Shown here: positions 1 to 64,000 of the stretch, in pieces
Layout of the letters: every line of letters begins with the position of its first letter
Numbering within the stretch: the first letter of the stretch is position 1
Origin: Verrucomicrobiota bacterium
Lineage (GTDB): Bacteria; Verrucomicrobiota; Verrucomicrobiia; Limisphaerales; UBA9464
Direction: 5' to 3'
Assembly (NCBI GenBank): GCA_017309115.1
Contig: JAFLEF010000022.1
Location: 46,803 to 110,802, forward strand
DNA length: 64,000 nt
Notes under the pieces: generated by a model
What the model was told of the DNA's origin: nothing
The model's database searches: none
What the model saw: the letters and a program-made list of their open reading frames with translations, nothing else
Translations under genes and position numbers: made by a program

Positions 1-1
1 G

Positions 2-661
2 AGCAATTGGGTCACGGTGCGGGCGGGAGGCGTGAGCGCGGGGGGAATCCAGTCGGACGGCAGCCTGTGGATTTGGGGAGGCAGTCCGGCCTTGGGCAAC
101 ACCACTCCCCAAAGCCCAGAAAATCTGTTGGTTCCGACCCGTGTATCGTCGGGGACCAACTGGGTGGATGTGGCCGTCACATATCGTCTCTGGGCGGCGA
201 TCCAAGCTGACGGGACCCTCTGGGTGTGGGGACTGGACGCACCCCAATACACCGGGGCTGCGGAGGCCACCGGCGAAGTGCCGACACTCCTGGGCGCGGA
301 CCGCGATTGGCAATCGGTCTCCGCGTCAACGGGACATCTGCTCCTGCGGAAACGCGATGGCTCCTGGTGGCTGATGACTCCGTCGAGTCCGGGGCGAAAC
401 GGTGCGGGGTTGGTGCGGTTGGATCTGCCGCCGGAAGCGAGGGAGGGCGATACCGCCCTGGGGTCGGTGGCGGTCATCCACGATCGGACAATCTGGGGGT
501 GGGGGACGGTGCTGGGGGAACGTCCGGTCAAGGATCGGGTCGTCGCATTCCTGGCCGAACGAGTTCGTCGGATGGGCTGGAAGGTGGGTTGGGACGACAC
601 ACCGGACGGACGGGTCCTGCGCTATCAACCATGGCCGATTCGCTCGACTCCGCCGAAGTAG
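2..661 (+). CDS. RCC1-like beta-propeller protein, C-terminal part (5' end outside window)
   Basis: The frame is open from the first bases of the window, so the gene starts upstream and only about 219 C-terminal residues are seen. They hold repeated units of the form NWV-x-V-x-AG...A-I-x-x-DGSLW-x-WG (near residues 1-25 and 50-75, with a weaker one near 150-170), the signature of RCC1/alpha-tubulin-suppressor-like propeller blades. Such proteins in this phylum are usually exported and function as repeat-based binding scaffolds; the partner is unknown. The protein ends without a recognisable sorting domain. A CGCAGATT repeat follows at 707-747. Family call is fairly sure; function is not. Confidence 0.7.
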   Translation, partial: SNWVTVRAGGVSAGGIQSDGSLWIWGGSPALGNTTPQSPENLLVPTRVSSGTNWVDVAVTYRLWAAIQADGTLWVWGLDAPQYTGAAEATGEVPTLLGADRDWQSVSASTGHLLLRKRDGSWWLMTPSSPGRNGAGLVRLDLPPEAREGDTALGSVAVIHDRTIWGWGTVLGERPVKDRVVAFLAERVRRMGWKVGWDDTPDGRVLRYQPWPIRSTPPK

Positions 662-706
662 TCTGGGGACTGCCGGATGCCGCTGGGGGAGTTGAAAGCG
701 GGGGAA

Positions 707-747
707 GGTTAACCGCAGATTAAACGCCGATTATCGCAGATTTTTCG
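707..747. repeat. Solo arm of the CGCAGATT intergenic repeat family
   Basis: The stretch reads AACCGCAGATTAAACGCC and then a second CGCAGATT followed by T's, the same 5' arm seen at 5246, 16523, 31822, 49377 and 58616. It lies between the end of the RCC1-like gene and the pseudopilin gene. No second inverted arm is evident, so this is a half element. Confidence 0.7.
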
Positions 748-850
748 GAAGGAGGTGGGTTGATTGAGGTTGTTTCAATTTCCAATTGAGGTTTCAGTCC
801 AATATCAGCTTGGCGAGCACTTTCAGACCGACTGCTCAGAATTGGTAGGA

Positions 851-1717
851 ATGACAACTGGACCTCATCAACGGCAGCCCATAATGGGGATAAATTCCCG
901 GCTTGGTCGGAAACCAAGCGCTGCGCCTCTTCGGCGTGGAAAATCGCGCGGAATGACCTTGGTCGAATTGCTGGTGGTCATGGGTACTATCGCCATTCTC
1001 ATTGGAATCGCACTCCCTGGGATGGCCTATGCGCGCTTTTCTTCTCGAGTTTCTCTCTGTGGCAATAACTTCAGGCAAATTGGGATCGCAAGTCACAGCT
1101 ATGCCACAGAGGATAGTTTGGGGCGCTGGCCGTCCTTCACACTTCCTATCGCCTCGTCACCACTTACGGGGTACCCAGGAATTCGTCCCACCTATGTGGC
1201 AGGGGAAATGATCGTACCCATGGAACGTTTAGGTGTGGCCCCAAAGTTATGGTTTTGTCCGCTGAGGCCCTACTGGGAGATCTCCAATGCCAACTTTCGT
1301 CGCACCTTCGATCGAGACATATCGATGGGCGCTGACCTTGTGGAGTCGTTCAAACGCGGGACAGGGTCAATCGTCGTAGCCTTGGACACTTTTTGGTGGG
1401 TGCCCAGACCATTAGAGGGGGTGGCTCAGGCTACGTTCCCGGATACAACCGCTTCCGTTATTCGCAGGAGCGATCCATGGCCGGAACGATTGGATCAATC
1501 CAGCACGGCCGGTCGGCCGTTAGCGTCAGATGACACCGTAGGCGGTGGCATTAGTCCTGAAGGTAAAGCCGCAACTATCAGTGGTGGGCATCGATTTTCT
1601 GGACGCGTTCGCAGTAGCAATGCCCTCTTTCCAGATGGCCATATTGAAACGAAGCCAGTCGGGGGACTGACATGGGAGGTTTGTAACCCAAGTCGGGAGT
1701 TTGGTTACATGTACTAG
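851..1717 (+). CDS. Prepilin-type N-terminal methylation protein (pseudopilin-like, H-X14-DG)
   Basis: About 288 residues. A basic leader ends in RG, followed by MTLVELLVVMGTIAILIGIA, the type IV prepilin/pseudopilin N-terminal helix with Glu at +5. This predicts processing by a prepilin peptidase and assembly into, or export through, a type II secretion-like apparatus. The C-terminal part has SGGHRFSGRV...LFPDGHIETKP, a His followed 14 residues later by DG, and ends FGYMY. The same pattern occurs in the protein at 23514-24461, making them paralogues. ATG 851 is used here; ATG 884 gives a shorter, more usual leader, and neither has a good ribosome site. Codon use looks more A/T-rich than in neighbours. 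Confidence 0.8.
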   Translation: MTTGPHQRQPIMGINSRLGRKPSAAPLRRGKSRGMTLVELLVVMGTIAILIGIALPGMAYARFSSRVSLCGNNFRQIGIASHSYATEDSLGRWPSFTLPIASSPLTGYPGIRPTYVAGEMIVPMERLGVAPKLWFCPLRPYWEISNANFRRTFDRDISMGADLVESFKRGTGSIVVALDTFWWVPRPLEGVAQATFPDTTASVIRRSDPWPERLDQSSTAGRPLASDDTVGGGISPEGKAATISGGHRFSGRVRSSNALFPDGHIETKPVGGLTWEVCNPSREFGYMY

Positions 1718-1843
1718 GGTTGCTTGGTTTAAAGTCGCGCGAGAGGAAAGACGAATAAAACGGTTAGAAACCACTGCTACATTCGTTCGGCGATCCAGTC
1801 CTAGGTCAACCGACTCATTCGGCTGTTGGATCAGTGGTATCTC

Positions 1844-4800
1844 CTACAGTTGGCGGCGGTGGATTTTTAGTTCCACGTCGCCGAGGTCGAGGGGGGCACT
1901 GGTCGGAGAATCGTTGGGGTCGGGCTCGGGAATAATGACGCTTTTGGCGGTCTCACCCCGCCAGTCGGCTGCGCGCACATTCCCGGGCCAGGGATACTTG
2001 TGAACCACTTCGGCGGGCAGGGCGGTGAGGAGGAGTTGATATTCGCCAGGGGGTACACCCCGCACTGTAAAGCGGCCGTCGGCCTCCACGACTACGGTGT
2101 AATTGGCGTGTTGTCGGGTCTGGGCACGTCCGGCGGCCGATTGGTGCCAGGTTACCCACCACAGTTGACGGGCTTCCTCCGACAAGCCGGCGGGTGGTTC
2201 GACGACGGGAAGCCTTCGGCTGAGATTTCGGGCGGCGATGTGTTGGCGCCAATCGGTCACGGGGATTGCTTCGGAAGACTTCAGCCGGCCCACCACCTGG
2301 CGACCGTGGGGATCAGGTTCGCCCATGACCCCGCGGGTTAACTCTCCGGCGGAAACGCTGACCTTGGTTTCCTCGGAGAAGGGAATACCCGGACCGGAAT
2401 TGAGATAGAGGCGGAAGTCGCCCTCGGGAACACGGTCGATTCGGAACTGACCTTCGGAGTCGGTCTTCGCTTGGAACGCGGCAACGTCCAAAGACACGGC
2501 GCCGGAATAGTAGCTATAACTGGGATCTGACAATTGGACGATCTTTGCCGCCTGCGGTTGGCCTTCGTGGAGCAGGACACCCTCGATGGCTCCAAAGGGC
2601 TGCAATCGAATCATGGCCGGCGCGTTGCTGCGAACGGAAGTGCGGCCGAATCCGTGCGGTGAGACCGCCGCCACGGTGTGAGGCGTTAGGACGACGGGGA
2701 ACGCAAACCGGCCCTGGCCATCTGCGTTAGTGACGAAACTGTCGCTGTGCCTCAGAAATCGTTCGCGGCCGAGCATCGCGGACTTCTCCAAAGTGCACAG
2801 GACGACCTCCGCCCCGCCGGCGGGCGAGCCGTCCGGGTTGAACACAACGCCGCGCACGCCGCCCTGGGGATTCGCTCGGCGGAGCTGGAAGTCGCAGCGG
2901 GGTTCCCCGTTGGGTCCGGGTTCCGGATAGCCCACCTCGGTTTCGTAACCCTCGGCCTCCAACCGGATGACCGGTTCACCCGCTTCGCTGAACCGGAGCT
3001 GATAAACGCCGTTGGTGCCATAATGCAATTCACTGCGATCAAAGTTGGGATGCTCCCGACTCTGTCCGGGAATGGCTTTGAATCGTCCGACGGGTTGGCC
3101 GTTGTCCGCATCGACTACGCGGCCGGTGACTCGCAGGGCGGGCTCGAGCATGATGGTGTGTTCGACCTCCGGATCGATCGCGAGCGGGAATTGACGACGA
3201 TATCGGTAGTCGGGCGCATAGGCGGTAAACGTGAAGGTGCGGTCGGGCGGCGCACTGCGCCACGTGACGCGTCCGTCGTCGTCGGTTTTGCCATCCCAGC
3301 CCAGCGCGCCGTCGCCGAAGCCGTCCTCCAAAACGAGGGTGGCTCCGGGGATTGGTTCGCCCTGGGGGTTCACGAGACGGGCGCGGAGAACGCCTCCCGG
3401 GTCCAGTTGCACCCGCGCGGCCGCACCGCCGGCTTGGACGCGAAATTTTCGAGGGGCATAACCGTCCGCGCTAGCAATGCACATGACTTCGCCGGGAGGC
3501 AGGGAACCCAAGCCAAACTGCCCCAGGGTATCAGTGAAGACTGCCCGCTCATGCCAGGAGGTTCCGATGCGTGCGCCGGCGATCGGTTCACCGAGGCCAT
3601 CCACGACCTGTCCCAAGGCGAGCGTACCCAAGCGCAGCGGGGTGACGATCTTCCGAGAACGCAGCCCGGCGAATCGTTCCCGGCCGGCGGCGGTATCATC
3701 GTCCCGCGAAACCGAGAGCATGGTCTTCACGTAATCCGGATGTTCGAACTCGAAGGAAAAATACCCCCGGTCCGGCGGGATCGTGGAACACAACCAGCGT
3801 CCCTGGTCGTCCGTTGTGGCCAGCCGAAAACGGCGCATGAAGCCCAGCCGTTCGCGGTCCTCCTCCGGTTCCCGCGCCGTACTGTCGCCCACGCCGTACG
3901 CGAGCCAGACGGTGACTCCGGCGAGTGGCTGCTGCTGCTCGTTCACGACCTGTCCTCCCACGGTTTCTGCACGTCCGAGCGCAAGGGTATGAGCATCCGG
4001 CCGCGGATATTGCCAGTCTGAGCGCCACGTGAAGAAGCGGTTCTCGTAACCCGGGAAATGCGCTCCGGCATCCAGGCGCATCAGGGTGCCGCGGGGCAGG
4101 GGAATCACGCACTCGCCGTTGGCATCGGTCTCCCGGTCGTCGGGGGTGAGCCACTCGCCGTTAGAAACGAGGTTCAGCAGGACCTTGGCGCTGGGAAGGG
4201 GCAAGCCGGTGTCGGCGGCGACGACCCGCAGGCGGAAGGATTCCGTGCCGTTCAATCGAGGGGCCAATCCCGAGGTTTGGGTCATGGCCGGCGAATCGGA
4301 AGATGCCAGGTCGGCGACGGGTGTCGGGTTGGTTGGAGTTTCTTTCGGGGACAGGAAGACGAACACGAAGGCCGCGATCAACGCCGCACTGCCGACCAGC
4401 GCGGCGGTCCAGATTCGTTGGGTTCGGCGCCACGCCTCCAGTGTCTGCTTGGCGAGTCCAGCGGCCACACCCGCGGGCGCCCCGCCGGCGACTACGCCTT
4501 CCGTGATGCTGGCCGCCAAGCCCGCGGGCGGCGCCGCGCTGAGGCGGTCGGCAAGTTGCACGGCCAGTAGAGCGACGGTCAGGGTGACGCCGTGGTGAGC
4601 CAGAAGGCTACGGAGCTTCTCCAGAGCCCGGTTCACCCGCTTTTTGGCCGCCTCTTCGTTCAGACCTAGGGCCAAACCGACTTCGCGATGGTTCCGTCCT
4701 TCGGCGAAGCGGAGCAGTAGGGCGTTGCGGTCGGATTCGCCCAGTCGGGCGAGTGCTTCATCGAGTTCGGGAGCGATTCGGCTCCAGTGGGGATCGGCGG

Positions 4801-5113
4801 CCTGAAGTTGCTGCATAGCGAGGGCTTCCTGTTCCCGTCGCTGCCGCCGGATCTCGGCCCGCAAGGCGCGGGTGGCGATGAACCGGGTGGTGCGGAAGAG
4901 CCAGCCGGCAAGCACGAGCTTCGGACCAAACGAACCCGCCTTGCGGGCCAGCAGGAGGAACACGGCCTGGGCCACGTCGGCGGCGAGGGCGTCGTTGTTC
5001 ACCTGACGGCGGGCGGCGGCGTGGACGAGCCCGAGGTGGCGTTCGACCAGTTGGGCAAACGCGGCCTCCGAGCCGGTCCGGGCGTAAGTGTCGAGCAGTT
5101 GCCAGTCTTCCAT
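1844..5113 (-). CDS. ECF sigma factor fused to a transmembrane helix and carboxypeptidase-regulatory repeats
   Basis: A 1089-residue protein. Residues about 1-172 are a sigma-70 family ECF factor: region 2 (AFAQLVERHLGLVHAAARRQ..DVAQAVFLLLARKA) and region 4 (LDEALARLGESDRNALLLRF, then a helix-turn-helix around HREVGLALGLNEEAAKKRV). An Ala-rich linker leads to one hydrophobic segment (about 237-258, IWTAALVGSAALIAAFVFVF). The rest is a series of about seven or eight beta-sandwich repeats of the CarboxypepD_reg type, with G-x-V-x-D/N..G-x-P-x-x-G-A-x-V cores and later FGLGSLPPGEV-like strands. The order implies a sigma domain in the cytoplasm and an extracytoplasmic sensor in one chain. Long C-terminal extensions on ECF factors are known in Planctomycetes and Verrucomicrobia; the signal and the release mechanism are unknown. 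Confidence 0.88.
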   Translation of the reverse strand: MEDWQLLDTYARTGSEAAFAQLVERHLGLVHAAARRQVNNDALAADVAQAVFLLLARKAGSFGPKLVLAGWLFRTTRFIATRALRAEIRRQRREQEALAMQQLQAADPHWSRIAPELDEALARLGESDRNALLLRFAEGRNHREVGLALGLNEEAAKKRVNRALEKLRSLLAHHGVTLTVALLAVQLADRLSAAPPAGLAASITEGVVAGGAPAGVAAGLAKQTLEAWRRTQRIWTAALVGSAALIAAFVFVFLSPKETPTNPTPVADLASSDSPAMTQTSGLAPRLNGTESFRLRVVAADTGLPLPSAKVLLNLVSNGEWLTPDDRETDANGECVIPLPRGTLMRLDAGAHFPGYENRFFTWRSDWQYPRPDAHTLALGRAETVGGQVVNEQQQPLAGVTVWLAYGVGDSTAREPEEDRERLGFMRRFRLATTDDQGRWLCSTIPPDRGYFSFEFEHPDYVKTMLSVSRDDDTAAGRERFAGLRSRKIVTPLRLGTLALGQVVDGLGEPIAGARIGTSWHERAVFTDTLGQFGLGSLPPGEVMCIASADGYAPRKFRVQAGGAAARVQLDPGGVLRARLVNPQGEPIPGATLVLEDGFGDGALGWDGKTDDDGRVTWRSAPPDRTFTFTAYAPDYRYRRQFPLAIDPEVEHTIMLEPALRVTGRVVDADNGQPVGRFKAIPGQSREHPNFDRSELHYGTNGVYQLRFSEAGEPVIRLEAEGYETEVGYPEPGPNGEPRCDFQLRRANPQGGVRGVVFNPDGSPAGGAEVVLCTLEKSAMLGRERFLRHSDSFVTNADGQGRFAFPVVLTPHTVAAVSPHGFGRTSVRSNAPAMIRLQPFGAIEGVLLHEGQPQAAKIVQLSDPSYSYYSGAVSLDVAAFQAKTDSEGQFRIDRVPEGDFRLYLNSGPGIPFSEETKVSVSAGELTRGVMGEPDPHGRQVVGRLKSSEAIPVTDWRQHIAARNLSRRLPVVEPPAGLSEEARQLWWVTWHQSAAGRAQTRQHANYTVVVEADGRFTVRGVPPGEYQLLLTALPAEVVHKYPWPGNVRAADWRGETAKSVIIPEPDPNDSPTSAPLDLGDVELKIHRRQL

Positions 5114-5520
5114 AACAGCGAGGCGGTTTCCCGATAGTCCCCGCCGCGGTTCGGATTCGGGACATTGAATTTGCTGGCCCGCCTGCGGAGGGAACTCCGA
5201 GATCCTCGGTTCCGCTGTGCGGGGATGAAGAAAGCGGCGGGAGTTTAACCGCAGATTGACGCCGATTCGCGCAGATTTTTTTGGGGATAGTTGGAAGGGT
5301 GAGACTGCGTGAGAGGGGCGGGACCGGCGCGGGGATCGCGTCGGCAGGTGCTGTTCAGGACTCGTTCAGGAACGAGAAAATCGGCCTATCTTTTCTCTGG
5401 TCCAAGGGGGTCATCGGCCTTCTTCTGCGCAGAAGCGGGCCCGTTTGCGATTTACCTCATCCCGCCCTTTGCTAGAACCGTTGCAGCGGCTGACGTTCCC
5501 GCGTAGCGGCTTACCCAGAC
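5114..5520. other. Intergenic region with one CGCAGATT repeat arm
   Basis: About 400 bases separate the divergently transcribed sigma-fusion gene and the hydrolase gene. A CGCAGATT repeat arm sits at about 5246-5283 (AACCGCAGATTGACGCC, then CGCAGATT followed by a T run). I see no convincing ORF. Promoters for both flanking genes must lie here, but none is clear enough to call. Confidence 0.55.
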
Positions 5521-6423
5521 ATGAAACGACTTCTCATCGCCTTCATTGCAGTTTTGTTGTGCGCCGGCTCAGTGGCTCCGGTTCGGGCCCAATTCAAACC
5601 TGAAGTTCAGTTTGCGCAGGTGGGGCAGATCAAGATGGCCTACTACAAACGCGGCCAGGGCGAACCCTTGCTCATGATCAACGGATTTCTTTCCACCATG
5701 AGCCTGTGGGATCCGTTGATGATCGAGGTCCTGGCCCAGCAGCACCAATTGATCCTGTTCGATAATCGGGGCGTTGGCCTGTCCACAGATACCCAGGAGA
5801 ACCTCACGACCATTCCGCAAATGGCCGATGACGCCGCCGGATTGATCAAGGCTCTGGGGTACAAGAAGGTTAACGTCCTCGCTTACTCCATGGGCGCGCG
5901 GATCGGTCAGCAACTGCTCATTCGTCACCCCGAGTTGGTAAACAAGGCCGTGCTGTGCGCCGCGGACCCGGGAGGCAGTCACCACGACCCGGCGGCGGCC
6001 GATGTGGAGGCCAAGCTCAACAACCCCAACACGCCCGAACTGGAGAAGATCGCGTTGACCTTCACGAATGACGAGGCCGGACGGCAGGCAGCGAAGGAGG
6101 CTTTGAGTCGGATCAAATCCGCCGTCGCGGCGGGGACCATGCCCAATGACTTCCAAGTCTCGAAGGAAACCATCGCGCGTCAGGACCGCGCTCGAACGGT
6201 TCTTTGGAACAAGGACAACCAGAACTTCGAGGGCCTGAAAAACATCAAGGTTCCGGTGTTGGTGACGGACGGCCGTTCCGACGTCATTGATCGGCCCAAG
6301 AACTCACTGATCATTGCTAATCAGATTCCCTTTGCTTGGCTGGCGTTTTTCGAGGGCGGCCACGCGTTCCTTTACCAATCCCCCAAGAAATTTGCCGATA
6401 CGGTCAACGTCTTTCTGCAGTAG
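5521..6423 (+). CDS. Secreted alpha/beta hydrolase
   Basis: 300 residues. A Sec signal peptide (MKRLLIAFIAVLLCAGSVAP, cleavage near VRAQ) is followed by an alpha/beta-hydrolase fold: oxyanion-loop NGFLSTMSLW, the strand LILFDNRGVGLS, nucleophile elbow A-Y-S-M-G with Ser123, a probable acid in VTDGRSDVI, and the catalytic His in EGGHAFLY near the C-terminus. All triad positions are present. The protein should act in the periplasm or outside on an ester or similar substrate; the specificity cannot be read. It is monocistronic by position. Confidence 0.82.
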   Translation: MKRLLIAFIAVLLCAGSVAPVRAQFKPEVQFAQVGQIKMAYYKRGQGEPLLMINGFLSTMSLWDPLMIEVLAQQHQLILFDNRGVGLSTDTQENLTTIPQMADDAAGLIKALGYKKVNVLAYSMGARIGQQLLIRHPELVNKAVLCAADPGGSHHDPAAADVEAKLNNPNTPELEKIALTFTNDEAGRQAAKEALSRIKSAVAAGTMPNDFQVSKETIARQDRARTVLWNKDNQNFEGLKNIKVPVLVTDGRSDVIDRPKNSLIIANQIPFAWLAFFEGGHAFLYQSPKKFADTVNVFLQ

Positions 6424-6429
6424 AACGAA

Positions 6430-6542
6430 CGTCGGAGAAGGCTGGAGCCGACGGCGGGAGGCGCCGTGGGTCAGTGACGCTTTGGTGGTCGACTTGGGCG
6501 TGAAGTAATTCCGAGACAGTTGGCGCCTCGTTCCCTCGGCTA
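6430..6542. repeat. Degenerate intergenic repeat (GCCTCGTTCCCTCGG family)
   Basis: The spacer between the convergent hydrolase and response-regulator genes contains GGAGCCGACGGCGGGAGGC and, further on, GGCGCCTCGTTCCCTCGGCT. Close relatives lie at 8376-8405 and 61028-61135. It is a diverged member of the small intergenic element family. Confidence 0.5.
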
Positions 6543-7301
6543 CGTAACGATTTCCGCGGCGTTCCGGCGGTTTTCCTCGAGCCAGCGGACGGCGTGGATC
6601 ATCAGGCTGGTGTTGTCAGGAACCCGAAGCTTCTGACGCAAGCGCGCGCGATGGCTTTCCAGGGTCTTGGTGTCGAGACAGAGTTGGCGGGCGATCTCCC
6701 GGGAGCTGAGTCCTTCGCCGATGAAGCGATAGAGGCGTTGCTCCACCAGGGTGAGCGAATTCTCGGTCGGCTCGGGTCGTCCGGTCGCCGGGGACGACCG
6801 GGACATTTTGGAGCTGAGGTAGACCTCACCGCTAAGGACTCGGCGGATCGCGATGAGCAATTCTTCGGCCCCAGCGTCCTTCATAATGTATCCGCGGGCG
6901 CGAGCGCGCAGGACCGGTTCGGCGAACTGCTGTTCCTCGTGCATCGAGTTGATGAGGATCGTCAGCGTCGGATGAATCCGGAGAAGATCTTCGATGAACT
7001 CGGTTCCGCTTCGGCCGGGCATCGACAAGTCGGTCAGCAAGAGATCTGGCTTTAGACTGGCCAGGGCGGCGAAGGCCTCCTCCGGGTTGCTGACCTGGGC
7101 GCACACCTCGAGATCGGGTTGCTGATTGATGACCAGGGTGAGGACCTGACGCATCACCGGATGATCGTCGACCAAGAGAATCCGGAACCGGCGCGGTGGG
7201 GTTTCGGAGGCGGGCGAAGCAGCGGCCGGCGGCGAGGAGAGTTCGGCGGCCGGCTCTGCGGGAGAGGCGGAAGAAATTCCGGTATGACTGCGGTGAATCA
7301 T
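6540..7301 (-). CDS. NarL/FixJ (LuxR-type) response regulator
   Basis: 253 residues. An Ala/Pro-rich N-terminal extension of about 38 residues precedes a receiver domain: FRILLVDDHPVMRQV with the acidic pair, phospho-acceptor Asp in DLLLTDLSMPGRSG, and the later Ser/Lys switch region. Residues about 180-245 form a GerE/LuxR winged helix (LTLVEQRLYRFIGEGLSSRE, then IARQLCLDTKTLESHRARLR). No histidine kinase lies in the window, so it is an orphan regulator here. It converges on the hydrolase gene. Target genes cannot be inferred. Confidence 0.88.
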   Translation of the reverse strand: MIHRSHTGISSASPAEPAAELSSPPAAASPASETPPRRFRILLVDDHPVMRQVLTLVINQQPDLEVCAQVSNPEEAFAALASLKPDLLLTDLSMPGRSGTEFIEDLLRIHPTLTILINSMHEEQQFAEPVLRARARGYIMKDAGAEELLIAIRRVLSGEVYLSSKMSRSSPATGRPEPTENSLTLVEQRLYRFIGEGLSSREIARQLCLDTKTLESHRARLRQKLRVPDNTSLMIHAVRWLEENRRNAAEIVT

Positions 7302-7422
7302 TCAGGGCGGCTTGGGTTCCGGGCGCGATTGGATAGCAGGAGGCGACGGCGACTGGCCAGTGGAATAAGGCCGAAAGGAAGGGTTTGCAGCGATTGTGGA
7401 GGCCGAGTACACCGCTGGCAGC

Positions 7423-8289
7423 ATGAGTCCAAGCCTACCTCTCAATCGGCGACGGCGGAACGACGCCAGGACTCGCCGGGGAGCACATCGCGGATTCACG
7501 CTGATCGAACTGCTCGTGGTCATCGCGATCATCGCAATTCTGGCCGGAATGCTCTTGCCGGCGCTCGGCAAGGCCAAGACCAAGGCCCAGGGGATTCAAT
7601 GCCTCAGCAATCAGCGTCAGCTCACGCTGGCCTGGACGCTCTATGCCGGCGATCACGCGGACAATTTGGTCTGGAATGACCTGACCGATACCGGCGCGGG
7701 CTGGGTGCGGGGACGCCTGGATTACAATCCAGCCAACCCGCACAACACGAATTTCGCCAATCTGCGCGACCCGGAATACGCCAAGTTGGCACCGTACTCC
7801 GGGGGCGCTGTGGGCATTTACAAGTGTCCCGCAGACCGAAGCTACGTGGTGTCGGGCGGACGGAAGGCGGAGCGGGTTCGCAGTCTGTCCCTGAGTCAGG
7901 CCATGAACTCGCGGGACGACTGGCTGAGCTTCGTCACCAAGAAGAAGTATGTGGTCTTCCGGAAGCTGACCGATCTGGCCCGCAAGGGAGCGTCGGAGGC
8001 GTACGTGTTCATTGATGAACATCCCGACAGTCTGAACTTTGGCGACTTCGCGGTTTCGATGAATGACGGCGCGCCCGCTTCGGCGATCTACATCATCGAT
8101 TATCCGGCCAGTAGCCACAACCGGGCGGGCGGACTTAGCTTTGGCGATGGTCATGCCGAAGTGCATCGCTGGGTGGATTCCCGGACGGTGAAGCCGGTGT
8201 TGCGAAAGGAAATGGCGCTCGTCGTACCCTCCGCCGGGAATCGCGACATGATGTACCTCTCCGATCACGCCTCGGTTCGGTTGGAGTGA
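7423..8289 (+). CDS. Prepilin-type protein with H-X9-DG motif
   Basis: About 288 residues. After a basic leader ([17 protein letters not shown]) comes [20 protein letters not shown], the classical pseudopilin cleavage site and helix. The C-terminal region carries [19 protein letters not shown], the H-X9-DG signature of the processing-associated prepilin family abundant in Planctomycetes and Verrucomicrobia. ATG 7423 is preferred over the upstream GTG at 7396. A fusion of helix to a globular C-terminal domain suggests secretion through a type II-like system; the substrate role is unknown. It is less similar to the other two prepilin-type proteins in the window than those are to each other. Confidence 0.85.
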
Positions 8290-8512
8290 ATCAGTTGAGA
8301 GTTGAGAGTTGAGAGGTAAAGCCGGAAAGCGGCAAGCGAAGCTCGGTAGGGCGACGCTCTGCGGAGCCGGGCGTAGCCGCCGAGGGAACGAGGCGCTGAC
8401 TCACCGGAGCCACTCCACGCGTGGAATTGCGGAGACACGTCGGGAAGGAACCGGAATGGCGCCTCCTCCCGTCGTCGGCTACAAGGCTCAACAGAGTTTC
8501 TTCGAATTCCCG
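8290..8512. repeat. Intergenic region with heptamer tract and AGGGCGACGCTC element arm
   Basis: Directly after the stop codon come GTTGAGA heptamers (8293-8314), then GCGGCAAGCG-like heptamers, then GGTAGGGCGACGCTCTGCGG (8347-8366) and GTAGCCGCCGAGGGAACGAG (8371-8390). The same components recur at 60905-61240. No ORF is credible here. Confidence 0.7.
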
Positions 8513-8983
8513 TCAAACCCGGGCGGAAAAGGCCAGTTGTTGCAGGGCGGCGGCGGGAAGGGCGCCGGAGCGCCGGTTCATCTCCTGACCGTTGCGGATC
8601 ACGACGAAAGTAGGGATCGAGGCAATCCGGAACGTTTGGGCGATCCGCGGAAACTCTTCGGTATTGAGTTTCACCACCAGCAAACGGCCGGCGGTGGCAC
8701 TGGCGAAACGTTCCACCTCGGGAGCCACGCTGCGGCAGGGCCCGCACCACGGCGCCCAGAAGTCCACCAGCACCGGCAGCGGTGACGACTGGGTCAGGGC
8801 CGTCCAGGCGGCTTCGTCCCGGGGTTCCACGGGTTGTCCGGGACCACCCGTAGGCGCGAGGGCGTGCTGGCACTGACCACAACGGAACGGTTGGCCAAGT
8901 TGGGAATAGCGGAGCCGGTTGGTCTGACCGCAGGCGGGGCAGGGCAGGTGGACCCCGCGTTCGTCGGCTGAGAGGGCGCTCAT
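8513..8983 (-). CDS. trxC: Thioredoxin 2-like protein with N-terminal zinc ribbon
   Basis: 156 residues starting at the ATG whose complement is at 8981-8983. The N-terminal 40 residues have two CxxC pairs (CPAC and CGQC), as in TrxC, where they bind zinc. The thioredoxin fold follows with VLVDFWAPWCGPCRSVAPEV (active site WCGPC) and the cis-Pro loop ASIPTFVVIRNG. It acts as a disulfide/persulfide reductase in the cytoplasm. The start overlaps the stop of the upstream 142-aa gene by 4 bases, so translation is coupled. It is the last gene of the CoA-disulfide reductase operon, which fits a role in reducing protein or low-molecular-weight persulfides. Confidence 0.88.
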   Translation of the reverse strand: MSALSADERGVHLPCPACGQTNRLRYSQLGQPFRCGQCQHALAPTGGPGQPVEPRDEAAWTALTQSSPLPVLVDFWAPWCGPCRSVAPEVERFASATAGRLLVVKLNTEEFPRIAQTFRIASIPTFVVIRNGQEMNRRSGALPAAALQQLAFSARV

Positions 8984-9408
8984 GGGTTGGGAGGAATGAC
9001 GGGTGCTTGGGGATGCCGCCGCCGCAGGTCGTCCCACAGGGCGCGGCCGGTCTGATCGGTCTCGGCGGGGGTGAATCCAGACTGATGAATCAGCTCGGGC
9101 AAGGTCAGCGCATCCTCGACCACGGGGGTTCCGGTCAGGGCGGCCGCACAGGTCATCGCTGCGGCGCTGCTGTCGAACTGGGCGCAATGGCGACGGACGG
9201 ATTCCGGCAACGCGAGGAACAAATAGTAGTGCAGCCAGGTCCCGCGGCGGGTCAGGACGAACGAGCAGTTGCGGGCCTGGGGATCGTGCGGGGCAATACC
9301 GTCCTGAACCCACATGTACGGCCCACGGCCGGCGGCATTTCCGGTGAGTTGACCCAACTCCAGCAATTGGAAGTCGCGATAGTCGTTGGTCAGCGTGCGG
9401 GCATTCAT
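8980..9408 (-). CDS. Uncharacterised 142-aa protein in the sulfur-redox operon
   Basis: 142 residues from MNARTLTNDYRDFQLLELGQ; the start is fixed by a 4-base overlap with the end of the CoA-disulfide reductase gene, and its stop overlaps the thioredoxin start by 4 bases. No signal peptide or membrane segment is seen. Three Cys residues occur (NCSF, RHCA, MTCA), with a conserved-looking central piece GPYMWVQDGIAPHDP and LHYYLFLALPES. I do not recognise the family. The double overlap makes it an integral member of the operon, so a part in sulfur or thiol redox chemistry is a fair inference only. Confidence 0.75.
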   Translation of the reverse strand: MNARTLTNDYRDFQLLELGQLTGNAAGRGPYMWVQDGIAPHDPQARNCSFVLTRRGTWLHYYLFLALPESVRRHCAQFDSSAAAMTCAAALTGTPVVEDALTLPELIHQSGFTPAETDQTGRALWDDLRRRHPQAPVIPPNP

Positions 9409-11102
9409 GCGGCGGCAACCGTCGGCAGCAAACCCGCGTCGGTGACCGTTTTCCAGGTCAGATACGCGCCGGACAGGTTGGCAACCCGATACCCGTGTTG
9501 CTGCAGGACTTGGCAGGCGTAGTAGGACCGTTGGCCGGAGGCGCAGTACACGACCCAATCCCGAGACGGATCCAGTTGAGCGAAGTGTTCCCGCAGTTCA
9601 GGGAGGGGAATGTGAACCGATCCCGGCACGGCGCCCCGGGCGCGTTCTTCGGGGGAGCGGACATCCAGCAACCCCACACCCGCAGCCAGTCGCGCGGGCA
9701 GTTCGTGCCATTGGACGACGGCGACGCGATGTTCCTGCAGGTTTTGGGCGGCCATCCCGATGAGATTCACCGGATCCTTCGCGGAGCTAAAGGACGGCGC
9801 ATAGGCCAGTTCGAGTTCAGCCAGATCATCAACGGTCAGTCCGGCCTGCAGAGCCGTGGCGAGAACGTCGATGCGCTTGTCGACGCCGGCGGGACCGACG
9901 CCTTGCGCGCCTAGCAGACGTCCCGTGTCCGGATCGAAATGAATCTTGAGCGTCATTCGTTCCGCGCCGGGGAAGTATCCGGCATGGGAACCAGAGTAAA
10001 TCTGGACGGATTGGTGGGCTCGGCCGACGCGCTGCAGGGCGCGTTCGTTGGCGCCAGTGCACGCGGCGGTCAGGGAAAATAGCCGAAGGATGGCGGTGCC
10101 CCAGGTACCTCGATAGGAATCCACCCGGCCGAAGATGGAATCGGCGGCGAGGCGTCCCTGACGATTGGCCGGGCCGGCGAGCGGAATGAGCGCCAGCTGG
10201 TCCGTCACCGGATCCTGGACTTCCACGGCATCGCCAACGGCCCAGATATGCGGGTCGCTGGTGCGCATGTGGGCATCGACGGCGATGCCGCCGGTAGTTC
10301 CGAGACGAAGACCGGCGGCGCGCGCCAGCGGAACGTCCGGACGCACGCCCAGACCGAGAATCACCAGGTCGGCGGGGAGACGTTGACCGCCCTTCAGGAC
10401 GACCATCGAGGCTCGGGCCTCCGACTCGCTGGCGGGCGCTTCAAACGCCGCCACTCCGTTGTTCAAATGCAGGCTGACTCCCTGTTGTTTCAGCTCCGCT
10501 TGAAGTAGGGCGGCCAACTCCGGGTCGAGCGGCGCCATGATTTGGGCCTGCGCTTCGACCACGGTTACGGCCAGACCGCGCCGGTGCAATTGCTCGGCCA
10601 TTTCCAGTCCGATGTAGCCGCCACCGACCACCACGGCCCGGCGGACTTTGGGGTCCTGGAGCCACGTTTGAATTTGGTCGGCGTCGCCCAGGTTCCGGAC
10701 GACAAAGTGGCCGGCTCGGTCAATGCCGGGAATGGGTGGCCGCAGCGGGGCGGCGCCGGTGGCGAGGATGAGGGAGTCGTAGCGCTCGGTGAACGTGTCG
10801 CCGGTGGCGAGTTGGCGAACGACGATCTCCTGCCGGTCGGGATGAACGGACACCACTTCGTGGCGCGGGCGGACATCCAGATTGAAGCGGGCGTGGAGGC
10901 TGGCGGGAGTTTGAACCACCAGATTTTCCCGTTCCTCGATTTCGCCGCCGACGAAGTAGGGCAGACCACAATTGGCGAAGGAGACATCCGGTCCGCGCTC
11001 GAACACGACGATCTCGGCTGTTTCGGAGAGGCGCCGGGCGCGAGCGGCGGCACTGGCGCCACCGGCCACGCCACCCACGATCAAGAGTCGGTGCGGTTTC
11101 AT
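9405..11102 (-). CDS. CoA-disulfide reductase/NADH:persulfide oxidoreductase with C-terminal rhodanese domain
   Basis: 565 residues. FAD Rossmann motif GGVAGGASAAARARRLSE at the N-terminus; redox Cys45 in SFANCGLPYFVGGEI, typical of the single-Cys CoADR/Nox/Npsr group; NAD(P) motif AVVVGGGYIGLEMAEQL; second FAD motif WAVGDAVEV; dimerisation domain to about residue 450. A rhodanese domain follows (about 470-560, LLDVRSPEERARGAVPGSVH) with catalytic Cys520 in VVYCASGQRS. CoADR-rhodanese fusions reduce CoA persulfide/disulfide and polysulfide with NAD(P)H. Its place between a DUF2892 protein and a thioredoxin supports reactive-sulfur detoxification or sulfur assimilation. Length is normal for the fusion. 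Confidence 0.9.
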   Translation of the reverse strand: MKPHRLLIVGGVAGGASAAARARRLSETAEIVVFERGPDVSFANCGLPYFVGGEIEERENLVVQTPASLHARFNLDVRPRHEVVSVHPDRQEIVVRQLATGDTFTERYDSLILATGAAPLRPPIPGIDRAGHFVVRNLGDADQIQTWLQDPKVRRAVVVGGGYIGLEMAEQLHRRGLAVTVVEAQAQIMAPLDPELAALLQAELKQQGVSLHLNNGVAAFEAPASESEARASMVVLKGGQRLPADLVILGLGVRPDVPLARAAGLRLGTTGGIAVDAHMRTSDPHIWAVGDAVEVQDPVTDQLALIPLAGPANRQGRLAADSIFGRVDSYRGTWGTAILRLFSLTAACTGANERALQRVGRAHQSVQIYSGSHAGYFPGAERMTLKIHFDPDTGRLLGAQGVGPAGVDKRIDVLATALQAGLTVDDLAELELAYAPSFSSAKDPVNLIGMAAQNLQEHRVAVVQWHELPARLAAGVGLLDVRSPEERARGAVPGSVHIPLPELREHFAQLDPSRDWVVYCASGQRSYYACQVLQQHGYRVANLSGAYLTWKTVTDAGLLPTVAAA

Positions 11103-11120
11103 GAGAGAGCAGGCGAAAGG

Positions 11121-11321
11121 TTAACCACAACACGAGCCGCCAACCCCCAGTTTGCGGAGGATTTTCTCCGCCGGACAAAATCCGGTGAAGGCGGACTGGA
11201 TCAGGTTGAACCCGACGAAGGCGCAGAGGAACAGCCAGCGCGGATCGACAAAGTGACCGAGAGCCAAGCCGACGAAAACGAGAGTGCCGGCGAGGACGCG
11301 AATGACGTTTTCCATGCTCAT
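11121..11321 (-). CDS. DUF2892 (YgaP-type) small membrane protein
   Basis: 66 residues, two hydrophobic segments (VIRVLAGTLVFVGLALGHF and WLFLCAFVGFNLIQSAF) followed by the family hallmark TGFCPAEKILRKLGV and a Cys-Cys tail (GGSCCG). In YgaP-like proteins this module is joined to rhodanese domains and linked to sulfur transfer at the membrane. Here it is a free-standing first gene of the operon, 18 bases before the CoA-disulfide reductase. The ATG at 11321 or the one two codons later (11315) may be used. Confidence 0.85.
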   Translation of the reverse strand: MSMENVIRVLAGTLVFVGLALGHFVDPRWLFLCAFVGFNLIQSAFTGFCPAEKILRKLGVGGSCCG

Positions 11322-11362
11322 GGTTCGAATGGGGTCGAAAGTTTCAGAGGGGTTCTTGGCTA

Positions 11363-11380
11363 CGCATATGAGTATATGCG
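11363..11380 (-). promoter_or_regulatory. Palindromic operator overlapping a TATACT -10 box of the sulfur operon
   Basis: CGCATAT-GAGT-ATATGCG is a perfect 7-bp inverted repeat with a 4-base spacer, centred about 50 bases before the DUF2892 start. On the minus strand the sequence TATACT lies inside it (plus 11371-11376), with CTTGCC 16 bases upstream as a possible -35. An operator over the -10 box is the arrangement of ArsR-type persulfide/metal repressors (YgaV, BigR), but no such regulator gene is in the window, so the protein that binds here is unknown. Confidence 0.65.
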
Positions 11381-11434
11381 CATTTAATGGCGGGCAAGGA
11401 GAAACCGCCGTTGTAGTGGTTCGGATTGCCTCGC

Positions 11435-11956
11435 TCAGGTGGGGTTGGGTGGCTGGAAGCCGGGCAGGCGGGGCAGGAATCGACCGGTATGTCGGGCGTA
11501 ATTGGCGTAGTCGGGAAAGCGCTGACGGAGCAGGCGTTCTTCCAGTCGGGATTTGGCTCCGAAGAATCCTCCCAGAACGACCAATCCCAATCCGGCCAGC
11601 CCACTTTGCCAGTACAGGGCCCAGGCGGCGGCGCCCAGCCAGACGCAACCGTACATCGGGTGGCGGATGTATCGGTAAACCCCGGTGCAAACCAGTTGGC
11701 CGCCTGCCCGGGGAACGGGGGACGGTGTGGTGGAACGGCCCAAAGCCAGGGTGGCGGCGATGCCCAATCCGGCTGAAACCAGTCCCAAGGCGACGGCCAA
11801 TCCAGTGGTGACCGGGCGGGGTTCGCCCCGGAAGGCGAGCGGGGCGGCGGCGATCCCGGTCAGCAGGATCAATTGACCAAGCACCCAGAGCCACGGACGC
11901 GTCTGCACAATGGACCGTGGCGCCGAGGCGGACCGAAGAACAAGCCGCGAATCCAC
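11435..11956 (-). CDS. Isoprenylcysteine carboxyl methyltransferase (ICMT) family membrane protein
   Basis: About 173 residues if the GTG at 11956 is the start; the frame stays open to 12091 but that part overlaps the divergent fusion gene. Several membrane segments (WLWVLGQLILLTGIAAAPLA; LAVALGLVSAGLGIAATLAL; VWLGAAAWALYW) are followed by the ICMT/PEMT signature: LVCTGVYRYIRHPMYG, then EERLLRQRFPDYANYARHTG and a C-terminal FLPRLP. The family uses SAM to methylate small molecules or lipid-like thiols; the bacterial substrate is not predictable. The palindromic operator lies between this gene and DUF2892, so the two are probably transcribed separately. Confidence 0.78.
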   Translation of the reverse strand: MDSRLVLRSASAPRSIVQTRPWLWVLGQLILLTGIAAAPLAFRGEPRPVTTGLAVALGLVSAGLGIAATLALGRSTTPSPVPRAGGQLVCTGVYRYIRHPMYGCVWLGAAAWALYWQSGLAGLGLVVLGGFFGAKSRLEERLLRQRFPDYANYARHTGRFLPRLPGFQPPNPT

Positions 11957-14900
11957 CGTGAAATTTGACAAAACGACAACCAACAGGTTGGGAACCGGTG
12001 ACGTTTCCCCTTCCGCGACGGCTTCGTTTCCGGCAGGCTTGGCAGCCGTGGATTCCGCTTTGGCTGCCCACTCGGGTCGGGCCGCCGCCAACGGGCATTT
12101 GTCCGTCGGCGGCCGCTTAAACGTGCCCCAATCTCTCGCGCTTTACCGGTCGATGTTCATGGCCCGGATGGTGGACCGGGTGGAGATGGAACTGGTCAAT
12201 CGCGGCGAGGCCTTCTTTCACGTCGGCGGCGCCGGTCATGAAGCTTCGGCCGTGCTGCAACACTTCCTGCGGCCGGATGACTGGCTGCATCTGCACTACC
12301 GGGACAAGGCGCTCATGCTCGCCCGGGGCATTCCGCCCGAGCAGTTTTTCCACAGCTTGATTTGTACCGCGGCGTCCCACTCGGCGGGCCGCCAGATGAG
12401 CGCGCATCTGAGCGCTCCCGAGCTGCACATCCTCAGCCTCGTCGGTCCCGTGGGGAACAACGCCCTCCAGGCGGTGGGCGTGGCGCATGAACTGCGAAGC
12501 CAGTCCCCGGAATCCACGTCGGTGGTGGTTTGCGCAGTGGGCGATGGGACGAGTCAGCAGGGCGAATTTCTGGAAGCGATAGCCGAAGCGGTGCGAGCCC
12601 GGCTGCCGGTGTTGTTTTGGATTGAGGACAATCGCCTGGCCATCTCCACCAGCACGGCAGGACGCACGTTTTACGATTTGCCGGACGGGGCGGCGACGGA
12701 GTTCTACGGGCTGCCCATCCACCGGCTGGATGGTCGCGAAGCCCTGGAGTGCGAACGTCAGTTGGCGCCGGTGATGCGCGGACTGCGCGAAGGGAAGGGG
12801 CCGGCCTTGGTGGTGTTCGAGGTGGATCGACTGACCCATCACACCAACGCCGACGACGAACGGATCTATCGGGGCGAATCGGAACTCAAACGCGTCCGCG
12901 GCACGAGCGATCCGGTCGAGATTTTAGCGGCCCAATTGCGCGAGGCGGGTGTCGCTGAGAGCGTATTGCGGGACTTGCACCAGGCGGTGGAGCAGGAGGT
13001 TCGCGCCGCGGCCGACCGTGCCCTGGCGGCCCCCAATCCGGAGTCCAATCGGGAGGCGCGGATGCCGCTGCCGCCGGGACTGGCGGAGCTCGCCGAACAT
13101 CGAGGAAGTTCCGAAGGCCCCCGCTACACGATGCTAGAGGCGCTGCGGGAAACCTTGCGGAGCTGGCTGGAGGCGGAATCGCGGGTGAGTTTGTTTGGTC
13201 AGGATTTGGAGGATCCCAAGGGGGATGTGTTTGGGCTGACGCGTGGCCTGTCGACTGCCTTCCCGGGTCGGGTGACGAATTCCCCGCTGGCGGAGAGCAC
13301 CATTGCCGGCGTGGGCATCGGTCGGGCCCTGGCGGGAGGTCGGCCGGTCTCTTGTTTGCAGTTCGCCGACTTTCTGCCCATCGCGTTCAACCAGATTGCC
13401 AGTGAACTGGGATCGCTGGGATGGCGCACGGACGGCGGATGGAAGGCCCCGGTGATTCTGCTGGCGCCGTGCGGTGGGTATCGGCCGGGACTGGGACCGT
13501 TCCACGCGCAAACGTTTGAAAGTCTGCTGACGCATGTTCCGGGTATCGACGTGGTCATGCCCAGCACCGCGGGCGACGCGGCGGGATTGCTCAACGCCGC
13601 CTTTCGCAGTCAGCGACCCACGGTGTTCCTGTATCCGAAGGTGTGCTTGAACGACCCGGCCGTGGGCACCAGCCGGGATGTCGCCGCCCATTGGGTTTTG
13701 CCGGGCAAGGCCCGTTGGATCACCCGGGGCGAGGCGCTGACCCTGGTGACGTGGGGCGGCACCGTTCCGCTGTGCCAGCGCGTGGTCACCGCGTTGCAGA
13801 GCGTCGGAGTCGCGGTGGATTTCCTGGATCTGCGTTCGCTGAGCCCGTGGGATTCCGAGGCGGTTTGTTCCAGCGTGGGCAAGACGGGTCGGTTGCTGGT
13901 GGTGCACGAGGACAATCTGACCTGCGGGTTTGGCGCCGAGATTCTCGCGACCGTGGCGGAACGAGTGTCCACTCCCGTTCGCGCCCGGCGAGTCACCCGG
14001 CCGGATACGTATGTGCCGTGCAACTACGTGAACCAGTTGGACGTGTTGCCGAGCTTCCGTCGGATTTTGGACACCGCCGCTGAGTTGTGTGGCGTTGACG
14101 TCAGTTGGCCCGAGGAAGCCGCCGCCGATGCGAGTGTGTTCGTATTGGAAGCCGTGGGCTCGAGTCCGGCCGACCAATCCGTGGCGGTGGTCGAATGGAA
14201 GGTGGCCGAAGGGGATCGCATTCAGGCGGGTGATCTGATTGCCGACTGCGAGGCGGACAAGGCGACGTTCGAGTTGCGTGCTCCGGTGGGCGGCGTGATT
14301 CGGGATCTGAGAGCGCCGGATGAAAAGGTCGCGGTGGGAACGCCTCTGGCCCGCATCCTCACCAATCGGGCGGCGCCGGTCTTGCCGAAGCGCATTCCCG
14401 TCGAGACCAAGCCGGTGCTCAAGGCCCGGACGCCTGAACGAACTGGTCTCCGCGCTCCGTTCGTTCAAGCCAATCCCATTCGCAGTCGGGAAGGTCGGGC
14501 GGTGGTGGCGCTGTCTTCCATTACGGCGGCGCCGGCCGGTCGGGTGGTCACCAATGAGGAGTTGGTGAAGCGCTTCGCCGGACGGTCCAGTCACGACATT
14601 CTGCAGCGCACGGGAATCGAATCCCGACGACTGCTGGCGCCCGGGGAATCGGCGCTCACGCTGGCCGCGAAGGCCGCCCGCGCGGCGCTCAAGTCGTCCG
14701 GGCTCGCCCTGGCGGATCTTGACGCGATCCTGGTCAGCACCAGCTCACCGTTGTCGATCAGCCCGAGTCTGGCGTGTCTGCTGCATCATGAGTTGAGTCA
14801 GGACGGTCCCACTCGGGATCTGCCGGCCAGCGACATCCTGGCGGCCTGCACCGGATACTTGTACGCCTTGCAGTCGGCCTTCGACTTCTGCCGCTCGGAA

Positions 14901-15470
14901 CCGGACGCGAACATCCTGGTGGTGACGGCCGAAGCGATGAGCACGTTCACCAATCACGACGACTTCGACACGGCGATCGTGTTTGCCGATGCCGCCACGG
15001 CGACCCTGGTGCATGGGCCCGAGTCACCGCACTTCCACCAAAGCCGCGCTTGGCTGCATCGTCCGGTGTTGAGCGCCCGAGGCGAGGACGGAACGATCCT
15101 GCATCACGGCCGGCGGGGTGATCCCAACGTGAACATGGACGGCCTGAAAGTCTTCCCGATGGCCGTTCGACAGTTGATTGCGTTGCTGAAACAAGCCTGT
15201 GCCGAGAGCGAGCTGTCGGTGGACGGACTCGATTACATCGTTCCGCATCAGGCCAACGGCCGCATCCTGGAAGCGGTCGATCAACGTCTGAAGCTACCCA
15301 AGGGCCGCCTTCTGAATCGGGTGAAGCACAGCGGCAACACCAGCAGCAGCTCCATTCCGCTGGTCTTGGCCGAGTTGCTGGCGGAGACGCCAAAGCCCAG
15401 CGGCACCGCCGGCCTGTGCGCCTTCGGCGGCGGCTTCACCTTCGGCGCGGCGGTGATGGAGTTTACCTGA
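11910..15470 (+). CDS. Fusion enzyme: 2-oxoacid dehydrogenase E1alpha-E1beta-lipoyl domain-ketoacyl-ACP synthase III
   Basis: 1186 residues in one frame. E1alpha (about 75-375): RSMFMARMVDRVE, HYRDKALMLARG, RQMSAHLS, and the thiamine-diphosphate motif from GDGTSQQGEF to LFWIEDN. E1beta (about 405-732): SLFGQDLEDPKGDVFGLTRG, SPLAEST, QFADFLPIAFNQI. Lipoyl domain (about 742-815): lipoyl Lys784 in CEADKATFE. KAS III (about 863-1186): Cys980 in AACTGYLYAL, His1113 in VPHQANGRIL, Asn1143 in HSGNTSSSS, so the full Cys-His-Asn set is present. No E2 catalytic domain or E3-binding domain is seen. The parts suggest decarboxylation of a (branched) 2-oxoacid, acylation of the lipoyl arm and use of the acyl group to prime fatty-acid or polyketide synthesis; that order is inference. 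ATG 11910 is the farthest start; GTG 11958 is possible. Confidence 0.88.
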   Translation: MDRGAEADRRTSRESTVKFDKTTTNRLGTGDVSPSATASFPAGLAAVDSALAAHSGRAAANGHLSVGGRLNVPQSLALYRSMFMARMVDRVEMELVNRGEAFFHVGGAGHEASAVLQHFLRPDDWLHLHYRDKALMLARGIPPEQFFHSLICTAASHSAGRQMSAHLSAPELHILSLVGPVGNNALQAVGVAHELRSQSPESTSVVVCAVGDGTSQQGEFLEAIAEAVRARLPVLFWIEDNRLAISTSTAGRTFYDLPDGAATEFYGLPIHRLDGREALECERQLAPVMRGLREGKGPALVVFEVDRLTHHTNADDERIYRGESELKRVRGTSDPVEILAAQLREAGVAESVLRDLHQAVEQEVRAAADRALAAPNPESNREARMPLPPGLAELAEHRGSSEGPRYTMLEALRETLRSWLEAESRVSLFGQDLEDPKGDVFGLTRGLSTAFPGRVTNSPLAESTIAGVGIGRALAGGRPVSCLQFADFLPIAFNQIASELGSLGWRTDGGWKAPVILLAPCGGYRPGLGPFHAQTFESLLTHVPGIDVVMPSTAGDAAGLLNAAFRSQRPTVFLYPKVCLNDPAVGTSRDVAAHWVLPGKARWITRGEALTLVTWGGTVPLCQRVVTALQSVGVAVDFLDLRSLSPWDSEAVCSSVGKTGRLLVVHEDNLTCGFGAEILATVAERVSTPVRARRVTRPDTYVPCNYVNQLDVLPSFRRILDTAAELCGVDVSWPEEAAADASVFVLEAVGSSPADQSVAVVEWKVAEGDRIQAGDLIADCEADKATFELRAPVGGVIRDLRAPDEKVAVGTPLARILTNRAAPVLPKRIPVETKPVLKARTPERTGLRAPFVQANPIRSREGRAVVALSSITAAPAGRVVTNEELVKRFAGRSSHDILQRTGIESRRLLAPGESALTLAAKAARAALKSSGLALADLDAILVSTSSPLSISPSLACLLHHELSQDGPTRDLPASDILAACTGYLYALQSAFDFCRSEPDANILVVTAEAMSTFTNHDDFDTAIVFADAATATLVHGPESPHFHQSRAWLHRPVLSARGEDGTILHHGRRGDPNVNMDGLKVFPMAVRQLIALLKQACAESELSVDGLDYIVPHQANGRILEAVDQRLKLPKGRLLNRVKHSGNTSSSSIPLVLAELLAETPKPSGTAGLCAFGGGFTFGAAVMEFT

Positions 15471-15478
15471 GTCATTCG

Positions 15479-16384
15479 ATGAGGCCCCAGAGACCCAAGC
15501 TGAGATCATCCGAGCATGACCTGCTTGGAGCCGCCAAGGCTGGGAGCCTCAAAGAACTTCAGCGTGCATTGGCTCGGGGAGCAGCGGTGGATGCAACCGA
15601 CAGGGACAAAGCTACCCCGCTGGTTCATGCCAGCGCCGGAGGACATCTGGCGCTGGTCCGACTACTCTTGGAAAGAGGCGCTCAAGCAAATCACAAGTGT
15701 CTTGGGGGAAACACCGCGCTGAGTTTTGCCGCCTACAACGGCCATGAGGAAGTTGTTCGCGAGTTGCTGGAAGCGGGCGCGCAAGTGAATGCCACCATCA
15801 TGACTCCGGCGGGAAATGTGCCGGTGCTGGTTTACGCGGCTGCGAAAGGCTACCGAGGAGTCGTCGAACTGTTCCTGAAGCACGGTGCCACATTGAACCC
15901 AAAGAAGGCAGAAGTACTGCCGCTGCAGATGACGGCAGAGACAACAAATATGGAGATGGTAAGCTACCTCTTGTCGGCGGGGGCTGATGTGAACGCCCGC
16001 CAAGATCTGTGTGGCTATACCTCCCTCATAAAGGCCGCGAGCAAGTCAACTGTAGAGATGGTTCGCCTGCTCATTGAGGCTGGGGCAGATGTGGATGCAC
16101 GGGACAAAATCGGCATGACGGCGTTGATGATCGCAGCGCGGCGCGGTGATCAGGAGATCGTCAAGGAGTTATTGGCTTCCGGCGCTGACGCCCGGATCGC
16201 CTACGAAGATCCGAATGGCAAACGGACCGCCTTAGACATGGCTCGGGAGTGTGATCGTTCTAAAGTCGCTAGGCTCCTGGAGAAATGGCAGGAAGTGACA
16301 CCCCGTCAGACACCTGTGGCGGCACGAGCGTCAGTTGTGGTCGCACAACCTGGAGCAGGACGTGGACGACGGACTGGTGTTTGA
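15479..16384 (+). CDS. Ankyrin-repeat protein
   Basis: 301 residues, starting 8 bases after the fusion-enzyme stop. After a short basic start it is made of about seven ankyrin units with the usual TPLVHASAGGHLALVRLLLE / GAQ-x-NHK...TALSFAAYNGHEEVVRELLE pattern up to about residue 265, then a Val/Ala/Arg-rich tail. No signal peptide. Ankyrin stacks bind protein partners; in bacteria they are frequent as immunity or effector-like proteins next to accessory genes. It is the first of three such genes in 4 kb. Codon use is less GC-rich than in the preceding gene. Confidence 0.85.
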   Translation: MRPQRPKLRSSEHDLLGAAKAGSLKELQRALARGAAVDATDRDKATPLVHASAGGHLALVRLLLERGAQANHKCLGGNTALSFAAYNGHEEVVRELLEAGAQVNATIMTPAGNVPVLVYAAAKGYRGVVELFLKHGATLNPKKAEVLPLQMTAETTNMEMVSYLLSAGADVNARQDLCGYTSLIKAASKSTVEMVRLLIEAGADVDARDKIGMTALMIAARRGDQEIVKELLASGADARIAYEDPNGKRTALDMARECDRSKVARLLEKWQEVTPRQTPVAARASVVVAQPGAGRGRRTGV

Positions 16385-16475
16385 AGGAGGCAGCCAAGGC
16401 AGGGTGATAACCATCCACAATGAAGCGCCCGTAGCCATCAAGTCTGGGGAGTCTTTAAATGTGAAAAAGTTCTAA
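16325..16475 (+). pseudogene. Possible out-of-frame coding remnant after the first ankyrin gene
   Basis: In the frame one base on from the ankyrin gene, an open stretch of about 50 codons reads like coding sequence (LEQDVDDGLVFEGGSQGRVI then TIHNEAPVAIKSGESLNVKKF in two pieces) and ends at TAA 16473-16475. It has no good start codon and is too short to assign. It could be the degraded end of an older gene or chance. Confidence 0.25.
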
Positions 16476-16596
16476 AGAGCGATAAATAATGCAGGGATTA
16501 AGCGGGGTATACACTTCTCGTTTAAACCGCAGATTAAGCACAGATTAACGCAGATTTAGGGGAGGAAGTTGGCAAGTATAGTCGAGTAAAGAGCGT
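16476..16596. repeat. Spacer with CGCAGATT repeat arm
   Basis: The spacer before the second ankyrin gene contains AAACCGCAGATTAAGCACAG followed by ATTAACGCAGATTTAG at about 16523-16558, a solo arm of the CGCAGATT family. Confidence 0.65.
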
Positions 16597-17241
16597 ATGG
16601 CGCGAATACCTGGCAATACTGACTTCGAGTTCGAGTTGGCCGTTAAAGCCGGCAATACGAAACGAATACGAACATTAGTACGTCATAAAGCGCGCCCGCC
16701 CACGCTCTTGATGCTATATGCGTTGCTCAACAATCACCCGGAGTTGCTTCCCATCCTCAAGGAAGCCGGCTGTGATCCCAACGACAAAGATGGGTTCTCC
16801 ATGACAGCTCTGGGCTGCGCCATGGATCGCTATCCCATCGCTTTGGTTGAGCAGCTCCTTGATCTCGGAGCTGATCCTAATCAAGAGGCAACTCAGCTGC
16901 TGCCGCTGGTTACGGCAGCAGACGACGGCGAACTGGAGTTGCTTGAGGTTCTGCTGAAGGCGGGCGCCGATCCCAATAAGGCCCAGTGGAACGGGCTGCG
17001 TCCAATCCAGTCAGCCGCCATGCTGGGTTATCCTAAAGCACTCCGAAGACTCATTGAAGCGGGTGCCGATCCCTTGCTGTCCGGTCCAGCTGGCAAAGAC
17101 GTTTTCTACTTCGCTGCTCAGTCAAAGAATCCAGAGGTCATGGCGATTCTCGAGCCGTACCAGGCCAAGGTCGCCAAACCGAAGAAGCGACCCAGCTCCA
17201 AGCGCGCAGCGCCAAAGACTCAGAAGCGTAAAGCGAAGTAG
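16597..17241 (+). CDS. Ankyrin-repeat protein with basic C-terminal tail
   Basis: 214 residues. Five or so ankyrin-like units (FELAVKAGNTKRIRTLVRH; LPLVTAADDGELELLEVLLK; RPIQSAAMLGYPKALRRLIE) with GADPN turns, then a Lys/Arg/Pro tail from about residue 190 (KVAKPKKRPSSKRAAPKTQK). The tail is nucleic-acid- or acidic-partner-like; no function can be assigned. It follows a CGCAGATT repeat and stands apart from the next pair of genes by about 175 bases with no recognised feature. Together with its neighbours it forms an accessory patch. Confidence 0.82.
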   Translation: MARIPGNTDFEFELAVKAGNTKRIRTLVRHKARPPTLLMLYALLNNHPELLPILKEAGCDPNDKDGFSMTALGCAMDRYPIALVEQLLDLGADPNQEATQLLPLVTAADDGELELLEVLLKAGADPNKAQWNGLRPIQSAAMLGYPKALRRLIEAGADPLLSGPAGKDVFYFAAQSKNPEVMAILEPYQAKVAKPKKRPSSKRAAPKTQKRKAK

Positions 17242-17416
17242 CTTCTACGGAGAAGAAGGAAGAAAAGCTTGCTGGAAACAGAAGACGCCGCCGCCAAGAA
17301 GACCCACACAATTGTGATTTTCAGACCGGTGAACGAATAAATACGACCCCGTTGTTTCCTGCCTCTAGCAATTGTAGCCTTGCACTTCCACGTGGGGCAG
17401 GTAAGGCAAATACGTC

Positions 17417-17665
17417 ATGAGCACGGCCACACTCTCGAGCAAGGGACAGCTCGTCATCCCGAGCCAGATCCGACAGGCGCTGCACCTGCAGCCCGGCGAC
17501 AAGGTAACTTTCTCACTCGAAGGAAAGCGGCTCGTCCTCGAACCTCAGCGCGTTCCCCGGGCTCGGCTCGTCCAGCGCCCAGGCCGAACGGTCTTGGTCG
17601 CTTCCTCCGGAACCCCCCGGATGACCACCGCCGCCGTCAAAGCCGCTCTCGCTGACTTCCCGTGA
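17417..17665 (+). CDS. AbrB/MazE-type antitoxin
   Basis: 82 residues. The N-terminal 45 residues form a SpoVT-AbrB swapped-hairpin DNA-binding domain (LSSKGQLVIPSQIRQALHLQ followed by PGDKVTFSLEGKRLVLEP). The C-terminal half is the presumed toxin-neutralising tail. The stop codon overlaps the GTG start of the PIN-domain gene by 4 bases, the standard antitoxin-first layout of a VapBC-like type II module. It probably represses its own promoter in the 175-base spacer upstream, though no operator was identified. Confidence 0.85.
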   Translation: MSTATLSSKGQLVIPSQIRQALHLQPGDKVTFSLEGKRLVLEPQRVPRARLVQRPGRTVLVASSGTPRMTTAAVKAALADFP

Positions 17666-18054
17666 AGTGGCTGCTCGACGTGGACGTCCTTTGTGCCCTG
17701 GCTTGGGAATCCCACGAGCGGCACAAGGAAGCCCGCCAATGGCTCGACGGCGGGGCCAAGGTCGTAACGTCGCCGATCAGTGAGCTGGGTTTTCTCCGGG
17801 TCAGTCTCCGGGCGTACGGCGCCCGCTTTTCGGACGCGGTCGCCGCTTTGACGGATATCACCCATCGGGCCGGCTTTATCTCCGATGCTGTTCGGGTGGC
17901 TGATCTGCCAGAGTGTACCCCAGGACAGTCCACCGACGCCCACCTTGTTGTGCTGGCGCGCCACCACAAACTCAAGCTCGCCACGTTCGATAACGGGCTT
18001 GCGAATCAATCCTGGGCCAAAGGCGTCGCCGAGAATCCGCTCGTACGAGGGTAG
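17662..18054 (+). CDS. VapC-like PIN-domain toxin
   Basis: 130 residues from a GTG start inside the antitoxin stop. PIN-domain acidic residues are visible: Asp in MKWLLDVDVLCALAWESHE, Glu in SPISELGFLRVSL, Asp in STDAHLVVLARHHKL and Asp in LATFDNGLA, the set that binds Mg/Mn in VapC ribonucleases. Predicted activity is cleavage of RNA when free of the AbrB-type antitoxin. All catalytic positions are present, so the toxin appears intact. Confidence 0.85.
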   Translation: MKWLLDVDVLCALAWESHERHKEARQWLDGGAKVVTSPISELGFLRVSLRAYGARFSDAVAALTDITHRAGFISDAVRVADLPECTPGQSTDAHLVVLARHHKLKLATFDNGLANQSWAKGVAENPLVRG

Positions 18055-18570
18055 GTGGGGGCTCGGCCGTTGCGGGTGAATCCTGCCGGAACGTGGAATC
18101 AGGTGGTGAGCCGGGCAACGGAGGGCTGGTGGGACGCCGCTGGTCGGAATCGACGAGCCGGCACGTGGACTGGGGCCGGAATTTGATCGATGGGCAGTTT
18201 GGGACAACCAGACTAGCCAATCGCTTCTTATGGCCGAATCCGCCACTTGTTCTCTGGCTGAGCTCGCCCCTATCCTTGATGGGTCATGAAAAAGGCAGCC
18301 CAGCCAAGATCGAGGACGATTTCATTGCCCCCGCCCGCAGGGCTTTCGCACGGGTGGCGAGAAGACTCCGGCTCGAAAATAAATTCCTCGGGCTGCCGCT
18401 ATCGGTTGCGAATGGGGTAAAGGTGAAGGCAAAGACCACCCCCTGGACCCTTTCCTGATTAAGATCGCCAGGGATATCTTTTGCCCATGCATACGATCGA
18501 GGCAAACTTGGCCAAGTAACCTGACTGGTGCATCTGGCGTGGGTTCTCAGAAAGGCAGTCGTCTTTGATT
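18055..18570. other. Intergenic region, no convincing gene
   Basis: About 515 bases between the toxin gene and the third ankyrin gene. Several short frames are open on both strands, but none has a recognisable motif, a good start or coding-like codon use. No repeat of the three families seen elsewhere was found. The base composition is mixed, which fits a degraded stretch. Confidence 0.45.
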
Positions 18571-19462
18571 ATGCCGCAACGCGAATTCAACTCGAACACC
18601 GCCGCCGAAATCGCTTTGTTGGATGCCTCGATTCGAGGCGACTTGCCACCGGTGAAAAGACCTGCTCGCTCAAGGACTCGACCCGAATACGCCCGACATG
18701 CGGGAGGATCCGTGGAATGTGACTCCGTTGATGCACGCGGCTGGAAACGGTCACCTCGAAGTTGTCGCGGAACTGCTTCGCGCCAAAGCCAAGGTCAGTC
18801 TGACCGACAAGAGCTTTCCTGGCGAAGGAGGTGGGGAAACTGCTCTGCACTATGCCGCCTTCAAGGGTCAATGCGGCACAGCCAAGCTCTTGCTGAACGC
18901 GAGAGCGGATGTGAACAAGGTGTCGCGGAACTCCGGAACTCCACTAGCTGTGGCGGTGGGAGAGCAGCAGTTGGAGATGGTCCAGCTTCTTTTGGAACAT
19001 GATGCTCTCCCCGACCTAGCCGGAAAGGCAACCGGGTGGACGCCGCTCCATGTCGCAGCTTTTGAAGGATTGTTTCAGTTGGCAAAGCGGCTAGTGGATT
19101 GTGGAGCCGACGTCAACGCGAAGGACAGTGGAGGGCAAACACCCTTCATGGATTCGACGCATAGCCCAAACTTGGAAACCGCATTTTTCCTCATAGATCA
19201 CGGCGCTGACCTTGAAGCAGCAGAGTCAGATGGAACCACTTGCCTGATGTGGGCCGTCATGAGCGAGAATGCCAAGCTGGTTACCGAAGTCCTGAAACAC
19301 GGCGTCAACGTCAACGCCTTGGATAGCGAGGGCCAGAGTGCCCTCGACTTCGCCATCCGGGACAAGTTGCCGGAGATTCAGGCACTGTTACGGAAGGCCG
19401 GTGCTAAGACCGGCGCGGAACTCTGTCCGCCCAAGAAAACCGCGGGCCGCAAGCTCCGGTGA
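18571..19462 (+). pseudogene. Ankyrin-repeat gene with a frameshift at an A run
   Basis: Frame 1 starts MPQREFNSNTAAEIALLDAS and continues IRGDLPPVK; after the AAAA run at 18655-18658 the protein continues in frame 2 as DLLAQGLDPNTPDMREDPWN and runs through about seven ankyrin units (TPLMHAAGNGHLEVVAELLR; TALHYAAFKGQCGTAKLLLN; TPLHVAAFEGLFQLAKRLVD) to the stop at 19462. Removing one A restores a continuous protein of about 296 residues, including the GLDPN turn of the first repeat. It could be a sequencing error, a true mutation or, less likely, programmed shifting. If translation starts at ATG 18698 a 254-residue protein lacking the first unit is made. Confidence 0.75.
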
Positions 19463-19515
19463 CACGGGAAGACCGTGGTGAAGACCGCTCCCATTCCCCG
19501 GTCACGGTAAGCTCA

Positions 19516-19534
19516 GGGCAGAGAAGCTCTGCCC
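19516..19534. repeat. Inverted repeat GGGCAGAG-AAG-CTCTGCCC
   Basis: A perfect 8-bp stem with a 3-base loop between the third ankyrin gene and the HicB-like gene. There is no T tract on either side, so it is not a standard intrinsic terminator; it may be a regulatory hairpin or an operator for the following antitoxin. Confidence 0.4.
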
Positions 19535-19597
19535 CAATGCGCTTTCGCGCTCAACCCCAAGGCTGGCTTTCCCGCTGACCCCCGATAGCTTTCGACC

Positions 19598-19867
19598 ATG
19601 CAAGTTCACTACACGGTGCAGGTCTGGAAGGAGGACGGGCAGTTCATCGCGCACGCCATGCCGTTGGATGTCGCCAGCGCTGGTGATTCGGCGGAAGCCG
19701 CGCGGCTGGCCGTGGACGAGGCCGTAAAGCTGTTTCTCTTGACCGCCGTGGAACACGGCACGTTGAAGGAGGTGCTGGAAGACGCCGGCTACCGCCGCGT
19801 GCGGCGCGAATGGCGTGGACCCGCCTGGCTGGGGGTCGAACAGCGCTCCTGCCTCGCCGCCGCCTGA
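19598..19867 (+). CDS. HicB-like antitoxin, apparently without a HicA partner
   Basis: 89 residues. The N-terminal 65 residues have the partial RNase-H-fold HicB pattern: YTVQVWKEDGQFIAHAMPLD, then SAGDSAEAARLAVDEAVKLF, and LKEVLEDAGY. HicB binds and neutralises the small mRNA interferase HicA. Neither the 120 bases upstream nor the 190 bases downstream encode a HicA-like dsRBD protein (the GSH motif is absent), so this is an orphan or a remnant. The C-terminal end is short, lacking the usual DNA-binding domain. Confidence 0.65.
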   Translation: MQVHYTVQVWKEDGQFIAHAMPLDVASAGDSAEAARLAVDEAVKLFLLTAVEHGTLKEVLEDAGYRRVRREWRGPAWLGVEQRSCLAAA

Positions 19868-20054
19868 CCGGCCATGCCCAAGTTTGTTCCCAAAGCCATG
19901 GATGTTATTACGTCACAGCATTGTGCGCCAGCAGGCTGGGTCCGGCGAACTCCTTGGCCGCGGTCGACGGCTTGTTGAGCGGCGAACGGGGGGAGGGGCA
20001 ACGGGGTCGGTGGGTGGGGGTGGCATTGCCCTGGCGGGGCCGTGCCGGTGATTT

Positions 20055-20888
20055 TCAGTCCGTTGGGCCGAAGCGCAGCGGATAGTCGGGGCGCCGGGGA
20101 TCGTTGGGAAAATCCAACCCTGGGATGGGATAGGTTGCCGAGGAGGGAGCCAGACTGTTCCCGGCCAGACTCCGGTTTAGGAAGGTAACTTCCAACGTCT
20201 CGGGGAAATCCAGACCCGAATGGTACGGGCCGCAGTTGTTTCCGTGGACGTGCACGATGACAAACTCCCTCAAAAGTCGTCTGATTGCCTCGTTGAATTC
20301 CGCCGTGCGCGTGGGCAGTTCATGAAATTCGGTGGCGATGCAGGAAATTCGGGACTGATGCGCGAGGATGTCATCCACGACTTCATACTCGGACCCCTCG
20401 ATGTCCATTTTCAGGAAGATGTCATGAACACCTCCGCTTGGCCCCTGCTTCAGGATGTCTTCAAATCGGATGTCCACCGGTTCCCTAGATTCATGCGAGA
20501 CTCGCCGTCGCAGGTGACGGTGTGGCGCCGAGAAGAATCGCTCGTAGTCCCGGTAGTCCCGATAGCGCTTGGTGTACTCGGCCAGTTTCCTCTTCTGAAA
20601 AATGATGCCGTACCCAAAAATCTTCCAGAGGCATCGAAATTGACCGCGCCGAAACTTCTCCGGCCCGACGGTGTGGTCCACGCCAATGATCGTCGTACCC
20701 GGGTTCAACCTCAGAAACTCCCGATCGAAATCCCAATTGTCAGACAATCCGAGGGACAATAGCAGCCGGGTCTGTCCAATGACCTCCCGCGGCACAACGT
20801 ATCCACCGTCCTCGGTCGGGCCCACCCGGATTAGTGTGGAGGTCGAGATAGGGTGAAGGTTGGTCTTTTCGAGAATTGGGTGCGGCAT
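20055..20888 (-). CDS. FkbM-family methyltransferase
   Basis: 277 residues. The SAM-dependent methyltransferase core is visible: GGYVVPREVIGQTRLLLSLG, LGLSDNWDFDREFL, TIIGVDHTVGPEKF, and the FkbM hallmark HDIFLKMDIEGSEYEVVDDI followed by EFHELPTR. Such enzymes O-methylate sugars or polyketides and are common in polysaccharide clusters; no other sugar gene is adjacent, so the substrate is open. No signal peptide. The gene is monocistronic and points toward the HicB-like gene. Confidence 0.78.
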   Translation of the reverse strand: MPHPILEKTNLHPISTSTLIRVGPTEDGGYVVPREVIGQTRLLLSLGLSDNWDFDREFLRLNPGTTIIGVDHTVGPEKFRRGQFRCLWKIFGYGIIFQKRKLAEYTKRYRDYRDYERFFSAPHRHLRRRVSHESREPVDIRFEDILKQGPSGGVHDIFLKMDIEGSEYEVVDDILAHQSRISCIATEFHELPTRTAEFNEAIRRLLREFVIVHVHGNNCGPYHSGLDFPETLEVTFLNRSLAGNSLAPSSATYPIPGLDFPNDPRRPDYPLRFGPTD

Positions 20889-21277
20889 CGGTGCGTTCAG
20901 GGGGGAATTCAGATCCGGACTTGGGCCGGGGGTTATGGTTTCCGGATGTTTGACTCGAGATTCGGGCAGGGAACGGACGTGAAGTGGTCGTCACTCTCCG
21001 GTCGGCGCTCCGTGCTTGGCGAGGGTGAGAGGCGTTCCCGTTCGGATCAAATCCGTTTTTCTGACCGGAACTTGGAGGGCTGGGATTGCGCTGATCACGT
21101 CACTCCTATCCTATTGTTGGCCGAGTTCTTTCTCTGTAGTCTCCCCAACGGGAGGGGCGTGAGTCTCGACAGCCCGCTCTCCGCACTGCCCGACCCCCGA
21201 CTCCGTGCTGTCTTCCAGCGCCCCGTAGGTGGTGGTGCCGCCTTTCCGCCGATCCATCAGATCCCTTTTTCCCGAGA
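20889..21277. other. Intergenic region between divergent genes
   Basis: About 390 bases that must carry the promoters of the methyltransferase (minus) and the alpha/alpha-barrel gene (plus). A small hairpin CGGAT-CAA-ATCCG followed by TTTTT lies at about 21043-21060, resembling a weak intrinsic terminator on the plus strand, but no plus-strand gene precedes it. No ORF is convincing. Confidence 0.4.
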
Positions 21278-22504
21278 ATGAATGTCTCTGAGCCTTCGCC
21301 ATCGGCCCGACCGGGTGGGTGGAAGCGTGCCCTTCCAGCGGCGGTGGCCTTGGGGCTCGCCGCCGTGGTGTGGCTAAATCTCGTTCATGTCTTCTTCCGA
21401 CCCTCTGACGCCTATGCCGTCTCCCCGCCGGGCGGTGTGTCCCCACTCGGCCGGGAGCTGGCGGCGCGACACCTGAACCTCTGGAAGAATGAAGGAGCGC
21501 GTCAGGCAGAGCTCGGACGCATGCGACGCAGCAACGCCGAGTGGGACTTTATGGGGCGCAGTTTCCTGGTGTGGTCGCTCGGCGAGATGGGGTTGAGGGA
21601 TCCTACTCGAAAGGCCGAGTGCTTGGCGGTGATGGACCAAATCATTCTCGAGACTCTGAAACTGGAGGCGGAACAGGGATTCCAGTTCTTTCTGATGCCG
21701 TATGCCAAGTCCGCCCCGTTCGTCGCCCAACCTGCCCACAGCCTGTTTGTTGACAGTGAAATCGCCCTGATGCTGGGAGTCCGGCGTCTGCTGGAGGAAC
21801 GGACGGACTTCAAGCCTCTGCTGACGGCCCGCGTGAACGGCATGGTGGAACGGATCCGCCGCTCGCCGGCCGGGGTGGTTGAAAGTTATCCCAACGAATG
21901 CTGGCTGTTCGATCATGCGGTGGCTCTGGCTTCCATTCGGTTGGCCGACCATCTGGACCAAAGCGATCACTCGGATTTTTTCGATCAGTGGATCGCCGGG
22001 GCCAAGACACGGCTGGTCCATCCCACCACCGGGTTGCTCGTCTCCAGCGTCACCACCCAAGGTCAGGCACTCGATGGGCCGGAAGGATCCTCGATCTGGA
22101 TGGTCGCGCATGGTCTGCGTCTGGTGGATGAGGAATTCGCTCGGGATTAATACCAGCGAGCCCGCCAGGAACTGGGAGTCACTCACGCCGGCTTCGCCTG
22201 GTCCCGGGAATGGCCGAAGTCGTGGGCCAATCACGCTGATGTTGATTCCGGGGCCGTCGTCCCGTTCCTCGATGCCAGCGCGGGTGGAAGCGGGATGGCC
22301 TTCATCGGTGCCGCCTCCTTCCACGACGCTCACTTCTTGAGACAGCTGTGGACCTCCGTGGAATTCGCCGGATTCCCCCGTCGCCACCACGGACAGCTAA
22401 GTTTTTGTGCCAGCAACGCGGTGGGCGATGCGGTCATGCTGTACGCCGCGGTATTGGGTCCGGCCTGGGACCGGGTACTGGGAACGAAAGGAGCAACGCC
22501 ATGA
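21278..22504 (+). pseudogene. Membrane-anchored alpha/alpha-barrel protein interrupted by one in-frame stop codon
   Basis: One reading frame of 409 codons with a single TAA at 22148-22150. Before the stop: a hydrophobic anchor (LPAAVALGLAAVVWLNLVHV) and a helical domain with SLGEMGLRDPTRKAECLAVM, GVVESYPNECWLFDHAVALA and TTGLLVSSVTTQGQ. After it the same frame continues YQRARQELGVTHAGFAWSRE to the real end at 22504. The pattern resembles the linalool dehydratase/isomerase-like (alpha/alpha)6 family, which is a weak call. A CAA-to-TAA change would explain the stop. The end overlaps the next gene by 4 bases, so the frame was coupled and functional until recently. The first 290 residues could still be made. 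Confidence 0.7.
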
Positions 22505-22803
22505 AGCGGCTTGGCAGTTGGTTGTGGAACCGGATCCTGTCGCCGGGAAGTTTCCTGGCTGGCGCGGCAGTGTTCACGCTCGCCTTTGCGGTGGTTGCAC
22601 TCGCCGGTTGGCGGGAGCACACCACATTTCTGAGCGGGACCGCCATTACGGTCCAAGCGGAGTACGCGTCGTCGGTGCTCCGCGGAATTTTGTATCTGCT
22701 CGCTTACTTCGGCGCCGTCCTCATCGCCCCCATTCTCGTCCTCGGAGCGGGGATCTTCGCATTGCTGTCCCGAAGAAAGAAAGCCCCGGATAGCGTCGGC
22801 TAA
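22501..22803 (+). CDS. Small two-helix membrane protein
   Basis: 100 residues from ATG 22501, which overlaps the upstream stop (ATGA). Two hydrophobic segments: SFLAGAAVFTLAFAVVALAG and GILYLLAYFGAVLIAPILVL continuing GAGIF, then a short basic tail RRKKAPDSVG. No family recognised. Coupling to the alpha/alpha-barrel gene suggests the two products work together at the membrane. Confidence 0.7.
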   Translation: MKRLGSWLWNRILSPGSFLAGAAVFTLAFAVVALAGWREHTTFLSGTAITVQAEYASSVLRGILYLLAYFGAVLIAPILVLGAGIFALLSRRKKAPDSVG

Positions 22804-22998
22804 GGGACACGCGTGGGTTTGGTTCTGGTTCTGCTCCCTCTGCTGCTGAGAGTCCCGGGCGGATGGACCGGCGAATTCAACAACGCTCCGAGGGAGCAGA
22901 TTCGCAACGACTTCACAGAGCTTACCGTGCGTCGTCGCCAGTGATTCAAATTTTGTGGTCTATCTCGCCGAAACCTATTCAATTGGAAGGACTGTTTT

Positions 22999-23517
22999 GT
23001 GAATCGAATCGTAGCAATTGGGATACTCGTGCTGATGACGGGCGGGCGGGTTGGAGGTGAAGGCGACCGGAAGAGCCCAGTCAGCGTGATGCGGTTCGAG
23101 GATGATGGACTTCGCCTCAAGTCACGGCCGGTTCGGGCTGAGGTTGGGACCAACCAGACCTTGTTCATCCGAGCCTTGATCCGCATCCCGGGCTCACCGA
23201 GTTCCATTGATATCGAGATTCCCAACGCGACCGTCGGAACGTTTAGCCGGGCCAAAGTCAAAGGCTTCCGATGCTCTTACAGCCAGATGGCCTCATCGGA
23301 TTTGGCGACCACTTATCACGCCGGCACGGACTTTACCGTAAGCATCACGGCGTTGGGTAAGGTGGGCGAAGTGATTGAGGGGACGTTTTCCGGAACGGTC
23401 GCAAGACCGAATGGAGAGGTCCGCGAACTCACCAACGGAACATTGTGGGCGATCCGCCAAGCGCCGGAGCCAGTGGCAAAACAGTTGCCGTGGGATCGTT
23501 CCATGAAACTTCCATGA
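22999..23517 (+). CDS. Secreted protein of unknown function, coupled to a pseudopilin gene
   Basis: 172 residues from a GTG start with a good ribosome site (GGAAGGA, about 8 bases before). The N-terminus MNRIVAIGILVLMTGGRVGG is a signal peptide; the rest is beta-rich (FIRALIRIPGSPSSIDIEIP, DFTVSITALGKVGEVIEGTF). I do not recognise it. Its stop overlaps the ATG of the following pseudopilin-like gene by 4 bases, which ties the two functionally: it may be a cargo or minor component of the same secretion apparatus (inference). Confidence 0.7.
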   Translation: MNRIVAIGILVLMTGGRVGGEGDRKSPVSVMRFEDDGLRLKSRPVRAEVGTNQTLFIRALIRIPGSPSSIDIEIPNATVGTFSRAKVKGFRCSYSQMASSDLATTYHAGTDFTVSITALGKVGEVIEGTFSGTVARPNGEVRELTNGTLWAIRQAPEPVAKQLPWDRSMKLP

Positions 23518-24461
23518 CGTTACCACTCATCTGTGAAGTCACTCCTACTAGTCTTCTGGGGTTAGTCCGTGCCCGGATCTGGCCGTGGAAGGAACGCCGG
23601 CGTGTGGTGATCCTCCTGTTCGCGTGTCTGGCGTTTCTCCGGGGCGGAGCGAACATCACCAATACTGTTCGCAGGTCCAAGAGCTCCTTTGGGAGAAGCG
23701 CTTTCACGTTGATCGAGTTATTGGTTACAATTGCGATAATTGCCGTTTTGGCAGCCATTATTGTTCCGGCTGTTGGACGTGCCGGATTTCGATCGAAAGT
23801 GGCCAGATGCACCAACAACATGCGTCAGTTGGGAGTTGCGTGTGCCAACTATGCTTCAGAGGGTCAAAATATTCTACCGTCATTTCCGCTACCTACCAGG
23901 TCGATGTCTAATTATCACTCGATCTCGCCAACGATGGTGTCCTTCGGAACGTTATCGAGCCTCGAACGATTTGGTGTTACTCCTCAAATGTGGTTCTGTC
24001 CCACCAGAAAGCGGTGGGATATTTATCAGACCATATCTAGACATGCTAGGGGTCATGAAATTGGTTCGATTACCGATTTAATTAATGCCTACAATTATCC
24101 TGTAGTATCTGCTGTAGCATCTCTTGACATGTATTGGTGGGTTCCGCGTAAATTCGAAGGATCTGACGGTTTGACATACCCAAACCCGAAATTTTCCGAG
24201 ACCAGGATTCCAGACGGCTGGCCAACCAAGCAGTCCGACGCCAATGCCAGCGTGCAGCCTATCGCCTCAGATTGGCTCCTTGGCTCAGTGGATCAAGAAT
24301 CGTCGGGAAAATTTAGCTTGGTTTCGGGCGGGCATTCTTACGGAGGTAAGGTTGTTGATAGCAATTCTCTGTTTGCTGATGGCCATGTGGAAACGCGGCC
24401 TTTTGCAGCATTGCAATGGCAGATGATGTCCGAGGATAAGCAGTTTGGATACTTTTACTAA
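23514..24461 (+). CDS. Prepilin-type protein, paralogue of the 851-1717 protein
   Basis: About 315 residues from ATG 23514. A long N-terminal part (with a hydrophobic piece VILLFACLAFLRGG) precedes [20 protein letters not shown], the prepilin cleavage site and helix. Shared with the 851-1717 protein: CTNNMRQLGVACANYASEG versus CGNNFRQIGIASHSYATED; LERFGVTPQMWFCPTRKRW versus MERLGVAPKLWFCPLRPYW; a YWWVPR/FWWVPR box; SGGH...H-X14-DGHVET; and a terminal FGYFY. Like its paralogue it is more A/T-rich than neighbours. The long leader may mean a later start, for example near residue 40. Confidence 0.82.
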   Translation: MTLPLICEVTPTSLLGLVRARIWPWKERRRVVILLFACLAFLRGGANITNTVRRSKSSFGRSAFTLIELLVTIAIIAVLAAIIVPAVGRAGFRSKVARCTNNMRQLGVACANYASEGQNILPSFPLPTRSMSNYHSISPTMVSFGTLSSLERFGVTPQMWFCPTRKRWDIYQTISRHARGHEIGSITDLINAYNYPVVSAVASLDMYWWVPRKFEGSDGLTYPNPKFSETRIPDGWPTKQSDANASVQPIASDWLLGSVDQESSGKFSLVSGGHSYGGKVVDSNSLFADGHVETRPFAALQWQMMSEDKQFGYFY

Positions 24462-24520
24462 AAAGACGTGAACAACAGTCTAAGTTTTTGACAGTTTTCT
24501 GTACCATAGTCCCGACTGTG

Positions 24521-26953
24521 ATGACGTTTTTTCTGCACAAGGGTTCTCAGTCTCACCCTCTCTTACTCCTGCTGGTGCTCGTCCAGTGCTTTCTGCCGTC
24601 GTCGATCGCAGATGCGTTGGATGATTGGCATTGGCGCAGTCCCCGATGGACCGCGGCGCCGATGTCTTCGGTGGCGTTTGGCGGGGGACGCTATGTGGCG
24701 GTCGGGGATCAGGGAGGGCTGGTAGTATCGGAGGATGGCGTCCATTGGTATGCCGTCGAGTCGCCGACCCGCGGAAATCTCCGGGCTGCGGCATGGGCGG
24801 ATGGACAGTGGGTGGTGGTGGGGGACTATGGCGAGGTCGTCACTTCGGTGGACGGGATCCGGTGGACGCGGGAGTCGGCGCCAATGTTCCACCACCTCCG
24901 CAGCGTGACGCGGGGGAACGGATTGTGGGTGGCGGTGGGAGACAATTCGGTAATTCTCACCTCGCCTGATGGGCGCACTTGGACGCAGCGCGCGTCGGGC
25001 AGTGAGCCGTTGCGGTCAGTGACCTGGGCTAGGGGTGTTTTTGTGGCGGGCGGAGGTCCAGAGGGGATGAGGAATTCGCAGGGCTATTTCATCGAGACCC
25101 ACCCGGCGCTGGTGCTCACTTCGCGGGATGGTCTGCTTTGGACGAGTATGCCCCAGCGAGCTAGCGGGCCGGTGGTGTCGATCGTCTCTGGGGCCGGCCG
25201 TTTCGTGGCCGTGACCACGACCGGGAATGCCTTGATCTCGGAGGACGGGGATCGCTGGACGGCGGTATCGCTGGACCTAAACGGTTGGTATCAGCCCGAT
25301 TTCCTGGCCATCGCCCACGATGGTACGCGATTCGTGGTTTCCCAATCAGCACTCTACGGCACGCTGGATCGATTTTGGACGTCACCCGACGGCATCCAAT
25401 GGTCCTCCTTGCAGGTGTCGGGACTCAACTATTCATACAATTATACCGGCCTGGCGTTTGGTCGGTCCGGTTGGGTGGCGGTGGGCAAATTGGCGGACAC
25501 ACGATTCGCCTTCTCGCTGACAGACGGCACCATTGCCAAGTCGCGCGATGGTCAGGATTGGGTGTCTGTGGAAAACGGCCCTGACGAGTATTTCGGCCAA
25601 CGCGACCAGTTGGCATTCGCCGGAGGCTGGTTTTTCCGAAATTCCGCATCCTCCAACGACTTCTCGCAGGCCGAACACACCGTCTTCGAAGTGTCGTCCA
25701 ACGGGCGCCAATGGGAACGACGCCGGGTTTCTTTTGACGCCCACTTCAGTCTGCCGGCCTTTGGCCTGGGACGTTTTGTTTGTGTCGGACCGGATGGGCG
25801 GATGTTCGTGTCTGAAGACGCCACCCAATGGAAACCAACGGCGAGCGGGGTCACGAACACGCTCAACTGCTTGGTTTTCTCCGAATCGGAGGGCCGGTTT
25901 GTGGTCGGGGGAGAAGGGGGAACGGTACTGGTCTCGTCCGATGGCCTGGACTGGGAGTCCCTGCAGATTCCCACCACAAACGCCGTGGTCATGGTCGCGG
26001 CCTCCCAGGGGCGGATCGTGGTGGGTTGTTCTGGGAGCACGAATTCCCAAGCTCCATTCGTTCAGGCAGAGACATTGTATGTGCGGTCTAGCACGGGCGT
26101 CTGGAGCGGCCCGATTCAGGACACGCCGGCGTTGATTGAAGGGTTAGGTTCCTGGGAGGAAGGGTTCTATGCCGTGGCCAATGGACGCCTTGTTCACTCA
26201 CCGAACGGCACCCAATGGACGACCGATGTTCTGATGAATTCCGGTGCCACGATGCCCTCCAGCGGCGGCGGCAGGCTTCTGGTGTTTCTCCTGGGTTCCA
26301 CCACGTTCTTTGAGCGTCGCCCCGGGGAGGCCACTTGGCGCACGCATGAACTGCCCTGGAGAGTCCGGAATGGCGGCACCATCTATTACGCCCCCATAAC
26401 GACGGCGTATGGTCATGGAACGTTTCTACTCGCCCATGGGTTGCGAAGACTCATCCAGTCGGAACCGTTGGAACCCGTGGCTCCGCTCCCCGACCCGGCG
26501 CCGGCCCCGGCGATTTCGGAGGGCATTGGATCGACGGTGACCCTCGAGGCAATCACGCGCGGATCCGAACCGATGGGATATCAGTGGCGGCGGGACGGTG
26601 TGGATCTCCCGGGGGCGACCACCCCGTATCTGCACGTGACCCACACCAACGGGCCCGGAGCTGCCTACACCTGTTGGGTGACCAACGCCCTCGGCGGCGC
26701 CGTGATCGGTCCCTTCCAAGTCGTCACCGCCGCGCCTGCCCAACTCGAACTGTCGTCGAACGGACTGGGCGTACGGGTGTGGGGTACACCCAGGGCCCGG
26801 TATCGGCTGGAGGCATCGGGAGATCTTCAATCCTGGTGGAAGTTTCGGGATCTGGAGTTGACGTCGGAGGGCGACACCAGCGCCCAGACCGGGTTGGAAT
26901 CCCAATCTACCGCCGCTCCGCGACAGTTCTTTCGCGCTCGGCCCCTTCCGTGA
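24521..26953 (+). CDS. Large secreted beta-propeller protein with C-terminal Ig-like domain
   Basis: About 810 residues. A signal peptide (HPLLLLLVLVQCFLPSSIAD) is followed by many repeats of the form SVAFGGGRYVAVGDQGGLVV-SEDGVHW, YGEVVTSVDGIRWT, NSVILTSPDGRTWTQ, i.e. photosystem-stability-factor/BNR-like propeller blades. Around residues 670-745 lies an immunoglobulin-like domain (GSTVTLEAITRGSEPMGYQW, then RRDGVDLPGATTPYLHV, and YTCWVTNALGG). The end has a YRLEASGDLQSWWK element common at the C-termini of exported Verrucomicrobia proteins. Probably an extracellular binding protein; no catalytic residues evident. Confidence 0.8.
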   Translation: MTFFLHKGSQSHPLLLLLVLVQCFLPSSIADALDDWHWRSPRWTAAPMSSVAFGGGRYVAVGDQGGLVVSEDGVHWYAVESPTRGNLRAAAWADGQWVVVGDYGEVVTSVDGIRWTRESAPMFHHLRSVTRGNGLWVAVGDNSVILTSPDGRTWTQRASGSEPLRSVTWARGVFVAGGGPEGMRNSQGYFIETHPALVLTSRDGLLWTSMPQRASGPVVSIVSGAGRFVAVTTTGNALISEDGDRWTAVSLDLNGWYQPDFLAIAHDGTRFVVSQSALYGTLDRFWTSPDGIQWSSLQVSGLNYSYNYTGLAFGRSGWVAVGKLADTRFAFSLTDGTIAKSRDGQDWVSVENGPDEYFGQRDQLAFAGGWFFRNSASSNDFSQAEHTVFEVSSNGRQWERRRVSFDAHFSLPAFGLGRFVCVGPDGRMFVSEDATQWKPTASGVTNTLNCLVFSESEGRFVVGGEGGTVLVSSDGLDWESLQIPTTNAVVMVAASQGRIVVGCSGSTNSQAPFVQAETLYVRSSTGVWSGPIQDTPALIEGLGSWEEGFYAVANGRLVHSPNGTQWTTDVLMNSGATMPSSGGGRLLVFLLGSTTFFERRPGEATWRTHELPWRVRNGGTIYYAPITTAYGHGTFLLAHGLRRLIQSEPLEPVAPLPDPAPAPAISEGIGSTVTLEAITRGSEPMGYQWRRDGVDLPGATTPYLHVTHTNGPGAAYTCWVTNALGGAVIGPFQVVTAAPAQLELSSNGLGVRVWGTPRARYRLEASGDLQSWWKFRDLELTSEGDTSAQTGLESQSTAAPRQFFRARPLP

Positions 26954-27091
26954 GCGGGCGGACTTGGCGGTCTCGCGTTGCGTATGCCCTGAGTTGGCTA
27001 GGAATCGGTCTATGCGGGTTTGATATGGTGAAAGGCCCGTGCATGGTGCGTCGACGGCTGGTCCGACCTTGAACCGGAGACCGGCTTGTGA

Positions 27092-28852
27092 ATGGTCTTC
27101 GGAATGAATCGCTGGAGTCAGATATTGGCCTGGGTACCGCTGCTGACCGCGGGCTTCATCGGGCCACTGGACTTGGTGGCTCAGAGTCCGTTCATCTTCG
27201 ACCGCCTCCGCCAACCCGAAGACCGAATCGTGACGCGCGGTTCGGTGGCGACCTTGTCGTTGAGCATTGGTGGAACAAGTCCAATGGCCTTCCAATGGTG
27301 GAAGGATGGCGTGCCGCTGGCCGAGGCGACGACCAACCGACTGAACCTGACCAATGTCGTCTTTGCCGATACCGGCAACTATTGGCTCACGGTGACGAAT
27401 GCCTTGGGCGCGGTGACCAGTCGGGTGGCTCAACTGACGGTAGTGCCTGCCGCCACGGTGCGGCGGATCGGAAACATTCCCGTGGCGGGCTGGGTTGATA
27501 CGGTCGCCATCGTCGGCTCGACGGTCTTCGCGGGCGTCTCTGTTGCCCAAAAGCCCAGGCAGGCCGGCCTCGAAATATGGGATGCGACCGATCCCGCCAA
27601 CCCCCGCCAACTGGGTGCCTACCGGATGCCGGCAGCGAACACCTATCGCGGCGTCCCGGACGTCGTGGTCGACGTGAATCGTGCCTACTTGGCCTTGGGT
27701 TCGCAGGGCATCGAAGTGCTGGACGTCGCCAATCCGACCCTGCCCGTGCGCCTGGGCGGCTTCCCGACGTCGAACACCGCCCTTGATCTGGTGGTCCGGG
27801 GCAATCACCTCTTCGTGGCCACGGACAAAGGTGTTCTCATCTACGACCGTTCGGGCGCGCTTCCGTTCCCCTTACTGGGCAAGTATGACATCAGGACGGC
27901 GGTTTACACGCTGGCGCTGACGGGCAACACGCTGTTCGCTGCGGCGCCGTCCATTGGCGTTCAAGTCATTGACGTCGGTGATCCGGCGGCACCCTCTCTG
28001 GTCAGCAAGTTATCGTTTTTCGGACCCGACACCGTGCGGCTATGGGGGGACCGCGCCTATATCGCCGGCGCAGGTAGTCCGGCCAAGTTTGACGTGCATC
28101 ACGCGCAGTTCCCGCTGCGGCTAGGCGTACCCAAAGCTCAGCCGGGGACTGACGCCCATGGCATGGCGGTCGAGCGCGATCTGATTCTCGCCGGTGCGGG
28201 TCAAAATCGTCTGGAGGTTTATGACGCAGGGACCTCGGCGGTTCCCTTCAGTATCGGCGAGATCCGCACGCCCACCATTGTGGAAGCCGTGGAGTCCGTT
28301 GGGGGCCGTATCTACGCCGCGGTCGCGTCGAGTGGCGTGGACATTTTCGAGCTGGGTCTACCGAGCGATCCGCCGTTGATATTGACGCCGGTACAGCCCG
28401 TCTTCGCGGTGGCCGGCACCACCGCTGAGATGGCCGTTGAGGCGACCGGCGGCGGGTTCCTCAGTTTTCAGTGGGCGAAGGATGGCCAACCGCTGTCCGG
28501 CGCTACGAACCGGACCCTCCGGCTGCCTGGTGTATCTGCCGCCGACGAGGCGGTGTACTCGGTCGTGGTGGGGAACGCACTGGGGCAGGTCTCCGGGGGC
28601 GAGGCAAGGCTCAGCCTGATCGCGAGCCCGCCGCTAACGCTCAGCCCGGTGCAGTTTGGCGATCCCCGCGGGCCGAAGTTTGGCGTCTCAGTTCCCGCCG
28701 GTGTGCGGGGCGAACTCTACGGGTCCGCTGATCTCCGGAACTGGCAGCCGTTGTGGTACGGATCCTTCGGTGAGCTGCCCCTTGAGCTGTTCGATGGCTA
28801 CGCTTCCAACGCCCCAGCTCGGGTGTACCGCCTGGACTACGGCGCACGCTGA
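27092..28852 (+). CDS. Secreted Ig-LVIVD-propeller-Ig protein
   Basis: 586 residues. Signal peptide (SQILAWVPLLTAGFIGPLDL), an N-terminal Ig-like domain (ATLSLSIGGTSPMAFQWWKD...ADTGNYWLTVTNALG), a central propeller of LVIVD-type repeats (GSQGIEVLDVANPTLPVRLG; GNHLFVATDKGVLIYD; GVQVIDVGDPAAPSLVSKLS), then a second Ig-like domain (FLSFQWAKDGQPLSGATNRT) and a YGSADLRNWQPLW end like that of the preceding protein. The two neighbouring genes thus share Ig domains and a C-terminal element although their propellers differ. Extracellular adhesion or substrate binding is likely; unproven. Confidence 0.78.
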   Translation: MVFGMNRWSQILAWVPLLTAGFIGPLDLVAQSPFIFDRLRQPEDRIVTRGSVATLSLSIGGTSPMAFQWWKDGVPLAEATTNRLNLTNVVFADTGNYWLTVTNALGAVTSRVAQLTVVPAATVRRIGNIPVAGWVDTVAIVGSTVFAGVSVAQKPRQAGLEIWDATDPANPRQLGAYRMPAANTYRGVPDVVVDVNRAYLALGSQGIEVLDVANPTLPVRLGGFPTSNTALDLVVRGNHLFVATDKGVLIYDRSGALPFPLLGKYDIRTAVYTLALTGNTLFAAAPSIGVQVIDVGDPAAPSLVSKLSFFGPDTVRLWGDRAYIAGAGSPAKFDVHHAQFPLRLGVPKAQPGTDAHGMAVERDLILAGAGQNRLEVYDAGTSAVPFSIGEIRTPTIVEAVESVGGRIYAAVASSGVDIFELGLPSDPPLILTPVQPVFAVAGTTAEMAVEATGGGFLSFQWAKDGQPLSGATNRTLRLPGVSAADEAVYSVVVGNALGQVSGGEARLSLIASPPLTLSPVQFGDPRGPKFGVSVPAGVRGELYGSADLRNWQPLWYGSFGELPLELFDGYASNAPARVYRLDYGAR

Positions 28853-28902
28853 GGTCCCGGCCGTGTTGTCTGGTGGAAGTCGGTGAGGATCCCCAACATC
28901 TA

Positions 28903-28936
28903 TCACCGAGAGGTGACACCAGCTTCCAGCCGGGAC
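28903..28936. repeat. Left copy of a 34-bp direct repeat bracketing the ATPase/DUF4276 module
   Basis: Matches 30417-30450 at 30 of 34 positions in the same orientation; the common core is ACACCAGCTTCCAGCC. It contains the 3' end and stop of the DUF4276 remnant. The right copy contains the 3' end and stop of the Gfo/Idh gene. Confidence 0.75.
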
Positions 28937-29326
28937 AGCCAGCGATCAAAGCGAGGGCAAGCTTGTCGAATCTTTGCGAGATCCATCTTGTTACCCAGTC
29001 TTGGGGCATGGGCGGCTTCACTTCGCCCTTTCACGTATAGAGGGGCGACCTTCTGAAGTCGTTTGGATGGAGCCGTGTTTGGGGAATCGTTGATGGACTC
29101 GCAGCCGCGGCAGTCCGCAACGATTTTGGCAAACTCAGCTTCCCGGCCGGTTGCTCCCAAGGTCTCGGCAAGGACCGACGGCTCCGCGAAGAAGAGCGCC
29201 TCCCTGACCAACAATCTTGGCGGAGAAGTCGATTCCCATTCGCCCCAGATAGGGCGCCAGAAGTGGGGTGAGGAAGCCGTTCTCCGAGGATCCTTCCACG
29301 ACTGCGAAGACGGTTCTCCTAACCAT
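28903..29326 (-). pseudogene. DUF4276 gene, internally deleted and frameshifted
   Basis: The 5' part (from ATG 29326, overlapping the ATPase stop by 8 bases) reads MVRRTVFAVVEGSSENGFLT, then PLLAPYLGRMGIDFSAKIVG, the start of DUF4276 proteins (VEG-S/T-E-x-x-F motif). At about 29198-29206 the match changes frame and continues EALFFAEPSVLAETLG, then INDSPNTAPSKRLQKV and IRQACPRFDRWLSRLE, the family C-terminus. About 70 central residues of the normal 210 or so are missing, including the usual DYYGLP/PG and HEF region. Gene order ATPase-DUF4276 is a recurrent pair with possible anti-phage function, but this copy cannot make a complete partner. Confidence 0.75.
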
Positions 29327-30404
29327 GGACAGGGCCCGCTTCGATGACGTTTTTTCGGACGAGATCGCTCAAGGAATACTCTTCGAGCCAAGTGTCGAAT
29401 TCGGTGGAATCCAGACGGCGAAAGGTGGAGGCGTTGCCCTCGCGTTGGACGACGATGATATCGTTGGGTTGAAAGTGATCCACCAACGTCGCGGACTGGG
29501 TGGACACAATGATCTGAGTGGTTTGGGAGACTTCCTGAACAAGGCTGGCAAAGACCTCCAAGGCCCGTGGGTGAAGTCCCAGCTCCGGCTCATCGATAAT
29601 GATGGTGGAGGGAGGATTGGGCTGCAGCAGCGCGGTGGTCAGGCAAATGAAGCGAATGGTGCCATCCGAGAAATTCCACGGCTGGAATGGAAAACGGCTT
29701 CCCTTCTGCCTCCATTCCAGCCGGACCAATTGCTGATCTCCTTCGGGTTCCAACAAGAAGTCGTCGAAGAACGGGGCAATGATTTGGATCGTCTCGCGGA
29801 TTCGTTGATAGCAGGGAGGTTCCGCTTTCTGCAGTTTCCAGAGGAATGCCGCAATGTTGCCAGCGTCAGGAGCGAGTTCTCGGAAGTCGCGAGAGGAGGT
29901 TTCCCGCCTCATCGGGGCAAACATTCCGGTGTCCTGGAAATGGTACACTGTTTGGCCGGACAAGGCCCTATAGATCTCCCCTTGGTAACTCGGAGCGTCT
30001 GCTGCTTTAGGTTTCCAGTCTTTCAGAGACGGTTCCGGCTTTGGCCCGAGTAACCAAGACCCACCAGATTTCTTGGGCAGCCGTTCCTCGATTAAAACCT
30101 CGTTCGTCTGCGTTGGCTCCAAACTGAAGTCGTATAGGTACGGTCCAAACTTCAGCTTCGCGTGAATCTGTGGAGTGGCCTTCGGACCATCGAAAAAGAA
30201 GTTCGCGGCCTTGCCGTGCTTGGCGACAAAGGCCGCGAGGTTGCCGTCGGCCATCGCCCGCAGCAGGCGAAAGAAGTCGACGAAATTGCTCTTTCCGGCG
30301 CCGTTGGGGCCGATGAGGACGTTCAGCTTCTCCAGCTTGAAGTCGCGCAGTTCACGGATGGACTTGAAGCCCTCCAGCGTCAGTTGGTCGAGCGATTGCC
30401 CCAT
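29319..30404 (-). CDS. AAA family ATPase (RecF/OLD-like)
   Basis: 361 residues. N-terminus LTLEGFKSIRELRDFKLEKL leads to Walker A IGPNGAGKSNFVDFFRLLRA; central insert to about residue 250; Walker B and signature region near the C-terminus: FSDGTIRFICLTTALL, TIIIDEPELGLHPRALEVFA, then QIIVSTQSATLVDHF. All ATP-binding motifs are intact. Such SMC-like ATPases paired with DUF4276 or other Toprim-like proteins are found in mobile defence modules. The partner gene here is broken, so the system is probably inactive or the ATPase acts alone. The bracketing direct repeat suggests the module was inserted as a unit. Confidence 0.85.
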   Translation of the reverse strand: MGQSLDQLTLEGFKSIRELRDFKLEKLNVLIGPNGAGKSNFVDFFRLLRAMADGNLAAFVAKHGKAANFFFDGPKATPQIHAKLKFGPYLYDFSLEPTQTNEVLIEERLPKKSGGSWLLGPKPEPSLKDWKPKAADAPSYQGEIYRALSGQTVYHFQDTGMFAPMRRETSSRDFRELAPDAGNIAAFLWKLQKAEPPCYQRIRETIQIIAPFFDDFLLEPEGDQQLVRLEWRQKGSRFPFQPWNFSDGTIRFICLTTALLQPNPPSTIIIDEPELGLHPRALEVFASLVQEVSQTTQIIVSTQSATLVDHFQPNDIIVVQREGNASTFRRLDSTEFDTWLEEYSLSDLVRKNVIEAGPVHG

Positions 30405-30410
30405 GAGTAA

Positions 30411-30424
30411 CTCCCGTCACCGGG
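30411..30424. terminator. Short hairpin after the Gfo/Idh gene (possible weak terminator)
   Basis: CTCCCG-TCAC-CGGGAG lies between the stop of the Gfo/Idh gene and the start of the ATPase gene, both on the minus strand. The stem is 6 bp with no T tract, so at most a weak terminator or a translational element. It overlaps the right direct repeat. Confidence 0.3.
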
Positions 30425-30450
30425 AGGCTACACCAGCTTCCAGCCCGGAC
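30417..30450. repeat. Right copy of the 34-bp direct repeat
   Basis: Same orientation as 28903-28936 with four mismatches. This copy holds the last codons of the Gfo/Idh gene (RPGWKLV and its TAG stop) plus a few bases after it, so it looks like the original site, and the left copy looks like the duplicate made when the module arrived. Confidence 0.75.
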
Positions 30451-31714
30451 GGTAGTGGTATTGGATGTAGCGGTCGGCTTCGGGAACGCCTTTGGCCCGG
30501 AGGTTCTTGGCGTCCCATTCGATGCGCTTGCCGCTGCGGTAGGCGACGTTGCCCAGAGCGCCGATCTCGGTGAGCAGGGCGCCGTAAGTGAGCGGGGAAC
30601 TTGTCGTGCCGCGGCCCTTGCAGGCTTCGATCCATTCGGCGTGGTGACCGATGGAATCAGGGATGCTCGGGGCCGGAGCTGGGAAGTCCTTAAATTGGCT
30701 TTCCGGAAGCAGGATGCGCCGGGAGTAGTCCGCCAAAAGCATTCCTTTGCTGCCGACGAAGAGGGTGCCTCCCCCCCACTTGGACAAATCGGGTGTGCCC
30801 GGCACCTGGGGTCGGGGAGCGCCGCTGTACCAGAACATGGTGGTGGCCGGGCGGGAACCCAACGCGGGAAACTCGTAGCGAACCTTCAACCACGGCGGTG
30901 CGCAGTATTCATCGACCGGCGGTCCTTCGGCTTCGATGACGGTCGGCAGGGTGAGATCCAATGCCCAGACGCCCAGATCCATGTGATGGCAGCAGAAGTC
31001 CGTAATGGTGCCACCGCCCCAGTGCCACCAGCGACGCCAGTTGAACGGTACCCACTCCGGGCTGTAGGGCTGATAACTCACTGGGCCGACCCAGAGTTCG
31101 TAGTTCAGGTCGGCGGGAACCGGCTTGGGCTGCGGGAAGGGCTTGGTCTCCCAGATCGATCCAGCCCAGTGATGCACTTCCTTGACGGTGCCAATCGCGC
31201 CGCTGCGGATCAGTTCCACCACGCGTCGGTAGTTCTGGGTGGAGTGAATCTGGTTGCCGGTTTGGGTGGGTAGACCGGATTTGGTTACCAGATTGCCCAG
31301 AATGCGGGCTTCCTGAACGGTGTGGGTGACCGGCTTCTCGAGGTACAGCGGGCGGCCGCTGGCGAGGACCTGGGCGGCGATCACGGCGTGGGTGTGATCG
31401 GGAGTCGCGACCAGCACGGCATCGAGATCGGGTTGCTCCAGGAACCGGCGCCAGTCGGTGTAGGCGCGCGCCGAAGGGAAGCGGGCCGAGGCTTTGCCGA
31501 TCAGGTTCGAGTCCACATCGCACAGGGCGACGATGTTCTCGCCGGTCAGGCCTTCGTTGATGTTCTCGGCGCCCCGGCCGGAGACTCCGATGACGCCTAC
31601 GTTCAGCTTTTCGTTGGGCGAGATGGGCCGTCGTTTCGGGGCGGACTGGCAACCGGCCAGCAATCCGGCGGTGACCAGGGACGACGATTGAAGGAAGGAG
31701 CGGCGGTTCAACAT
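30428..31714 (-). CDS. Gfo/Idh/MocA-family oxidoreductase, exported lipoprotein
   Basis: 428 residues. The N-terminus MLNRRSFLQSSSLVTAGLLA followed by GC combines a twin-arginine motif with a lipobox (LLAGC, Cys21), so export by Tat and anchoring as a lipoprotein are predicted. The NAD(P) Rossmann motif is VGVIGVSGRGAENI, followed by VALCDVDSN, ATPDHTHAVIAAQVLASGRP and YLEKPVTHTVQEA (the family EKP). The C-terminal domain has WRRWWHWGGGTITDFCCHHM. The family oxidises or modifies sugars, and exported members are especially common in Planctomycetes and Verrucomicrobia. Substrate unknown. The 3' end forms one copy of the 34-bp direct repeat. Confidence 0.9.
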   Translation of the reverse strand: MLNRRSFLQSSSLVTAGLLAGCQSAPKRRPISPNEKLNVGVIGVSGRGAENINEGLTGENIVALCDVDSNLIGKASARFPSARAYTDWRRFLEQPDLDAVLVATPDHTHAVIAAQVLASGRPLYLEKPVTHTVQEARILGNLVTKSGLPTQTGNQIHSTQNYRRVVELIRSGAIGTVKEVHHWAGSIWETKPFPQPKPVPADLNYELWVGPVSYQPYSPEWVPFNWRRWWHWGGGTITDFCCHHMDLGVWALDLTLPTVIEAEGPPVDEYCAPPWLKVRYEFPALGSRPATTMFWYSGAPRPQVPGTPDLSKWGGGTLFVGSKGMLLADYSRRILLPESQFKDFPAPAPSIPDSIGHHAEWIEACKGRGTTSSPLTYGALLTEIGALGNVAYRSGKRIEWDAKNLRAKGVPEADRYIQYHYRPGWKLV

Positions 31715-31807
31715 CGGGCGTCAGTTCAAAACGCGACGGTTCCGGTGCAAAGCTCAAAATCCGGGGATGTGCACTTTGGTTCGCGGAGCTTGCCCCAAAC
31801 GAGGCAT

Positions 31808-31990
31808 CTGCATGCAACGGAGGTGAACCGCCGATTAAACGCAGATTGACGCAGATTTTTGGGGCGGACGGAACGTCCCTTTCGGCTCCCGCATCGTTCA
31901 TCGATTCCGTCCCCTCCACCCCGAACTCTCCCAAACAAAAAAAATCTGCGTTAATCTGATTCCAATCTGCGGTTCCAACTGCCTCGGTCT
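31808..31990. repeat. Complete CGCAGATT palindromic element (copy A)
   Basis: Left arm GGAGGTGAACCGCCGATTAA then ACGCAGATTGACGCAGATTT; right arm AAAATCTGCGTTAATCTG, ATTCCAATCTGCGGTTCC in inverted orientation, ending near AACTGCCTCGGTCTGG. Between them about 80 bases with a core CGTCCCCTCCACCCCGAACT. Copies at 49366 and (reversed) 58607 share arms and core. It separates the divergent Gfo/Idh and DUF1553 genes. Confidence 0.8.
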
Positions 31991-32152
31991 GGATTGGATC
32001 CTGCGGTTTTCCGCCTTGTGGGTGGACCCGGCGGCCGTTTCTCGGTTGAAGAGAGGTCTGGCGAGCTTCGTCGCATCGCACTGGGATTCGGCGTTCAGCG
32101 GTTCATTCCGCCGTTGGATTTCACCCCGATTCGTCCATCTTCTCCCCGTTCC

Positions 32153-35100
32153 ATGAGTTTTGTTTTCCATTCCCGGTCGCTAGCGTGTTTGAGCGTGCTG
32201 ACGGGTCTGACGGCGTTCGCTGCGCCGAAGGTGGAGTTCAATCGCGACATTCGCCCGCTGCTCTCGGACAACTGTTTCGCCTGTCACGGTCCGGACACCC
32301 AGAAGGTCAAGGGCGGCTTGCGGCTGGATGTTCGAGATCAGGCGTTGAAGCCGGCCAAATCCGGCAAGGTCGCGTTGGTTCCGGGGCGTCCGAGCGAGAG
32401 CGAACTGGTGCGACGGCTGTTGACCACCGATGCCGACGACCTCATGCCGCCGGCGGAATCGCACAAGACGCTCACTGCTTCGCAAAAGGAGTTGTTGCAG
32501 CGCTGGATTGCCGAAGGCGCGGAGTATCAGGGGCACTGGGCCTACACGCCTCCGGTTCGTCCGGAGATTCCGCCCGGGGCGGCCGCGATTGATTATCTGG
32601 TGCGCCAGCGGTTGACGGAGCTGGGCTGGTCGCCATCTCCCGAAGCGGATCGCCGCACCCTGATTCGCCGCCTGTCGTTTGACTTGCTGGGCTTGCCGCC
32701 CAAGCCAGAGGACGTGCGGGCGTTTGAGCTCGACACCGCTCCGCAGGCCTACGAGCGCCTAGTGGACCGGATGCTGGCGTCACCGCATTACGGAGAACGG
32801 ATGGCGATTGGCTGGCTGGATGTGGTGCGGTTCGCCGACACGATCGGGTATCACTCCGACACCCCGCGTAATATCTGGCCGTATCGCGACTACGTGATTC
32901 GGGCGTTCAACAGCAACAAGCCCTTTGACCAGTTCACCCGGGAACAGTTGGCCGGGGATCTCTTGCCCCAGCCGACGCTGGATCAGAAGGTGGCTTCGGC
33001 GTTCAACCGCCTGTTACTGACCACCGAGGAAGGCGGAGCGCAGGAGAAGGACTACGAATCCCGGTATCTCACGGACCGCGTTCGGGCAGTGGGTGCGGTG
33101 TGGATGGGGCAGACGTTGGGGTGTGCGCAGTGTCACGATCACAAGTTCGATCCGCTGTCGGCGCGGGACTTCTATTCGATGGGGGCGTTCTTCGCGGACG
33201 TGAAGGAACCCATCATTGGCCGACGCGAAGATGGCGCGTTTGTCCCGACTGAGGCGCAGGCGGTCGAACTGGCCCGTCATGCGGAGACTGTGGATCAGTT
33301 GCAGCGCACCTTTGAAGGGCCGCATCCGGACCTGGAGGCGTCGTTCCAGCGCTGGGTCGCCGAGCAAACGGCCGCCTGGGAACAGGGGAATCGCTGGACA
33401 AATCAGGCGCCGGCGACGGCAAATTCGGCGGGCGGGGCGCAACTCAAGGTTCGCGACAACCGGTCCGTGCTGGTCATCGGAGCCAAGCCCGACCAGGACA
33501 CCTATTCACTGAGTTTCAAGGCGCTGCCGGCGACGGTGGTGGGACTTCGTTTGGAGGTGTTACCGGATGATTCGCTGCCGGCCAAGGGACCCGGACGCGC
33601 CGGCAACGGCAATTTCGTACTAACCGAAGTTGTGGCCTGGGTGGAACGAACCGGAGCGAATCCGCGCGCGGTGGCATTTGCTTCCGCCCGCGCCAGTTGG
33701 GAGCAAACCACGCTCGTGGAGAAGAATCCGTATGGCGTGTGGTCGGCGGCGTCGGTGATTGATGGCGATGTGAAGGGGAATTCGGCCGGTTGGGCGGTGT
33801 TGCCGGAAGTGGGCAAACCACAACAACTGATCCTGGGCTTGCGCGAACCGTTGACCCTGGCCGAAGGCGAAACCCTGGTGGTGGAACTTCAGCAGAACCA
33901 CGGCAATGGCAGCCATACGCTCGGGAACTTCCGATTGGCCACGGCCACCGATCCCGAAGCGATTCGGTTTCCAGCCTCCTGGCCGCCGCCCAAGGAAATC
34001 GCGGAGCTGATTCGCGTGCCGGCCGATCAACGGGATGCCGCCCACGCCCAGAAGCTCTGGGCTCAGTTCCGCGAGAAGACTCCGGAATTGGCTCCGTTGC
34101 GGCAACAGTTGGCGGACGCGAAGAAGGCGCGCGCGGACTTCGAAGCCACCGTGCCGCGCTGCCTGGTGACGGAACAGAACGAGAAGCCCCGGGTGGTGCG
34201 CATTCTACCCCGCGGCAATTGGCTGATCGAAACCGGAGACGTGGTGGCTCCGGCCGTGCCCGCCTTTCTCGCCGATCAGGTCCCCCTCGCGGCCGGCGAT
34301 CGGCGCCTGAACCGTCTGGATCTCGCGAACTGGTTGGTTGCGCCGCAGAACCCGCTGACCGCCCGCGTGGTGATGAATCGGATGTGGCGCCAGTTCTTCG
34401 GTCAGGGAGTTTCGAAGGTCCTCGACGACTTCGGCGCCCAGGGCGAACCGCCACGAAATCCGGCCTTGCTCGACTGGCTGGCCTGTGAGTTTCGCGATAG
34501 TGGCTGGGATGTGAAACACATGGTCCGGCTGATCGTACTTAGTCAGACCTACCGGCAGACGTCCACCGCTTCGCCGGAACAGTTGGCTCGCGATCCGGAC
34601 AATCGGGAGCTCGCGCGTCAGGGTCGATGGCGCGTGGAGGCCGAGCTCGTTCGGGACAATGCCCTGAGTGTGGCGGGACTGCTCGTGCCGGTGGTCGGTG
34701 GACCCAGTGTGAAGCCGTATCAGCCAGACGGATACTGGGAGAACCTGAACTTCCCCACGCGCAACTACGACGCCAGCGCGGGAGCCGATCAGTATCGGCG
34801 AGGACTTTACGTCTGGTGGCAGCGTTCCTATGTGCACCCGAGCATGCTGGCCTTCGACGCGGCCACCCGCGAGGAATGCGCCGCCGAACGCAACCGATCC
34901 AACATTCCCCAGCAGGCGTTGGTGCTGCTGAATGATCCCTCGTACGTCGAAGCCGCCCGCGCCTTGGCCGCCCGCGTGCTCCAAGAAGGACCGAAGGATC
35001 CGGCGGAACGATTGAAGTGGGCGTGGCGTCAGACGCTGGCTCGCGAGCCGTTGCCGGTAGAGTTGGACACGCTTTCGGCGCTGCTGAAGAAGCATCTGAC

Positions 35101-35251
35101 GGAGTACGGCCAAGATCCCGCTGCGGCCGCAGCCTATTTGAAAGTTGGACTCTGGCCGGCTCCGGCTGGGCTCGATCCGGCGGAGTTGGCTGCCTGGACT
35201 GACGTGGCCCGAACGCTCCTGAACTTGCACGAATTCATCACCCGCTCCTGA
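32153..35251 (+). CDS. Planctomycete cytochrome C/DUF1549/DUF1553 protein
   Basis: About 1032 residues from ATG 32153. A signal peptide (SLACLSVLTGLTAFAA) is followed by a PSCyt1-type haem domain: VEFNRDIRPLLSDNCFACHG with CxxCH, and LMPPAESHKTLT supplying the distal Met/Pro region. DUF1549 (about 140-350) includes WLDVVRFADTIGYHSD and a second CxxCH (GCAQCHDHKFDP); DUF1553 (about 690-970) has NWLVAPQNPLTARVVMNRMW, FGQGVSKVLDDFGAQGEPP and NRSNIPQQALVLLNDPSYVE. The pair with DUF1501 2 bases downstream is one of the most frequent in Planctomycetes/Verrucomicrobia and is linked to periplasmic polysaccharide use; the reaction is not established. Confidence 0.9.
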   Translation: MSFVFHSRSLACLSVLTGLTAFAAPKVEFNRDIRPLLSDNCFACHGPDTQKVKGGLRLDVRDQALKPAKSGKVALVPGRPSESELVRRLLTTDADDLMPPAESHKTLTASQKELLQRWIAEGAEYQGHWAYTPPVRPEIPPGAAAIDYLVRQRLTELGWSPSPEADRRTLIRRLSFDLLGLPPKPEDVRAFELDTAPQAYERLVDRMLASPHYGERMAIGWLDVVRFADTIGYHSDTPRNIWPYRDYVIRAFNSNKPFDQFTREQLAGDLLPQPTLDQKVASAFNRLLLTTEEGGAQEKDYESRYLTDRVRAVGAVWMGQTLGCAQCHDHKFDPLSARDFYSMGAFFADVKEPIIGRREDGAFVPTEAQAVELARHAETVDQLQRTFEGPHPDLEASFQRWVAEQTAAWEQGNRWTNQAPATANSAGGAQLKVRDNRSVLVIGAKPDQDTYSLSFKALPATVVGLRLEVLPDDSLPAKGPGRAGNGNFVLTEVVAWVERTGANPRAVAFASARASWEQTTLVEKNPYGVWSAASVIDGDVKGNSAGWAVLPEVGKPQQLILGLREPLTLAEGETLVVELQQNHGNGSHTLGNFRLATATDPEAIRFPASWPPPKEIAELIRVPADQRDAAHAQKLWAQFREKTPELAPLRQQLADAKKARADFEATVPRCLVTEQNEKPRVVRILPRGNWLIETGDVVAPAVPAFLADQVPLAAGDRRLNRLDLANWLVAPQNPLTARVVMNRMWRQFFGQGVSKVLDDFGAQGEPPRNPALLDWLACEFRDSGWDVKHMVRLIVLSQTYRQTSTASPEQLARDPDNRELARQGRWRVEAELVRDNALSVAGLLVPVVGGPSVKPYQPDGYWENLNFPTRNYDASAGADQYRRGLYVWWQRSYVHPSMLAFDAATREECAAERNRSNIPQQALVLLNDPSYVEAARALAARVLQEGPKDPAERLKWAWRQTLAREPLPVELDTLSALLKKHLTEYGQDPAAAAAYLKVGLWPAPAGLDPAELAAWTDVARTLLNLHEFITRS

Positions 35252-35252
35252 C

Positions 35253-36698
35253 ATGACCTACGAATCCGAAGTCCGGCAGTACCGGCAGCAACAGCAGACC
35301 CGCCGGGTGTTTTTGGGCCGCGCGGCGCAGGGCATGGGAGCGCTGGCGTTGGGATCCTTGTTGCGTCCCGACCTGTTGTCAGCTGCCGCTGCGTCGACGG
35401 ACCGCTGGACCGGCGTGGTGAATCCGACGCACTTCCCGCCCCGGGCTAAACGCGTCATCTGGCTGACGATGGCGGGTGGTCCGTCGCATCTGGAGACTTT
35501 CGATCACAAGCCGAAGCTGGCCGAGATGCACGGTCAGCCGATGCCGGAGTCCTTCACTCAGGGCAAACAGATCGCCCAGCTGCAGGGGCAGAAGCTGGTA
35601 TGCTACGGACCGCAGCTGAAGTTTCGCCGCTTCGGCAAGACCGGGGTGGAACTCTGTGAACTGTTTCCCCAGATCGGTTCCGTCGCGGACGAGATTTGTT
35701 GGGTTCGTTCGATGACCAGCGAGGCGATCAACCACGATCCGGCCCACATGTTCATGAACACCGGATCGCAGATCGCCGGCCGGCCGAGCATGGGTTCGTG
35801 GGTGGTGTACGGATTGGGATCGGACGCTGAGAATCTGCCGGGATTTGTGGTGCTGACGTCGCTGGGGCAGGGCGGTCAGAACCAACCGATCGCGGCGCGG
35901 CAGTGGGCGGCGGGACTTCTGCCGAGCCGATTCCAAGGCGTGCATCTGCGGGGTAAGGGAGATCCGGTGATGTACCTCAGCACGCCGCCGGGAGTGACCC
36001 GGGAGCGTCAGCAGAACGTGGTGCAGGCGGTGAACGCCTTGAATGCGCAGCACGACGCCGTGGTGGACGATCCGGAAATCGCCACACGCATTGCGCAGTA
36101 CGAGATGGCGTTTCAGATGCAGGCGAGCGTTCCGGAGTTAATGGACGCCTCCAAAGAACCGGCCCACGTGCTCGACCTATTTGGCTGCAAACCGGGCGAC
36201 GGTTCCTTTGCCTCGAACTGTTTGCTGGCGCGTCGGCTGGCGGAACGCGGTGTGCGGTTCATTCAGTTGTATCACAAGGATTGGGATCACCACGGCGGCG
36301 TGAAGCACGGGGTGGAATTGAAGGCGGCCGAAGTCGATCGGGCTTGCATGGCGTTGATCACGGACTTGCAGCAGCGCGACATGCTGCGCGACACGTTGAT
36401 TGTCTGGGCGGGCGAATTCGGACGCACCCCGATGAGCCAGGGTGGCGATGGACGTGACCATCACAATGCCGGCTTCACCATCTGGATGTGCGGCGGCGGT
36501 GTGCGTCCGGGAACGGTTTTTGGGGCGACCGATGAACTGGGTTATTCCGCGGTGGAGAATCCGGTGGATGTGCATGATCTGCACGCCACGGTGCTGCGTC
36601 TCCTGGGCATCGAACACACGCGCCTCTCCCTGAAGTTCCAGGGCTTGGATGTCCGCTTAACCGGAATCGCCGGCAAGGTCATCCAGGACATCATTTAG
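35253..36698 (+). CDS. DUF1501 (sulfatase-like) exported protein
   Basis: 481 residues. Twin-arginine signal (RRVFLGRAAQGMGALALGSL), then an alkaline-phosphatase/sulfatase-like core: RVIWLTMAGGPSHLETFDHK with the metal-binding Asp/His, SEAINHDPAHMFMNTG, DWDHHGGVKHGVE, TLIVWAGEFGRTPMSQGGDG and RDHHNAGF, ending with VDVHDLHATVLRLLGI. It starts 2 bases after the DUF1553 stop, so the two are co-transcribed. DUF1501 proteins are thought to be hydrolases of sulfate or phosphate esters on polysaccharides; no formylglycine Cys motif is evident. Confidence 0.9.
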   Translation: MTYESEVRQYRQQQQTRRVFLGRAAQGMGALALGSLLRPDLLSAAAASTDRWTGVVNPTHFPPRAKRVIWLTMAGGPSHLETFDHKPKLAEMHGQPMPESFTQGKQIAQLQGQKLVCYGPQLKFRRFGKTGVELCELFPQIGSVADEICWVRSMTSEAINHDPAHMFMNTGSQIAGRPSMGSWVVYGLGSDAENLPGFVVLTSLGQGGQNQPIAARQWAAGLLPSRFQGVHLRGKGDPVMYLSTPPGVTRERQQNVVQAVNALNAQHDAVVDDPEIATRIAQYEMAFQMQASVPELMDASKEPAHVLDLFGCKPGDGSFASNCLLARRLAERGVRFIQLYHKDWDHHGGVKHGVELKAAEVDRACMALITDLQQRDMLRDTLIVWAGEFGRTPMSQGGDGRDHHNAGFTIWMCGGGVRPGTVFGATDELGYSAVENPVDVHDLHATVLRLLGIEHTRLSLKFQGLDVRLTGIAGKVIQDII

Positions 36699-36800
36699 GT
36701 GAGGGGAAGAGGGAATCGGGAAAACGCGACAACAGGGAAATTACGGTAGGGATGGACCTCAGGGCCGTCCCCGCGTTTCTAAGAGCAGCGACCGCCCGCT
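36699..36800. repeat. Short intergenic spacer with GGTAGGGATGGACC repeat
   Basis: Holds GGTAGGGATGGACCTCAGGG followed by CCGTCCCCGCGTTTC (36748-36780), which matches the piece at 51250-51283 inside the larger 51.1-kb element. It separates the convergent DUF1501 and dienelactone-hydrolase genes. Confidence 0.5.
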
Positions 36801-37598
36801 TCACAGCTTTTCCAACAACGCTTTCCAGCGTTTCCAGGCTTCCTCCCGGGCTTTCTGATTGGCGGGTGAGGCGTCGGGAGCTTCGCCGGCTCGCATGAAG
36901 CCGTGGCCGGCCCCTTCGTAGATCACCGGTTCATAGACCTTACCTGCGGCCTTCATGAGATCTTTGGAAACCGGGATGGTCGCGTTCACCCGTTCGTCGT
37001 TGCTGCCGTAAAAGCCGTACACGGGAACCGCGATTCGCTGGATGGCCGCGGGGAGATCAGGGCCGGAACCGTAGAAGGGGAAGGCGGCTTTGATCTTCTG
37101 ATTGTCCGTGGCGAACCGGAACGTCTGGGATCCGCCCCAACAGAATCCGCCGACCGCCACCTTGCCGTTGGCCGAAGGTAGGGTGCTGACGTAGTTGGCC
37201 ACGGCGGTCAGATCCGCAGTGATTTGTTCCGGCGGCAGATCGCGAATGACTTTGCGCACGCCGTCGCCACCACCGAGTTCGGCGGTGCCGCCGCCACCCG
37301 GAGCCATGCCTGACAGCAGATCCGGAGCGATGGCGATATAGCCGGCCTCGGCCAGTTGATCCGCCACGCCCCGGACCCAATCGGTCAGCCCAAAGATTTC
37401 ATGGATCACCACGACCGCTGTGGCTTTGTCCTTTCGTTCGGGATACGCGACGAAGCAGTTCACCTCGCGGTTCCCCTGTTTGACCTTCACCCACTCCAGG
37501 TGACGTGGGGATTTTTCGAGTCGGGCCTTCGCCCAATCCTGGGCAGTGCCGGTGATGACGGCGAACAAGGCGGTAAGGGCCAACAACAGGGTCTTCAT
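36801..37598 (-). CDS. Secreted dienelactone hydrolase family protein
   Basis: 265 residues. Signal peptide (MKTLLLALTALFAVITGTAQ), then a dienelactone-hydrolase fold: AVVVIHEIFGLTDWVRGVAD, YIAIAPDLLSGM, VAVGGFCWGGSQTFRFA with nucleophile Cys in GFCWGG, FYGSNDERVN carrying the acid, and YEGAGHGFMR carrying the His. The Cys nucleophile and GHGF His are the family's catalytic set. Probable periplasmic esterase/lactonase; the true substrate is not known. It lies 30 bases downstream of the MBL-fold gene, likely one transcript. Confidence 0.88.
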   Translation of the reverse strand: MKTLLLALTALFAVITGTAQDWAKARLEKSPRHLEWVKVKQGNREVNCFVAYPERKDKATAVVVIHEIFGLTDWVRGVADQLAEAGYIAIAPDLLSGMAPGGGGTAELGGGDGVRKVIRDLPPEQITADLTAVANYVSTLPSANGKVAVGGFCWGGSQTFRFATDNQKIKAAFPFYGSGPDLPAAIQRIAVPVYGFYGSNDERVNATIPVSKDLMKAAGKVYEPVIYEGAGHGFMRAGEAPDASPANQKAREEAWKRWKALLEKL

Positions 37599-37628
37599 GG
37601 AAGTGGTAAGGAAAGTGTGACCGGTGGG

Positions 37629-38591
37629 TCAGTACCAAGTGCGCAGCCGAACCTCAACGCCAAGGTCGGTGCCGATCTGTGTCTTGAAAAGATTGGTGTT
37701 GGCGCGGGTGTTGTCCTGATTCCGGAAGTGATAGGGATACACCACGGCGGGACGAAACGCCCGAACGGCACTCGACGCTTGGGCAACAGTCATGGTGAAC
37801 GGCACATTCATGCAGACATAGGCCACGTCAATTTCGGGCAGTGACCGCATCTCCGGAATGTCCCCCGTGTCGCCGCTGAAGTAGATTCGTCGTCCGCCGA
37901 TCGTGAGGACATAACCATTGCCGACGCCTTTGGGGTGATTGGCGTTGTAGGCCGGAATGGCTTCCACCGAGAGGTTGAACAGATTCGTGCTTTGCCCGTT
38001 GGCCAGGGGAATGGTCCGGGCGCGCAGCGTCGCCGACAGACTCGAGTACACCGCAGCCGGGGCCACGATGAAGCCTTCCGGGGCAAGCACGGTAGAAAGA
38101 GTTGAAGCGTTGAAATGATCGCCGTGGCTGTGGCTCACGAGGATCAGGTCTGCTTTCGGTAAACTCGAATAGAGCGCCGCGCTTCCTACGGGATCGTTGT
38201 AGACCATCCGGTCGTGCCATTGGAGGACCAAGCTCGCGTGATTAATAGGGTGCAAAACGACATCCCCGGCATCCGTCGCCAGATGATCTCCAGTGAGTAG
38301 ATTGGTTTCGCCTTGGTCCAGGACCCGGTAAGCCCGCCCGTCGAGGTAGGCGGCTCCAGCATCTGTCTCTTGATTCACTGCCGCCGCGCGAGTCGTGGTG
38401 AGGGTCGTCCAGTCTACCAGATTGGACGAAGCCTGGAGCTGATGAGTGGTCCCCGGGGTTCCGGTCCAGCGGAGTACCACGTCTCCGTTGACCTGAGGCT
38501 CCACGCCGGTGAACTCGGGCGCCGCCGAACCACCGAGGGGCATCAACCCCAAGGCAACCCAGCACGAGCGTCGAATCAGCGAAGTGAACAT
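37629..38591 (-). CDS. Secreted MBL-fold metallo-hydrolase with N-terminal beta domain
   Basis: About 320 residues from the ATG complementing 38589-38591. Signal peptide (RRSCWVALGLMPLGGSAAPE), a short N-terminal domain of the kind found in exported Verrucomicrobia proteins (VVLRWTGTPGTTHQLQASSN, LVDWTTLTTT), then a metallo-beta-lactamase-like fold: VLHPINHASLVLQWHD, VSHSHGDHFNAST (the HxHxDH motif), YFSGDTGDIPEM, and YPYHFRNQD. This resembles the UlaG/L-ascorbate-lactonase-like group of MBL proteins. Metal-binding residues are complete. Function in the periplasm is not known. Confidence 0.85.
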   Translation of the reverse strand: MFTSLIRRSCWVALGLMPLGGSAAPEFTGVEPQVNGDVVLRWTGTPGTTHQLQASSNLVDWTTLTTTRAAAVNQETDAGAAYLDGRAYRVLDQGETNLLTGDHLATDAGDVVLHPINHASLVLQWHDRMVYNDPVGSAALYSSLPKADLILVSHSHGDHFNASTLSTVLAPEGFIVAPAAVYSSLSATLRARTIPLANGQSTNLFNLSVEAIPAYNANHPKGVGNGYVLTIGGRRIYFSGDTGDIPEMRSLPEIDVAYVCMNVPFTMTVAQASSAVRAFRPAVVYPYHFRNQDNTRANTNLFKTQIGTDLGVEVRLRTWY

Positions 38592-38606
38592 GGCGAGGTA
38601 GGCGGG

Positions 38607-38735
38607 AGGAGCTGAGAGTTGAGAGAGAAATCCTGAAAGACAGCACGTAGGACCTGCTCGAGGCTCGAGGAGTGGTGACCCCAAGGCCGATCCGGGTCAC
38701 CGATTTTCGCTCCTCTCAACTCTCAGACTGCCGTC
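38607..38735. repeat. Palindromic GAGAGTTGAGAG element (copy 1)
   Basis: Left arm GCTGAGAGTTGAGAGAGAAA, interior CCTGAAAGACAGCACGTAGG and GATCCGGGTCACCGATTTTC, right arm GCTCCTCTCAACTCTCAGAC. The 51.6-kb copy has the same order of parts. It fills the space between the MBL-fold gene and the glycine-rich secreted protein gene. Confidence 0.7.
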
Positions 38736-38742
38736 TGGCCTA

Positions 38743-39480
38743 TCAGGACGCCAGCTTCTTGGCGGAGTGCGGAATGGCATCGGCGGCAGGCGCTCCGTCC
38801 TTCAGTTCCACCGTGGTGGTACGGTCGATTTCCCGCTCGTTGCCGTTGAAGTTCACTTTGCCTTGGACGTGATACTCGTATTTCCCGAGCACACCGTCCT
38901 TGACCCAGAACTTGGCGGTTCCCTTGGCGTCACTAATTTCCGGTCCGCCGCCCCCGCCACCGGGTCCCCCTCGGCGACCGCCGAAGGACATCAGGGCTTT
39001 GACGGCATCTTCGGAAAGCGTGGCGGTGATGGCGTCGCCATCTTTTTTGAAGTCCTTGCACTTAGCCGCCATCTCGATGGCTTCAGCAGTGGGCAGTTTG
39101 AAGGCGCGCAGGTTTCGAGCCGCCATCCGACCGGGGTCGAACTGTCCGCCGCCTCCTCCGCCCCCGCCGCCCTGGGGCGCGGTGTCAATGGCCTTCCAGT
39201 CGCCGTCGGCTTTGTAGGCGCCTTTGTCTCCCTTCACGACCATCTCAGTCGTGTTATCGCCACGGGTCATTTTCACGAGTGCCCATCCGTCCTTGTCCAC
39301 CAGACCGTCGGTTGGCCCGACTCGCATCTGGCTGTTGGCACCAGAGTCGGTCTTGGAAACCCAGGCATAGCCGCCCTGATCGGCCCGTTTTTTGGCGGCG
39401 GCGGTGATTTCATCGGCGGATTGGGCCCAAAGGGTGCCGGCCGCCACGAGGACGCCCAGGGAGGTTAGGAGTAGTTTCAT
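38743..39480 (-). CDS. Secreted glycine-rich protein of unknown function
   Basis: 245 residues. Signal peptide (MKLLLTSLGVLVAAGTLWAQ), then a beta-rich domain (SKTDSGANSQMRVGPTDGLV, WALVKMTRGDNTTEMVVKGD) and two glycine-rich linkers (PQGGGGGGGGGQFDPGRMAA and GGRRGGPGGGGGGPEISD). The C-terminal piece (KFWVKDGVLGKYEYHVQGKV) looks like an outer-membrane lipoprotein-sorting-type sheet, as in LolA-like folds; this is a guess. The poly-Gly tracts could vary in length by slippage. Function unknown. Confidence 0.7.
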   Translation of the reverse strand: MKLLLTSLGVLVAAGTLWAQSADEITAAAKKRADQGGYAWVSKTDSGANSQMRVGPTDGLVDKDGWALVKMTRGDNTTEMVVKGDKGAYKADGDWKAIDTAPQGGGGGGGGGQFDPGRMAARNLRAFKLPTAEAIEMAAKCKDFKKDGDAITATLSEDAVKALMSFGGRRGGPGGGGGGPEISDAKGTAKFWVKDGVLGKYEYHVQGKVNFNGNEREIDRTTTVELKDGAPAADAIPHSAKKLAS

Positions 39481-39890
39481 GAAGTGTGCAGATTGCGGGT
39501 GTGTCTTGGAATTTTGAGACTGCAGAGCGTCGGAACCCGACCGGGAGCCGACGACAAAATGGATTGATTGAAGGGATAGAGGTGGCGACCTCGAATCTGG
39601 TTACACGTTGGTTTTTGGAGGCTCTCAAGGATGGGGTAGGGGTTCCCGCGGAGGGCGCGGAACGCGGAGGAGCGGTGGATCGGGAACGGGCGCCTCCGCG
39701 AGCTTGGGAAAGGCGCCGGGGTGACCATGAAAGACGGGGTTGGATTCGTCTTCCTCCCATTCGTGCTTCCTCGGTGTGATTCGTGGTCCAGATCGCGAGG
39801 GATGAAATCCTGGCTTGTTAAACAGGTGTCCCTGCCTAGCGTCTCAGTAAACCTCGGCAATGAACCCGAAGTTATCTCTCTTCAGACTTT
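39481..39890. other. Intergenic region with GCGGAGGGCGCGGA repeat
   Basis: About 410 bases with no credible gene. GGTTCCCGCGGAGGGCGCGG at about 39641-39660 matches the piece at 51360-51385 in the larger repeat element. The promoters of the two divergent flanking genes lie here but are not resolved. Confidence 0.45.
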
Positions 39891-40115
39891 ATGACCACGA
39901 CCAGTACTCCCCTGAAGCGAGCGCTTCAGGCGGCCAAGAAGGCCATGGGCCCGCAACAGTACGGCGCCGCCGGCCGGGTGTTTGAGTGCGCTATGTGCGG
40001 CCACGACCAGTTCAAAGTTGGTGCCTATATCGTTCTCCTTGGCATGCATACCCTCGTTTGCAGCCACTGCAGCCACGTCGAGTTCTTCGAGTCGGCACCA
40101 CAGGTGGTGGAGTGA
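39891..40115 (+). CDS. Small zinc-ribbon protein
   Basis: 74 residues. Two CxxC pairs (FECAMCGHDQFK and LVCSHCSHVEFF) separated by about 22 residues with a hydrophobic strand (VGAYIVLLGMHT) form a rubredoxin-like zinc knuckle. A basic N-terminus (LKRALQAAKKAM) precedes it. Zinc ribbons of this size often act as nucleic-acid or protein adaptors. No further function can be given. Confidence 0.65.
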   Translation: MTTTSTPLKRALQAAKKAMGPQQYGAAGRVFECAMCGHDQFKVGAYIVLLGMHTLVCSHCSHVEFFESAPQVVE

Positions 40116-40210
40116 CGTGAAGCCAACGCCGGAACCGACTCTCGACCAGGCCCGGCTGTTGCGCCGGATTCGCCTGGTGATCTTTTTCGGGCTCGTCAGG
40201 TTGTGGGTGG

Positions 40211-40909
40211 TTACTGGGGATTCTCGACGGCAAGGCCACTAACGAGGGAGCGGGCCTGCTCCAGCCAGTGCACTAGATCCTTCGGCCGGGCGAGACGTCC
40301 GGGACGAGTTAGAACCAGACAGTCACCCGCTCCTTCCAACCTCCAGGCGCGATTCCGTTGGGACCAGGACAACAAGGCGGCGGCGTTGGGTCCGCTGGGA
40401 TCGCTGACGGAGTCGTCCCAGAGACTGCGGCGCTTGCCCAGAGAGAATAACACCGTGGCCAGTCCCGGGACCCACAAGGCAATGATGGTCTCTATCGGAA
40501 CGGGATCCGAAAGCCGAGGTTCGGAAGAGTTCCAACTGTTCCGCTGGGAATGCCGCGGACGGATCAGGTATCGGCGCTGACGATCACCGACAACGAACGA
40601 GACCGCTCCGAAGGATCCGGTGAGGACGTCCAGAATTTCGTCGTGTTCCGGGAGTGGGATCGGGGGGACGTGCCCGGAATACCCCGAGCGCAATCCCAGA
40701 TTCCTTCCCGTCTGGACCCACGATTCGTCTCGTTGGCGGGTCCGGGTGAGCAGGACGAGAACACCGAAGAGAAGTCCGCCCGCGAGAAATCCGACGAACC
40801 CACCGCGGTCACCTCCCAAGTAATTCCCCAGGCCGGTACCACCACCTATCAGTCCCAACGCCAACAGAAAGGCGCGCGCGGCCTGGAACGAGTAGTCGAG
40901 GTCTTTCAT
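40211..40909 (-). CDS. Membrane protein of unknown function downstream of folK
   Basis: About 232 residues from MKDLDYSFQAARAFLLALGL. Two N-terminal hydrophobic segments rich in Gly (ALGLIGGGTGLGNYLGGDRG, GFVGFLAGGLLFGVLVLL), then a soluble part with ILDVLTGSFGAVSFVVGDRQ and a Trp/Arg-rich C-terminal region (LEGAGDCLVLTRPGRLARPK). No known family recognised. It follows folK by 85 bases on the same strand and may share the dapB-folK transcript. Confidence 0.65.
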   Translation of the reverse strand: MKDLDYSFQAARAFLLALGLIGGGTGLGNYLGGDRGGFVGFLAGGLLFGVLVLLTRTRQRDESWVQTGRNLGLRSGYSGHVPPIPLPEHDEILDVLTGSFGAVSFVVGDRQRRYLIRPRHSQRNSWNSSEPRLSDPVPIETIIALWVPGLATVLFSLGKRRSLWDDSVSDPSGPNAAALLSWSQRNRAWRLEGAGDCLVLTRPGRLARPKDLVHWLEQARSLVSGLAVENPQ

Positions 40910-40994
40910 GTGATTTTGCGGACCGAACCTCGGTAGCTGGGCAGATGGGGTGGTTATTCCGTAGTCGGCGGGGGAGAGCAGGAGCGGCGGCGAT

Positions 40995-41513
40995 TCAGCT
41001 CGGCAGCCGATGGAGGTCGGGGTCGGGTGGGGCGAGGGCGAGGAGTTGATGCACCGGGAGATGTTGTTTCGGGAGAATGAAGTCCGGACACAGTTCGTTG
41101 AGCGGGGCGAGGACGAAGCGGCGCAGATGAGCGCGCGGATGGGGCAGAGTGAGGCGCGGGGTCTGGCGAATTTCGTCGCCCCAGGCAATGAGGTCGAGGT
41201 CCAAGGGCCGGGCTTCATTGAGGACCACCTTGGGCCGACGACCGGCGAGACGTTCCAGCTCCTGCAACCGGTCCAGGGTGGCCTCCGGAGAGTCGCCTGG
41301 CCGAGGGAATACCATCGCGACGGCATTCACAAAGCGGGGCGATCCGGGCGGACAGTTATCCGGAGTGCTCGACCAAAAGGACGAGGCTCGCACCGGAGCA
41401 TCCGTTCCCGCCTGAAGCCAGGTGAGGGCTTCGCGCAGTTGGGCCTCGGGATTCCCGAGATTAGCCCCCAGGGCGATGATGACCGGCGGGCGGTCAGGCC
41501 AATCCGAGGACAT
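40995..41513 (-). CDS. folK: 2-amino-4-hydroxy-6-hydroxymethyldihydropteridine pyrophosphokinase
   Basis: 172 residues from the ATG at 41513. HPPK motifs: VIIALGANLGNPEAQLREAL, FVNAVAMVFP, LERLAGRRPKVVLNEARPLD then LDLIAWGDE (the Asp pair that binds Mg-ATP), and LPHPRAHLRRFVLAPLNELC. It transfers pyrophosphate from ATP to the pterin in folate synthesis. The start lies 20 bases inside the 3' end of dapB, indicating coupled expression. No folP or folB is adjacent. Confidence 0.92.
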   Translation of the reverse strand: MSSDWPDRPPVIIALGANLGNPEAQLREALTWLQAGTDAPVRASSFWSSTPDNCPPGSPRFVNAVAMVFPRPGDSPEATLDRLQELERLAGRRPKVVLNEARPLDLDLIAWGDEIRQTPRLTLPHPRAHLRRFVLAPLNELCPDFILPKQHLPVHQLLALAPPDPDLHRLPS

Positions 41514-42228
41514 CTTGCATGCTGTAGATGCCCGGGGGGCGACCAACGACCCACTTGGCGGCGCGCAGGGCTCCCAGGGCGAAGGTGTCCCGACTGCTGG
41601 CCTTGTGGGTGAGTTCCACTCGTTCGCCGTTGGCGGCAAAGATCACGGTGTGATCCCCAACGACATCGCCCCCGCGCAGGGCGTGAATGCCAATCTCCCC
41701 GGCCGTACGTTCTCCGGTGATGCCTTGTCGGCCATGGCGAAGGGCTTCGGCCAACTGGAGCTGACGGACGTCGGCCAGGATCTCCAGCAGGGTGGTGGCA
41801 GTGCCACTCGGGGCGTCCTTCTTGAGCCGATGGTGCATTTCGACGACCTCCAGATCGAAGGAGGGTCCCAGGATTTCGGCCGCCTTGCGGGTGAGCCAGA
41901 AGAGCGTGTTAACGCCGGTGGAGTAATTGGACGCCCACACGATCGGAATCTGGGTGGCGGTCTCGCGAATGGCAGCCTTTTCGGCTTCGGAATGTCCGGT
42001 GGTGCCGATCACCAGGGCCCGTTGGTGTTGGGCGCACAGCCGGGCGACAGCCGGCGTGACTTCGTGGAAGGAGAATTCAATCACGGCGTCCCCGAGCGGG
42101 ATCACCGAGGAAAGGTCATCGCCCTGGTCGACCGCCCCGGTGACCTTCAGTTCCGGATCCCGGGAGGCGCCGCTCAGCAAAGCCTGCCCCATGCGGCCCT
42201 TGGCGCCGTTGATAATGAGTCGCGTCAT
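41494..42228 (-). CDS. dapB: 4-hydroxy-tetrahydrodipicolinate reductase
   Basis: 244 residues. NAD(P) motif IINGAKGRMGQALLSGASRD, VIEFSFHEVTPAVARLC, VIGTTGHSE, ASNYSTGVNTLFWL, the signature VVEMHHRLKKDAPSGTATTL (catalytic His pair and Lys) and the end DTFALGALRAAKWVVGRPPG followed by IYSMQDVLGL. It catalyses the second step of the lysine/diaminopimelate branch. Overlaps folK by 20 bases. dapA, normally adjacent, is about 640 bases upstream with a lipoprotein gene between them. Confidence 0.95.
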   Translation of the reverse strand: MTRLIINGAKGRMGQALLSGASRDPELKVTGAVDQGDDLSSVIPLGDAVIEFSFHEVTPAVARLCAQHQRALVIGTTGHSEAEKAAIRETATQIPIVWASNYSTGVNTLFWLTRKAAEILGPSFDLEVVEMHHRLKKDAPSGTATTLLEILADVRQLQLAEALRHGRQGITGERTAGEIGIHALRGGDVVGDHTVIFAANGERVELTHKASSRDTFALGALRAAKWVVGRPPGIYSMQDVLGLA

Positions 42229-42445
42229 GTGTGGTTTCCAGTATCAGCCCGGAGCCCGGGGCTAAAGGCGAATCCTCGCGGAATTGGGCTGATTCAGGCT
42301 GGGACTTGGGCCGCCGAAGTTAGGGAGAAGGAGTGATTTTCGGCCGGTCTGGGCCGGTCGTCCTTCTTTCCCGATGGTTGACGCCGGGGCGTTTTCAGTT
42401 GATTGCTTGTGCGTGCAAGGGACTCAAACCCCATCCTCCCGACCT

Positions 42446-42778
42446 ATGAAACTTACCTATTTTCTTCCTCTCGTTCTCGGTGCCGGATTGATCGCCGGGT
42501 GCAAATCCACCAGTTCGACGGCCGGTTCGTCTGCCAAATCGGCTTCGACCGAGGTGGCCAAGTCCGTCAGCACTCTCGACACCGCGGCGTTGGTGGCAGC
42601 CTTCCAGAATGCTGACACGGAAACCGTCAAGGTGGTGCAAGAGGTGGTTGCCTCGGTGAGCAAGAAGGATTGGTCGGGCGCGTCGGCAAAGCTGCAGAGC
42701 CTCCGAAGGATCCCGGGTCTGACCGGAGCCCAGGCCGATTCCGTGAAGGCGCTATTGGCAAGTCTGAGCTCCAAGTAA
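42446..42778 (+). CDS. Small lipoprotein
   Basis: 110 residues from ATG 42446: MKLTYFLPLVLGAGLIAGCK with lipobox LIAGC (Cys19), then a Ser/Ala/Thr-rich linker and a helical domain (DTAALVAAFQNADTETVKVV, QEVVASVSKKDWSGASAKLQ). Predicted to be anchored in the outer or inner membrane; function unknown. It ends just before a strong intrinsic terminator and sits between dapB (divergent) and dapA (convergent). Confidence 0.8.
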   Translation: MKLTYFLPLVLGAGLIAGCKSTSSTAGSSAKSASTEVAKSVSTLDTAALVAAFQNADTETVKVVQEVVASVSKKDWSGASAKLQSLRRIPGLTGAQADSVKALLASLSSK

Positions 42779-42801
42779 TCGAGCAGAGCGCCTGGAAACG
42801 A

Positions 42802-42836
42802 AACAACCCCGCCCAATGGGCGGGGTTGTTTTGTTT
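42802..42836 (+). terminator. Strong intrinsic terminator of the lipoprotein gene
   Basis: AACAACCCCGCCC-AAT-GGGCGGGGTTGTT forms a perfect 13-bp GC-rich stem with a 3-base loop, followed by TTGTTT. It is 24 bases after the lipoprotein stop and 30 bases before the dapA stop on the opposite strand. It is the clearest terminator in the window. Confidence 0.92.
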
Positions 42837-42865
42837 AGCGATGGGTGGCCCGAGCTGACTCGCGG

Positions 42866-43744
42866 TCAGGCCAGCATCCCCAGGTCCCGGAGCGTCTGGG
42901 CGATCACTTCCTTGGACTTCGCGCTCGGTCCGACCAGCGGCAGACGCACTTCCGGATCGATCTGACCGAGCAGGCCGAGTGCGGCTTTGACCGGCACCGG
43001 GTTGGACTCGATGAACAGATTTTTGAAAAGCGGATACAATTTGGCGTGCAGCCGGCGGGCTCCGCGCAAATCTCCGGCGAGAAAGCGTGAGACCATGTGA
43101 GTCACCGCCCGGGGGGCGATGTTGGACGCCACGCTGACCACTCCGGAAGCGCCTACCGATAGGAAGGGCAGGGTCAGAGAATCATCGCCGCTCAAAATCG
43201 TGAAGCGGGGCGGCAGGGCGGCGCGCAGTTGGCTGACCCGATCACAGGAACCGCCGGCTTCCTTGATTGACACAATAGTCGGGCAATCGGCGGCGAGACG
43301 GACGACGGTCTCGACTCCGATCTCGATGCCGCAGCGACCGGGAACGCTGTACAGCATGAGCGGCAGCCGGGTGCTTTGGGCGACCGCCTTGTAGTGCTCA
43401 TACAGGCCTTCTTGGCTGGGTTTGTTGTAGTAAGGCGCCACCTGCAGCGAGGCATCGGCGCCCGCGGCTTCAGCGCGTTGGGTCAGGTAGATGGCTTCTC
43501 GGGTGGAGTTGCCACCGGTGCCAGCAATGACCGGGATGCGTCCGGCCGCGACTTTCACGGCGAGCTCGATCACCCGGATGTGTTCGTCGTAGTCGAGCGT
43601 CGGGGATTCGCCAGTCGTCCCCACTGGGACAATGCCCGTGACGCCGCCTTTGATCTGGGCGCGAATCAGTCGGGTCAGCGCGGCCTCATCGACCTGACCC
43701 TGGCGGAATGGAGTGACAATCGCGGTAAAAGTGCCAGTAAACAT
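42866..43744 (-). CDS. dapA: 4-hydroxy-tetrahydrodipicolinate synthase
   Basis: 292 residues from ATG 43744. Family motifs: FTGTFTAIVTPFRQGQVDEA, IVPVGTTGESPTLDYDEH, VAPYYNKPSQEGLYEHYKAV, the Tyr-bearing LMLYSVPGRCGIEI, and Schiff-base Lys in IVSIKEAGGSCDRV. It condenses pyruvate with aspartate semialdehyde, the first step toward diaminopimelate and lysine. The usual LYNVPGRTG is LYSVPGRCG here, a mild change that keeps the Tyr. Its promoter lies in the 174 bases shared with the divergent Yip1-like gene. Confidence 0.95.
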   Translation of the reverse strand: MFTGTFTAIVTPFRQGQVDEAALTRLIRAQIKGGVTGIVPVGTTGESPTLDYDEHIRVIELAVKVAAGRIPVIAGTGGNSTREAIYLTQRAEAAGADASLQVAPYYNKPSQEGLYEHYKAVAQSTRLPLMLYSVPGRCGIEIGVETVVRLAADCPTIVSIKEAGGSCDRVSQLRAALPPRFTILSGDDSLTLPFLSVGASGVVSVASNIAPRAVTHMVSRFLAGDLRGARRLHAKLYPLFKNLFIESNPVPVKAALGLLGQIDPEVRLPLVGPSAKSKEVIAQTLRDLGMLA

Positions 43745-43917
43745 GTGCGAAACGCGCGCAGCCTTCGCGAAAGTGTGGTGGGAAGGGAAGGGTTTTCTGG
43801 ACGGGGCGGGAAGTCGTTTGCTTACCGATCGTGTCGAGAAATGAAGGTGAGGCGAACCGACGCGGGTTCCGTAACTTGACGCTTCTGAGCCAAAGCTCCC
43901 ACGATAGGACAGTTGCC

Positions 43918-44685
43918 ATGGACCCTGAACCACTTCCTGCAGCGGCACCCACCACGACTTTGCCAGCGCGAATGATCAACATTCTAGTTTCGCCTGGGGA
44001 GGTCTACGAGGAGGTCCGGGCGTCATCCTACAAGGGGGAGAACTGGCATATTCCTTTGTTTCTGGGGGCACTCGTGGCGGTGCTTTTCGTGCTGGTGGCC
44101 TTTGCTCAACCCGCCGTGGTCAACAATATGATCGAGGCGCAGATCAAGGCGATGGATCAACAGGTGGCGGCGGGCAAGATGACCGCCGCCCAAGCGGACA
44201 CCGCGCGGGATCAGATGGAGAAGCTTCGGCCGATGATGGCGAACCTGGGCCGGATCTTTGGAAGTGTGGGCGCGGTCATTGCGACGTTTGCCTTCGCCTT
44301 CGTGGCGGCGTTCATTCTTTGGCTTCTGGCCCGCTACACCCTGGGAACGCCGGTGGGTTATTGGAGATGCATGGAGTTGGTGGGGCTGACCCAGGCGATC
44401 GGTATTCTGGGGACTATTCTGACGCTGTTCGTGGTGGTCTATCGAGGTTCCCTGAACAGCAACCTCAGTCCGGCGATGTTGGTTCCGGGTCTGGAGGAAG
44501 GATCGGTGGTGTTCGGTCTTCTCAGTCTTTTGAACCCGGTTTATCTCTGGTCGGCGGCGGTTCTGGCTTTGGGACTGGCCATCCTGACGGGCCGGAGCTG
44601 GGGCGCGGTGGCGGCCCGCTTGTTCGGCGTCTATGCCGTTGTGAGCTTACTGGGCGTGCTCTTGGGACGGATGATTCAAGGCTGA
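43918..44685 (+). CDS. Yip1-family membrane protein
   Basis: 255 residues. N-terminal Pro/Ala-rich start, then MINILVSPGEVYEEVRASSY, the conserved Yip1/YIPF entry, followed by five hydrophobic segments (LFLGALVAVLFVLVAFA; VIATFAFAFVAAFILWLLAR; ILGTILTLFVVVYR; VYLWSAAVLALGLAILTG; LFGVYAVVSLLGVLLG). A charged cytoplasmic loop carries QAQ/KAMDQQVAAGKMTAAQAD. Bacterial Yip1-like proteins have no firm function. It precedes the efflux operon by 60 bases on the same strand, so it may be its first gene. Confidence 0.75.
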   Translation: MDPEPLPAAAPTTTLPARMINILVSPGEVYEEVRASSYKGENWHIPLFLGALVAVLFVLVAFAQPAVVNNMIEAQIKAMDQQVAAGKMTAAQADTARDQMEKLRPMMANLGRIFGSVGAVIATFAFAFVAAFILWLLARYTLGTPVGYWRCMELVGLTQAIGILGTILTLFVVVYRGSLNSNLSPAMLVPGLEEGSVVFGLLSLLNPVYLWSAAVLALGLAILTGRSWGAVAARLFGVYAVVSLLGVLLGRMIQG

Positions 44686-44745
44686 ATCTGACCGATCAAC
44701 TTTTCCGAAACCGGCGGCTGTCTCCGGTGTCTTGAAGGGGTCATC

Positions 44746-46062
44746 ATGGCGAATGGAAAAAAGAAAACTGGGCGCAAGATACTGATCCTGAGCCTGATCG
44801 TGCTGGTCGTCGCGGGGGGCGGGACGGCTGCCTTTCTAAAAAAACGAAAGCCCATTCTGACGGTACAGACCGAACCGGTGACGCGGCGGAGTCTGACTGA
44901 GATTGTGACAGCCACCGGCAAGATTCAACCGGTGCTCCAGGTGAAGATCAGTCCGGAGGTGGCGGGCGAGATCATTGAACTGCCGGTCAAAGAGGGGCAG
45001 TCGGTTAAGAAGGGGGATCTGTTGGTGCGAATCCGGCCGGACTTCTACGAGGCCGCCCGCAACTCGGCGGAAGCCACCTTCCGGTCGGCGGAAGCGGATT
45101 GGGCGACGGCCAAGGCGGAATTGGCCCAGACCAAACTGGAATTGGGCCGAGTGAGTGAGCTGTTCGAAAAGAAGATCGTGGGTGAGGCGGAGTTCGATGC
45201 CGCCAAGACCGCGTTGCAGGTTCGGACTGCCCAAGCCCAGGCCGCCCAGCATCGGGTCGATAATGCCAAATCGTCCGTGCGCCGGGCCGAAGAGGATCTG
45301 CTGAAGTGTACGATCAACAGTCCAATCGATGGCACGGTCGCAAAACTAAACTCCGAGGCGGGCGAACGAGTGGTGGGAACCGGTATGATGGCCGGCACAG
45401 AAATCATGGTGGTGGCGGACCTTGCCGACATGGAGGCTCGGGTGGAGGTGGGCGAAATCGATGTGCCGCTGGTGAAGGTGGGGCAGTTGGCCAAGCTCGA
45501 TGTGGACTCCTTTCGCAATCAGAAGTTCGCCGGAAAAATCACGCAGATCGCCAATTCGGCCAAAACATCGGCGGCTGGCGCCCAGCAGGACGCGACCAAG
45601 TTTGAAGTCCGGATTCGGGTGTTGGATCGCGAACGATTCCTTCCTGGCATGTCGGTGACGGCGGACATCGAGACCCGTTATCGGACCAATGTTTTGACCG
45701 TGCCAATTCAGTCGGTGACCGCCCGTCTGCCCAAGGGGACGCCGAAACCCGACGCCAAGGTGGCGGCAAAGGAAAAGGAAGAGCAGAAAGAGATGCAGGA
45801 GTTCGCCGAGCTCGCGGCCAAGAAGAAGGACAAGGCGGAGAAACTCGACGTGGTCTTCAGTGTTCTGGATTCCAAGGCAGTGATGCTGCCGGTGAAACGC
45901 GGGATCAGCGACGATGCGTTCTTCGAAATTGTGGAGGGAGTGACAGAGGGTCAGCCCGTGGTCACCGGCAGCTACAAGGCCATCGCCCGGGAACTCGAGG
46001 ATGGGATGGTGGTCAAGGTGGACAACAAACCCAAAGCAACGACGACCGCCTCCAAGCCGTAA
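44746..46062 (+). CDS. MacA-like periplasmic adaptor (membrane fusion protein)
   Basis: 438 residues. N-terminal membrane anchor ([20 protein letters not shown]), a split lipoyl/barrel-sandwich domain ([20 protein letters not shown] ... [20 protein letters not shown]), a coiled-coil hairpin (about 100-190, [20 protein letters not shown]), a beta-barrel ([20 protein letters not shown]) and a membrane-proximal domain with a long Lys/Glu-rich insertion ([20 protein letters not shown], about 345-370) that is unusual. It would couple the ABC permeases to an outer-membrane channel; none is in the window. A GAAGGGG ribosome site precedes it. Confidence 0.88.
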
Positions 46063-46093
46063 CTTCGGCCCGGTATCCCGCCTGAACCGACCC

Positions 46094-46831
46094 ATGTCCC
46101 TGATCCGAATTCGCAATCTGACCCGCCATTACGTGATGGGTGTGGAAACGGTGCACGCCCTGCGCGGTGTTTCCCTCGACATCTCCAAAGGGGAATACAT
46201 CGCCATCATGGGCCCCTCCGGTTCGGGCAAGTCGACGCTTATGAACCTGCTGGGCTGTTTGGACACGCCCAATAGCGGAAGCTACGAACTCAATGGGACC
46301 AACGTGGCCGACATGGACGACAACGCTCTGGCCGAGGTTCGTAACCGGGAGATCGGCTTTGTCTTCCAGAGCTTCAATTTGCTCGCCCGCTCCGACTCGT
46401 TGCACAACGTCGAGTTGCCGCTGATTTACGCAGGTGTGCCGTATGAGGATCGCCGGGAGCGCGCCCGGCAGGCTCTGGCGAATGTCGGTTTGGCCGAACG
46501 AATGCACCACAAACCCAACGAACTGTCCGGCGGTCAGCGACAACGCGTCGCCGTGGCCCGGGCGTTGGTGAATGATCCCAGCATCGTTCTCGCCGACGAA
46601 CCAACCGGCAATCTGGATTCCCGCACCGGCGAGGAAATCCTCAGTCTGTTCGAGCAACTGTCCCGTCGGGGTAACACCATCATTGTGGTCACCCACGAGG
46701 AGGATGTCGCGCAGCACGCCCGCCGAATCATTCGGATTCGCGACGGCCTGATTGCGGCGGATGAGGTCAACCCGAATCCCCGGGCGGCCCGTTTGGTGGG
46801 CGCGGCTGAACGTGTTCCGGCACCCGCATGA
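46094..46831 (+). CDS. ABC transporter ATP-binding protein (MacB/LolD type)
   Basis: 245 residues from ATG 46094. Walker [22 protein letters not shown]-loop [20 protein letters not shown], signature [20 protein letters not shown], Walker [21 protein letters not shown] and H-switch [20 protein letters not shown]. The sequence is typical of the MacB/LolD/FtsE clade that powers mechanotransmission exporters. The stop overlaps the next permease start by 4 bases. Confidence 0.93.
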
Positions 46832-48054
46832 GCCTGTTGCTCGAATTCAAGGAAGCTGTGCTGATTGCCTGGGCGGCGCTCCGGGCAAACAAGCTGCGTT
46901 CCGCGCTGACTACCTTGGGAATCGTCATCGGCATCGTCACGGTGACGTTGATGGGCAGCGCCATCGCCGGGCTGAACACGGCCTTCAAGAAAAGCATTTC
47001 GGGCATCGGAGCCGACGTTCTCTACGTGCAGCGCTTTGGCTGGTTCATGGGGGAGGCCGAGTGGCGGGCGAGCCGAAATCGGCGGCCTCTGACCCTTCAG
47101 CATGGGCGCGATATTGAGCGGCTTTCGGAATTTGCCCAGGCGGTCAGCGTGGAGAGCAACGGACAGGGCACGGTGGAATTTGAGCGCCGCAAGGCCAAGG
47201 GGGTTTGGATCGCGGGGAACAATGAGCAGAGCCTGGAGGTTCGCGGACTTGCCCTGACGGCCGGACGTTGGTTGTCGGGGTCCGATGTACAGAGCGGACG
47301 GGCAGTCTGCGTGATCGGCGCGTACCTGGCGGAGCGCTTCTTTCCGTTCGGTGGGGCGATTGGCAGCAAGGTCAAAATCAACGAGGTGCCGTACGAAGTG
47401 GTGGGCATTCTGGAGAAGCAGGGCTCGTTCTTCGACGGGTCCAACATGGACAACCAGATCGTCATACCGATCACCCGGTTTACCGACAACTTCACCCGTT
47501 GGCCGGATTTGGTGTTGGCGGTGAAGGTGCGGGATCCGGCGCAAATCGACGATGCCAAGGAGGAGGTCAACGGCATCATGCGGAAGGTGCGGCGGTTGGC
47601 GCCAGATCAAGACAATGATTTTGCGATCAACCAACAGGATGCCCTGGTCGCGTTCTTCAACCGGGTGGGCGGAACGATCGCGTTGGTCGGACTCTTCATC
47701 ACGAGCCTGTCGCTGTTCGTCGGCGGAATTGGCATCATGAACATCATGTTCGTGAGCGTGGCCGAACGCACCAAGGAGATCGGTATTCGCAAGGCGATTG
47801 GCGCCAAGCGGCGGACCATCCTGGTGCAATTCCTGGTCGAAGCGGCAACGATCACTCTCCTCGCAGGTCTGGTGGGGCTGATGATTGCCTGGCCGCTGAC
47901 GCTGGTGATCAATGAGTTTCTCGCCGCGACCATGCCGTGGTGGTTGGTCGGAGTGGCGCTGGTGGTGTCGGTGATGACCGGAATCGTCAGCGGCTTCATT
48001 CCCGCGTGGCGGGCGGCCCGGATGGATCCCGTGGATGCCTTGCGCGCCGAGTAA
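46828..48054 (+). CDS. MacB/FtsX-type ABC permease 1
   Basis: 408 residues. One N-terminal membrane helix ([20 protein letters not shown]), a large periplasmic MacB_PCD domain (about 55-265) and three C-terminal helices carrying the FtsX domain: [40 protein letters not shown]. Length is right for the permease half of MacB. With the following, related permease it probably forms a heterodimer on the shared ATPase. Confidence 0.9.
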
Positions 48055-48074
48055 CGATCCGAGACGAGCACGAC

Positions 48075-49331
48075 ATGCGTTCCCAGATTCAACTGATGGC
48101 GGAGGTTCGCGAGGCGTTCGGCATGGCCCTCAACGCCATTGGCACGCACAAGCTCCGCTCGTCGCTGACCCTGCTGGGCATCCTGATCGGCGTCTTCAGC
48201 ATCATCGTGGTCGCGACGGCCATTGAGGCGTTGCAGGGCAACATCGAGAAAGAGATGTCGCAGTTGGGCAGTCACACGTTTCAGGTGCAGCGCTTCCCGG
48301 CAATCCAGGTCGAGGACGACATGGAATCAGTGGAAAAGTATCTCCGCCGAAAAAGGTTTTATCTGTCGACGGCCCGGCAGTTGGAGGAGCGCTCGACGCT
48401 CGCCAAACACGTCGGGGTTACCGCCGAGGTGGATCAGGGCGAAGTCTTCTCACTCTACGCCAAGACCGCACCCACCGTCTCCTATCGGGGAATGTCCCCG
48501 TCCGCCTTTGAAACCCGCAATCTCGTGGTGGCCGAGGGCCGGGCTTTGTCGGAAACCGATATGGAGTCCGCCCGCTATGTCACGGTCCTGGGCGCCGATC
48601 TGGCCAAGAAGCTGTTTCCGTTTGGTTCGCCGCTGGGCAAGTGGGTTCAATTTCGCGGCGTGAAGTACACGGTCGTTGGGGTGCTGGAGGCCAAGGGCAG
48701 CATCTTCGGGCAAAGTCAGGACAACTTCATGTCGGTGCCGATCACCACGGTTCTGAATCGCTACGGACGCGAGACGTCGCTGTCCATCCAAGTTCAGTCG
48801 CCCAGTCAGGAGGCGTTTGACGACGTGGTGGAACAGACGCGCGGGGTGCTGCGGACCCTACGAAAAACGCCCCCGGGCGAGGAAGATGACTTCGAAATCG
48901 TGTCCAACGATTCCCTCATCAATCAGTTTCGATCCATCACGCTGGCGGTCCGGGCGGGCGCGGGAATCATTAGCAGCATCGCCCTAGTTGCGGCCGGGAT
49001 CGGCATCATGAACATCATGCTGGTGAGCGTGACCGAGCGGACCCGGGAGATCGGCATTCGCCGGGCGATTGGCGCCAAGAAACGAAACATTATGACCCAA
49101 TTCATCATGGAAGCCGTCGTGCTTTCCGAGATCGGCGGAATTCTGGGCGTTTTGCTCGGCATTGGGGCGGGCAATCTAGCGGCGGCGATGCTGCTGACCC
49201 CGCCGGTGTTCCCGTGGGATTGGGCGCTGATCGGGCTCGGAGTGTGTTCGGTGGTCGGAGTGGTCTTCGGAACCTATCCGGCCTGGAAGGCAGCCAACCT
49301 CGATCCCATCGAATCGCTCCGCTACGAGTAG
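48075..49331 (+). CDS. MacB/FtsX-type ABC permease 2
   Basis: 418 residues from ATG 48075, 20 bases after permease 1. Same plan as its neighbour: HKLRSSLTLLGILIGVFSII, periplasmic domain with an insert (AIQVEDDMESVEKYLRRKRF), then IGIMNIMLVSVTERTREIGI, RRAIGAKKRNIMTQFIMEAV and the end YPAWKAANLDPIESLRYE. The two permeases are clearly homologous but diverged, pointing to an old tandem duplication. A CGCAGATT element follows directly. Confidence 0.9.
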   Translation: MRSQIQLMAEVREAFGMALNAIGTHKLRSSLTLLGILIGVFSIIVVATAIEALQGNIEKEMSQLGSHTFQVQRFPAIQVEDDMESVEKYLRRKRFYLSTARQLEERSTLAKHVGVTAEVDQGEVFSLYAKTAPTVSYRGMSPSAFETRNLVVAEGRALSETDMESARYVTVLGADLAKKLFPFGSPLGKWVQFRGVKYTVVGVLEAKGSIFGQSQDNFMSVPITTVLNRYGRETSLSIQVQSPSQEAFDDVVEQTRGVLRTLRKTPPGEEDDFEIVSNDSLINQFRSITLAVRAGAGIISSIALVAAGIGIMNIMLVSVTERTREIGIRRAIGAKKRNIMTQFIMEAVVLSEIGGILGVLLGIGAGNLAAAMLLTPPVFPWDWALIGLGVCSVVGVVFGTYPAWKAANLDPIESLRYE

Positions 49332-49365
49332 GCGGGGTGTAAGGCTCCAGCTGGAGGCTGCACGC

Positions 49366-49512
49366 AACGGAGGTGAACCGCAGATTAAACACAGATTCAC
49401 GCAGATTTCTCCCAGCAGAAAGAGCGTATCTGGCCGGTCCTTACTAACCGCTCAGCCAGTACGTCCCCTGACCCCGAACTCCCTAAAGCCCCAAGAATCC
49501 TGCGCGAATCTA
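49366..49512. repeat. CGCAGATT element copy B, left part (element split by an inserted gene)
   Basis: Left arm GGAGGTGAACCGCAGATTAA then ACACAGATTCACGCAGATTT, core ACGTCCCCTGACCCCGAACT (49461-49480), and the first half of the right arm AATCCTGCGCGAATCT. The other half appears only at 50140-50172, after the inserted gene. Confidence 0.72.
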
Positions 49513-49521
49513 GTTAGGATT

Positions 49522-50094
49522 TCAAATGATGATCGGCTTTCCCGCGTTTAGACCCTTGAATTTCTGCGCCACCATTCCCGCCCAGGTCTCCACGCCGACG
49601 ACCATCAAGGGACCCATTTGGGGACCATAGCCAAAACGAATGTCGCTAAAATAAATCCCTCGCTGAAGAGGTTCATTGATTCCCTGAAAGCGATCTCCAC
49701 CCGCGGGACTCCCCCAGACGGATTTATGTTGCTGGCAAACTGAACAATATTCCTCGAATTTGTATGCCACCGACCGAACGATTCGCAAAATATTGCTAGA
49801 TTGCAGCACAACATATCGCTCTGAGGATTTCAGCGTGCCAAACGTCAGTCCAGATAATGTCTGTGCTTTGAGCCAGTCTTCCAGTTGTGCAGAGATCAAA
49901 AAGTCACCATCGTACGTTCGACACAAGTCGTAATAAGTGCGAGGCGGCTTGTAGTGCGGGTTGATCGCATGGTAGTCGATGCGCTGGCCGCATGCGTCGC
50001 AAAGCACTCCAGCTGGCGGTGTTCCTTGAATCTTCGGATCGGCCCACATGTAGGTCTTGTTTTCAGCCGGCCAAGCGTTGTAACCGATGATCAT
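49522..50094 (-). CDS. Double-CxxC protein of unknown function, low GC, inserted in a repeat element
   Basis: 190 residues from MIIGYNAWPAENKTYMWADP. Two cysteine pairs (LCDACGQRIDYH and YCSVCQQHKSVW) could bind zinc; other marked pieces are HYKPPRTYYDLCRTYDGDFL, RGIYFSDIRFGYGPQMGPLM. No signal peptide or membrane segment. The pattern recalls double-CxxCG proteins found as toxin-immunity factors in Myxococcus, but I cannot confirm that. The gene is visibly more A/T-rich than its surroundings and lies between the two halves of a CGCAGATT element, a sign of recent acquisition. Confidence 0.7.
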   Translation of the reverse strand: MIIGYNAWPAENKTYMWADPKIQGTPPAGVLCDACGQRIDYHAINPHYKPPRTYYDLCRTYDGDFLISAQLEDWLKAQTLSGLTFGTLKSSERYVVLQSSNILRIVRSVAYKFEEYCSVCQQHKSVWGSPAGGDRFQGINEPLQRGIYFSDIRFGYGPQMGPLMVVGVETWAGMVAQKFKGLNAGKPIII

Positions 50095-50139
50095 TCTAGA
50101 TCTGGGTGCTGATTGAAGAATCATCCGCAGCTTCTTGGT

Positions 50140-50172
50140 ATTCCATCTGCGGTTCCAACTGCTTCGCTCTGG
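50140..50172. repeat. CGCAGATT element copy B, right end
   Basis: ATTCCATCTGCGGTTCCAAC followed by TGCTTCGCTCTGG matches the right end of copy A at 31958-31990 (ATTCCAATCTGCGGTTCCAA, CTGCCTCGGTCTGG). It completes the element begun at 49366 about 627 bases earlier. Confidence 0.68.
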
Positions 50173-50208
50173 CTGAGAGTTAAGCGGGAAGCGTTCCGAG
50201 GGTGGCGA

Positions 50209-50670
50209 TCAGCGGGAAAGATCCGGCTGATAAAGCACCGAGAATTGATGCCGACGGAGGGCGTCTTCGGCGACTTCCTGGTCTTCGATGCTGATGATCA
50301 ATCCGGACTTGTCGCGGGGTCGCGTGAGGAACGGATAGACGTAGTGAATGTTCAACTCGGCCTCGAGCAGGGCGTGAAGCACATCCTTCAAGCGCCCTTC
50401 GCCCTCCACCTCCACCGCGAGCACTCGCGTCTCCGAAAAAGGAAAGGCGTGTTCCGCCAGCAGGTCGCGGGCGCGGTCCGGATCATCCACCACGAACCGG
50501 AGAATGGTGCTGTCGGTCGTGTCCAGCACCGTCAGGGCGAGAATATGCACCTCGCGCTCGGCGAGCCGGCAGGTGACTTCATGTAATCGGCCCAGTCGAT
50601 TGGGCAGGAATACGCTGAACTGACTGATGGGTTCAGCGTCGCGTTCGCGCGCCGTGGTGGTTGACGACAT
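50209..50670 (-). CDS. ACT-domain protein
   Basis: 153 residues made of two ACT-like units: SQFSVFLPNRLGRLHEVTCR with LAEREVHILALTVLDTTDST, and FSETRVLAVEVEGEGRLKDV with LHALLEAELNIHYVYPFLTR. ACT domains bind small ligands, often amino acids, and regulate enzymes or transcription. Stand-alone double-ACT proteins of this size occur in Verrucomicrobia and Planctomycetes without a known target. Confidence 0.8.
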   Translation of the reverse strand: MSSTTTARERDAEPISQFSVFLPNRLGRLHEVTCRLAEREVHILALTVLDTTDSTILRFVVDDPDRARDLLAEHAFPFSETRVLAVEVEGEGRLKDVLHALLEAELNIHYVYPFLTRPRDKSGLIISIEDQEVAEDALRRHQFSVLYQPDLSR

Positions 50671-50738
50671 GGCCGGAAGTATCGCGAGGAGCCCGCGGGC
50701 GGCAAGATTGGGTCTGGGGTGTTCTTGGCGGGGTGCCG

Positions 50739-51044
50739 TCAGGAGGCCGACGTGGCCACCGGCGCCATGTTCAGACTTCGGGCTGAGAGATACGTGTCCC
50801 AGCCGTTGTCGGCGGGAACCACCGGGAACAGGTCGAACGTGACTTCCGGCCAGTCCGCTGTGTAGCGCAGAATGGCCTTCGCGTCATCCGTCTCAAAATG
50901 AACGATGGCTCGTCCTCCCTGGGCGTCGAGGTAGCTCTGCACATTGAGGAACTGGGGTGGATACCGGTAATTGCGGCGGCGCGAAGCCAGTTCGCTCATC
51001 AGTCGGTTGTCTTTGGGGAAGGTAGCGACAGCGATGTAGTGCAT
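50739..51044 (-). CDS. Small uncharacterised protein (DUF3303-like)
   Basis: About 101 residues from MHYIAVATFPKDNRLMSELA. The order is a beta-alpha-beta ferredoxin-like pattern (RAIVHFETDDAKAILRYTAD, then WPEVTFDLFPVVPADNGWDT) similar to small dimeric alpha/beta-barrel proteins such as DUF3303. No catalytic residues stand out. It is 68 bases upstream of the ACT-domain gene on the same strand. Confidence 0.6.
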   Translation of the reverse strand: MHYIAVATFPKDNRLMSELASRRRNYRYPPQFLNVQSYLDAQGGRAIVHFETDDAKAILRYTADWPEVTFDLFPVVPADNGWDTYLSARSLNMAPVATSAS

Positions 51045-51130
51045 GGACGTCGGGATTCGTGGCCAGACTACCGCCTTCGACACCCCCGACAAGAGTGACG
51101 CTCAAAAATGTAGGCACCGGTCGGGCGAGG

Positions 51131-51530
51131 TTTAAGCGGTAGGGCGAGGTTCCACCGAGCCGTTTGGAGAGCTAGCCTGGGAAGGGTTGAATCTGGAAAA
51201 CATGAAAACAGGAAGGGGAGCGGGAGAGGGGGAGACTCGGAGAGATTGTGGTAGGGATGGACCGCTGGGCCGTTCCCGCGCTTCCGAGCGAAGCGAAGGA
51301 ACGCGGCCGTTGCTGGTCAGCGTCAACGGCACACCCGTTTCGAAGACAACACAGGGAAGGGGCTCCCGCGGAGGGCGCGGAGATCGCGGAGGGGGAGCTG
51401 GAGGCAGTCGGCGCGAAGCGTTTGGACTGCGGCAGCCCTCTAGCCCTCTGCCGCTTTGGGGCGCGTGGGTGGACCTCCTGGCACGTCTTTCGACGAGACA
51501 CGAACGGCTCGGTGGAACCTCGCCCTAACT
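51131..51530. repeat. Approx. 400-bp element with perfect 22-bp terminal inverted repeats
   Basis: AGGGCGAGGTTCCACCGAGC then CG (51141-51162) is exactly inverted at 51505-51526. Inside are pieces also found alone elsewhere: GGTAGGGATGGACC (also 36748), CCCGCGGAGGGCGCGG (also 39644) and GCGAAGCGTTTGGACTGCGG (also 63300 and 63625). No ORF with a recognisable product is present, so it is MITE-like. Confidence 0.75.
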
Positions 51531-51537
51531 TTGAAGA

Positions 51538-51772
51538 AGCTGAGAGCTGAGAGGTAAGCGGGAAGCGGGAAGCGGTAAGCGGGAAGCGGGAAGCGGGAAG
51601 CGGGAAGCGTTTCGCCTTTCTCAACTACCCACAAACCGGTTGAGAGTTGAAAGTTGAGAGTTGAGAGAAAAGACCTGAATTCCAGCACGTTAGAAATGCC
51701 GATGGGTTTGTGGGCACAATGCAGATCCGGTTCACCGGTTTTCGCTCCTCTCAACTCTCAACTGCTCAGCAG
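51538..51772. repeat. Heptamer tracts and palindromic GAGAGTTGAGAG element (copy 2)
   Basis: AGCTGAGAGCTGAGAGG is followed by eight or nine 7-base units GGGAAGC/GGTAAGC (51555-51610), then GGTTGAGAGTTGAAAGTTGA, an interior with CCTGAATTCCAGCACGTTAG and GATCCGGTTCACCGGTTTTC, and the inverted arm GCTCCTCTCAACTCTCAACT. Parts and order match the copy at 38607-38735. Confidence 0.75.
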
Positions 51773-52894
51773 CTACACGGGCTTGCGGCTGGGGTTGCCG
51801 GTCAACAGGTCGGCGCCGCGGGTGAAGACGGCTTCGGGGAAGCCCAGGGCGCGTTTCAGTTGGTAGTCCCGTTCAATCAGGTTCCGCTCTTCCAGCAGCG
51901 ACGTGACGGTGGCCGGCGGGAGGCGGGACCAGAACACGGCAGCATTGGCTGGGAACGGAAAGTCGCTGCCGTGGATGGCGCGCCCGATGATCTCCGGGGT
52001 GTCCAGGATTCGCGGCAGATTTCGCCAGCGAAACATGGTCGCGAGAACGGAGTTGTCGAAATAGAGGCGGGGATGCCGTCGGGCCAACTCAACCAAGGCC
52101 GGAAAGTAATCCACGCGGTCGAAGAAGTTCCCCATCCCGGCATGCGCGGCGATCACGGTGCCGCCTTCTTCCAATGCCGGTTCGAGTCGGGCCACGTCGC
52201 AGACTTCCGTGTTGACGATGTCCGCCGCGTGTTCGGCTCCGGTGTGGAACATCAAGGTCATGCCGCGCTCGGCGCAGTGCCGATAGAAGGGTCGGAACCG
52301 GGGTTCCCGCGGATCAACGTCCATCGTGGGCGGATGCACTTTGACCAAGCGGGCACCCTTCTCGGCGCAGCGGTCCACTTCCTCCTTCCAATCGCGTCGC
52401 TTCGGATTGATCGAGGCGCAGGGCAGGAAGACGTCCGGATGCTCGCGGACGACGCGGAACATGTACTCGTTGGGAATGTAGAGCGAGGTGGTGCGGGTCC
52501 AGTCCGGCAGGCCCGTCTCGTCGTAGCGGCTGTCCCAGGCCTGCAAGAGGACGCGTTGAATCGAGGACGTGCGAACCGACTGGGCGAGCAAGGCAACGTA
52601 GTCCTGATCCATGCGTCCGTTCTCGGCAAGACTGAGCAGCTTCGTGAGATAGAAGTAGTTCACGTGCCGGCGCTGGGAATCCGACAGGCGGCAGCCGGTG
52701 CCACCGTCGCCCACGCCAAAGAGGTGAACGTGAAAATCGAGACGAAGGGGAGTTTGACCTGGTGCGGGGTGAGCGGGAGCCGGAGTGGGGACTTCCGCGG
52801 GGGCGGACTGGGCTCGGGGCAGCGAGCCGAAGCCCAAGGCGCCGGAGGTGGCTCCCAAGACCTGGAGGAAGTGGCGGCGCGAGTGGGCGTTCAT
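51773..52894 (-). CDS. Exported amidohydrolase-family metal-dependent hydrolase
   Basis: About 373 residues from the ATG at 52894. Twin-arginine-like signal (SRRHFLQVLGATSGALGFGS), then an amidohydrolase_2 TIM barrel: LDFHVHLFGVGDG (HxH metal site), CASINPKRRDWKEEVDRCAE, LVKVHPPTMDVDPREPRFRP, LMFHTGAEHA, VIAAHAGMGNFF and IHGSDFPFPANAA with the final Asp. Metal ligands are complete. Likely a periplasmic hydrolase or decarboxylase; substrate unknown. Its start overlaps the end of the upstream membrane-protein gene by 4 bases. Confidence 0.87.
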   Translation of the reverse strand: MNAHSRRHFLQVLGATSGALGFGSLPRAQSAPAEVPTPAPAHPAPGQTPLRLDFHVHLFGVGDGGTGCRLSDSQRRHVNYFYLTKLLSLAENGRMDQDYVALLAQSVRTSSIQRVLLQAWDSRYDETGLPDWTRTTSLYIPNEYMFRVVREHPDVFLPCASINPKRRDWKEEVDRCAEKGARLVKVHPPTMDVDPREPRFRPFYRHCAERGMTLMFHTGAEHAADIVNTEVCDVARLEPALEEGGTVIAAHAGMGNFFDRVDYFPALVELARRHPRLYFDNSVLATMFRWRNLPRILDTPEIIGRAIHGSDFPFPANAAVFWSRLPPATVTSLLEERNLIERDYQLKRALGFPEAVFTRGADLLTGNPSRKPV

Positions 52895-53211
52895 GGAGTG
52901 GAGGTTTTCCGGTGGCGCCAACGAGTCCACGCCACCAAGGCCGACCACTGAAACAGCCAGGCGAGGAGGGCCGCGACGAGGACAAATCCGGGGAAGCCAG
53001 CGGCCCAGGGCGTTCGTCCCCAAAGGCTGGCGAGCAGCAGAACCGCCAGCGTGGAAGGCAAGCCCACGGTCGCCGGCCAGACCAACAGGACCCCGAACAC
53101 CCAGGCCGGTGCTCCAAAGTCCGCCAGGATCACTACGGTTGCTCCCGTGACCAGGGTGATTCCAGTGATTACAGCGGCCGAGGATTTCGGACGACGGTTA
53201 AGGAGTTGCAA
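52891..53211 (-). CDS. Small membrane protein coupled to the amidohydrolase
   Basis: 106 residues with three hydrophobic segments: AAVITGITLVTGATVVILAD, PAWVFGVLLVWPATVGLPST continuing LAVLLLASLW, and GFPGFVLVAALLAWLFQWSA. The C-terminus is basic (RWRHRKTSTP). Not recognised. The 4-base overlap with the amidohydrolase indicates one operon. Confidence 0.72.
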   Translation of the reverse strand: MQLLNRRPKSSAAVITGITLVTGATVVILADFGAPAWVFGVLLVWPATVGLPSTLAVLLLASLWGRTPWAAGFPGFVLVAALLAWLFQWSALVAWTRWRHRKTSTP

Positions 53212-53257
53212 GGGAAGTGTGGGCGGAACCCTCCGCCGTTTTCAGGTTGAGGAAGGC

Positions 53258-54835
53258 TCAGCGTCGGCGACGGGTACGTCCGCCCAGGAGGCCGCCGAGA
53301 ACACCCCGGGCCACTTCCCGGGCGATGGTTCCCGCGATCACGGTGGTCACGGTGCGCGTGGCGGTTTTGGTGACCATTTCCGCTGTCGACATGGGCGGCC
53401 GTCCGGCGCTGCGAGTCGGCTTGGGTGGAACGGTCGGGAGCGGCGACGTCGGAGCCGGAGGGGGAGCGGCGGCGGGTTCGTCACCGCCAAACAGGGACGC
53501 CCAGAATCCGCGCTTGGCTTCCGCGACCGGCGGAGCGGCCTGTTGTTGCGGCGTGGACGCCACGGCGCCGGTCAGGAGTTCGTACGCCGACTCGCGATCG
53601 ACGGCTTGATCGTAAACGCCGGCGACAAGGGAACTGGCCAGCAGCTGTTGCCGTTGGGCGGCGGTGATCGGTCCCAACTGCGAACGGGGCGGCACGATGA
53701 ACGCGCGTTCCACCACCGTGGGCTGACCCTTCTGATCCAGGAAACTCACCAGGGCTTCGCCGACTCCGAGTTCGGTCAGGACGGCCGCGGTATCGAGCGT
53801 TGGATTGGGACGGAAGGTCTGGGCGGCGGCGCGAACAGCCTTTTGATCCAGGGGCGTGAAGGCTCGCAGGGCGTGTTGGACGCGATTGCCCAGTTGTCCC
53901 AGGACTCGATCGGGAACGTCCCGGGGATTCTGGGTGACGAAGTAAACCCCGACCCCTTTCGATCGGACCAGCCGGACGACTTGCTCCACTTTTTCGAGGA
54001 GGGCGTCCGGGATGTCGTTGAAGAGCAGATGCGCCTCGTCGAAGAAGAACACCAGCTTGGGCTTCGGCAGGTCACCGACTTCAGGAAGCGTTTCGAAGAG
54101 TTCCGACAGCATCCAGAGCAGGGCGGTGGCGTAGACCTTGGGCGAAGCCATTAGCTGGTCGGCGGCCAGAATATTGATCACCCCGCGGCCCTGGCCATCC
54201 GTCTGGATCAGGTCCTCCAGATTCAGCGCGGGTTCGCCGAAGAACTGATCGCCGCCCTGGGTTTCGAGGGCCAGGAGCGCGCGTTGAATGGCGCCGATGC
54301 TGGCCGGGGAGATGTTGCCATACTGGGTGGTGAAGGCGGCGGCGTTTTCTCCGAGATGTTTGGCGACCGCGCGAAGATCCTTGAGATCGAGAATCAGCAG
54401 CCCGTGTTCGTCGGCGATCTTGAAGATGAGGTTCAACACCCCGGACTGCGTTTCATTCAGCTGAAGCAGTCGCGCGAGGAGCAGGGGACCCATCTCGGAA
54501 ATGGTGGTCCGGAGCGGATGTCCCTGTTGGCCGAACACGTCCCAGAGGGTGACCGGGAACCCGGTTGGCGTGTGGTCGGTCAGTCCCAGCGCGGTGATGC
54601 GTTCGCGGACCTTGGCGCTTTGGCCGCCAGGTTGGCTGAGTCCGGCGAGATCGCCCTTCACGTCCGCCACAAAGACGGGAACGCCCTGGGCGCTGAAGCC
54701 TTCGGCGAGGGTTTGGAGCGTCACCGTTTTGCCCGTGCCGGTGGCGCCGGCTACCAGACCGTGGCGATTGGCCAAGGCGGGCAGGAGTTCGAGAGACTTT
54801 TCACCGGTGCGGGCAACGAGGATGGGGTGCGGCAT
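53258..54835 (-). CDS. HerA-like ATPase (DUF853, YjgR family)
   Basis: 525 residues. Walker [21 protein letters not shown] with the preceding [19 protein letters not shown] typical of DUF853, a large helical part, Walker [21 protein letters not shown], and the arginine-finger region [20 protein letters not shown]. The C-terminus has a Pro/Ala linker and a Thr/Arg-rich end with [20 protein letters not shown] then [19 protein letters not shown]853 proteins are related to DNA-translocating HerA/FtsK, but the housekeeping role is not clear. Length is normal. Confidence 0.9.
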
Positions 54836-54930
54836 GGATCGTGGATGAACGTAGCGCGGAAACGAATGAGCCAGGTCGGGCGAAAAGGCAATCCACGCGG
54901 GGTTGGGGTTTTCCGCGCTCGGGTCCGCGC

Positions 54931-54958
54931 TTGACTCAATTTCATACGAACGTATGAA
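54931..54958 (+). promoter_or_regulatory. TetR promoter with palindromic operator
   Basis: TTGACT (54931-54936) and TATGAA (54953-54958) form a -35/-10 pair with a 16-base spacer. TTCATACG-AA-CGTATGAA (54941-54958) is a perfect 8-bp inverted repeat lying over the spacer and -10. This fits negative autoregulation by the TetR-family protein encoded just downstream. Confidence 0.72.
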
Positions 54959-54965
54959 TTGAGGC

Positions 54966-55658
54966 GTGCCGGCGAAACGACGTGACCAACGGGAGCAGGA
55001 GGTGGCAACGAGCGAGCGCTTGTTGGATACGGCGGAGCGGTTGTTTGCAGAGTTCGGCTTTGACGGCGTGGGGATGCGGGCGCTGGCGGACGAAGCAGGC
55101 GTGAATCTGGGAGCGACGACGTATCACTATGGATCCAAGGAGAAGCTCTATGTGGAGACGTTCATGCGTCGGTTCCGGCCGACGAACGCGGCCCGACTCG
55201 AGATGTTGCAGCGGGCGGAGAAGCTGGCGGAAGGGCGTCCACTTGCGGTGGAGACGATTGTCGAGTGTATGCTGCGGCCTCCGTTCATGACGGTGTTGAA
55301 GTATCCGAACTTTCCTGGGTTACTGGCGCGGAATCTCTTCATGCCGCCGGCCTTTCTCCGGGCGGAATTGGAGAAAGAGCAGGGGATGGCGTTGCAGATT
55401 TTTGCCGTGGCGCTGGCCAAGGCGTTGCCGCAGTTGGATCCCCAAATTCTGCAACTCCGCCTCATCTTTGGCGGCGGGTCTCTCCTCATGGTGGCGGGCC
55501 AGATGACGCGCCTGGGGCTGCGGGAATCTCCCACCCACTGCGAGGCTACCTTAGGCGCGCTGATTCAGTTCATCTCGGCCGGACTCCGGGCGGAATCTCC
55601 GACCATTCCCGGACTGGAACTCCCCAAATTCACGGCTCCTCGGTCGCGGCGCCATTGA
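54966..55658 (+). CDS. TetR-family regulator (CerR/DUF1956 type)
   Basis: 230 residues from GTG 54966. Helix-turn-helix: [49 protein letters not shown]. The C-terminal ligand domain ([20 protein letters not shown] onward) resembles the YbiH/CerR group, whose members repress neighbouring ABC exporters of the DevABC/YbhFSR type. The GTG at 55002 with GGGAG six bases before is an alternative start and would leave a normal TetR N-terminus; the far start would be almost leaderless relative to the promoter. It sits 130 bases ahead of the exporter operon. Confidence 0.9.
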
Positions 55659-55787
55659 CCTGATCCGCGTCAACTCGTCATCCACCCACCCATTATTGAA
55701 CTAGGACAAACGTATGACTTTCACCGCGGAATCCGAAATCAAGCTGGCGGCGGGCCCAATGGGTAACGCGGTCCCTCTTCAACACTC

Positions 55788-56927
55788 ATGACTGACATAG
55801 CCCTCAAAATGGTGTTCGGGGAACGAGCGAAGTACGCCATGCTCGTGAGCGGAATCTGCTTCTCCACGATCCTGATGACGCAAGGGCTGGCGCTGTTTTT
55901 CGGAATCCTGGGTTTTTCCTACGCCACGGCGACCAATGTCCGGGCGCCCATCTGGGTGGTGGATCCACTGGTCCAACAGGTTGGCGACAACCAGCCGCTG
56001 CGGGATACGGATGTGAATCGGGTGCGGTCGGTCGAGGGGGTCGCTTGGGCGGCTCCCCTGTACGTGGGCGGAGCCCAGGCCAGATTGCTCGGCGGTGGGG
56101 CCACCCAGCCGGTGACGCTGGTGGGACTCGACGCCGATACTCTCGCCGGTGCGCCGACCAAGCTTGTAGCCGGGGATGTTCAAGATCTGCGCCGGCCGCA
56201 GAGCGTGGTGGTGGCGGAGCAGTTCGTGGAGATGATGCAGCGTCTTCGGGGGGAACGGCTCAGGGTCGGCGATGTCTTTGAGATGAATGACCGTCGGGCG
56301 CAGATCGTTGGCATCGCCAAAACGGCCCAAGGTCAGGGAGGCGCCTCTTATGTCTTCACCACTTGGGATCGCGCTCGAGAATACGCACCCAGCCAGCGGC
56401 GAATGCTTACCCACGTGCTGGCGGCGCCCGAACCCGGAAGGTCGGACCGGGAGATCGCCCAGGTCATCTCGGAACGAACAGGGTTGCGCGCGATCACGGA
56501 GGAGGAATTTAAGCGAATGAGCTCACACTGGATGCTGGTGAACAGTCCGATTCCATATGTGGTGGGTCTGATTGTCGGAATTGGGTTCGTCATTGGCTTG
56601 GGTGTCTCCGGTCAGACGTTCTACACCTTCATTCTGGAGAACACTCGTCATCTGGGAGCCTTGAAGGCGATGGGGACGAGCAATCTGACGCTGATCCGGA
56701 TGGTCATGACGCAGGCGGGAGTCGTGGGAGTGGTGGGTTTTGGAATTGGGGTGGGGGTGATGAGCGCCTTCTTTTCCATGCTGCCGGAGGGGCGCGCCCC
56801 GCTGCGCTTGCTGTGGCCGATCCCGGTTATCGTTTTCGGGGCGATCCTGTTCATTTGTTCAGTGGCCGCCGTGGTCAGTTCCTGGCGGGTGGTACGGATT
56901 GAGCCGGCCATTGTGTTCCGTTCGTAA
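55788..56927 (+). CDS. DevC-like ABC permease
   Basis: 379 residues. N-terminal helix (YAMLVSGICFSTILMTQGLA), a periplasmic domain (about 45-260, SVEGVAWAAPLYVGGAQARL) and three C-terminal helices (VVGLIVGIGFVIGLGVSGQT; VVGVVGFGIGVGVMSAFFSM; IPVIVFGAILFICSVAAVVS) with the FtsX-like NTRHLGALKAMGTSNLTLIR. It is the permease of an exporter regulated by the upstream TetR protein. Gene order permease-ATPase-adaptor is the reverse of the usual DevBCA order. Confidence 0.88.
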   Translation: MTDIALKMVFGERAKYAMLVSGICFSTILMTQGLALFFGILGFSYATATNVRAPIWVVDPLVQQVGDNQPLRDTDVNRVRSVEGVAWAAPLYVGGAQARLLGGGATQPVTLVGLDADTLAGAPTKLVAGDVQDLRRPQSVVVAEQFVEMMQRLRGERLRVGDVFEMNDRRAQIVGIAKTAQGQGGASYVFTTWDRAREYAPSQRRMLTHVLAAPEPGRSDREIAQVISERTGLRAITEEEFKRMSSHWMLVNSPIPYVVGLIVGIGFVIGLGVSGQTFYTFILENTRHLGALKAMGTSNLTLIRMVMTQAGVVGVVGFGIGVGVMSAFFSMLPEGRAPLRLLWPIPVIVFGAILFICSVAAVVSSWRVVRIEPAIVFRS

Positions 56928-56931
56928 GGTC

Positions 56932-57684
56932 ATGAGTTCCGTCTCCTCCAATCTGGCTGCGAACGTCGCGGTTCATCTTTCCGGGGTGGATAAGTCCTTT
57001 CGCAATGGTGATCAGGTCACATCGGTTCTGAAGCAGGTGCAGTTCACGGCGAACGTGGGGGAAATGGTGCTGGTGGTGGGACCGTCCGGTTGTGGGAAAA
57101 CGACCTTGCTCTCGGTGCTGTGCGGGACGTTGAAGACCGATGGGGGCGAAGTGGTGTCCCTGGGTCATGAGCTCCACCGACTGCCCCCGGCGCAGGTGAC
57201 CCAGTTCCGCGCCCGTCATGTGGGATTCATTTTTCAGCAGTTCAACTTGTTGCCCACGCTTACTGTGGCGGAGAACGTGGCCGTGCCCCTGCGAATTCAG
57301 GGCCTTCCACTGCGGGAAGCCCTGCCGCGCGCCCGCCAACTGCTCGAGCGGGTCGGGATTCCGGAGAAGGCCAATGAACTACCGTCGCGCCTCTCCGGCG
57401 GGCAGCAGCAACGGGTGGCTATTGCCCGCGCACTGGTTCATGAGCCGGCCCTGATCGTGTGCGATGAACCGACGTCCGCGCTGGATTCCGCGACCGGACA
57501 TCAAGTGATGGAATTGCTGCACGAGGTCACCCGGGATCGTCGCCGAACGGTGATCGTCGTGACCCACGACCCTCGGATTTATCGGTATGCGGATCGGCTC
57601 GCCGAGATGGAAGATGGCCGCATTTTGCGCGTCGAAACCCCCGCAGACTCAGTTCGTATACCACCCACGTCATTCTCCTTATGA
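56932..57684 (+). CDS. DevA-like ABC ATP-binding protein
   Basis: 250 residues from ATG 56932. Walker A VVGPSGCGKTTLLSVLCGTL, Q-loop GFIFQQFNLLPTLTVAENVA, signature RLSGGQQQRVAIARALVHEP, Walker B ALIVCDEPTSALDSATGHQV, H-switch VIVVTHDPRIYRYADRLAEM. It belongs to the MacB/DevA clade. It lies 4 bases after the permease and its stop overlaps the adaptor start by 4 bases. Confidence 0.92.
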   Translation: MSSVSSNLAANVAVHLSGVDKSFRNGDQVTSVLKQVQFTANVGEMVLVVGPSGCGKTTLLSVLCGTLKTDGGEVVSLGHELHRLPPAQVTQFRARHVGFIFQQFNLLPTLTVAENVAVPLRIQGLPLREALPRARQLLERVGIPEKANELPSRLSGGQQQRVAIARALVHEPALIVCDEPTSALDSATGHQVMELLHEVTRDRRRTVIVVTHDPRIYRYADRLAEMEDGRILRVETPADSVRIPPTSFSL

Positions 57685-58571
57685 TTCTCCTGCTGCGCCG
57701 CGTCTCCGTCTGGGCCTCGTTCGTGGGGGTTCTGGCCGTCATTTTCATGGTTCGCCAAACCACCGCGGTCGAACCGATGCAACCGCCGCCCTCGGTGCCC
57801 GCCCGAAAGCCGTCCGCCCGGGTCATCGCCGCCGCCGGCCTGGTGGAATCGTTGCGGGAGAACACGCGGGTCGGCGTTCCCGTGGCGGCCTTGGTGAAGG
57901 AGGTTTTGGTCCAGGTTTGGGATGACGTTGAGGCCGGGACGCCTCTGTTGCGACTCGATGATCGTGAGCTGCAGGCTCAATTGAAAACCCAGCGGGCCGA
58001 TCTGCGGGTCCGGGAAGCAGAATTGGCGAAGGCCCGGCGCCAACACGATTTGGGTCAAGCGTTGCGGGGCGATGGTCTGGTTTCCCAAGAAGAAACCGAT
58101 ACCCTGCGGGATTCCTTTGAGGTCGCGCAGGCTCGCCGGGAATCGGCCCAGGCCGTCGTGGCCCAGACGGAGGCGCTAATCGAGCGGTTGACCGTTCGGG
58201 CTCCGCTCCGGGGCACCGTGCTCCAGGTGAATACCCGAGCGGGGGAGTATGTGGTGCCGAGTGGGGACGCCGCTCCGGTGCTGCTGGGATCGATCGAAGA
58301 GGTCCAGGTTCGTGCCGACGTGGACGAACAGATTGCCCCTCGGGTCAAACCAGGAGCCCGCGCGGTCGGATATCTGAAAGGCGACACCGAGAATCCGATC
58401 ACCCTCGAGTTTGTGCAGATCGAGCCCTTCATTACGCCCAAACGAAATCTCACCGGCTCCAGCGCGGAACGAGTCGACACCCGGGTGCTGCAGGTCATCT
58501 ACAAGTTTCCCAACGGACTTCCTCGAAAGGTCTACGTCGGACAACAGATGGATTTGTTCCTGGAAGAATGA
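57681..58571 (+). CDS. DevB/HlyD-like adaptor protein
   Basis: 296 residues. N-terminal anchor (LRRVSVWASFVGVLAVIFMV), lipoyl-like half-motif (RVIAAAGLVESLRENTRVGV), coiled coil (LQAQLKTQRADLRVREAELA ... RESAQAVVAQTEALIERLTV), second half (RAPLRGTVLQVNTRAGEYVV) and a beta-barrel (VQVRADVDEQIAPRVKPGAR). It completes a tripartite exporter with the two preceding genes; no outer-membrane channel is nearby. It ends 36 bases before a CGCAGATT element. Confidence 0.88.
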   Translation: MILLLRRVSVWASFVGVLAVIFMVRQTTAVEPMQPPPSVPARKPSARVIAAAGLVESLRENTRVGVPVAALVKEVLVQVWDDVEAGTPLLRLDDRELQAQLKTQRADLRVREAELAKARRQHDLGQALRGDGLVSQEETDTLRDSFEVAQARRESAQAVVAQTEALIERLTVRAPLRGTVLQVNTRAGEYVVPSGDAAPVLLGSIEEVQVRADVDEQIAPRVKPGARAVGYLKGDTENPITLEFVQIEPFITPKRNLTGSSAERVDTRVLQVIYKFPNGLPRKVYVGQQMDLFLEE

Positions 58572-58606
58572 GGAGCGGAACCGAACCGGCACCGGAATCA
58601 ACGGGG

Positions 58607-58775
58607 CAGTTGGAACCGCAGATTAAACGCAGATTTAACGCAGATTTCGTGCTTCCAATTGGCGAGTTCGGGTCGAGGGGACGTGCTCGATGAGCGGTTG
58701 GGGACCTCCCAGGGACGCCCCTTCTTCCGAAAAAATCTGCGTTTAATCTGTGCTTAATCTGCGGTTCACCTCCGC
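58607..58775. repeat. Complete CGCAGATT palindromic element (copy C, inverted orientation)
   Basis: Left arm GTTGGAACCGCAGATTAAAC, CGCAGATTTAACGCAGATTT; right arm AAAAAATCTGCGTTTAATCT, GTGCTTAATCTGCGGTTCAC, CTCCG. The interior has GAGTTCGGGTCGAGGGGACG (58663-58682), the reverse complement of the core in copies A and B, so this copy is flipped. It lies between convergent genes. Confidence 0.8.
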
Positions 58776-58798
58776 AGTTAGTCTAAGTCGTCGCGGAC

Positions 58799-60853
58799 TC
58801 AGTTGATTTCGAGTGGCGTTCCCTGGGCGAAGGCTCCGGAGGCCCGGATGGACCCCGGCGGAAAGCCGGGAGCCCGAATGCGCAGGCGGCGGCCATCCCA
58901 ATCCCAGGAGACCTGACCCAGACGCGTGCGAAGTCCAGTGACCGACATGCGCTCGGGGAGCCAGGCGTCGGGAACTCCGGCGCCAATGACCAATTGCGGC
59001 TGAAGATTGGATTCGTCGACGAACGCGAGCATCGCCAGTTGAAGGAGGGCGACCTCGGCTGCGGTTCCGTAATGTGGGGAGACGTAAGGAGGATTCACCC
59101 AGCCGCGCACTTTTTCCCAGCGATCGAAACTGTTCTCTTCGCCGTTGCCGTCCCACCAGGAGTACAGACCGGGTGACGCTTGGTTGTCCCAGAGCCAGCG
59201 AAGATCCTGCCAAGCGCGATCCCGATTGCCGAGGAGCAGCCATTGGTGGGCGGCGGCCACCATGAGTGAAGGCCAGATTGGGCGCTCCCGGAGTTGGCCA
59301 TCGGGCGAGTGAGTTTTGGCGCGGTCGGCTTCCAGTAGTTCGCGATAGGGCGACGAGACATTCGCAATCCATGACGGGTGAAGTCCGCCCGTGCCCAAGC
59401 GCTCGGTGTGGAACTCGGGTCGGGTCAAGGCCACGTTCCAGGCTTTTCGCAGATCAGCAGCCAGCGCTGCGGCCCGATCGGCTCGGGTGCGATCCTTGGT
59501 GCGCAGGAAATAGTTTACCGCGCTACGCAGGCCCACATAGGTCGACGCGTTGACCAACAAGATCGGGCGGCGGAGTTCGATCCGACCCCAGATCAATCCG
59601 TCGCGCGCCGGTTCCGCAACCAAATCCGCCTCGGCGGGAAGAATGCCGCGGGGAACCAACGGTCCCGCCCAGCTGCGGCGCACTGGCTCGGTGGACGTGA
59701 GCAGCTCCTCGATTAGTTGGAGCTTGCGTTGGACGTGGGGCTTGAGGAACTGGTCGAACTTGGCGTCGTTGAGCATTCCCGCCACTTCGGTGACCGTCCA
59801 GAGCGACAATCCGGGGCCGTCGGCTTCTGCGCCAAAGGGGCCGAAGAATTCTTCGCGGGCAAAGGGAGTGCAAAGTTGCCGAGCGACCTCGATCTGACCC
59901 GCCCGAGCCAGGGCAATCACGATCAGGGCGCCTTCGCGAACGGAGTTCAGGGGCGCATGGTTGGGATCGGCGGGCCGGGTTTCGTCGCCTACCAACCCCA
60001 TCATCAGTTGGGCGATCTGGGCGTTAAGGCTGTTGGTGAAACGCGAGTCCGGCAGATTGAGCCCGAGTTCGGTCCGGGAGGTGGTCCACTTGAGGGGATT
60101 GGGTGCGGATGGTTTCCGGTCCTCGATGCTCAATGTGACGTCCCGGTCGAACACCAGTACTACCCGGCCCCAGCCATTGAGACGGTCCTGTTCGGTTTGC
60201 TCGGTTTGGTTCACCACGATCCGCGGACCGCTGCCCATGGCAGTGGTGGTGGCTTCGCCGGCCGAAAGGTTGGTGGGATTTTGGTACCCGAGCCGAACTT
60301 CCCGGGGCATCTGGGCGGGCGTGATGGCCCAGCGATCGTTGAGACGGACCGATCGGCCATCCCAGGCGGCGTTGGTGAGCGGACCGCCAGCGGGTCCGAC
60401 CGAGCGAATGGCCAGAACCATGCGGGGTTGGCGGAGGCTGGTGGCATCGAGTCGCCAGCGGCGACCGTCGGGAAGGGACCAGGTGGCGAGGTATTCCGGG
60501 GTCTCTGTGCGCACTCCGGGAATGCCCCGGGTGCGAGGCCAGACCCAGGACTGCTGGATCTCCTTCATCGGCATGAAGTCGCTGGCGACTTCGACCTCAC
60601 CCTCTTCGTTCTCGACCACGATTTGCACCCCGAAACTGCCGAACGAGGGACTGAAGCTACCGCCCGGCTCGAGGTAGGCCTTTTCAGATTCAGGGGAACC
60701 CGGAACCCCCAACACCATGTGGCCGTAGCCCCGGGGCCAGACCCCGCTGGGACGCGCCTCCATGGCGTCGAGAATGGTTTGCCGTTCGCTGGCGAATCCG
60801 ACGGCGGCCATTAGAAGGCTCAAGCCGGCGGCCAGAAGGAACGGATTCGTCAT
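58799..60853 (-). CDS. Secreted (alpha/alpha)6-toroid glycosidase-like protein
   Basis: 684 residues. Signal peptide (FLLAAGLSLLMAAVGFASER), a beta-sandwich N-terminal half (MVLGVPGSPESEKAYLEPGG ... WALPDGRRWR-type strands), then a helical domain from about residue 280 (SVREGALIVIALARAGQIEV; GPGLSLWTVTEVAGMLNDAK; RPIWPSLMVAAAHQWLLLGN; YSWWDGNGEENSFDRWEKVR, GWVNPPYVSPHYGTAAEVAL) and a small C-terminal beta domain. The layout is that of six-hairpin glycoside hydrolases. Acidic residues such as those in DGNGEEN could be catalytic, but no GH family is assigned. Confidence 0.72.
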   Translation of the reverse strand: MTNPFLLAAGLSLLMAAVGFASERQTILDAMEARPSGVWPRGYGHMVLGVPGSPESEKAYLEPGGSFSPSFGSFGVQIVVENEEGEVEVASDFMPMKEIQQSWVWPRTRGIPGVRTETPEYLATWSLPDGRRWRLDATSLRQPRMVLAIRSVGPAGGPLTNAAWDGRSVRLNDRWAITPAQMPREVRLGYQNPTNLSAGEATTTAMGSGPRIVVNQTEQTEQDRLNGWGRVVLVFDRDVTLSIEDRKPSAPNPLKWTTSRTELGLNLPDSRFTNSLNAQIAQLMMGLVGDETRPADPNHAPLNSVREGALIVIALARAGQIEVARQLCTPFAREEFFGPFGAEADGPGLSLWTVTEVAGMLNDAKFDQFLKPHVQRKLQLIEELLTSTEPVRRSWAGPLVPRGILPAEADLVAEPARDGLIWGRIELRRPILLVNASTYVGLRSAVNYFLRTKDRTRADRAAALAADLRKAWNVALTRPEFHTERLGTGGLHPSWIANVSSPYRELLEADRAKTHSPDGQLRERPIWPSLMVAAAHQWLLLGNRDRAWQDLRWLWDNQASPGLYSWWDGNGEENSFDRWEKVRGWVNPPYVSPHYGTAAEVALLQLAMLAFVDESNLQPQLVIGAGVPDAWLPERMSVTGLRTRLGQVSWDWDGRRLRIRAPGFPPGSIRASGAFAQGTPLEIN

Positions 60854-60904
60854 GGGACGATTAGACGCTGGCGGGCCCTGCTTCGTCCAGCGGGGGATGC
60901 CGGG

Positions 60905-61240
60905 GGAAGCTGAGAGCTGAGAGCTGAGAGGTCGGAAGGGGAAGGGGAAGGGGTAAGCGGTAAGCGGTAAGCGGTAAGCGGTAAGCGGGTAGGGCGACGC
61001 TCTGCGGGGCCGATTGCGGGTGGGGGGCGTAGCCGCCGACGGAAGGAGGCGCCATTTAGTCTACTGACGCGTTGATTGGAAACTGGCGCGTGGAGTCTGC
61101 CAGCCGAGTCAGCGCCTCGTTCCCTCGGCGGCTACGGTAGGGCGAGTGACGCGTCATTCGCCGAGACGCGAACGGCTCCGCGGAGCGTCGCCCTACCGGC
61201 ATTTCTCTCTCAACTCTCAACTTTCAACTCTCAACTCAGC
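60905..61240. repeat. Heptamer tracts plus element with AGGGCGACGCTC inverted ends
   Basis: AGCTGAGAGCTGAGAGCTGA (from 60909), then GGAAGG units, then five GGTAAGC heptamers (60954-60987). GGTAGGGCGACGCTCTGCGG at 60987-61006 is inverted, with small differences, at about 61180-61199, bounding a roughly 210-base element containing GTAGCCGCCGACGGAAGGAG and GCGCCTCGTTCCCTCGGCGG. It ends with CTCTCAACTCTCAACTTTCA heptamers (61203-61236) just after the guanylyltransferase stop. Confidence 0.72.
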
Positions 61241-62392
61241 TCACACCAGCTTCGCGAGCTTCTTGTCGGCGGCGAGTTTCTTGACGAGTTCCTTGATCTT
61301 CTGGGCCTCGGCCTTGGTGGCCACAAGGGTCGAATCGTCGGCCAGCACGATAATGCTGTCCTTCACGCCCACCAGGGTGATCGGAGTCCGGTTCTTGGTG
61401 CGGGCGTCGTAGACCACGTTGCGGGCGGCGTCCACCTGAACCAGTTCGCCCACGGCAGCGTTGCCATCGGCATCCTGCTTCACATGGCGGGCGAGGGCTG
61501 GCCAGGCGCCAAGGTCGTCCCAGGAGAATGCTCCATCCGCCAAGACCACGTTCTGCGCCTTTTCCATGAGGGCGTAGTCCACACTGACCTTGCGGATCTC
61601 GGGATATTCTTTGGCCAGGATGCGGGTGAGTGCTTTGGGTCCCTTGCCGGCGGCGGCAAACCAGCGCTGGCACGCCGCGTTCATGTCGGGCTGATGCTTT
61701 TCCAGAGCGTTGGTCACCGTGACGAACGACCAGACAAACATGCCGGCGTTCCAGCGGTAGCTGCCGGAGTTCACGTACTCGATGGCCTTCTCCAGGACGG
61801 GCTTTTCGACGAACTGTTCGGCTTTGTGGAAGGTGGTGCGGTAGCGCTTCACGCCGGCCGGTGGGGGTAGGGCAGCCGGATCGTGACGGATATAGCCGTA
61901 GCCGGTTTCGGGTCCGGTGGGCTTGATGCCGATCGTGACGATGACTTGTCCGCGGGACGCTAGGTCCAAACTGTCGGCCAGCACCTGTTGGAACTTGGCC
62001 TCATCAGGAATCACATGGTCGGCGGGCAACACGGCCATGGTGGCGGTGGTCGAGCGGGCACCCACAATGGCGGCTCCGAGCGTGATGGCGGCGCAGGTGT
62101 CGCGGCCGATCGGCTCGGCCACTACATTTTCCGCGGGCAGCTTGGGCAGTTGTTTGCGGACCGCCGCGGCCTGAACGGCGTTGGTGATGATCAGGATGTT
62201 TTCCCGAGGCACCAGCGGCAGGACCCGGTCTACCGCCTGTTGCAGGAACGACCGTTTGCCAAGCAGCGTGATCAGCTGCTTGGGAGTGGCCTCCCGGCTT
62301 ACCGGCCAGAAGCGTTCACCCCGGCCTCCGGCCATGATGATGACGTAATGATCTTTGTTCGGGCCGGCGGAACGCTTGGAGGAGGTGCTCAT
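61241..62392 (-). CDS. manC: Mannose-1-phosphate guanylyltransferase
   Basis: 383 residues from the ATG complementing 62390-62392. Nucleotidyltransferase motifs: VIIMAGGRGERFWPVSREAT and PKQ, VVAEPIGRDTCAAITLGAAI, VLPADHVIPDEAKF, ETGYGYIRHD, FVEKPVLEKAIEYVNSGSYR, WNAGMFVW, and VSVDYALMEKAQNVVLADGA with WDDLGAW. The C-terminal beta-helix repeats are short; no phosphomannose isomerase domain is present. It makes GDP-mannose for glycans. Its start overlaps the trpA stop by 4 bases, an unexpected partner. Confidence 0.9.
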   Translation of the reverse strand: MSTSSKRSAGPNKDHYVIIMAGGRGERFWPVSREATPKQLITLLGKRSFLQQAVDRVLPLVPRENILIITNAVQAAAVRKQLPKLPAENVVAEPIGRDTCAAITLGAAIVGARSTTATMAVLPADHVIPDEAKFQQVLADSLDLASRGQVIVTIGIKPTGPETGYGYIRHDPAALPPPAGVKRYRTTFHKAEQFVEKPVLEKAIEYVNSGSYRWNAGMFVWSFVTVTNALEKHQPDMNAACQRWFAAAGKGPKALTRILAKEYPEIRKVSVDYALMEKAQNVVLADGAFSWDDLGAWPALARHVKQDADGNAAVGELVQVDAARNVVYDARTKNRTPITLVGVKDSIIVLADDSTLVATKAEAQKIKELVKKLAADKKLAKLV

Positions 62393-63198
62393 GATTTGAT
62401 CGCTTGGGAGAGGGATGAAACAAAGGCCGACACCTCGGAGACAAGCTCGGGATTGCGTCCGAGGGTGGCAATTCGATGGACGACGGCGCTGCCGACCACG
62501 ATGGCCTCGGCGTGTTGAGCCACGGCCCGGGCCTGTTCTGGATTGGAAATCCCGAAGCCGACGGCGATGGGCAGGGGGCTGTGAGCCCGGATTTTTGCCG
62601 TCATTTCGCCAATGGTATCGCTGATTTTGGACTGCATGCCGGTGACGCCTTCCCGGCTGACGTAGTAGATGAATCCCTTGGCTCGGGGGGCTATGAGCGC
62701 GATGCGTTCTTCGGGAGTCGTTGGGGCGATCAGGTAAATCGGGCACAATCCGGCCTCGGACATCAGGACTTCGTAATTCTCCGATTCTTCCGGCGGGAGG
62801 TCGAGCACCAGGAGGCCATCCACCCCGGCTTGGGCGGCGGCTTGGATGAAGTTTCGCAGACCGACGCGGTGTAGGAGGTTGAAGTAGATGTAGAGCACCA
62901 GCGGGATCTGGGATTCCCGGCGGATGGCGGCGACGGTCTCGAGGACTCGGGGCGGGTTAGTGCCGCTTTCAAGGCCTCGTTGGGCGGCCAGCTGATTGAC
63001 CATGCCATCGGCCAAGGGGTCGCTGAAGGGTACCCCCAGTTCCAGGACATCCACGCCGGCCCGGTCGAAGGCGAGGGCCAGTTGGTGCGTGGCTTCCAGG
63101 TCCGGATCTCCGGCTCCGATGTAAATGACCAAGCCTTTTTGTCCCCGGGAACGGAGGTCGGCAAACCTTTGAGCAATACGATTCACGCGGCGGGACAC
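62389..63198 (-). CDS. trpA: Tryptophan synthase alpha subunit
   Basis: About 269 residues from GTG 63198, which has AGGGAAG five bases before it; GTG 63186 is a possible alternative. Motifs: LVIYIGAGDPDLEATHQLAL, VDVLELGVPFSDPLADGMVN (catalytic Glu and Asp), QIPLVLYIYFNLLHRVGLRN, GVDGLLVLDLPPEESENYEV, FIYYVSREGVTGMQ and IAVGFGISNPEQARAVAQHA. It cleaves indole-glycerol phosphate to indole and G3P. trpB and the rest of the pathway are not in the window; the gene is followed by and coupled to a GDP-mannose gene. Confidence 0.93.
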   Translation of the reverse strand: MSRRVNRIAQRFADLRSRGQKGLVIYIGAGDPDLEATHQLALAFDRAGVDVLELGVPFSDPLADGMVNQLAAQRGLESGTNPPRVLETVAAIRRESQIPLVLYIYFNLLHRVGLRNFIQAAAQAGVDGLLVLDLPPEESENYEVLMSEAGLCPIYLIAPTTPEERIALIAPRAKGFIYYVSREGVTGMQSKISDTIGEMTAKIRAHSPLPIAVGFGISNPEQARAVAQHAEAIVVGSAVVHRIATLGRNPELVSEVSAFVSSLSQAIKS

Positions 63199-63239
63199 TG
63201 CCGCTTCCCTGGAGGTGGAGGCAAGAGACCACTCGCTTG

Positions 63240-63990
63240 GGAAAGTTGAGAGCGAGGGAAAACGTGGGAGGGGATATTTGGAGAGATGGTGAAGGGGTCG
63301 CGAAGCGTTTGGACTGCGGCAGCCCTCTGCCGCTTTGGGGCGGGTGGAGGACATGCGAGGTGTCAGATGACTCAACGCGTCAGCCGCCGGGACGAGAAAG
63401 CGGTCGATTCAGAGGGGAGGGGTGATCCGCAGATTGAACACAGATTGGCGCAGATTTTTATGGGCATTGAGAGTCGGAGCAGCGGTAGGGCGAGGTTCCA
63501 CCAAGCCGTTTGGATAACTAGCTCGGGAAGGGGGATTGAATCTGGAAAACGTGAAAACAGGAAAGGGAACGGGAGCGAGGGAGAACGTGGGGGAGGATAT
63601 TTGGAGAGATGGTGAAGGGGTCGCGAAGCGTTTGGACTGCGGCGGCCCTCTGCCGCTTTGGGGCGGGTGGAGGACAAGCGAGGTGTCAGATGACTCAACG
63701 CGTCAGCCGCCGGGACGAGAGAGCGGTCGATTCAGAGGGGAGGGGTGATCCGCAGATTGAACACAGATTGGCGAAGATTTTTATGGGCATTGAGAGTCAG
63801 AGCAGCGGTCGGAGCCCAGCGGTAGGGCGAGGTTCCACCGAGCCGTTTGGATAACTAGCTCGGGAAGGGGGATTGAATCTGGAAAACATGAAAACAGGAA
63901 AGGGAACGAGCGAGGGAAAACGTGGGAGGGGATATTTGGAGAGATGGTGAAGGGGTCGCGAAGCGTTTATAGAGGTAGGAATGGGGGATT
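63240..63990. repeat. Tandem array of about 330-bp repeat units
   Basis: The sequence AGCGAGGG(A)GAAAACGTGGG starts units at about 63251, 63574 and 63909, giving spacings of 323 and 335 bases. Each unit carries GCGAAGCGTTTGGACTGCGG, TGCCGCTTTGGGGCGGGTGG, ATGACTCAACGCGTCAGCCG, a CGCAGATTGAACACAGATTG arm, and AGGGCGAGGTTCCACC. The second unit has a 12-base insertion. The third is cut short near 63968. Short open frames within the units are non-coding. Confidence 0.85.
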
Positions 63991-64000
63991 GACCCCACCC

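Follow-up and report, generated by a model that had tools for sequence, protein, structure and literature searches.

How does the acyl group that starts a fatty acid reach the ketoacyl-ACP synthase, if the enzyme that generates it and the synthase that uses it are parts of the same polypeptide? In the usual route, a 2-oxoacid dehydrogenase complex makes acyl-CoA, and FabH then starts branched-chain fatty acids from it. A gene in the window (the whole analyzed stretch of 64,000 nucleotides from a Verrucomicrobiota bacterium) suggests a different solution. It is a single open frame of 1186 codons on the forward strand, from an ATG at 11910 to the stop at 15470, in which an earlier note had recognized both halves of a thiamine-dependent E1, a lipoyl domain and a ketoacyl-ACP synthase III (KAS III). 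A Pfam search of the protein found all four parts, every domain exceeding its curated cut-off.

Domain organization and active sites

The features of the locus are as follows.

11438..12091, - strand: PEMT/isoprenylcysteine methyltransferase-like neighbor, divergent, overlapping the fusion frame in its unconserved first part
11910..15470, + strand: complete fusion gene of 1186 codons and a stop, whose actual start may lie further downstream
12144..13043, + strand: E1alpha domain (E1_dh, residues 79-378) with the TPP motif GDG211...N241 and His311
13128..14039, + strand: E1beta domains (Transket_pyr, residues 407-577; Transketolase_C, residues 599-710) with Glu462 and His532
14181..14357, + strand: lipoyl domain (Biotin_lipoyl, residues 758-816), the lysine of its EADKA motif being Lys784
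14358..14510, + strand: variable linker from the lipoyl domain to KAS III (about residues 817-867), without a listed E3-binding domain
14511..15467, + strand: KAS III domain (residues 868-1186) with Cys980, His1113 and Asn1143
15467..16381, + strand: ankyrin-repeat protein, downstream of the fusion

The E1_dh match reaches 136 bits, the KAS III part contains ACP_syn_III (residues 975-1040) and ACP_syn_III_C (residues 1097-1184), and its score against the FabH family model PRK09352 is 246 bits, slightly below the cut-off of 249. At E 0.001, Pfam lists neither an E2 catalytic domain (PF00198), as the earlier note had also concluded, nor an E3-binding (peripheral subunit-binding) domain for the fusion protein. 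Residues 1-72 are unconserved, with a mean majority-residue share of 0.07-0.19 per 24-residue bin, and the true start may therefore lie later than ATG 11910, GTG 12123 being one candidate. The linker is poorly conserved as well: counted together with the initial ten residues of KAS (817-877), it is 50 to 89 residues long among the 62 distinct fusion proteins compared.

The active sites, by contrast with these stretches, are intact. Lys784, the predicted lipoylation site, and the complete Cys-His-Asn set of the KAS III fold, all as assigned in the earlier note, are each kept in 62/62 fusions. The alpha2beta2-type E1 is represented by its E1_dh and transketolase domains, the TPP motif, in which Asn241 is invariant and Asp212 is found in 58/62 (Glu in 4), and the catalytic His and Glu: His311, Glu462 and His532, together with Arg131, occur in all 62 proteins and align with the E1 catalytic set, whose roles we presume for these positions.

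The same layout occurs in 25/59 near genomes (two interrupted by contig ends), in 37/387 Verrucomicrobiota genomes (two divided between contigs) and on contigs labelled Thermoleophilia and Spirochaetales. Since dozens of separate assemblies show it, among them the single-contig genomes G162 and G464, a frameshift between the domains, which according to the earlier note would have undermined its reading, is unlikely. No in-frame TGA was found within the aligned part of the fusions L017 and L018, and the one TGA of L240, which is the same gene as L050, falls at query position 41, inside the unconserved start. Judged by their sequences, the E1 and KAS halves travel together as one unit: the pairwise identities of the two parts correlate with r = 0.90, and 0/999 permutations gave a value as high. 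Among the matches listed by full-text literature searches, there was no description of this layout.

Proposed mechanism

The protein probably starts fatty-acid synthesis as a single chain that is fed by its own lipoyl arm. E1alpha and E1beta would decarboxylate a 2-oxoacid with TPP and acylate the lipoyl group on Lys784, after which the acyl group would move from the lipoyl arm to Cys980 of the KAS III, which would act in E2's place and bypass acyl-CoA. KAS III would then condense the acyl group with malonyl-ACP, and the resulting 3-oxoacyl-ACP would go into the usual rounds of elongation, to supply membrane lipids and not a special metabolite. The lipoyl arm would be reoxidized by a free dihydrolipoyl dehydrogenase (E3), just as the L-protein reoxidizes the H-protein of glycine cleavage. 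To describe the system as self-contained is to go too far: E1, lipoyl and KAS domains share one chain, but E3, the lipoylation enzymes and malonyl-ACP would have to be supplied in trans. If confirmed in the test tube, this would be a new way to start (perhaps branched) fatty acids, in which a single protein commits 2-oxoacids to lipids and the availability of starters no longer depends on the acyl-CoA pool or on amino-acid catabolism. It would also offer a compact module for producing (perhaps branched) fatty acids, and it allows a testable prediction of which lipids uncultured Verrucomicrobiota, Thermoleophilia and Spirochaetales contain.

The 2-oxoacid substrate

The earlier note had suggested that the starter may be branched, and a branched-chain 2-oxoacid, e.g. 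2-oxoisovalerate, is more likely than not the substrate, although the signs from sequence comparison are indirect and do not all point the same way. E1alpha scores 127 bits against the Thermus 2-oxoacid E1 and 87 against the human branched-chain E1, compared with 77 for the best pyruvate E1alpha, but the branched-chain E1alphas 1qs0 and 2bp7 reach only 51 bits, lower than every pyruvate E1alpha listed. E1beta matches 1ik6, which was deposited as pyruvate dehydrogenase, and the Thermus enzyme about equally (179 and 178 bits). It is thus conceivable, if unlikely, that the lipoyl-to-KAS transfer operates with a straight-chain substrate (pyruvate or 2-oxobutyrate) and provides an alternative acetyl or propionyl starter. 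This would fit the persistence of the fusion in the same-genus drafts G001 and G002, in which, at 90 and 79% completeness, AceE gave no match. On the other hand, an AceE-type E1 accompanies the fusion in 21/25 near genomes, and in the own genome one is encoded elsewhere, i.e. there is a separate pyruvate dehydrogenase. Also, 62/62 fusions have Ser or Thr in place of FabH Phe87, a change that we expect to widen the acyl pocket.

Within the family there is no clear sign that the fusion replaces a branched-chain complex, a separate E1 with adjacent E2 being found in 4/24 fusion and 3/12 other genomes (p = 0.66); the difference in the whole sample (4/25 versus 19/34, p = 0.003) is confounded by kinship. 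The branched-chain complex itself (BCKDH; E1a2b2, E2 and E3) has the E1alpha and E1beta catalytic residues and the lipoyl lysine in common with the fusion, which differs in carrying E1alpha, E1beta and lipoyl domains on one chain and in having KAS III at the E2 position, without a listed E2 catalytic or E3-binding domain.

CoA contacts and the possible role of a separate E2

It appears distinctly unlikely to us that the acyl group instead passes from the E1-lipoyl part to a separate E2, such as that of pyruvate dehydrogenase, and that the resulting acyl-CoA is used by KAS III as by an ordinary FabH. KAS III does fall in the FabH family by sequence, and since E2 genes are present in 23/25 near and 22/23 further fusion genomes (18/19 of those reached via contigs not labelled Verrucomicrobia), gene content leaves room for an E2 in trans in most of them. 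The lone further genome without E2 is G064, a 1.5-Mb draft whose completeness is not given; separate E1 genes are also frequent in the 23 further genomes. However, the residues Thr28, Trp32 and Arg151 (E. coli numbering), the adenine contacts of FabH, are found in 0/62 fused KAS domains, whereas all three are kept in 45/45 free FabHs, each taken from a different fusion-bearing genome (41 compared by script, 4 by eye in alignments). The own free FabH, which follows plsX, is among those that retain them. At the Trp32 position the fusions have D (49), A (7), E (4) or K (2; n=62). In superposed FabH structures, the adenine ring is sandwiched by Trp32 and Arg151 and hydrogen-bonded to Thr28, and Arg36 and two Asn lie at the phosphopantetheine (PMC4606726). 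Of the pantetheine side, the fused KAS retains Arg36 in 57/62 and Asn247 in 62/62; at the Asn210 position, which we map to the other pantetheine Asn, the fusions have Leu, Pro or other residues, and 41/41 free FabHs do not have Asn there either, but Lys or Arg. The ACP patch appears changed too, as the Lys214 position, which we take to belong to it, is K or R in just 13/62, though Arg249, presumably another patch residue, is kept in 62/62. The fused KAS therefore shares with FabH the family match, the Cys-His-Asn set, Arg36 and Arg249, but differs in the adenine contacts, in the Phe87 position and in being joined to its presumed acyl donor. The lost contacts suggest a poor grip on CoA at best; the identity of the donor is not thereby given.

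Also the distribution of E2 argues against the detour through free acyl-CoA. The own genome has a single PF00198 E2 gene, which lies next to an E3 gene and matches best with the PDH E2 model, and no E2 was detected in G001 and G002 (again, 90 and 79% complete). These two drafts carry E3, LipA and GcvH beside the fusion; E3 and LipA serve glycine cleavage too, and as GcvH was found in 21/21 cases, their presence proves little.

Sister chains with an E2 domain

Direct transfer from the lipoyl arm to the KAS cysteine, as put forward in the earlier note, gains from the adenine-contact loss and from G001 and G002, and further from the place that KAS III occupies. In other Verrucomicrobiota, sister E1alpha-E1beta-lipoyl chains share the domain order with the fusion up to the lipoyl domain but end in an E2 domain. 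By match, 27/387 genomes belong to this class; 20 of them were fetched and their loci read, and the chains of these 20 end in an E2-like DH[RK]xxNG motif. In 4/4 chains tested, Pfam lists PF00198 where the fusion has KAS III. The kinship is apparent in an E1beta tree, in which 75 stretches from fusion loci, 20 from E2-type loci and 1 PKS-linked stretch form one clade (support 1.0) with the fusions monophyletic (support 0.938). At 8/20 E2-type loci, nearby genes cluster with FadB-like proteins, enoyl-CoA hydratases or acyl-CoA carboxylases (one member per cluster checked by Pfam), so that the sister chains probably make acyl-CoA for catabolism.

We lean towards the view that KAS III, standing in E2's place, takes the acyl group straight from the lipoyl arm to start type II fatty-acid synthesis without acyl-CoA, and that the same E1 clade has three outputs: acyl-CoA via E2, a polyketide carrier via E2 (once, L139), and 3-oxoacyl-ACP via KAS III. 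This would constitute an evolutionary series in which C-terminal domains were exchanged on one E1-lipoyl chassis. One polypeptide also joins decarboxylation and acyl transfer in the actinobacterial 2-oxoglutarate dehydrogenase OdhA, but its transferase is described as a succinyl transferase, a ketosynthase being unmentioned in the opening of the abstract (PMC10415282), whereas the fusion has KAS III.

Product and gene neighborhood

A special product, whether an acyl-ACP formed by mere transfer or a 3-oxoacyl building block of a secondary metabolite, is very unlikely: KAS III-like acyltransferases such as ChlB3 and CerJ do use this fold beyond ordinary acyl-CoA priming, and in G034 a cousin E1 adjoins a polyketide protein with lipoyl-E2-ACP-ketosynthase domains, but these acyltransferases have a Cys-His-Asp triad and catalyze transfer only (PMC9573744), whereas the fusion retains the condensing Cys-His-Asn set throughout. 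Around the fusion loci, whose neighbors were read and in part domain-searched, no biosynthetic cluster was noticed. The neighbors vary between loci, which also speaks against a special product, and some repeated ones resemble what we take to be SerRS, LL-diaminopimelate aminotransferase and aconitase. Because of this variation, the ankyrin-repeat gene downstream is not counted as part of the system.

The fusion gene and its domains

The gene that joins a 2-oxoacid dehydrogenase E1 to a ketoacyl-ACP synthase III (KAS III) lies in one frame of the window:

11910-15470, forward strand: fusion open reading frame, 1186 codons, open throughout

A Pfam search of the whole protein placed E1_dh, Transket_pyr, Transketolase_C, Biotin_lipoyl and both ACP_syn_III domains in that order, each above its cut-off, and thereby bore out the one-frame layout of E1alpha, E1beta, lipoyl domain and KAS III that the earlier note had read from the sequence. 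The same search found neither an E2 catalytic domain nor an E3-binding domain in the chain. The top NCBIfam model is PRK09352, beta-ketoacyl-ACP synthase 3, with 246 bits against a cut-off of 249. Lys784 of the lipoyl domain and Cys980, His1113 and Asn1143 of KAS III had been named correctly, and all four are invariant across 62 distinct fusion proteins. For these residue counts, 42 fusions (the window's, plus 41 from the loci L023-L073, a set of 51 from which ten with partial or broken frames were dropped) were joined by 20 more distant ones. Residues 1-72 are without conservation, so that the true start may lie further downstream, and the linker that carries the lipoyl arm to KAS III varies in length among the fusions. 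An origin as frameshift, considered in the earlier note, or as chimera is rejected because the layout repeats in many assemblies, including the single-contig genomes G162 and G464. Among the titles and opening abstract lines listed from open-access literature, no description of such a layout or of lipoyl-linked starter loading was found.

Spread and common descent

Among the matches listed, the fusion occurs in 25 of 59 near genomes (the window's own and 58 relatives), and contig ends break two of these, in G023 and G026. An even draw of 387 genomes over the phylum Verrucomicrobiota, with the two best candidates scored per genome, contained it in 37, of which 35 were full by match (the window's own included) and two were in two pieces on different contigs; 20 of the 37 were retrieved and read, in addition to the window's own genome. 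The survey of a named collection retained 80 of 91 loci on contigs largely labelled MAG, and here relatives were present on contigs labelled Verrucomicrobia, Thermoleophilia/Miltoncostaeales, Actinomycetota and Spirochaetales, and on one labelled Acidobacteria. The labels of two Bifidobacterium breve contigs and one Akkermansia contig in that collection appear to be wrong, and many genomes of the whole comparison are drafts.

Fusions that are close to each other in E1 are also close in KAS: over the 62 fusions, the two sets of pairwise identities correlate with r = 0.90, a value reached in none of 999 permutations, so that both halves have travelled together. In trees with supports as given by FastTree, 42 fused KAS domains form one clade (support 1.0, midpoint root), as do 75 E1beta stretches from fusion loci (0.938, midpoint root), which are labelled by locus number so that one gene may appear twice (L247 and L257). 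The fusion clade has a support of 0.888 when E1alpha and E1beta are combined in one tree, with the E2-type chains described below as its root.

Related chains with other acceptors

A related chain of E2 type, mostly about 1010-1180 residues long (two frames are longer), occurs in 27 of the 387 genomes and shares 34-39% identity with the fusion over E1 and part of the lipoyl domain. All 20 chains fetched for reading (L279-L298) carry a C-terminal E2-like motif DH[RK]xxNG, and the four that were searched with Pfam all contain E1_dh, both transketolase domains, Biotin_lipoyl and 2-oxoacid_dh, that is an E1alpha-E1beta-lipoyl-E2 layout. The usual E2 motif is DHRxxDG, and we take Asn in place of the usual Asp to be unusual for an active E2. 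Genes that group by sequence with a FadB-like, an enoyl-CoA hydratase or an acyl-CoA carboxylase protein lie within the fetched stretch at 8 of the 20 loci (one member per cluster was checked with Pfam), as expected for acyl-CoA catabolism. With two candidates scored per genome, and with kinship confounding the comparison, no genome with both the fusion and the E2-type chain was seen among the 387.

The E1beta parts of the fusions, the E2-type chains and a further locus, L139, form a single clade (support 1.0), with 48 other E1betas outside. An early tree had L139 alone as sister of the fusions; this was overturned when 20 E2-type sequences were added, and the sister group now consists of the E2-type chains plus L139. 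At this locus (G034:C48:1-6681, minus strand, on a draft contig), a single-chain E1 precedes a second reading frame, which runs off the contig and encodes lipoyl, E2, phosphopantetheine carrier and type I ketosynthase domains. It looks like a 2-oxoacid dehydrogenase that would load a polyketide synthase in cis, and its E2 motif is DHRLIQG in place of the usual DHRxxDG. We read the fusions, the E2-type chains and L139 as one putative E1-lipoyl lineage with exchanged acceptors.

Another E1alpha-E1beta single chain was observed at L181-L183, in three genomes of one genus (g6; G009, G015 and G021). At L181 it adjoins genes of SDR and hydroxyacid dehydrogenase type, and at L182 and L183 it is followed by a lipoyl-type protein. 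Each of the three genomes has only one match to the E2 domain PF00198, on a contig other than that of the E1 chain.

The KAS III domain

In superposed FabH structures, Trp32 and Arg151 sandwich the adenine of CoA, which also hydrogen-bonds to Thr28, and Arg36 and two Asn bind the phosphopantetheine (PMC4606726). The fused KAS domains were aligned with E. coli FabH (L114), whose numbering is used here, and with free FabHs. Trp32 and Arg151 are present in 25 of 25 free FabHs, one from each fusion-bearing near genome, and in 0 of 42 fusions. Over the larger set, which adds free FabHs from 20 more genomes, Thr28, Trp32 and Arg151 are kept in 45 of 45 free FabHs from as many fusion-bearing genomes (41 of 41 by script, and four, outside the script's motif filter, by eye), whereas each of the three is found in 0 of 62 fused domains, which have Asp (49), Ala (7), Glu (4) or Lys (2) in place of Trp32. 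These counts take one FabH per genome; the four read by eye have His instead of Arg at position 36. In the window's own genome, the free FabH gene comes after plsX, the gene names being assigned by reading.

All 62 fused domains have Cys112, His244, Asn274, Asn247 and Arg249, and 57 have Arg36, so that most contacts for any phosphopantetheine substrate, malonyl-ACP included, remain and those for the CoA nucleotide are gone. The fused KAS III thus appears to have lost the grip on CoA and to have retained the chemistry. Position 210 does not fit this pattern: Asn in E. coli FabH, it is Lys or Arg in all 41 free FabHs compared by script, and the fusions have various residues there. The position of Lys214 is Lys or Arg in only 13 of the 62 fusions, which suggests an altered ACP patch, and that of Phe87 is Ser or Thr in all 62. 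Whereas the KS III-like acyltransferase ChlB3 has Cys-His-Asp (PMC9573744), the fusions retain the condensing triad Cys-His-Asn.

A transfer of the acyl group to KAS III is argued chiefly from the lost adenine contacts together with the lineage of exchanged acceptors. The fusion lacks the adenine contacts of an acyl-CoA-using FabH and yet has its catalytic parts; it likewise lacks the E2 and E3-binding domains of a complete 2-oxoacid dehydrogenase complex and yet has the catalytic parts of that system. From these comparisons, all of them at the level of sequence, we think that the protein is probably a single-chain lipoyl-fed initiator, in which the acyl group would pass directly to KAS III. 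Such a direct transfer, once proved, would make the fusion a novel route for starting fatty-acid synthesis.

E2, E3 and lipoylation genes in the fusion genomes

A rule that the fusion excludes an E2 gene has to be rejected, as E2 is present in 23 of 25 near and 22 of 23 further fusion genomes, in the latter often with a separate E1. Among the 25 near genomes, two have no E2 gene, 16 have one, six have two and one has three (two G031 fragments are counted as two). The rule does hold for G001 (90% complete) and G002 (79%), in which neither an E2 nor an AceE match was found and E3, LipA and GcvH are present, and for G064, a 1.5-Mb draft in which no E2 was found. Gene content thus speaks for action without E2 in G001 and G002 and, less strongly, in G064, and says nothing either way for the other genomes. 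The window's own genome has one E2 gene, which adjoins E3, and an AceE-type E1 away from both; for this E2 the identity SucB was rejected, as the PDH E2 model scores best, although below its cut-off.

A separate E1 with adjoining E2 is found, among the matches listed and with match positions transferred by hand, in 4 of 25 fusion genomes versus 19 of 34 others (p = 0.003). This signal of the whole sample vanishes inside the family (4 of 24 versus 3 of 12, p = 0.66, again among the matches listed), and we do not take it as proof that the fusion replaces a branched-chain complex. E3 scored above its cut-off in 20 of 20 tested genomes and in the window's own, and LipA in 20 of 21, the exception being G012; both are weak evidence because GcvH, too, occurs in 21 of 21.

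Proposed mechanism and substrate

In the proposed mechanism, the E1 part would acylate the lipoyl arm, which on its linker would visit KAS III; Cys980 would accept the acyl group, KAS III would condense it with malonyl-ACP, and E3 would reoxidise the arm. Known E1 and KAS III enzymes work as dimers of their units, and by analogy a dimer of the chain would hold two of each.

A branched substrate is plausible from the E1alpha comparison, in which the Thermus 2-oxoacid E1, which we take to be branched-chain specific, scores highest (127 bits), followed by human branched-chain E1alpha with 87, the best pyruvate E1alpha reaching 77. Two other branched-chain E1alphas, 1qs0 and 2bp7, rank last with 51 bits, which speaks for a straight-chain substrate in the same lipoyl-to-KAS transfer; we consider this alternative unlikely. 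The E1beta comparison does not separate the branched from the pyruvate type. For cultured Kiritimatiellae, one study reports even-numbered iso acids among the major fatty acids, with i-C14:0 at 42% in Kiritimatiella (PMC7356697). These would fit an isobutyryl starter, should those species carry the fusion gene. The Lacunisphaera paper is background only (PMC5303756).

Gene neighbourhood

A conserved gene cluster around the fusion loci was not found in two neighbour sets, in which domain searches covered some of the neighbours and genes were called crudely (long frames weighted by GC3), so that small ones may be missed. In the first set, ten clusters (C1-C10), along with some others, were seen on Thermoleophilia-type contigs and nowhere else, and further clusters, including genes resembling SerRS and LL-DAP aminotransferase, occurred at 4-5 loci each. 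Shared neighbours of the second set lay mostly inside one family; neighbour N1 is common to two families (f47, f54), and N3 occurs at one fusion locus as well as at three loci of E2 type.

In the window itself, the following genes were observed around the fusion:

1844-5113, reverse strand: 1089-residue protein with N-terminal sigma-70 regions 2 and 4, then carboxypeptidase-regulatory-like domains
9405-11102, reverse strand: flavoprotein resembling CoA-disulfide reductase, with a C-terminal rhodanese domain
15467-16381, forward strand: ankyrin-repeat-like protein, confirmed by Pfam
16597-17238, forward strand: ankyrin-repeat-like protein, from a weak NCBIfam match
18698-19462, forward strand: ankyrin-repeat-like protein, identified by eye

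The flavoprotein, whose score falls short of the curated threshold for a CoA-disulfide reductase, lies upstream of the fusion, beyond a methyltransferase-like gene, and the three ankyrin-repeat-like proteins stand close together downstream. The protein at 1844-5113 appears to unite a sigma factor with a long C-terminal part, which may be exported.
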